From positions 1 through 20,081 of the IMG/VR virus record IMGVR_UViG_3300034092_004203: 20,081 nt of DNA; one strand, written 5' to 3'. Position 1 is the stretch's first letter; every line of letters starts with the position of its first letter. This DNA comes from a virus. The position numbers and the translations under genes were made by a program. Below, piece after piece: positions 1 to 20,081 of the stretch. The notes under the pieces were generated by a model. That model worked only from the letters and a program-made list of their open reading frames with translations, was not told the origin of the DNA and made no database searches.

Positions 1-300
1 AACAAGGCCGCGCAGGCAACATTCATCGGGAGGAGTGCCGGCCCACAAACGGACGGGGATGGCACGACCCTGAATTTTGCCAACGTAGTGGTTCTCGGGT
101 ATGAGGCGCAGGCCAGCCGTGCGAATCAGGTGACTCTTGGCGGACCGACTACAACAGAAATAATCACACCCGCAACAAAAATCATTTTCGGCGCACTCCC
201 CAACTATGCCGACGACGCCGCCGCCGATGCGGACGCCGCGCTGATTTCCGGTAGCCTTTACCGCGTAGCAGGTGGCCGCCAGGTATTGCAGAAGCCATGA
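1..300 (+). CDS. Tail fibre/receptor-binding protein, C-terminal end (5' truncated)
   Basis: The frame is open from the first base and ends at the TGA at 298-300, so this is the last 99 residues of a longer protein. The fragment has the pattern FIGRSAG...LNFANVVVLGYEA...QVTLGG, which resembles the short beta-repeats of trimeric YadA-head-like phage fibres. The end, with YADDAAADADAALISGSLYR followed by a Gly-rich turn and a basic tail, resembles a common C-terminus of phage tail-fibre proteins. The role would be host recognition at the tail tip. The next gene starts inside its stop codon (ATGA), so the fibre and lysis genes are probably co-translated. The internal GTG/ATG codons near position 88 are not the real start. 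The fibre assignment rests on recognised sequence pattern only. Confidence 0.7.
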   Translation, partial: NKAAQATFIGRSAGPQTDGDGTTLNFANVVVLGYEAQASRANQVTLGGPTTTEIITPATKIIFGALPNYADDAAADADAALISGSLYRVAGGRQVLQKP

Positions 301-995
301 CCCACCCCAAACACCCGCCCCGCCCACGCGACACCCGCAGCCTGCTAGGCTCGCTGGCGGTGGCGGTCGTGATGCTCGCCGTCCTGTTAATGGGAACGTC
401 CTGCGCTCCGATCCCGCGTGCGATTATCCCACCAAAAGCCGAACTCGCCGCCTTAAACATAACCCCAGTCGTGCAAGCAGGAAAAGCCACCCGCACCGCC
501 GTCCGGGATGTGACCAGCGCCGGAAACGCAACGCGCGCGGCGGGGCGCAAGGTCAGCGACTCCACCCGCCGCCTCTCCGACTCCCTCGCCCGAGCCGTAG
601 CCCTTGCCACCGCCAACGCGGAGATCACCGCCGCCCTCGCCGAAACCCGCCGACTCGCCGCCGAGCTGGAGGCCAGCGTCTCCGAACTCTCCGCCGCTCT
701 CGCCTTCGCAGAAAAGCGGGAGCGCACCGCCATCCTCGCCGTCGATGACATGAGCGAAATCATCAACAACCTCCAAGCCGAGTCCGCCGCCCAAGCCGCC
801 GACATCGCCAACGCCGCCCGCACCGAGGAAACCCTTCGCACCCAAATTTCCGCCCTCGCCAAAATGCCCGACCAACTCGTCATCGCCCAAGACAAGCTCC
901 GCTGGTGGCGATGGTATGGGATCATCGTTTCCGCCGTCGCCTCGTTCATCCTCCTTGCCCTTATCTACCGCCCCCGCATCCCATTCATTTCCTAA
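297..995 (+). CDS. Candidate unimolecular spanin (lipoprotein with C-terminal membrane segment)
   Basis: The protein has 232 residues. Residues 1-36 form a basic N-terminus, a hydrophobic stretch and a possible lipobox ending GTSC (Cys36), although Gly at -3 is atypical. Residues about 75-195 are Ala/Glu/Arg-rich and likely to form long helical coiled coil. Residues about 203-224 are a strong membrane segment, flanked by Trp/Arg before it and RPR after it. An N-terminal lipid anchor, a periplasmic coiled coil and a C-terminal membrane anchor is the topology of u-spanins such as T1 gp11, which join the outer and inner membranes in the last step of lysis. The gene lies directly before the putative holin and endolysin genes. 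No similarity search was possible; it could instead be an unrelated phage lipoprotein. The ATG overlaps the upstream stop. Confidence 0.6.
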   Translation: MTHPKHPPRPRDTRSLLGSLAVAVVMLAVLLMGTSCAPIPRAIIPPKAELAALNITPVVQAGKATRTAVRDVTSAGNATRAAGRKVSDSTRRLSDSLARAVALATANAEITAALAETRRLAAELEASVSELSAALAFAEKRERTAILAVDDMSEIINNLQAESAAQAADIANAARTEETLRTQISALAKMPDQLVIAQDKLRWWRWYGIIVSAVASFILLALIYRPRIPFIS

Positions 996-1025
996 TTTCC
1001 TCCTAATTCCTAAAAAACTAGAACC

Positions 1026-1385
1026 ATGAAAAACACACCTATCGTATCATTCCTCCTCCGCTACTGGTGGATCGTCCTCGTCGTCGTCGCTTGCGTCTGG
1101 CTCGTATTCAGCCCCGGCGCATTCCGGTTGCTTGATCTGTTCGTGTATCTCCCCTGCGCGTTCGGGATCACCGTGGGGCTGCCGCTCCTCTGGCGGAACA
1201 TTTTCCACTCAAAAACCACCGACGCGGACGTGGACTCCGGCGACTACGCCCGCTTCTACCGCCAGCTCGACACGAAAACCCGCTGCCTCATCGTCACCTT
1301 CCAATGGCTCGGCTACGTCATCGCCAGCGCGATCATCGTCGCGGGATTCCTCATTTTCCTCGCCGGCCTGCCCGTTTCCCAATGA
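1026..1385 (+). CDS. Multi-pass membrane protein, holin candidate
   Basis: The protein has 119 residues with three hydrophobic segments at about 13-31, 35-54 and 91-114. A charged, acidic stretch (KTTDADVDSGDYARFYRQLD) lies between the second and third. The size and number of membrane segments would suit a class I holin, and the position between the candidate spanin and the endolysin supports a lysis role. I do not recognise a specific holin family. It could also be an accessory inner-membrane protein. The leader (about 996-1025) is A/C/T-rich and has no Shine-Dalgarno sequence. The stop codon overlaps the start of the endolysin gene. Confidence 0.55.
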   Translation: MKNTPIVSFLLRYWWIVLVVVACVWLVFSPGAFRLLDLFVYLPCAFGITVGLPLLWRNIFHSKTTDADVDSGDYARFYRQLDTKTRCLIVTFQWLGYVIASAIIVAGFLIFLAGLPVSQ

Positions 1386-2014
1386 CCCCGCTCGCGCTCG
1401 CCGTTGTCTGTTGCCTTCTCGCCGCTCCTACCGTGGCAAGCGCAAACCCGCGCCACGCAACCCAAGAGCAACGCTGGCAATCCGCCCAAATCCGCCCCGC
1501 GTGGCAATCCCGCGTGGATGCTGCCGTCTCCCGATACCAGCGGACGCGGGAACGCTACCAGCGCATCGAGAACATGCGCCGCTCTCCCTCCGTCCCCGCC
1601 CGCGTGATTTTCCTATTGCATGGCCGCGAGTCCACCTGGAACTTCGGGAAACACCTTCACGAAGGCTCACCGCTCACCGCGCGCACCCGCTGGATACCCA
1701 AAGGCCGCCCGCTGCGAGGCTCCCCGCCCTTCACCTGGGAGCAAAGCGCGGAGGATGCCCTGTATCTCCTCAAGGATATGGAAAACTGGGACTGGAGCAC
1801 CATAGGAGCCACCCTCCAAAACATCGAGACCTACAACGGCCTCGGCTACCAGCGATACCGCAAAGGCACGCCCTCCCCCTATCTCTGGAGCGGGACGACG
1901 GTTTATGAGCGCGGAAAATACGTCGCCGACGGTCGATTCAGTTCCATCGCCGTGGACAAGCAGCTCGGCTGCGCCGCGATCCTGAAAGCCTTTCACCTCC
2001 AAAACATCAAATAG
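1382..2014 (+). CDS. Secreted endolysin (lysozyme-like muramidase candidate)
   Basis: The protein has 210 residues when started at the ATG at 1382, which overlaps the preceding stop as ATGA. An in-frame start 78 nt upstream would run through the previous gene and spoil the signal peptide. Residues 1-21 are a Sec signal with a hydrophobic core and an ASA cleavage site. Residues about 73-205 contain HGRESTWNFGKHLHEG, PLTARTR, PPFTWEQSAEDAL, YNGLGYQRYR, SPYLWSGT and KYVADGRF. I associate this set with a phage and bacterial lysozyme-like family, with Glu83 as the probable catalytic acid. It would cut peptidoglycan glycan strands. A Sec signal suggests export without the holin, as in signal-endolysin systems. 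The fold assignment is from memory of the motif pattern, so the exact bond cleaved is not certain. Confidence 0.75.
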   Translation: MTPLALAVVCCLLAAPTVASANPRHATQEQRWQSAQIRPAWQSRVDAAVSRYQRTRERYQRIENMRRSPSVPARVIFLLHGRESTWNFGKHLHEGSPLTARTRWIPKGRPLRGSPPFTWEQSAEDALYLLKDMENWDWSTIGATLQNIETYNGLGYQRYRKGTPSPYLWSGTTVYERGKYVADGRFSSIAVDKQLGCAAILKAFHLQNIK

Positions 2015-2016
2015 CC

Positions 2017-2412
2017 ATGCGCCAGCCTAGCCCCGGTAACACCACCAACGCCCGCCTTGGGAATCTTGAAGCAGCCGTGGCGGGGATCGCCTCGGAAGTC
2101 TCCGCGTTCCTCAAAGAAAGCCATGAGCACCGAGAGCGCATCGAGCGCGATCAGGCCGCAATCTGGACAGCCGTAAAGGAACAGGGCGACCGATTCACCG
2201 CCGCCGTTGACCGCATCTCCACGCGCGGCGCTCTCTCCTGGCCTGCCATCGTCATCACCATCGGCATGATTCTCGGACTCATCACCAGCATCGCGGTGAT
2301 CGCCGAGAAAATCGCGGAGGCTCGTCTCCAGCAACATGTCATCCGCATGGACTACATGGAGGAGATCCGCGAGATCGAGAATGGACATGTCAGGGAGTTG
2401 ATGGGGAAGTGA
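2017..2412 (+). CDS. Coiled-coil membrane protein, last gene of lysis cassette
   Basis: The protein has 131 residues. Residues 12-70 are a charged helical region (NLEAAVAGIASEVSAF...EHRERIERDQAAIW), residues 73-95 are a membrane segment (WPAIVITIGMILGLITSIAVI), and the tail is again helical and charged. The helical region followed by one membrane span recalls XhlA-type holin accessory proteins and some phage membrane anchors, but the long C-terminal tail differs. It starts 2 nt after the endolysin stop and so belongs to the same operon. A role in lysis timing, or as a second holin component, is inference from position. The gene ends only 11 nt before the end of the convergent integrase gene, and I see no terminator in that gap. 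Confidence 0.6.
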   Translation: MRQPSPGNTTNARLGNLEAAVAGIASEVSAFLKESHEHRERIERDQAAIWTAVKEQGDRFTAAVDRISTRGALSWPAIVITIGMILGLITSIAVIAEKIAEARLQQHVIRMDYMEEIREIENGHVRELMGK

Positions 2413-2423
2413 TGTGTGTGTGA

Positions 2424-3659
2424 TCAAATATCTTCAAGCAAGGCGAACCACTGCCTTCCAAACCCCGCCGGAATCGGCCTCCGGTAATTCGTCTCAATCA
2501 CCTTCGGGGAATTTCCCATCCGCTCCGCCGTCCGGTTGTAATCATTCCCGGAAAGCTGTAACGCATAGGTGATCGCCGAGTGCCGGAGAACATCCGCCGG
2601 CCATGCCATCCCCATCGATCTCGCCAGCTTCGAAAGCTCCTCCCGCGCCCGCGTGAGACACACCCGATCCGTCGCCTCCGGAGCGTGAGTTTCCTGCCAG
2701 CGCGTAAAAAAGGCCAACACCTCCGCCTCCAAGGGAACCCACCGCTCCCGCGCCGTTTTCCCCGCCACATCCGGATCCAGATGCAGCATCCCATGATCCA
2801 GATCCATCGACTCCCACCGAATCTTGCAGCACTCCGATGGACGGCATCCCACCCACCCAGCCATGACCAGATAGGATAGATATCGCGGGCAGTCCTTCAG
2901 CACCCGCGCCAAGAACCGTTTCCCCTGGGTCGGAGTGAAAATTTCCGGAGCCTTATCCGGCAATCGTGGCCTCTTAACCGCCGCCGTCGGCAATGGCCGC
3001 GCCTCCGGCCACATCCCCAGCGTCCGACACCGCGCGAAAAACGTCCCCGCCTGGGTCAGCCGGTTACGCGCCGTGCGGATGGATTTCCCCACCTCGTAAA
3101 CAAACCGCTCCACATCCTCCCGCGTAACCTCCGCCAACCGCTTCTCCGGCATCAGCCGCCCCATGTGATCGAGCGCCACCCGCATCGTGTTTCGCGTAGC
3201 CCCGCGCGAGTGATCATACTCCGCCCGCACGATCCGCAACGCCTCCGCCAACGTGCAATCCATCACAGCCCCCGGACCGGAAACCATGAAATAATCCACA
3301 GCCTCCCGCAACCGTCCCGCCGATCCCGCCCGCTCGGAGGCCGCCATCATCTCTGAAACCATCCTGCCCAGATCCAAGCCCTGCGCCGCCGCCAGCGATT
3401 TCAGCGCATCCATCGCCTCCGCCTCGCCCGCCTTCACCCACCGCTCGCCCGTCCCCCTGGCGAGCTTCCGCGCCTTTTCCCCCGCCCACTCCATCGCATC
3501 ACTCTCCGTCCCCCGCGTCGTTTTTTTCCAGGCACCGCCCTCCCGCCAACGAATCGAAAACCGCCCATCCGCCCGCCGGTCAACCATCACCCCCACCCCC
3601 TCAAAAGCCACCCGCCGTGGATAACTCTCCCCCGCTCCCATCTTCTTCTTCGCAGCCAT
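2424..3659 (-). CDS. int: Tyrosine-recombinase phage integrase
   Basis: The protein has 411 residues and would integrate and excise the phage at the attP site upstream of it. An N-terminal arm-binding-like region (about 20-70, IRWREGGAWKKTTRG) is followed by a core-binding SAM-like domain (about 135-230) and a catalytic domain (about 240-400). Visible catalytic residues are Arg273 (GCRPSE), Lys301 in the beta-hairpin (GKTARERWVPL), Arg359 (DVLRHSAITYAL) and the nucleophile Tyr392 (ETNYRRP). Two common active-site positions differ: Asp356 replaces the His of HxxR, and Asn383 (MGNSP) replaces the usual His or Trp. Related integrases I recall also vary at these sites, so I expect it to be active. 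The ATG at 3659 is directly downstream of the att repeats, which suggests that integrase binding could affect its own expression. Confidence 0.93.
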   Translation of the reverse strand: MAAKKKMGAGESYPRRVAFEGVGVMVDRRADGRFSIRWREGGAWKKTTRGTESDAMEWAGEKARKLARGTGERWVKAGEAEAMDALKSLAAAQGLDLGRMVSEMMAASERAGSAGRLREAVDYFMVSGPGAVMDCTLAEALRIVRAEYDHSRGATRNTMRVALDHMGRLMPEKRLAEVTREDVERFVYEVGKSIRTARNRLTQAGTFFARCRTLGMWPEARPLPTAAVKRPRLPDKAPEIFTPTQGKRFLARVLKDCPRYLSYLVMAGWVGCRPSECCKIRWESMDLDHGMLHLDPDVAGKTARERWVPLEAEVLAFFTRWQETHAPEATDRVCLTRAREELSKLARSMGMAWPADVLRHSAITYALQLSGNDYNRTAERMGNSPKVIETNYRRPIPAGFGRQWFALLEDI

Positions 3660-3679
3660 AAAAAACCCCTAACCCAATC

Positions 3680-3704
3680 TGACACCAAATGACACCAAAA
3701 AAAG
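3680..3704 (+). repeat. Tandem arm-type repeats, integrase side of attP
   Basis: Two copies of TGACACCAAA lie head to tail with a 10-bp period, one turn of the DNA helix. The second copy extends to TGACACCAAAAAAAG. They lie between the integrase start and the att core and are probable integrase arm-binding sites. Confidence 0.65.
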
Positions 3705-3705
3705 A

Positions 3706-3734
3706 CCCCATTTTGCCCCATTTTACCCCATTAT
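3706..3734 (+). repeat. Three tandem 10-bp CCCCATTTT repeats in attP
   Basis: CCCCATTTTG, CCCCATTTTA and CCCCATTAT follow each other at 3706, 3716 and 3726. The 10-bp phasing puts each copy on the same face of the helix, as expected for a protein array. The set lies between the TGACACC repeats and the core and covers the probable integrase promoter region. It could bind an excisionase, a host bending protein or the integrase. The protein bound is unknown. Confidence 0.6.
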
Positions 3735-3761
3735 GACCAAAACCAAAAACCGCACCCCAAC

Positions 3762-3795
3762 AAAAAACCCTTGAATCTAAAAGGATTCAAGGGTT
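3762..3795 (-). terminator. Rho-independent terminator between tRNA-Gly end and integrase
   Basis: On the minus strand a perfect 12-bp stem (arms AACCCTTGAATC and GATTCAAGGGTT, at 3784-3795 and 3766-3777) encloses a 6-nt loop and is followed by a T run. It lies 6 nt beyond the CCA of the tRNA-Gly fragment and upstream of the integrase gene on the same strand. After integration it would end tRNA-Gly transcription before it reached int. Confidence 0.85.
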
Positions 3796-3801
3796 GGAAA
3801 A

Positions 3802-3824
3802 TGGAGCGGGCGATGAGATTCGAA
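3802..3824 (-). other. tRNA-Gly 3' end fragment (att core)
   Basis: Read on the minus strand, the 23 nt correspond to tRNA positions 54-76: T-loop TTCGAAT, T-stem 3' strand CTCAT, acceptor 3' strand CGCCCGC, discriminator T and an encoded CCA. The CCCGC-T-CCA ending is characteristic of bacterial tRNA-Gly, whose acceptor begins GCGGG. The sequence upstream (3825 onward) cannot form the other T-stem strand or the anticodon arm, so this is only the part a phage carries to restore the tRNA on integration. Confidence 0.82.
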
Positions 3825-3887
3825 ACCTTCGGGGAATCTTTGTGGAATAAGCCTTTACGCTCTTTTTTTAGGGTAATGACTCCAACT

Positions 3888-3902
3888 TGACACCAAAAAA
3901 AG
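3888..3902 (+). repeat. Arm-type repeat, distal side of attP
   Basis: TGACACCAAAAAAAG is identical to 3690-3704 and has the same orientation, but lies on the other side of the tRNA-Gly core. It abuts the end of the minus-strand gene 3906-4373. Confidence 0.65.
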
Positions 3903-3905
3903 GCA

Positions 3906-4373
3906 TTAAAAACCGTCGATTTTTGCTTTTTCTGCATCGGCTTTTTTCTCCGCAGTGAAGTCCAAATACTCCTTCGTCATCACAAAAAGACGACTTTCCA
4001 CCGTGTCATATGAAGCGGCTCTTGAAGCGTTTGGGGTGAAGAACTTCCGATTTATGAAATCGATGTCATCTGAGGCGGTCCACTCCTGGCCGCCTCCGTT
4101 CGCCTTGAGCAGGGTCGCGATCTCAACGTCGCTGATCTTTGGGTTAAAAATGCCGCCGGGTTCTTTTTTATGCTGGAAACTCAAAGCTCCCGCCCGCCCT
4201 TTGTGAAACATAACCGCAATCATCCAACCTTCTTTTTCAAAGGCCATGACTCCATTCTCGTTATCGACTTCGATTTCTTTTCCGTAGCGCTTTCGGCATT
4301 CTTGAACCGTTTCACCAAGCCGCGCCGATGCGGGAGAAGCCATCGCCAAAACCAGAAAAAGAAAAACCTTCAT
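3906..4373 (-). CDS. Small secreted protein, possible lysogenic-conversion (moron) gene
   Basis: The protein has 155 residues. Residues 1-17 are a short Sec signal (MKVFLFLVLAMASPASA). The mature part starts RLGETVQECRKRYGKE and continues as a soluble protein with an alternating hydrophobic pattern and no recognised catalytic motif. The opening RLGET..C..RYG resembles small secreted proteins that I associate with Verrucomicrobiota genomes; their function is not known to me. The gene lies between attP and the antirepressor, on the lysogenic strand, and looks less GC-rich than the lytic genes. These traits fit a prophage-expressed accessory gene acquired separately, which is inference. No Shine-Dalgarno sequence is visible, and a hairpin includes the start codon. 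Confidence 0.7.
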   Translation of the reverse strand: MKVFLFLVLAMASPASARLGETVQECRKRYGKEIEVDNENGVMAFEKEGWMIAVMFHKGRAGALSFQHKKEPGGIFNPKISDVEIATLLKANGGGQEWTASDDIDFINRKFFTPNASRAASYDTVESRLFVMTKEYLDFTAEKKADAEKAKIDGF

Positions 4374-4401
4374 GCCCGCGTGTAGCTGACATGAAGGTTT
4401 T
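4363..4401 (-). terminator. Inverted repeat with T-rich tail spanning a start codon
   Basis: Arms AAAACCTTCATG (4363-4374) and CATGAAGGTTTT (4390-4401) are perfect 12-bp complements around a 15-nt loop. On the minus strand the stem is followed by TTCTTTTTC, so it could terminate the antirepressor transcript. The 3' arm also contains the ATG of the secreted-protein gene. A stem here would hide that start codon in read-through RNA. Confidence 0.55.
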
Positions 4402-4419
4402 GGGTCAAGCCGAAAAAAA

Positions 4420-5145
4420 TCAGCGGATGCTTACGATCTTCTCGCAGGTGCGCTCGTAGGTGGCGAATCTGGCGTTGATGCGGAGGAAGTGGCCGGCTCT
4501 TACCAGGCTTTCCATGAGGGTGCCGAGAGCGCATTCCCGCCCTCTGCCCGCCTTGATTTTCATGATGCGGTGAGTGGTGGGGAGTATTGAGAAAAGATCC
4601 TTGATCCTGTATTGGCTGCCGTGGGAGGTGGAGGCGAGCAGATCCCGGGTTTCCTCGTCTCCCATGCCGGATTCGTTCACTTCCCGTAGCTCCAAGTCCT
4701 TCCGCTCGCGGGTGGAAAGCGGGGGGAATGCGGAGAGGGCGAGCTTTGCCGCGTCCCTCGATTCCATGCCCATGTCCATGAGTTCCTTCACAAAGACCGT
4801 GATCGCGTGTTCCCGCGTGCCGTAGATGCCGCGTTTGCGAATCGAAGGGAGGACTTCCGTGAATACCCATTTCTGAAAAGCTTTCGCCTCCGCCTTGCGG
4901 GATTTGAACACGAGCCGGTAAAGGCCGGGTTCATTTACGAGCGCCATCTGCTGACTTCCGCCAAGGGTGTCGGCATTAGCGACCCCCTTTTCGTCTTCTT
5001 CAAGCGTGGTGAGCGCATCGCGGTTGTTCGCAATGCCGAGGACTGCGCAAACGTCTTTGGCGACAAACCAAGGAGAGCCGCCGATAATTGTGGTTCTGAG
5101 TGTAGATTCCCCAAAAAGAAACGGAGTGATGGTGTTGGTGTTCAT
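4420..5145 (-). CDS. BRO-N family phage antirepressor
   Basis: The protein has 241 residues. Residues about 8-109 match the BRO-N/Ant N-terminal pattern: LRTTIIGGSPWFVAKDVCAVLGIAN, LEEDEKGVANADTLGG, ALVNEPGLYRLVFKSRKAEAKAFQKWVFTEVLPSIRKRGIYG. The C-terminal 130 residues are helical and charged, and I do not recognise them. Members of this family bind DNA or phage repressors and promote lytic development. I chose the ATG at 5145 because an upstream in-frame extension to 5277 would overlap the repressor gene and lacks family similarity. It follows the repressor by 61 nt on the same strand, so both are probably made from one transcript, which is an unusual way to express an antirepressor. The BRO-N call is solid. 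The target is inferred. Confidence 0.87.
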   Translation of the reverse strand: MNTNTITPFLFGESTLRTTIIGGSPWFVAKDVCAVLGIANNRDALTTLEEDEKGVANADTLGGSQQMALVNEPGLYRLVFKSRKAEAKAFQKWVFTEVLPSIRKRGIYGTREHAITVFVKELMDMGMESRDAAKLALSAFPPLSTRERKDLELREVNESGMGDEETRDLLASTSHGSQYRIKDLFSILPTTHRIMKIKAGRGRECALGTLMESLVRAGHFLRINARFATYERTCEKIVSIR

Positions 5146-5206
5146 GTTTGTGTGGTTGGTGAGAGGTTTCAGTTTTTGTTGCAATAGAGACACGGGTGGA
5201 ATGGGG

Positions 5207-5677
5207 TCATCCGTTTCCCTCAGAGCTAGTGCGGGAGTAGTTGGGATAGGAGGTTTCGTCCTCCGCCACCTTCTCAATAGCTTGGAGGTTTGGAAGAAAA
5301 GGCATGCCGAGATCTAAGGCTGTCTGCCTGGCTTGCTCATCATAGGCCAGATAGTCCCGTATCCTGTCTGCGATCCAAGAAGAAGGCGTCATTCCGCGCT
5401 TGGTCGCAATGATGGTGATAACCCGCCATTGCATAGGAGTTAGCTCAAGGACGTTCTTGAGCTGGGGCTGGTTCACGATCTCGAAAGGCATCTTTCCAAA
5501 AAAGTAGAGATCTAGAAGGGATTTTTCTGCATCTGAAAGGGCTCGCTTGCCTCCCTCCACTTTAGAAATCGCGTTGATCGGTATGCCAAGTAGGTCTGCG
5601 ATTTCCGTTTGATTCATCCCTTTTGAGCCTCGGATGAAGCGCAAATTTTCTGCGGTGACTTCGGTGTATTCGTTCAT
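5207..5677 (-). CDS. XRE-family transcriptional repressor (lysogeny regulator)
   Basis: The protein has 156 residues. Residues about 8-60 form an XRE/Cro-CI helix-turn-helix: LRFIRGSKGMNQTEIADLLGIPINAISKVEGGKRALSDAEKSLLDL. Residues 80-156 are helical and of unknown fold. No S24/LexA-type Ser-Lys protease region is apparent and the protein is short for one, so RecA-driven self-cleavage looks unlikely. It is transcribed divergently from the early operon across a 97-bp region holding several CGCAA half-sites, which is the expected place for its operators. It would shut off the early genes at 5775 onward and probably regulate itself. It is the first gene of the minus-strand lysogeny operon. Confidence 0.85.
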   Translation of the reverse strand: MNEYTEVTAENLRFIRGSKGMNQTEIADLLGIPINAISKVEGGKRALSDAEKSLLDLYFFGKMPFEIVNQPQLKNVLELTPMQWRVITIIATKRGMTPSSWIADRIRDYLAYDEQARQTALDLGMPFLPNLQAIEKVAEDETSYPNYSRTSSEGNG

Positions 5678-5709
5678 TTCGAGAGAACCTTAAAAAAAAA
5701 ATTACCAAA

Positions 5710-5769
5710 TCGCAAGTTTTTTCTTGTCGCAACTTCCTAAATGGTATTTTATCGCTTGCGTAATCGCAA
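5710..5769. promoter_or_regulatory. Divergent control region with CGCAA operator half-sites
   Basis: CGCAA occurs at 5711-5715, 5728-5732 and 5765-5769, with the inverted form TTGCG at 5756-5760. The last two make a near-perfect palindrome, TTGCGTAATCGCAA (5756-5769), 5 bp before the first early ATG. On the minus strand TTGCGA (5769-5764) and TACCAT (5746-5741) are 17 bp apart and could be a weak repressor promoter. The early promoter is not clear, though TATTTT at 5745-5750 is a possible -10. Binding by the divergent XRE repressor is inferred. Confidence 0.6.
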
Positions 5770-5774
5770 ACGAC

Positions 5775-5963
5775 ATGACCGCCACCAACGCAAAATCATC
5801 AGCCACCCCAGCCAGCCAAACCAAAATCGTCATCGACCTCGCCGATGAGCTTACCGCCGAGGAAATCGCCGAGTTCGAGAAATCCGCGCAAGCCGCCGGT
5901 GCCGAGAACCTCACCGAGCATTTCCTCAACCTCACCCTCCGCCAAGAGACCTCCGCCGCCTAA
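5775..5963 (+). CDS. Small early protein, unknown function
   Basis: The protein has 62 residues and starts at the ATG at 5775; a TTG further upstream would run through the operator. It has a Thr/Ala/Ser-rich N-terminus followed by KIVIDLADELTAEEIAEFEKSAQAAGAENLTEHFLNLTL. The pattern of a short beta strand and then two amphipathic helices could suit a small dimerising regulator or ribbon-helix-helix-like protein, but I do not recognise a family. As the first gene after the lysogeny switch, it is the gene most directly exposed to repressor control. A role in early regulation is possible and unproven. Confidence 0.7.
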   Translation: MTATNAKSSATPASQTKIVIDLADELTAEEIAEFEKSAQAAGAENLTEHFLNLTLRQETSAA

Positions 5964-5988
5964 CTCCCAACCCCCACCCAACATCCCC

Positions 5989-6237
5989 ATGAAATACGAC
6001 CTCGAAAAAATCGAAGCGTTCCTCGCCAAAATCCTCCGCCGCCAGACCGTGCTCGAAAAGGGCATCGCCGCCACGACCTCGATCAAGGTGATGGACACCC
6101 TCTCCCGCCGCCATTTCCAGCTGTCGGCCTACTACTCCCTCCTCACCGATCTCTCGATGCTGATCCGCTTCGGGACGACCCCGACCGGCGAGAAACCCGT
6201 CGCCGCCGCCGGAGGCCGCCGCCTGGCCACAGCCTAA
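5989..6237 (+). CDS. Small helical early protein, unknown function
   Basis: The protein has 82 residues: MKYDLEKIEAFLAKILRRQ, then a helical region with SRRHFQLSAYYSLLTDLSMLIRFG and an Ala/Gly/Arg-rich tail. No signal peptide, membrane segment or recognised motif is present. I chose the ATG at 5989 because the same frame upstream gives only low-complexity Pro/Ser sequence overlapping the previous gene. The 25-nt leader is almost entirely A/C/T and has no Shine-Dalgarno sequence. Confidence 0.65.
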   Translation: MKYDLEKIEAFLAKILRRQTVLEKGIAATTSIKVMDTLSRRHFQLSAYYSLLTDLSMLIRFGTTPTGEKPVAAAGGRRLATA

Positions 6238-6259
6238 ACCCCCACACCCCACGCCGACC

Positions 6260-6487
6260 ATGCCCCGCCAAGCCACCCTTTCACCCGCCGAGGAGCACCG
6301 CATCCTCTCCCGCGCCGAGTTCGTCGATGGAACCATGGTGCGCGTGGAATGCCTCCGCTACACCATGCCCATCCTGAAAAAGGCCGGTTTCACCAACCCG
6401 AAGCCCTTTCACCGCTACCTCGTCCCGATCTGCTACCGCGCCGATGCGCCCCAGCTCCGAGTCGCCCCGCCGCGCCCCCGCATGTAA
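6260..6487 (+). CDS. Small early protein, unknown function
   Basis: The protein has 75 residues: LSPAEEHRILSRAEFVDGTMVRVECLRYTMPILKKAGFTNPKPFHRYLVPICYRADAP in outline, with a Pro/Arg-rich end. The codon bias matches its neighbours and the frame sits neatly between two other small genes. No family was recognised. Its stop codon is the first part of a perfect 14-bp palindrome. Confidence 0.6.
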   Translation: MPRQATLSPAEEHRILSRAEFVDGTMVRVECLRYTMPILKKAGFTNPKPFHRYLVPICYRADAPQLRVAPPRPRM

Positions 6488-6498
6488 CCGCGCGGTTA
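6485..6498. repeat. Perfect 14-bp palindrome at a stop codon
   Basis: TAACCGCGCGGTTA is its own reverse complement. Its first three bases are the stop codon of the upstream gene. It has no T-run, so it is not a classical terminator. Its 10-bp centre, ACCGCGCGGT, is shared with the palindrome at 19659-19680. Confidence 0.7.
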
Positions 6499-6531
6499 CT
6501 CCACCCCCCTTCCCCATTGCCACAGAACACC

Positions 6532-6789
6532 ATGCCCGAGCCTGAAACACCCCGCCTTTTCCGCGTCTCCCTCGCCGAGGATCGCCGCATCGTCATCTCC
6601 ATATTGGCAGAAGAAGACCACGCCATCCCCTCCCCTGGGGAAAGAGAAGATTGGCAGCCCTGCCGACTAGGATACGCGGAGATCCGCGCCGCCCTCACCG
6701 TCCTCCACTGCTCCACCGATCTCGCCCGCTATGAGATCGCATGGAAACGCCACGGAAAAACGGAAACCACCTCCCCCGCCGCGCTCTAA
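6532..6789 (+). CDS. Small early protein, unknown function
   Basis: The protein has 85 residues and starts at the ATG at 6532 (MPEPETPRLFRVSLAEDRRIVISILAEED). A longer in-frame start at 6349 overlaps the previous gene and encodes only Pro-rich shadow sequence. The alternating hydrophobic N-terminal half suggests a small beta-rich fold and the end is helical. No family was recognised. The leader contains CCATTGCCA (6514-6522), also present ahead of the primase gene. The stop overlaps the next start as TAATG. Confidence 0.6.
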   Translation: MPEPETPRLFRVSLAEDRRIVISILAEEDHAIPSPGEREDWQPCRLGYAEIRAALTVLHCSTDLARYEIAWKRHGKTETTSPAAL

Positions 6790-6992
6790 TGGATGCCAAA
6801 AAAGTCGCCGGAGACAGATCCACAGCAGGACTCCGCCGGATCCCCGGTTGCGACGCCTACTCCGACGTAAAACACGCCTGCAACCGATTCCTCCGCGACC
6901 GCATCGCCCGCGGAATGATGAAAGACACCACCGGACTCATGGGAAAACCAACCACTCCGCAGACCGTCAAATCAAACATCAATCCACAATGA
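6789..6992 (+). CDS. Small basic early protein, unknown function
   Basis: The protein has 67 residues: MDAKKVAGDRSTAGLRRIPG, then DAYSDVKHACNRFLRDRIARGMMKDTTG. It is Lys/Arg-rich and could bind nucleic acid, but no motif was recognised. I prefer the start at 6789 because it couples to the previous stop as TAATG; an ATG at 6741 would overlap the previous gene by 49 nt. The end overlaps the next start as ATGA. Confidence 0.55.
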   Translation: MDAKKVAGDRSTAGLRRIPGCDAYSDVKHACNRFLRDRIARGMMKDTTGLMGKPTTPQTVKSNINPQ

Positions 6993-7192
6993 CAAACACC
7001 CAATCAAAAAATCAGGAGACGCAAAAAACCGTCCGCCAGCAGCTCATCGAGAGGCTTCTAAACTCCGTCGCGCCCCTTAGCCACACCGAGCTTTATCAGA
7101 TCGTCACCACCGCCGAGCAATACGAAGAGCGAATCCTCAAAAAGCGGTGCGAGATGGTTATGGCGCATAGCAAAGGAGTAGCCCGCACATGA
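6989..7192 (+). CDS. Small helical early protein, unknown function
   Basis: The protein has 67 residues. A polar N-terminus (TNTQSKNQETQKT) is followed by a helical region with RQQLIERLLNSVAPLSHTELYQIVTTAEQYEERILKKRCEM. The helical part has a coiled-coil-like heptad pattern. Both ends overlap neighbouring genes by 4 nt (ATGA), so it is embedded in a translationally coupled run. No family was recognised. Confidence 0.6.
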   Translation: MTNTQSKNQETQKTVRQQLIERLLNSVAPLSHTELYQIVTTAEQYEERILKKRCEMVMAHSKGVART

Positions 7193-7476
7193 GCCACCCC
7201 TCCACAGATTGGGCAATGCCCGCCGAGATCGCCCGCTTTCTGCGGCTAAATCCCGACGATGTCGCCACGCTTATCAAAAGCGACGGACTGCCGGCCACGA
7301 GGATCCCGAAGAAAACCCGCTCCGTCACCCGCGTCTGGCTCCGCGATCTCCACCGCTGGCTACTGGCAAACACCCGCAACGCCGCCACCACCACCCTCTC
7401 CGATTTCGATACGTTCCGCGCCGCCTTCGATCAGCACCGCGTAAACCCCTCTCCCAAACAAAACACGAAACCATGA
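7189..7476 (+). CDS. Helix-turn-helix DNA-binding protein, excisionase-like
   Basis: The protein has 95 residues. Residues 10-58 (MPAEIARFLRLNPDDVATLIKSDGLPATRIPKKTRSVTRVWLRDLHRWL) have the layout of MerR/Xis-like winged helix-turn-helix domains: helix, turn, recognition helix, short wing, helix. Proteins of this type serve as excisionases or as small phage regulators. It is far from attP and lies in the early operon. An excisionase role would make it available when the prophage is induced, but a regulatory role is equally possible. The start at 7189 overlaps the previous stop as ATGA. Confidence 0.65.
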   Translation: MSHPSTDWAMPAEIARFLRLNPDDVATLIKSDGLPATRIPKKTRSVTRVWLRDLHRWLLANTRNAATTTLSDFDTFRAAFDQHRVNPSPKQNTKP

Positions 7477-7931
7477 CCCTCGAACTAATCCCCGAAAACC
7501 TCCCCGGCCTACCCTGCAAAGGCTCCGCCATCACCCAAATCCTCCGCGACGCCCGCGCCCGCGAATCAACTACCCGCACCCGCGTCCGCATCGAAGCCGT
7601 AAAAAGCCACGCCATCGCCGCCAGGTATGACATGGGAGCCACCGCGCAAATCCTCCCCGATCTACTCGACGATCACTCCCTCGAAAACATCCCCGCCGGT
7701 TGGTTTTCTCAAAAAGCCAAATGGATCACCGAGGATATCCAACAAGCCATGATCCATTACTGCGATGATGATTTGATCCTCAGCAATGGCGAAATCCTCA
7801 CGGGCGAGGACATCACGCCCACCAAGCCCACATGGCAAAATCTGCGAGCCCTCGCGGATGCCATGTTCGAGCACGCGGAATCCCTCAAAGACCTCCAGAT
7901 CACCGAAAAAATCGCCCTCCGCAACCCATGA
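7473..7931 (+). CDS. Early protein, unknown function
   Basis: The protein has 152 residues and starts at the ATG at 7473, which overlaps the previous stop. It begins MTLELIPENLPGLPCKG, has a basic segment (ILRDARARESTTRTRVRIEAVK), and then a region with conserved-looking Trp residues (AGWFSQKAKWITEDIQQAMIHYCDDD). It has no membrane segment or recognised domain. It is the largest of the small early genes before 8161 and has the same codon bias as the replication genes. A replication-accessory or host-takeover role is only suggested by position. Confidence 0.7.
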   Translation: MTLELIPENLPGLPCKGSAITQILRDARARESTTRTRVRIEAVKSHAIAARYDMGATAQILPDLLDDHSLENIPAGWFSQKAKWITEDIQQAMIHYCDDDLILSNGEILTGEDITPTKPTWQNLRALADAMFEHAESLKDLQITEKIALRNP

Positions 7932-8164
7932 AAACGACCCCTCACCTCATCCCCGCGATCCTCTACGGAGGCATCATGGATGGACATTGCACGCATGTCC
8001 ACAACAACCCCGAATTCGGAGACCGCTACCTCTTCGAGCTCCGCCACAAAGGCAAACTGACCCGTTGCGCCTACAAAGCCCCGACCCGCACCACCCGAAA
8101 CGGAAGCCGCTGGGTATTGGAATTCGATTGCGTGGTATCCCGCCAAGAAATTCAAAACGGATGA
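7928..8164 (+). CDS. Small early protein, unknown function
   Basis: The protein has 78 residues: MKTTPHLIPAILYGGIMDGH, then DRYLFELRHKGKLTRCAYKAP and GSRWVLEFDCVVSRQE. Alternating hydrophobic and charged residues suggest a small beta-sheet fold. Two Cys and several His residues are present but no clear zinc site. Both ends are ATGA overlaps. The reading frame chosen starts at 7928; upstream codons in the same frame are a shadow of the previous gene. Confidence 0.6.
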   Translation: MKTTPHLIPAILYGGIMDGHCTHVHNNPEFGDRYLFELRHKGKLTRCAYKAPTRTTRNGSRWVLEFDCVVSRQEIQNG

Positions 8165-8982
8165 TCGACCCAGCGGACATGACCGACTACCGCCTCCGGC
8201 GCGCCCGGAACCACATGACGGGCGGAGGAAATGCGGTATGGGGACTCGATCCCGCCGAGATCCTCGCCCGCCGCGAAGAAGCGGAGGAAATTGAAACCCA
8301 GCGCGAGCGCGAAGCCCTGCGCGACGAGATTTTCAACGCCCTCCTAGAGTATCTTTTCGCCGATGGCCTGGAGCCCTGGCACGTCTCCGCCCGCGCCCGC
8401 GCTTTCGTCGCCGGAGTCATCCAGATCCACCCGTGCTCCATGACCACCGCCGCGCTCCATTCCCAATACCAAAAACTCATCCGGGATTCCGGCGATGATT
8501 TCTGGAAAACGGGAGAAGAAGTGGCCGCAGCCCTCCGCCCCTACGCCGAGCGCATCCGCGAGATCCGCGCCGCCCTTAGCGGGGAGGCTCCGCTTTCCAC
8601 CTGGTTCGCCGATCTCGCCGCCGAGCCCGACCGCCCAACGGTCAACGATTCCCTCCGCATCCTCGCCGACCTCCTATTTTCCCAAGGCCACCGCCCCCGC
8701 CAGATCACAGGCGTCGCCTACTGCCTGGCGAAAACCCTCAAACCCCACCTCATCGCCGGGATGAGCCTGCACACCATCGCGATCCTCTCCGGAGACAAAG
8801 GCCGAGCCACCCCCCAAGCCCGCATCGAACGCATCTACACCCGCCTCCTCGAAAAATCAGGATGCCGAGCCACCCGCTACGCCCACCAAAAAACCGCCGC
8901 GACCGCCGCGAAATGCCGGGAAGCGCAAATGGGCAACTCAAACCGCAACAAAAATCTCCAACCACCAAAACGTAATAAATGA
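8161..8982 (+). CDS. Putative DNA-interacting early protein, unknown family
   Basis: The protein has 273 residues and starts at the ATGA overlap at 8161. The N-terminal third is helical and highly charged (LARREEAEEIETQREREALRDEI in part). The middle contains ADGLEPWHVSARARAF and YQKLIRDSG. Near the C-terminus, ITGVAYCLAKTLKPHLIAGMSLHTIAIL and GDKGRATPQARIERIYTRLL could form a helix-turn-helix, and the extreme end is basic (HQKTAATAAKCREAQMGNSNRNKN). Together with the position just before the ParB-like gene, this suggests a DNA-binding or replication-accessory role. I do not recognise the family. Confidence 0.65.
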   Translation: MIDPADMTDYRLRRARNHMTGGGNAVWGLDPAEILARREEAEEIETQREREALRDEIFNALLEYLFADGLEPWHVSARARAFVAGVIQIHPCSMTTAALHSQYQKLIRDSGDDFWKTGEEVAAALRPYAERIREIRAALSGEAPLSTWFADLAAEPDRPTVNDSLRILADLLFSQGHRPRQITGVAYCLAKTLKPHLIAGMSLHTIAILSGDKGRATPQARIERIYTRLLEKSGCRATRYAHQKTAATAAKCREAQMGNSNRNKNLQPPKRNK

Positions 8983-10508
8983 CCACCACCGCCCCATCCC
9001 CACTCTTCCGCTTCACCAACACCGCCGAGGAGGAAATCCCCGCCAACCAGCTCCACCGCTACCCCGCCAACCGCATCCCCACCGCCGCCGCCATCGCCGC
9101 CATGCGCGATAGCATCAAAGAAAACGGGCAACTCCAACCCGTCACCGTCCGCCCCATCGAGGACGGCAACGGAGGCGAAAAGCTCGAAATCATTTTCGGG
9201 GAAACCCGCGTCCTGGGAGCCGCCGCGATCCGCCCGGATCACCCCGTCCGCGCCTACATCATCCCCATGAGCGACCAGGAGGCCGCCCGCATCCACGCCG
9301 TCGAGAATTTCACCCGCCAGCAGCTCGACCCCATCGAGGAAGCGGAAGCCATGGAAAACATGCGGGTCAACGGATGGGAAGTCAACGCCATCGCCGAGTC
9401 CCTAAGTATTGATCGAAAAACCGTTGCACGCCGCCTCCGCCTCCTAAAGCTCGACGAGGCCACCCGCGCCGATCTCCGCGAAGGCTCCATCACCCTCCAC
9501 ACCGCCGAAGCCATCGCCCTCCTCCCGCCGGAACAGCAAAGCAAAGCCCGCGCCCTCTGCGTCTCCCCCACCCACTCCACCGCCCCGCTACCCGAGCGCG
9601 AAGCCCTCCGCGAAATCGATTCAAAAATCATCGCCCCGATGAAACGCGCCGAAGCCTGGGAAGCCCGCCGCGCCTCCCTCGAAAAAGCCCACCCGGGCGC
9701 CATAATGCTCCCTTACGAGGAAGCCATCAAAGCCCCTCTCTGGGATTCCCCCTACGAAGACGCGGAGGACACACCAAACCACCGCGATCTCTCCGCCGCC
9801 GCCCGCTCCGGACAAATCGAAACCCCCACCTGGGGTGAGCTCGCCGCGAAGCACGGAGGCCAGATCCACCTCGCCCTCCCCTCCTTCAACCCGCATCCGG
9901 AGAGCGAGCCCATCCTTTGCGTCCTCTACCAGCCCCTCATTGATGCCGAGCTGGCCGCCTGCGAGGACTGCCCGGAAATCTGCGTCTTCCCCCACCCCAA
10001 GCAAGTAAACGCCAACAACCTCGAACGCGAGAAAAACGCGATGCTAGAGGAACAACGCCTCGCCGAAGAAAAGGAGCAATGCGAAGCCCTCCGCGCCGAG
10101 ATCGCCGAAGCCCTCATCGTCATCTCCCGCCCCGAGGCCATCCAGCCCGCCGCCGCCGAAAAGCTCTGCACCGAGGTTTTCCGCGAGAACATGCCCGATT
10201 TCCCATTCCGAGGCGGCAACATCCCCGGCTTCGACAGCGAAGACGACATAGACATCGAAAAATGCGGAGCCGCCTACCTCCGCACCAAGGAAATCCGAGG
10301 ATTCGAAGCACTAGGAAGGCTCTACTGCCTCGCCACCCTCGACCTCCATCCCAACGAATGGAACGCCAAAATCCTCGCCAAAACCCTCATCGGATCCAAA
10401 GCCCTAAAAGAGAGACAATTCCCCCTCCTCGCCGCCAAGTGGAAAGAAATGTGCGCCGCCCAACTCGCCGCCGACGAGGCCGCCATGGCAGCGCAAAATG
10501 ACAATTAA
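8979..10508 (+). CDS. ParB-like DNA-binding protein
   Basis: The protein has 509 residues. Residues about 18-115 are a ParB/sulfiredoxin-fold domain: IPANQLHRYPANR, the ParB-type box GETR (74-77), and ENFTRQQLDPIEEAEAM. ParB proteins of this kind bind CTP at such motifs. Residues about 133-157 (WEVNAIAESLSIDRKTVARRLRLLKL) are the HTH_ParB region. A Cys cluster, CEDCPEIC (about 328-335), lies in the long C-terminal half, whose fold I do not recognise. No parA-like ATPase gene is visible. In phages, lone ParB-like proteins occur in early regions and may act in replication, regulation or episome maintenance. It lies just upstream of the primase-like gene. The ATG overlaps the previous stop. Confidence 0.85.
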   Translation: MTTTAPSPLFRFTNTAEEEIPANQLHRYPANRIPTAAAIAAMRDSIKENGQLQPVTVRPIEDGNGGEKLEIIFGETRVLGAAAIRPDHPVRAYIIPMSDQEAARIHAVENFTRQQLDPIEEAEAMENMRVNGWEVNAIAESLSIDRKTVARRLRLLKLDEATRADLREGSITLHTAEAIALLPPEQQSKARALCVSPTHSTAPLPEREALREIDSKIIAPMKRAEAWEARRASLEKAHPGAIMLPYEEAIKAPLWDSPYEDAEDTPNHRDLSAAARSGQIETPTWGELAAKHGGQIHLALPSFNPHPESEPILCVLYQPLIDAELAACEDCPEICVFPHPKQVNANNLEREKNAMLEEQRLAEEKEQCEALRAEIAEALIVISRPEAIQPAAAEKLCTEVFRENMPDFPFRGGNIPGFDSEDDIDIEKCGAAYLRTKEIRGFEALGRLYCLATLDLHPNEWNAKILAKTLIGSKALKERQFPLLAAKWKEMCAAQLAADEAAMAAQNDN

Positions 10509-10532
10509 CAGGTAGTTAACCCACCATTGCCA
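10505..10532. repeat. Inverted repeat at the ParB stop codon plus CCATTGCCA motif
   Basis: TTAAC-AGGTA-GTTAA (10505-10519) includes the stop codon of the ParB-like gene. CCATTGCCA follows at 10524-10532. The same 9-mer follows the stop-codon palindrome at 6485-6498 (motif at 6514-6522). There is no T-run. The remainder of the 91-bp gap before the primase gene is C/T-rich and shows nothing else. Confidence 0.45.
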
Positions 10533-10599
10533 AGGTAGCCCGCCAATCCCTTTTCCGGGTTCTCCCTCCCTCTCCTGCATCCTCGCGCCTGAAAATCCC

Positions 10600-11733
10600 A
10601 TGCTCACCATCCCAGAAAGAGCCGCACGCCTACTCGACAAAGCCGAGCCATCCGTCTCCGGCCAGGGAGGACATGGCAAGCTCCTCGCCGCAGCGGGAGC
10701 ACTCGTCAACGGATTCGCCCTAGGGGAATCGGAGGCGCTCTCCCTCCTCATGTCCCACTACAATCCGCGCTGTATGCCGCCGTGGTCGGAAAAGGACGTC
10801 CGCCGGAAAGTTTCCGAAGCCCTCCGCCTCGGGAGCAAGCAACCGCGCGGCCATCTAATCGGGACGCAGGGCAAAAGCTCGCAGGGCGGGAGCTACTCCG
10901 CGCCCAGATCCTCCTCCCCGCAGCCGCAGCGGGAAGCAAAGCGGAGCGAGTTCGATCCGAAAGTGCTAGAGGCGATGATGTGCCGAGGATTCAAACCAGA
11001 TTATCAGTGGCTCGCGGAAATCTCTCCCATCGACGTCCGCCAATGCACCCCCGCCCAATACCTCGACGCGATCCTAAAGCCCGGCGAAAAAAACCTGATC
11101 TTCTACCAATACTACTCCCAAGGCCAATACGGATTCCAGGCGGGAACGCCCGGGAAAATGTATCGGCTCGGAGACCGTCGCTCCGTCCCGCCGGTGGAGG
11201 TGGAGGGGATCGAGCAAACCGGCCGCGAGGGAGCCTGGTATCTCGCCAACCCCATCGACGGAAAATGGAAGCCGACCGGCGAGGTGGATGACCAGGGCAA
11301 CCCGAAACTCTCCCGCCGCCTCGGGGACAACGTCACCGCCTACCGCTATCTCCTCCTCGAATCCGACCAGGCGGAGGAAAGCTATTGGCTCAACCTTATC
11401 TGCCAACTCCCCCTCCCCATCACCGCCCTCTACACCTCCGGAGGCCGCTCCGTCCACGCCCTCATCCGCATCGACGCTGAAAGCAAAAGCGAGTTCGACG
11501 CGATCCGCGAACGCCTCACGCCCCTCCTCTCAAAACTCGGAGCCGATCCCGGAGCCATTTCCGGCGTCCGCTTGACACGCCTCCCCGGAGTCCAGCGCGA
11601 AGGCAGGAAAACCGATGACGGATACGTCAAATTTCCACAGCCCCGGTTGCAAAGACTCCTCTACCTCAATCCCCATCCCAACACGAATCCCTTGAAAACA
11701 ATGACACGACTCCGGGAGGTGCTCCCAGCATGA
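10600..11733 (+). CDS. Primase-like replication protein (AEP-type candidate)
   Basis: The protein has 377 residues. Residues about 5-78 (ERAARLLDKAEPSVSGQGGHGKLLAAAGALV...ALSLLMSHYNPRCMPPWSEKDVRRKVSEAL) match the helical PriCT-type domain that accompanies phage primases. A Ser/Gln-rich linker follows (about 88-112). Residues about 235-345 contain YRYLLLESD, LPITALYTSGGRSVHALIRIDA, a helical segment and GVRLTRLPGVQREGR. This pattern is typical of archaeo-eukaryotic primase-like catalytic domains in mobile elements. It would make primers for phage DNA synthesis together with the helicase encoded next, whose start overlaps this stop. The domain order (PriCT first) is less common than the reverse. 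The call rests on motif pattern. Confidence 0.75.
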   Translation: MLTIPERAARLLDKAEPSVSGQGGHGKLLAAAGALVNGFALGESEALSLLMSHYNPRCMPPWSEKDVRRKVSEALRLGSKQPRGHLIGTQGKSSQGGSYSAPRSSSPQPQREAKRSEFDPKVLEAMMCRGFKPDYQWLAEISPIDVRQCTPAQYLDAILKPGEKNLIFYQYYSQGQYGFQAGTPGKMYRLGDRRSVPPVEVEGIEQTGREGAWYLANPIDGKWKPTGEVDDQGNPKLSRRLGDNVTAYRYLLLESDQAEESYWLNLICQLPLPITALYTSGGRSVHALIRIDAESKSEFDAIRERLTPLLSKLGADPGAISGVRLTRLPGVQREGRKTDDGYVKFPQPRLQRLLYLNPHPNTNPLKTMTRLREVLPA

Positions 11734-13487
11734 GCGAGCTCTCCGCCGAAATGATCGCGAAGCTGATGGCTCACGCGAACGCAGCAGGAATCGATCTCGG
11801 GCTCGCCCCCGAGGGAGCCGAGCACGCCGAGGACATGCGGGAAACCATCCCCGCCGTCTCGCTAAACCGCGCCGTCTCCGAGCTCGCGGATGAAACCGGG
11901 CGCAACCTCAAACGCTCCGGCCTTTTCGTGTATCAACAGCGCCTCGTCACAGTCTCCATAGACGGAGCCGCCGAGGAAATGGACGATAAAAGATTCCGGA
12001 CATGGATTGACCAGTGGCAGCTCAATTACCACAAACGCAAGCCCAAGAAAGACGAGAACGACCCCACGCCCGCCCCGCCGATCAAGGCGACCATGAAGCG
12101 CGATGTCGCCGCCGTCCTCCTCGCCTCCGATGATTTCCGGTGCCACCTCCCCGAGCTAAAAAAGATTCTCCCCGTCCGCCTCCCCGCCTGGGATAAAGAC
12201 GACGCGGAAGGATTCCGCCGCATCCGCGTCCTGCCCTATGGCTACGACGCGGAAACCCAAATCTACACCGCCAACACCCTCATCGACTACGCGATGGACT
12301 GGGAGACGAAGCAAGCGGTGGACTACCTCCGCTCCCTCCTCAAAGATTTCCCCTTCGCAGAAATGGGGCGATCCCTCTCCGTCCAGATCTCCGCGATGCT
12401 CACCACCTACTGCCAGCTCCTATTCGCCCCCCGCGATCGCTGGCCGATGATTTTCTACAACGCCAACCAACCAGGCTCGGGAAAATCCCGCCTCGCGGAA
12501 ATGTGCATCTACGCAATCTACGGTTGCGCCGATCCCCTCACCTACTCCGAGGGAGACGAGTTCGAGAAACGCCTCGACACCCAAGCCCTCACCGGCCTCG
12601 CCTACACCTTCATCGACGACGTTTCCGGCCTCGTCAAATCCAACGCCCTCAACAAGTGGCTCACCTCCCCGACATGGGCGGGGCGATTGATGCACAGCCA
12701 GCGGAAATTCTCCGTCCTCAACCAGCCCCTCACCCTCCTCACCGCCAACCAAGCCACCCTCTCCGACGACCTTGGCCGCCGCTCGCTTATGGTTGACCTA
12801 TGGGCGGCAGAGCGTGCCGGAGAGCGCCAGAAAAACCTTTCCATGACCATCGACCAGGAATGGCTCGCCGATCCGAAAAACCGCGCGGACATCCTCTCCG
12901 CCCTCAATGCCCTCCTCCGGCACTGGCTCGGTGCGGAATGCGAAGGGAGGCTCTACTCAAAGCTCGTCCCCTCCTTCGAAGGTTGGTCGCGCATCGTCCC
13001 CGCCATCACCACCGCCGCCGGGTTCGATTGCCCCCTCCAAGCCCCCGACGTTTCCGACGCAGGCCAGAAACAGGAAGTGGAGTTCCAACGCCTCATCGAG
13101 CAAGCAGTAAAGGAACACGCCCCCCAAGAAGGCCGCCCCGTCCCCCTACTGCTCACCCAATGGTGTGCCATGGCTAGAGTCTGCGGACTCTTCCACGCCG
13201 CCATCGGTGACGCCACCGCCGCCCGCCAGATCCTCGACGCCAAGCCCAACCTCTACAAACCCGTCTTTGACGAGGACGGGCTGGAGCGCCAGATCACCGC
13301 CCGCGACAAGGAAGAGCAAGCCCTCGCCTACATGGAGCGGAGCGAGGCTATCAAGTTCGGCAACATCCTCCACAAATTCTATCGAGGCCAGATCCGCACG
13401 GTAAACGGGAGGCGCTACAAGTTCGCCGACCGCGAAGCCCGCCACTCCACCTTCACGCTGGAGCTGATGCCCGAGAAGCAGCCCTAG
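11730..13487 (+). CDS. Phage replicative helicase/ATPase
   Basis: The protein has 585 residues. The ATPase core has Walker A NQPGSGKSRL (about 247-256), Walker B YTFIDDV (about 292-298), a sensor-like LLTANQ (about 335-340) and an arginine-finger-like LGRRS shortly after it. This order matches AAA+/SF3-like helicases encoded next to primases in phages and plasmids. The N-terminal 200 residues hold a basic stretch (YHKRKPKKD) and probably bind DNA or the primase. The C-terminal 150 residues contain a winged-helix-like end (GQIRTVNGRRYKFADREARHS). The gene ends the early operon and is followed by a strong hairpin. The role is DNA unwinding at the phage origin. The exact superfamily cannot be settled by eye. 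Confidence 0.82.
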   Translation: MSELSAEMIAKLMAHANAAGIDLGLAPEGAEHAEDMRETIPAVSLNRAVSELADETGRNLKRSGLFVYQQRLVTVSIDGAAEEMDDKRFRTWIDQWQLNYHKRKPKKDENDPTPAPPIKATMKRDVAAVLLASDDFRCHLPELKKILPVRLPAWDKDDAEGFRRIRVLPYGYDAETQIYTANTLIDYAMDWETKQAVDYLRSLLKDFPFAEMGRSLSVQISAMLTTYCQLLFAPRDRWPMIFYNANQPGSGKSRLAEMCIYAIYGCADPLTYSEGDEFEKRLDTQALTGLAYTFIDDVSGLVKSNALNKWLTSPTWAGRLMHSQRKFSVLNQPLTLLTANQATLSDDLGRRSLMVDLWAAERAGERQKNLSMTIDQEWLADPKNRADILSALNALLRHWLGAECEGRLYSKLVPSFEGWSRIVPAITTAAGFDCPLQAPDVSDAGQKQEVEFQRLIEQAVKEHAPQEGRPVPLLLTQWCAMARVCGLFHAAIGDATAARQILDAKPNLYKPVFDEDGLERQITARDKEEQALAYMERSEAIKFGNILHKFYRGQIRTVNGRRYKFADREARHSTFTLELMPEKQP

Positions 13488-13520
13488 TGGCCGCCAAGGG
13501 CGCAGCCCGCCCCACCAAAA

Positions 13521-13580
13521 CGAGGAGATCCGGAGAGGTGCAGAGGTTTGCAGATCACGCCATCGCCCCGGGTCTCCTCG
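13521..13580 (+). terminator. Long hairpin followed by a pyrimidine tract
   Basis: Arms at 13521-13533 (CGAGGAGATCCGG) and 13568-13580 (CCGGGTCTCCTCG) pair over 13 bp with one U-G wobble and a 34-nt loop. A G-poor C/T-rich tract of about 48 nt follows. There is no U-run, so intrinsic termination is unlikely. A C-rich, G-poor RNA could be a Rho loading site. The hairpin lies 33 nt after the helicase stop. Confidence 0.5.
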
Positions 13581-13693
13581 CTCGCTTCCCCCCCCCTCTC
13601 TTCCTCCCGCTCATCCCCTCCCCCCCTCCAAATTCGCAATAAAGCAGATCAGACATCTGCAAAATCCGAAAAAGCAGACTGTCATGTGCAGTC
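13540..13693. repeat. GCAGA repeats and inverted repeats, candidate replication origin
   Basis: GCAGA occurs at 13540, 13550, 13644 and 13674, and inverted at 13656-13660. Two copies are 10 bp apart. GCAGAT-CAGAC-ATCTGC (13644-13660) and GACTG-TCATGTG-CAGTC (13677-13693) form short hairpins. Repeats, hairpins and an adjoining AT-rich block next to the primase and helicase genes resemble a phage origin. The repeats are short and may partly be chance. Confidence 0.4.
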
Positions 13694-13740
13694 GTCCAAA
13701 AGTTTTCCTTTCCTTTACCTACAATGGATTCCCAGCCCTC

Positions 13741-13770
13741 TTTACACTTCTTGCATATCTCACATAGTAT
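13741..13770 (+). promoter_or_regulatory. Possible sigma70-type late promoter
   Basis: TTTACA (13741-13746) and TAGTAT (13765-13770) are separated by 18 bp inside an AT-richer block. Transcription would run into the PLD-like and terminase genes. The next upstream candidate, TACAAT at 13720-13725, lacks a good -35. Promoter rules for this host group are not well known to me, so this is tentative. Confidence 0.4.
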
Positions 13771-13836
13771 TTCAGAGAACTATCTCTTCAAAATCTACAA
13801 AAGCGGGGAGATATTTACCCTTTTGTCGGAGGAGAT

Positions 13837-13986
13837 ATGAAAAAGGAATCTTTTAGCCCCAATTCTGCCCCTTGCGGTCACCAAGCCCCAGCGTGTGCAT
13901 GTTCCCTGCCTCTTTTTTCAATCCTGCCCTTTGACACCGCGCCGACTTCGTGCCAAATCCCCTCCGCGCTGCCTTCGCCGCCCTGA
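13837..13986 (+). CDS. Possible 49-residue peptide, doubtful
   Basis: An ATG at 13837 follows GGAGG (13828-13832) by 4 nt, the clearest Shine-Dalgarno sequence in the window. The frame runs 49 codons (starting MKKESFSPNSAPCGHQ) and overlaps the next gene by 37 nt in another frame. The peptide is Ser/Pro/Cys-rich with no recognisable motif, and its codon bias is unlike that of its neighbours. It could be a real short gene, a leader peptide, or chance. Confidence 0.25.
   Translation: MKKESFSPNSAPCGHQAPACACSLPLFSILPFDTAPTSCQIPSALPSPP
13929..13940 (+). promoter_or_regulatory. CTTTGACACCGC motif upstream of PLD-like gene
   Basis: The 12-mer is identical to 17824-17835. In both places it ends exactly 9 nt before the start codon of a plus-strand gene. 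It contains TTGACA, but a matching -10 would fall inside the coding sequence, so an ordinary sigma70 promoter for the same gene is unlikely. Confidence 0.5.
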
Positions 13987-14621
13987 AAAATCCCGAAACG
14001 GAAATCCGCGCCCGCCGTTTCCCGGTCGCATCCCGGGGAATCGTCCTCAAAAAGCTGGGAGACCTGAAACGCTCCGACGCCCGCGCCGTCAAAAAACTGA
14101 TCCGCCCGGAAAACGCCGACGTGATCCTCGCCGACTTCCCCTCCGAGGACGGGGACATGCTCCACGCCATCACCTGCGGTGATTTCGTTTTCTGCGATTT
14201 CATCCTCCGCCTCATCCAGCGCGCCGGGATCCCGCGCGCCATGACCGCCGCCACCCTCTCGCTTTCCCTGAAAAACGTCGAAAAGCTCGCCGCCCTCCTC
14301 ACTGCCACGCCGTTTCCATTCCACCTGGTGTTGAGTCATTATTTCAAATCCACCTCCGGCGAAATCTTCCGTGCCATCGAGACCCTTCTCGTCCCCATCC
14401 CCGGCTTTCGCCTCACGATTGGCCGCTGCCACGCAAAAGTCACACTCCTGGACTACCCCGACCGCGCCCTCGTAATCGAGTCCTCCGCAAACCTCCGCTC
14501 CTCCCGCAACATCGAGCAGATCACCGCCAAGCAATGCCGCGCCCTCCATGATTTCCACCTCCAGTGGATCGAGGAATTCGCCACCTCCGAGGAAGCCTTC
14601 AAAACCTCCGCCCCAGGATGA
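13950..14621 (+). CDS. Phospholipase D-like (single HKD) protein
   Basis: The protein has 223 residues and starts at a GTG at 13950. An in-frame stop at 13932-13934 leaves no room for an earlier usual start. One HKD motif is clear: His161-Ala-Lys163-(4)-Asp168, followed by SSAN (178-181) and then LRSSRNIEQ. Single-HKD PLD-fold enzymes such as bacterial Nuc work as dimers and cut DNA; others act on lipids. The first half has a Rossmann-like pattern (DVILADFPSEDGDMLHAITCGDFVFCDFI). I recall similar ANLRSSxNIEQ proteins beside phage terminase genes, so a nuclease role in packaging or genome processing is likely but unproven. Its stop overlaps the small terminase start. The 12-mer CTTTGACACCGC lies 9 nt before the start. 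Confidence 0.72.
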   Translation: MPNPLRAAFAALKNPETEIRARRFPVASRGIVLKKLGDLKRSDARAVKKLIRPENADVILADFPSEDGDMLHAITCGDFVFCDFILRLIQRAGIPRAMTAATLSLSLKNVEKLAALLTATPFPFHLVLSHYFKSTSGEIFRAIETLLVPIPGFRLTIGRCHAKVTLLDYPDRALVIESSANLRSSRNIEQITAKQCRALHDFHLQWIEEFATSEEAFKTSAPG

Positions 14622-15499
14622 ACCCCACCCCACCCGCCGAAGCCCCCGAGGAGGAGCTGGATTTCAACAGCGTCCTCGAAAACGACCTCGCCAACATCAT
14701 CCGGAAGTCCGCGGCCGGCCAACCGCTCACCAAGCGCGAGCGGGAAATGGTGGAGGAAGAACGCGACCGGCGAAACCAAACCCCCGCCTTCCACCTCGCC
14801 CCCGAGAAACCGCCCGGACCACTCACCGGCCTCACCCAGCAGGAGATCGCGGAAAAATACGGATATTCCTACCGCGCCGTCAAACTCTGGGTAGCCGATG
14901 GACGAAAAGCCAACGACCCCACCCCGCTCGATGATCCCCCGGCGATGCCCGCATGGTTCGCCCGGATCTACTCGCCCCGCACCGCTCCCGACCGCCTCGT
15001 CCGCGCCTGTCAGTCTCTCGCCACCCTCGCCCGCCCCTCCGAGAAATCCCACGCATCCCAGCCGATCACCCGCATCGAAATCAGCGACGCCGAAAAAGGC
15101 CTCCTCGCCATGCTCGCCCGCGTCCGCACCGCCGAGGCGGAAATGCACGCCCGCTACATGGCCGCCGTCGAAGCGGGGGAGCGCGACAAAGCCGACTACC
15201 TCTCCGCCGAGTGGCAAAAATCCGTCGAGAAACTCCGCGCCCTGGAGAAGTCCGCCCCCTCCGCCCTCGCCGAGGCCGGGATCTACGTCCGCAAAGACGA
15301 CGTCACCCGCGAGCTCCTCCAGCTCCATTCCGGTATCATCAAATCCCTCAAACAAGCCATCCGGAAATCCCGCCTCACTCTCCAAGCCGCCACCACCACC
15401 GAGGCCTTCCACCACGCCGCCGACGAGATCGTCGATCAGGCCTGCGCCGCCTTGGTCGCCACCGACTTCGCCGAGCCGCTCGAACTCACCCCGGAATGA
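14618..15499 (+). CDS. Terminase small subunit-like DNA-binding protein
   Basis: The protein has 293 residues and starts at the ATGA overlap at 14618. Residues about 70-100 (GLTQQEIAEKYGYSYRAVKLWVADGRKA) form a helix-turn-helix typical of phage terminase small subunits and related adaptors. Residues about 140-240 are a long helical region (LLAMLARVRTAEAEMHARYMAAVEAGERDKADYLSAEWQKSVEKLRAL) that could drive oligomer formation. Its 3' end overlaps the large terminase start by 4 nt, which is the usual gene order. It would recognise the phage packaging site and load the large subunit. It is longer than lambda Nu1 (181 residues), with the extra length mostly helical. The subunit call depends on position plus the HTH. 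Confidence 0.75.
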   Translation: MNPTPPAEAPEEELDFNSVLENDLANIIRKSAAGQPLTKREREMVEEERDRRNQTPAFHLAPEKPPGPLTGLTQQEIAEKYGYSYRAVKLWVADGRKANDPTPLDDPPAMPAWFARIYSPRTAPDRLVRACQSLATLARPSEKSHASQPITRIEISDAEKGLLAMLARVRTAEAEMHARYMAAVEAGERDKADYLSAEWQKSVEKLRALEKSAPSALAEAGIYVRKDDVTRELLQLHSGIIKSLKQAIRKSRLTLQAATTTEAFHHAADEIVDQACAALVATDFAEPLELTPE

Positions 15500-17301
15500 A
15501 CACCCTCCGCTCATTCCTCACCGCCTCCCTCTCCCGCGTCTATCGTCGCGCGGAGAAAATCGCGTTTGAGGAATGGGCACGGAGAAACATCGTGCTCGGA
15601 TCCAAGGAATCCATCGACAACCCCGGCGCCTACGATCCCTCACACAGCTACTACGCCCCCCGCCTTTTCGATGTATTCATGACCGGCCATGAGTGGCGCA
15701 CCCTCTCCATCATGAAATCCTCGCAAAGCGGGATCACTCTACACGCCCTCATCCTCATCGCCCGCGTCCTCGCCGAGGCTCCCACGAACATCCTCTACGT
15801 CCTAGACACAAAATCGAAATCCACAGACCTCTCGAAAAACCGCCTCCAGCCCCTCCTCAAAGGTTGCCGCGCCCTCACCGATACCTTCGCCGAAGCCGAG
15901 GACGAACTCAACAATCTCTCCTACTCCTTCCCCGGCTGCACCCTCGGCCTGCGCGGAGCGGGCACCGCCGGACAGGTCGCCTCCGATCCCATCGGCCTCG
16001 CCATCGGCGACGAGGTGGACAAATGGCCAGACCAAAAAGTGGAGTCCCACATCTGGGATTTGCTCGTCAACCGCATCAAACGCTCCGAATTCGGCAAAGC
16101 CATAGGCTTCTCTTCCCCCACCGTCGAAGTCGGAAAAATCAACCGCCAATTCGAAGCCGGGAGCCGCCACAAATACCACGTCCACTGCCCCCACTGCCAG
16201 ACCGCCCAGCACCTTGTATGGGAAGGCGTCCGATACCAACACTGCAAAGACCTGACCGGCCGCCTCGATCTCCGCGAAGTCCTCGCCCACACCTACTACG
16301 AATGCAGTTCTTGCAAAGGCAAAATCGAGGAAGACGACAAGCCCGCCATGATGGCCGGAGGGAAATGGCAACCCACGAATTTCCGGCAAGAACTCATCGC
16401 CGGGAATCTCACCGATCAGCCGATCTGGATGCCCGGCGAAATGTCCGCCCACATCTCCGATCTCTATTCCATCCACCCGGAATCCACCTGGGGGAAACTT
16501 GCCGTGGAGTGGATCCGCGCCCAGGGCGATCCGGTAAAGCTCCATGACTTCATGAACGGCCGCCTCGGCCTCCCCATCCGCCAATCCGTCTCCAATGTCA
16601 CCGAGCGCCACGTCCTCCGCCTCCGCGGCGAATATCAAAAAGGCACGCTCCCCATCATCCCCGCGATGGCCGTGATGGCCATCGACAACCAGGGCGATCA
16701 CCAGAAATACGTGCGCGGAGCCTTCGACGACAACGGCGATCTCTACGTCATCGACTGGGGACGCACCCTCACCCTCGACGAATCCGACGAGCTCGCCGCC
16801 ACCCCCATCCCGCGCCCGGATGGGGAAAGTTTCGTCCAGCGCGTCATCATCGACGAAGGCGGAAAAGGCGGAACCTCCTACGAAGTCCGGAAATTCTGCC
16901 AGCCCCGATTCCCCAAGTTTTTCCCAGCGAAAGGCCGCGGCGGTCTCCAGGTGAAAAACACCATCTCATGGAGCACCTCCTCCATCGACCGGGGCGGCAT
17001 GGATTCCATCCCCGTCTGCCACTTCGACGACGACGCATTCAAGCGCGTCCTCTACCTAGACCGCATCAAGAAATTTGACCCCGTAAAATGCGACGCCTAC
17101 GGCGAGCCCCGCCTCTGGATCCCGAAGAACATCGACGAGCAATTCATCCGCGAACTCTGCGGCGAGCACCTCGTCAAACGCCTGGATAAATTCGGCAAAA
17201 CCGAATTCGTCTGGGAACCCTCACCCCCGAACGACTACGGCGACTGCGTGAAAATGCTCTACGTCCTCTGGAACATCGTCGGAGCACAAATCACCGCCTG
17301 A
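15496..17301 (+). CDS. Terminase large subunit, lambda GpA family
   Basis: The protein has 601 residues and starts at the ATG at 15496 coupled to the previous stop. The ATPase half has MKSSQSGITLHALI (about 73-86, in the position of the Walker A motif in this family), IGDEVDKWP (about 169-177, Walker B) and IKRSEFGKAIGFSSPTV. A Cys cluster HCPHC (about 230-234) and CSSC (about 271-274) matches the zinc-like element of GpA proteins. The nuclease half has AIDNQGD (about 396-402), IDEGGKGG and the C-terminal NDYGDCVKMLYVLW. It would cut concatemers and pump DNA into the prohead. The size suits the family (lambda A is 641 residues). A GpA-type enzyme often makes cohesive ends, although this cannot be read from the sequence alone. 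Confidence 0.93.
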   Translation: MNTLRSFLTASLSRVYRRAEKIAFEEWARRNIVLGSKESIDNPGAYDPSHSYYAPRLFDVFMTGHEWRTLSIMKSSQSGITLHALILIARVLAEAPTNILYVLDTKSKSTDLSKNRLQPLLKGCRALTDTFAEAEDELNNLSYSFPGCTLGLRGAGTAGQVASDPIGLAIGDEVDKWPDQKVESHIWDLLVNRIKRSEFGKAIGFSSPTVEVGKINRQFEAGSRHKYHVHCPHCQTAQHLVWEGVRYQHCKDLTGRLDLREVLAHTYYECSSCKGKIEEDDKPAMMAGGKWQPTNFRQELIAGNLTDQPIWMPGEMSAHISDLYSIHPESTWGKLAVEWIRAQGDPVKLHDFMNGRLGLPIRQSVSNVTERHVLRLRGEYQKGTLPIIPAMAVMAIDNQGDHQKYVRGAFDDNGDLYVIDWGRTLTLDESDELAATPIPRPDGESFVQRVIIDEGGKGGTSYEVRKFCQPRFPKFFPAKGRGGLQVKNTISWSTSSIDRGGMDSIPVCHFDDDAFKRVLYLDRIKKFDPVKCDAYGEPRLWIPKNIDEQFIRELCGEHLVKRLDKFGKTEFVWEPSPPNDYGDCVKMLYVLWNIVGAQITA

Positions 17302-17305
17302 AATC

Positions 17306-17506
17306 ATGACCACCATAATCGACAAAATCACCATCCACTCCGAAGAAGGAAACAAAGAATACCCCTCCAGCGTCACCATCGAAATGGACGGCACCAAAAC
17401 CGATTGCCCGATCACATTTTATGCAGCCGGACTCCCCGTTTTTTCCCTAGGCATGCACGAACTCGGCGAATTCATCGAACAACTCCAACAACTCGACATC
17501 ACCTAA
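17306..17506 (+). CDS. Small protein between terminase and portal, unknown
   Basis: The protein has 66 residues: MTTIIDKITIHSEEGNKEY, SSVTIEMDGTKTDCPITFYAAG, VFSLGMHELGEFIEQLQQLDIT. Alternating strands followed by one amphipathic helix suggest a compact alpha/beta fold. It begins 4 nt after the terminase stop. No family was recognised. It could be a head-completion or accessory protein. Confidence 0.65.
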   Translation: MTTIIDKITIHSEEGNKEYPSSVTIEMDGTKTDCPITFYAAGLPVFSLGMHELGEFIEQLQQLDIT

Positions 17507-17524
17507 CCATGAACCACATCGCCA

Positions 17525-17800
17525 ATGAAAAGTAACTGGAAAGCTATACCGGGTCGAATCCACTCACTTTTTCGGTGGCTCTTTCGATGCCGCCACAAGT
17601 GGGAATCAAATGTTTGGGGCGAGTGGGAACCTACCGAGCAACGCTGCATCAAATGCAATGGTCACAGGCACCAAAACGGCGACGAAGAATGGAAACCCGG
17701 CAGGCTCCCAATGCGCTACACCGGACACGTCCCGTGCTCGAAATGCGGGACGACTCACTGGATGCACGGTCCATGTCCACCGAACAGCCAAGATCACTGA
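17525..17800 (+). CDS. Small Cys/His-rich protein, zinc-ribbon-like
   Basis: The protein has 91 residues. FRCRHKWESN, QRCIKCNGHRHQNG and PCSKCGTTHWMHGPCP supply two CxxC knuckles plus further Cys/His residues, enough for one or two zinc sites. The first part (C-x-HKW ... RCxxC) is reminiscent of short DUF1660-type phage proteins, without certainty. Its first half looks less GC-rich and less C-ending in codon use than neighbouring genes, which suggests later acquisition. It is an insertion between packaging genes rather than a conserved head gene. A tiny ATG frame at 17509 (8 codons) overlaps its start and was not called. Confidence 0.6.
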   Translation: MKSNWKAIPGRIHSLFRWLFRCRHKWESNVWGEWEPTEQRCIKCNGHRHQNGDEEWKPGRLPMRYTGHVPCSKCGTTHWMHGPCPPNSQDH

Positions 17801-17823
17801 CGCTCGCGTCACCACATCCCCGT

Positions 17824-17835
17824 CTTTGACACCGC
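17824..17835 (+). promoter_or_regulatory. CTTTGACACCGC motif upstream of gpW-position gene
   Basis: This is an exact copy of 13929-13940, again ending 9 nt before the start codon. The gap between is Pyr-rich here (CGCCCCCCC). It lies in the 44-bp gap after the zinc-ribbon-like gene. Confidence 0.5.
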
Positions 17836-17844
17836 CGCCCCCCC

Positions 17845-18129
17845 ATGGCGGTCTCCCGACTCATGATCGACGCATACAAGCGTCACTACACCATCGCGCA
17901 GCTCTCCGCCGCGCAAAAACAAGCTCTGGCCGACCGCACCTCCGGCGTCCAGGTCACCCAGATCAATTTTCAGGATGGCGGAGGCTCCGGCGTCATGATC
18001 TCCGGCGATCCGAACGAGATCATCGAAATCTGCGAACTCGCCCTCCAAGAAATGGAGGAAACCCGCGAAGTCGGCGTGAAACCCCTCGCCGCCGCCATGA
18101 ATTTCAGCCAACGCCGCTTTGAAACATGA
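17845..18129 (+). CDS. Head-tail joining protein candidate (gpW position)
   Basis: The protein has 94 residues. A helical N-terminus (MIDAYKRHYTIAQLSAAQKQALADRTSG) is followed by two strands (VQVTQINFQDGGGSGVMISGDP) and a helix (NEIIEICELALQEME). Helix-strand-strand-helix is the layout of lambda gpW, whose gene also lies between the large terminase and portal genes, and the size is similar. gpW completes the head and lets the tail attach. Sequence identity to gpW is not obvious by eye, so the call leans on order and pattern. The stop overlaps the portal start as ATGA. Confidence 0.55.
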   Translation: MAVSRLMIDAYKRHYTIAQLSAAQKQALADRTSGVQVTQINFQDGGGSGVMISGDPNEIIEICELALQEMEETREVGVKPLAAAMNFSQRRFET

Positions 18130-19652
18130 GTATCCCCGCCCTTACATCATCCCAGAAACGCCGCGCCCGCCGCAACCGCGCCGCCGCCCACGGAGTCCCC
18201 GCCGCCGATTACCACGCAGCCGCCACCGCCCTCCAAGGCTTCGGCGGCTTCGGCGGCTCCGGTTATGACGGCGGGAACCAATCCACCCGCCGAAGCTGGA
18301 TCTACTGGCCGACCCTCGACACAAAGCGCGAGCTCTCCAGCTACTCCCGCACGGAGATGCTCAAAAAATCCCGCTCCCTCCGCGCCAACACCGGCCTCCC
18401 CAACCGCATCTGCGGCGGCCTCGCCGACATGATCGGCTACCTCCAACCGATCTCCATGTCCGGCGATGAAAAATGGGACGATCTCGCCGATGGACACTGG
18501 AACGACATGACCTCCGAAGCCGGAGTAATCGACGCCGCCGGAAATTTCGATATCAAGCGGATGCAGATCGAGATGCACAAAGCCGCCTTCGGAGACGGCG
18601 ACGTCCTCCCCCTCGCCATCCGGAATTCCTCGGACGGAATCATGATCGCGCTCTACGACGCCGCCCAGCTCGCCTCGCCCGAAGGACAATACGGCAAAGA
18701 CTGGATCGATGGCGTGAAGATCAACAAATTCCGCCGCCACACCGCCTACGGAATCAAAGACGACGACGGGAAAGTCCGCACCTACTCCGCCGCCGATGCG
18801 CTCTACTACTCATTCCCGCAGCAAATCGGGCAAATCCGCCCACCCACCGTCCTCCGCCATGCCCTCAATCACATGGTCGATATCAGCGAGATCCTCGCCG
18901 ATGTGAAACTTACCATCAAGGTCGCGAGCCAGATGGGGCTCTACCTCAAGAATAACGAAATGAACGCCGGTGGCCAGCTCGGTCCGATGGCGATTCAAGG
19001 TGGCCTCCGCAACGAAAAACACCCGCTCGCCACCGGATCCGAAGTCCCCGAAAAGGAAATCACGGTCAACGACATCTACCGCGCCGAGGGCGGAGTCGCG
19101 AACCTCCCAAAAGGAACCGACGTCGGGATCCTTCACGACGCCCGCCCGCACCCGAACCAAATCAACCTCATCGAGCACCTCGTCCGCGACATCGCCTGGG
19201 GAGTCGGAGTCGCCCCGGAAATCCTCTGGAACATCGAGACCCTCCGCGGTGCGAACAACCGCCTAGTCAACGCCGATCTCAACCGCTGGATTTCCTGCCG
19301 CCACCTCCGCCTCCGAGCCTGGATGAAGCGTTTCCGCTCCATGTGGATCGCCAACGAAATCACCGCCGGGCGCCTCCCCGAGCCTCCCGGAAAAGCGGAA
19401 TTCTGGCGCTGCACTTGGCTCCCGCAAGGCTCACTCACCGCCGACAAAGGCCGCGAGGGCAAGCTCAACATCGAGCTGATCCATAACAACATGCGCTCCC
19501 TCGCCACCCACTTCGGAGAAGAAGGCTCCGACTGGCAATCCGAGCTACGCCAAATTTCCAAAGAGCGCCGTGCCATGCGCGAGCTCGATCTCAATTTCAA
19601 AGGCCTCGCCCCCGAGGAACCCGCACCCGCCCGCCAAGAACTCGAAGAATAA
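18126..19652 (+). CDS. Portal protein, lambda GpB family
   Basis: The protein has 508 residues. It lies after the terminase and before the S49 protease, as in lambda. Pattern features include SYSRTEMLKKSRSLRANTGLPNRICGGLADMIG (about 75-107), a central region with HKAAFGDGDVLPL and LYDAAQLASPEG, and DIAWGVGVAPEILWNIETLRGANNRLVNADLNRWI (about 357-391) near the helical core. The start is an ATGA overlap at 18126, followed by a basic segment (SSQKRRARRNRAAAHG) and a Gly-rich stretch. A dodecamer of this protein would form the DNA channel and the docking site for the terminase. The size matches GpB (533 residues). Confidence 0.88.
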   Translation: MSIPALTSSQKRRARRNRAAAHGVPAADYHAAATALQGFGGFGGSGYDGGNQSTRRSWIYWPTLDTKRELSSYSRTEMLKKSRSLRANTGLPNRICGGLADMIGYLQPISMSGDEKWDDLADGHWNDMTSEAGVIDAAGNFDIKRMQIEMHKAAFGDGDVLPLAIRNSSDGIMIALYDAAQLASPEGQYGKDWIDGVKINKFRRHTAYGIKDDDGKVRTYSAADALYYSFPQQIGQIRPPTVLRHALNHMVDISEILADVKLTIKVASQMGLYLKNNEMNAGGQLGPMAIQGGLRNEKHPLATGSEVPEKEITVNDIYRAEGGVANLPKGTDVGILHDARPHPNQINLIEHLVRDIAWGVGVAPEILWNIETLRGANNRLVNADLNRWISCRHLRLRAWMKRFRSMWIANEITAGRLPEPPGKAEFWRCTWLPQGSLTADKGREGKLNIELIHNNMRSLATHFGEEGSDWQSELRQISKERRAMRELDLNFKGLAPEEPAPARQELEE

Positions 19653-19658
19653 GCCCCC

Positions 19659-19680
19659 GATGGGACCGCGCGGTCCCATC
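19659..19680. repeat. Perfect 22-bp palindrome between portal and protease genes
   Basis: Each 11-nt arm reads GATGGGACCGC in its own 5'-3' direction, with no mismatch and no loop. The centre, ACCGCGCGGT, is shared with the 14-bp palindrome at 6485-6498. There is no T-run, which argues against a simple terminator. It could be a binding site for a dimeric protein or an mRNA processing hairpin. Confidence 0.75.
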
Positions 19681-19695
19681 AAAACCACCACCACC

Positions 19696-20081
19696 ATGAA
19701 ACAGCTCCCTCGTATCTCCTCCGCCCTCTACGGTATGCCCTGGGCAATCGTCGCCGAGACTCACAAAGAACTAGGCGAAATCTACCAGTCCTACATCAAA
19801 GGCACCTACACCCCCGCCACGCCCGCCGCCCTTGAGCAGCGCGGAACCGCAGGCTACGGCATAACCTACGAGGCAAACCACTCGGAAGGCATTGCCATCT
19901 TCCACCTCACCGGCGTAATCACGAAACGCGCCCCGGAAATGATGTGTGGTCCGCCGATCATCGACCTCGCCCGCCTCGATACCCTCCTCGAAGACATCGC
20001 CAACGACGACGCCATCACCACCGTCATCCTCAATCTCGACTCCCCAGGCGGCACAACCCTAGGCCTCGAAGAAACCGCTGG
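19696..20081 (+). CDS. S49 (SppA-type) head maturation protease, 3' truncated
   Basis: The frame is open from the ATG at 19696 to the window end (128 complete codons). Residues 55-125 hold GIAIFHLTGVITKRA, ARLDTLLEDIANDDAITTVILNLDSPGGTTLGLEETA, the conserved start of the ClpP/SppA-type S49 fold. The catalytic Ser lies beyond the window. The lambda counterpart (C) processes the prohead and contains the scaffold gene in its 3' part. The place directly after the portal supports this. The leader between the palindrome and ATG is A/C-rich (ACCACCACCACC) without Shine-Dalgarno. Confidence 0.88.
   Translation, partial: MKQLPRISSALYGMPWAIVAETHKELGEIYQSYIKGTYTPATPAALEQRGTAGYGITYEANHSEGIAIFHLTGVITKRAPEMMCGPPIIDLARLDTLLEDIANDDAITTVILNLDSPGGTTLGLEETA

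Follow-up and report, generated by a model that had tools for sequence, protein, structure and literature searches.

A short piece of a tRNA gene lying between phage genes, next to an integrase gene (int), raises the question of whether it marks an attachment site and, if so, which host gene it targets and in what form the DNA was captured. We addressed this question for IMG/VR record IMGVR_UViG_3300034092_004203, which is classed as linear and was analysed over its whole length of 20,081 bp (hereinafter designated the window). An earlier reading made from the letters alone (hereinafter designated the sequence-only reading) had noticed identical 15-mers around a tRNA-Gly 3′ end and had taken the region for a complete attP-like site flanked by phage genes on either side. 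Our analysis leads to the conclusion, with a probability of about 0.92, that a temperate phage of Verrucomicrobiales has its attP at 3660-3905 and uses the host tRNA-Gly(GCC) gene. The site is mostly ordinary in kind, and its most interesting detail is a predicted transcription stop signal carried by the phage itself.

The attP core is the 3′ end of tRNA-Gly(GCC)

The central element of the region is a 23-nt core, TTCGAATCTCATCGCCCGCTCCA, identical to the part of tRNA-Gly(GCC) that runs from the T-loop through the CCA end and separated from the int start by 142 bp (Table 1). The tRNA-Gly 3′ end that the sequence-only reading had placed between the 15-mers is real over these 23 nt, the gene beside it matches integrase families in both Pfam and PHROG, and an ARAGORN scan of the window finds no tRNA gene, in agreement with the earlier statement that no intact tRNA is present. 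A genome scan for the 23-mer followed by TT returned at least 119 stretches in Verrucomicrobiota, Alphaproteobacteria and others, nearly all of which are the 3′ end of tRNA-Gly(GCC). Searches with the core lengthened to an exact 34-mer or 28-mer gave no matches, because hosts share only 23 to 31 bases. Naming the host from the core alone was rejected since the 23-mer is common to Alphaproteobacteria and others, and the host assignment therefore rests on a lysogen, G651, described below. The host search suggested by the sequence-only reading thus came out in its favour: the core ends tRNA-Gly(GCC) in more than 100 contigs and the lysogen is split there. At the window core itself there is no complete tRNA-Gly accompanied by host genes.

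Truncated tRNA-Gly 3′ ends were also seen in contigs of the 23-mer scan (L100, L109, L112, L125, L132, L137, L140, L143 and L163), several of them sharing sequence from the anticodon region onward; these are probably the attR of other elements with another crossover position.

The gene content to the left and right of the site places phage genes on both flanks. On the left, the integrase is accompanied by small genes that only their location suggests as lysis genes and that have no family matches in Pfam or PHROG. On the right, a 155-aa ORF (no family in Pfam or PHROG) is followed by genes for a BRO-N antirepressor, a helix-turn-helix (HTH) regulator, replication proteins, terminase and a lambda-family portal. 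A promoter scan of 3600-5800 returned a single weak match, at chance level. The region therefore combines a core identical to a host tRNA 3′ end, an adjacent int, phage genes on both sides and no intact tRNA, to which the following sections add arm-type repeats flanking the core and, in the relative G651 rather than in this phage, attL and attR at the same core.

Table 1. Coordinates of features in the window and of two elements at rnpB in related genomes
Feature	Position	Strand	Basis or remark
Tyrosine integrase, 411 aa; predicted arm-binding, core-binding and catalytic domains	2424..3659	-	Pfam PF00589, PHROG phrog_1, fold search
P′ arm: two direct GGTGTCA, predicted Int arm-binding sites	3680-3686, 3690-3696 (3680..3696)	-	10 bp apart
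15-mer TGACACCAAAAAAAG, first copy, P′ side	3690..3704	+	exact match
CCCCATTTT-type repeat, three copies, 10-bp period, inside P′ arm	3706..3734	+	sequence
Predicted phage-borne intrinsic terminator: 12-bp hairpin (stem 3795-3766) and T tract	3756..3795	-	counterparts in G002 and G651
attP core, 3′ 23 nt of tRNA-Gly(GCC)	3802..3824	-	exact match in host genomes, G002, and G651 attL and attR
P arm: GGAGTCA (3877-3883) and GGTGTCA (3888-3894)	3877..3894	-	11 bp apart; same core-relative positions in G002 and G651
15-mer TGACACCAAAAAAAG, second copy, P side	3888..3902	+	exact match
155-aa ORF, attP flank distal to int	3906..4373	-	38% identical homologue in the corresponding position of G002
BRO-N antirepressor-like gene	4420..5145	-	Pfam, PHROG
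HTH transcriptional regulator, likely lysogeny repressor	5207..5677	-	Pfam, PHROG
Terminase large subunit (GpA type), right-flank phage gene	15535..17301	+	Pfam, PHROG; 54% identical in lysogen G651
Portal protein, lambda family	18126..19652	+	Pfam, PHROG
Apparent rnpB prophage, ~40 kb (L250/L276-L278)	G616:C6:204600-248600		
Apparent rnpB prophage, ~40 kb (L251/L279-L281)	G536:C6:116000-158800		

A related lysogen is split at the same 23 nt

An integrase query against viral contigs and phage records returned no relatives; a terminase query led to the two described here. Phage G002 (IMGVR_UViG_3300049015_000042, 41,226 bp), whose large terminase subunit (TerL), portal and integrase are 51%, 63% and 31% identical to those of the window, carries the identical 23-mer, flanked by its integrase on one side and by a homologue of the 155-aa ORF on the other. 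G651, a member of the order Verrucomicrobiales, is a lysogen (TerL 54% and integrase 34% identical). Its contig C51 contains attL, in which a complete tRNA-Gly(GCC) gene (20113-20187, minus strand) is followed by a terminator-like hairpin, an arm pair and int, and its contig C2 contains attR, in which phage genes up to 18216 are followed by the 23-mer (18378-18400) and then by host prmA. The portal and downstream genes lie on C51 and the terminase and replication genes on C2, and this complementary gene content, which is the only join between the separate attL and attR contigs, identifies the two as one prophage of ~38.5 kb. Homology between attL and attR spans exactly 23 nt and stops at both ends of the 23-mer. 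Empty sites with tRNA-Gly next to prmA are present in two Akkermansiaceae MAGs, L091 and L101, and also in L095; compared with the G651 protein, the PrmA proteins of L091, L101 and L095 are 83%, 71% and 84% identical, in that order. Phages of this kind integrate at the 23-nt core, for which G651 is direct evidence, and the comparison suggests that the hosts are Akkermansiaceae or close relatives of these. The nearest lysogen among the genomes searched is G651; none of this very phage was found.

These comparisons bear on two other readings of the core. It might be a degenerate or coincidental tRNA fragment, the remnant of an old insertion without a role for this integrase; tRNA 3′ fragments are common remnants, and the scanned genome loci do contain truncated tRNA-Gly ends. 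However, three phages share the exact 23 nt, their location and the arm geometry around them despite integrases only 31-34% identical to the window's, and the 23 nt form the integration junction in G651, which leaves this reading with hardly any chance. The same negligible weight falls to an assembly artefact in which attL-side and attR-side phage DNA were misjoined via the repeat: short repeats may collapse in metagenome assembly, but 23 nt offers little sequence for a wrong join, G002 independently has the same order of int, core and 155-aa ORF, and the correct excised product has exactly the structure of the window. The flanking gene families, together with G002 and G651, uphold the earlier identification of a complete attP.

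Many Verrucomicrobiales loci have tRNA-Gly(GCC) followed by prmA, often with no terminator between them (L091, L095, L101 and L234:18378-19306), and integration at tRNA-Gly would part the two genes. A lysogeny operon reading through attR into prmA in all relatives was considered and rejected, the last G651 phage gene being oppositely oriented. A bacterial PH-domain (bPH_2) gene adjoins attR in the G651 prophage (L234:17704-18216), and G002 encodes a similar-looking protein near its attP (5232-5729).

Form of the phage DNA

With its core internal between phage genes, the window is unintegrated phage DNA and not one prophage end, as the sequence-only reading had recognized. Its further claim of a circular or permuted genome or a tandem-prophage junction goes beyond what the record supports: the 20,081-bp record contains no terminal direct repeat of at least 11 bases and is a fragment of about half a genome when compared with G002 (41.2 kb) and the G651 prophage. 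Phage DNA that is linearised at another place, as lambda DNA is, likewise has attP in its interior. Any unintegrated copy, linear or circular, has an internal attP, so circularity does not follow from it.

Assembly over excised, replicating or packaged DNA explains the window without tandem prophages. A polylysogen junction, with two prophage copies side by side in one host, would give an identical local sequence, yet the window and G002 are independent contigs that share the same layout without host sequence, for which excised, replicating or packaged DNA is the simpler source, and G651, the only lysogen found, carries a single prophage bounded by one attL and one attR. We give such a junction a slim chance and treat the window as unintegrated phage DNA.

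Four arm-type sites flank the core

The 15-mers described by the sequence-only reading are exact: TGACACCAAAAAAAG occurs at two positions only in the record, and a partial copy, TGACACCAAA, recurs at 3680. Of 1000 dinucleotide-preserving shuffles of the 247-bp intergenic region, 1 reached a direct repeat of 15 bp, and elsewhere in the window no stretch of 247 bp holds one. Each 15-mer consists of a 7-bp arm motif and an A-run, and we rejected the pair as att repeats or attachment core in favour of arm-type sites. A fourth copy, TGACTCC at 3877 (GGAGTCA on the minus strand), had been missed earlier and resolves the arms into two pairs, with two sites per arm. The P′ pair is located directly upstream of the int start codon and overlaps the int leader.

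The geometry of these sites is kept between phages and their sequence is not. Read on the tRNA strand, the window has GGTGTCA/GGAGTCA at -70/-59 and GGTGTCA twice at +105/+115, G002 has GGCGTAA at -69/-57 and +128/+138, and G651 has GGTGTAA/GGTGCAA at -70/-58 and GGTGTAA at +104/+114. Arm sequences change along with the integrase and their positions do not, which is the pattern expected if the N-terminal domain of Int reads them, and the 12-member clade of the window integrase commonly has an arm pair at a spacing of 10 shortly before the int start. Judged from sequence, Int is expected to bind the four sites through its N-terminal domain. The motif GGNGTNA was defined post hoc, after the sequence was seen, and its rarity of 0.36 per 300 bp is therefore only a guide. 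The CCCCATTTT-type repeats inside the P′ arm are a possible DNA-bending or accessory-protein site.

A predicted terminator lies between core and int

Along the path of tRNA transcription, the tRNA 3′ end is immediately followed by a hairpin with a T tract, which lies upstream of int. Counterparts of different sequence occupy the same place in G002 and G651, with hairpin energies of -15.6 kcal/mol each as against -17.3 kcal/mol in the window, and between the window and G651 stems a T-A pair has changed to G-C with pairing retained. Hairpins of other sequence but of the same stem-plus-T-tract form, in the same orientation relative to the tRNA, are found in further members of the integrase family (L246, L247, L248, L249 and L252). 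No terminator precedes prmA in L091, L095, L101 or the G651 attR; the stop signal at attL is therefore the phage's and not the host's. A restored tRNA would likely be cut off transcriptionally from int by this terminator. A looser terminator scan returned sites no more numerous than in shuffles.

The hairpin sits within attP, and this position would also fit a part of the recombination site itself, either a cruciform or a site for Int or an accessory protein, with no terminator function. A terminator in every member of the integrase family was rejected, and the same exceptions could be read in favour of a recombination element: there is none in clade members L245 and L251 or in L255, L256 and L263 of the wider family, and that of clade member L250 is weak. 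Against this, the stem-plus-T-tract form and its orientation are kept despite differing sequence in the window, its two phage relatives and the five other loci named above. We consider the recombination element unlikely and favour an intrinsic terminator.

Both catalytic histidines are replaced in the integrase family

The window integrase scores 32.9 bits against Pfam PF00589 (cut-off 27.1), and a fold search with its structural model, itself of modest confidence (pLDDT 70.7, pTM 0.40), retrieved XerA, lambda Int and Tn1549 Int. In this model the N-terminus would form a strand-helix domain, as expected for arm binding. R273, K301, R359 and Y392 are invariant in all 30 integrase sequences compared (the window and 29 relatives). 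Read against XerA, D356 replaces the first catalytic His and N383 the second in the window integrase; across the 30 sequences the first position is Asp or Asn and the second is Asn.

The PF00589 and PHROG matches, the fold and the presence of the Tyr, two Arg and Lys place the protein in the tyrosine recombinase family, and the strict RKHRH pentad is absent, with both catalytic His replaced. The first catalytic His is weakened or lost in other tyrosine recombinase subgroups (PMC8138268, PMC8371274); given that these deviate too, family membership stands even though strict-pentad membership fails. IntBPP-1 and IntDes (PMC8138268) and the SSV1-type and pNOB8-type enzymes (PMC8371274) resemble the window family in a weakened or replaced first His, and IntBPP-1 and IntDes also in possessing an arm-binding domain, which is predicted for the window integrase. 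The window family differs from those subgroups in combining Asp or Asn at the first position with Asn at the second throughout. In the literature we searched, loss of both catalytic His was not found described for tyrosine recombinases. Integrase activity cannot be assumed when both are missing; the family is nevertheless found at real attL and attR junctions.

Relatives of the integrase at other RNA genes

Members of the clade occur next to RNA genes other than tRNA-Gly. Terminator-bearing members are associated with tRNA-Ser (L247, and L249 with a tRNA fragment) and with tmRNA (L246, L248). In L245, L246 and L248, a relative of the integrase immediately follows a complete tmRNA gene and shares its orientation. 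Two further members, L250 (genome G616) and L251 (genome G536), each come immediately after a complete gene for RNase P RNA (rnpB), of which a ~200-nt 3′ fragment recurs in the same orientation 41.0 kb (G616) or 39.6 kb (G536) away. Homology of the fragments begins abruptly within rnpB, and a portal gene (family phrog_113) lies between the copies. The L250 and L251 elements look like prophages integrated inside rnpB. A literature search found no paper with rnpB as attB, which is weak evidence of novelty.

A tentative generalization, to which we give somewhat less than even odds, is that a verrucomicrobial R-K-D/N-R-N-Y integrase clade serves phages that enter the 3′ part of tRNA-Gly, tRNA-Ser, tmRNA and RNase P RNA genes, and that many members bring an attP terminator insulating the repaired RNA gene from int and from its native downstream neighbour.

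Discussion

We propose that Int would carry out recombination between the 23-nt core and its exact counterpart at the 3′ end of the tRNA-Gly(GCC) gene in the host, with the N-terminal domain of Int on the four arm sites, two per side. On the int side (attL) the tRNA would be restored, and the 23-nt fragment would be displaced to the far end, before prmA (attR). The P′ pair overlaps the int leader, so that Int probably represses its own gene through it. The phage terminator between core and int would replace the host sequence downstream of the tRNA, and int would consequently not be read from the tRNA promoter after integration.

In the tRNA-gene systems outlined by Williams 2002 (cited in PMC2951348) and for Islander (PMC4383910), the core is the tRNA 3′ end from the T-loop onward, the tRNA is made whole again on integration and a fragment is displaced, and int adjoins the core. 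The window attP agrees with these systems in its core start, expected tRNA restoration and adjacent int, and is set apart by a Verrucomicrobiales host, its own terminator and two-plus-two arms of changing sequence.

The KplE1 prophage, with intS at argW, has an 'STI' layout of tRNA then int in one orientation, and its int promoter region overlaps attL, through whose sites Int represses its own gene (PMC2951348). The window likewise has the tRNA end preceding int in the same orientation, and by analogy Int autorepression would be expected. It differs in the terminator between tRNA and int, and autorepression is here read from sequence.

ICEKp1, inserted at a tRNA gene 3′ end, displaces the tRNA terminator and drives int from the tRNA promoter, and stem-loops in the int-leader RNA lower the tRNA-int transcripts (PMC13023037). 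Insertion at the tRNA 3′ end with int downstream in the same direction is common to both elements. In the window, however, the arrangement is reversed, the phage supplying a predicted canonical intrinsic terminator directly after the core; the strong terminator-like hairpins of the window, G002 and G651 all stand where an ICEKp1-type element has no terminator between restored tRNA and int.

Our literature search found almost nothing on attP sites of Verrucomicrobiales and nothing on Akkermansia tRNA-Gly prophages. The locus provides a defined set of attP, attB and integrase for phages of this group, which includes Akkermansia. Its altered integrase active site tests which residues tyrosine recombinases can spare, and its attP terminator would represent a testable counter-strategy to the tRNA-promoter capture of ICEKp1, in which the same geometry is used and int is shut off.
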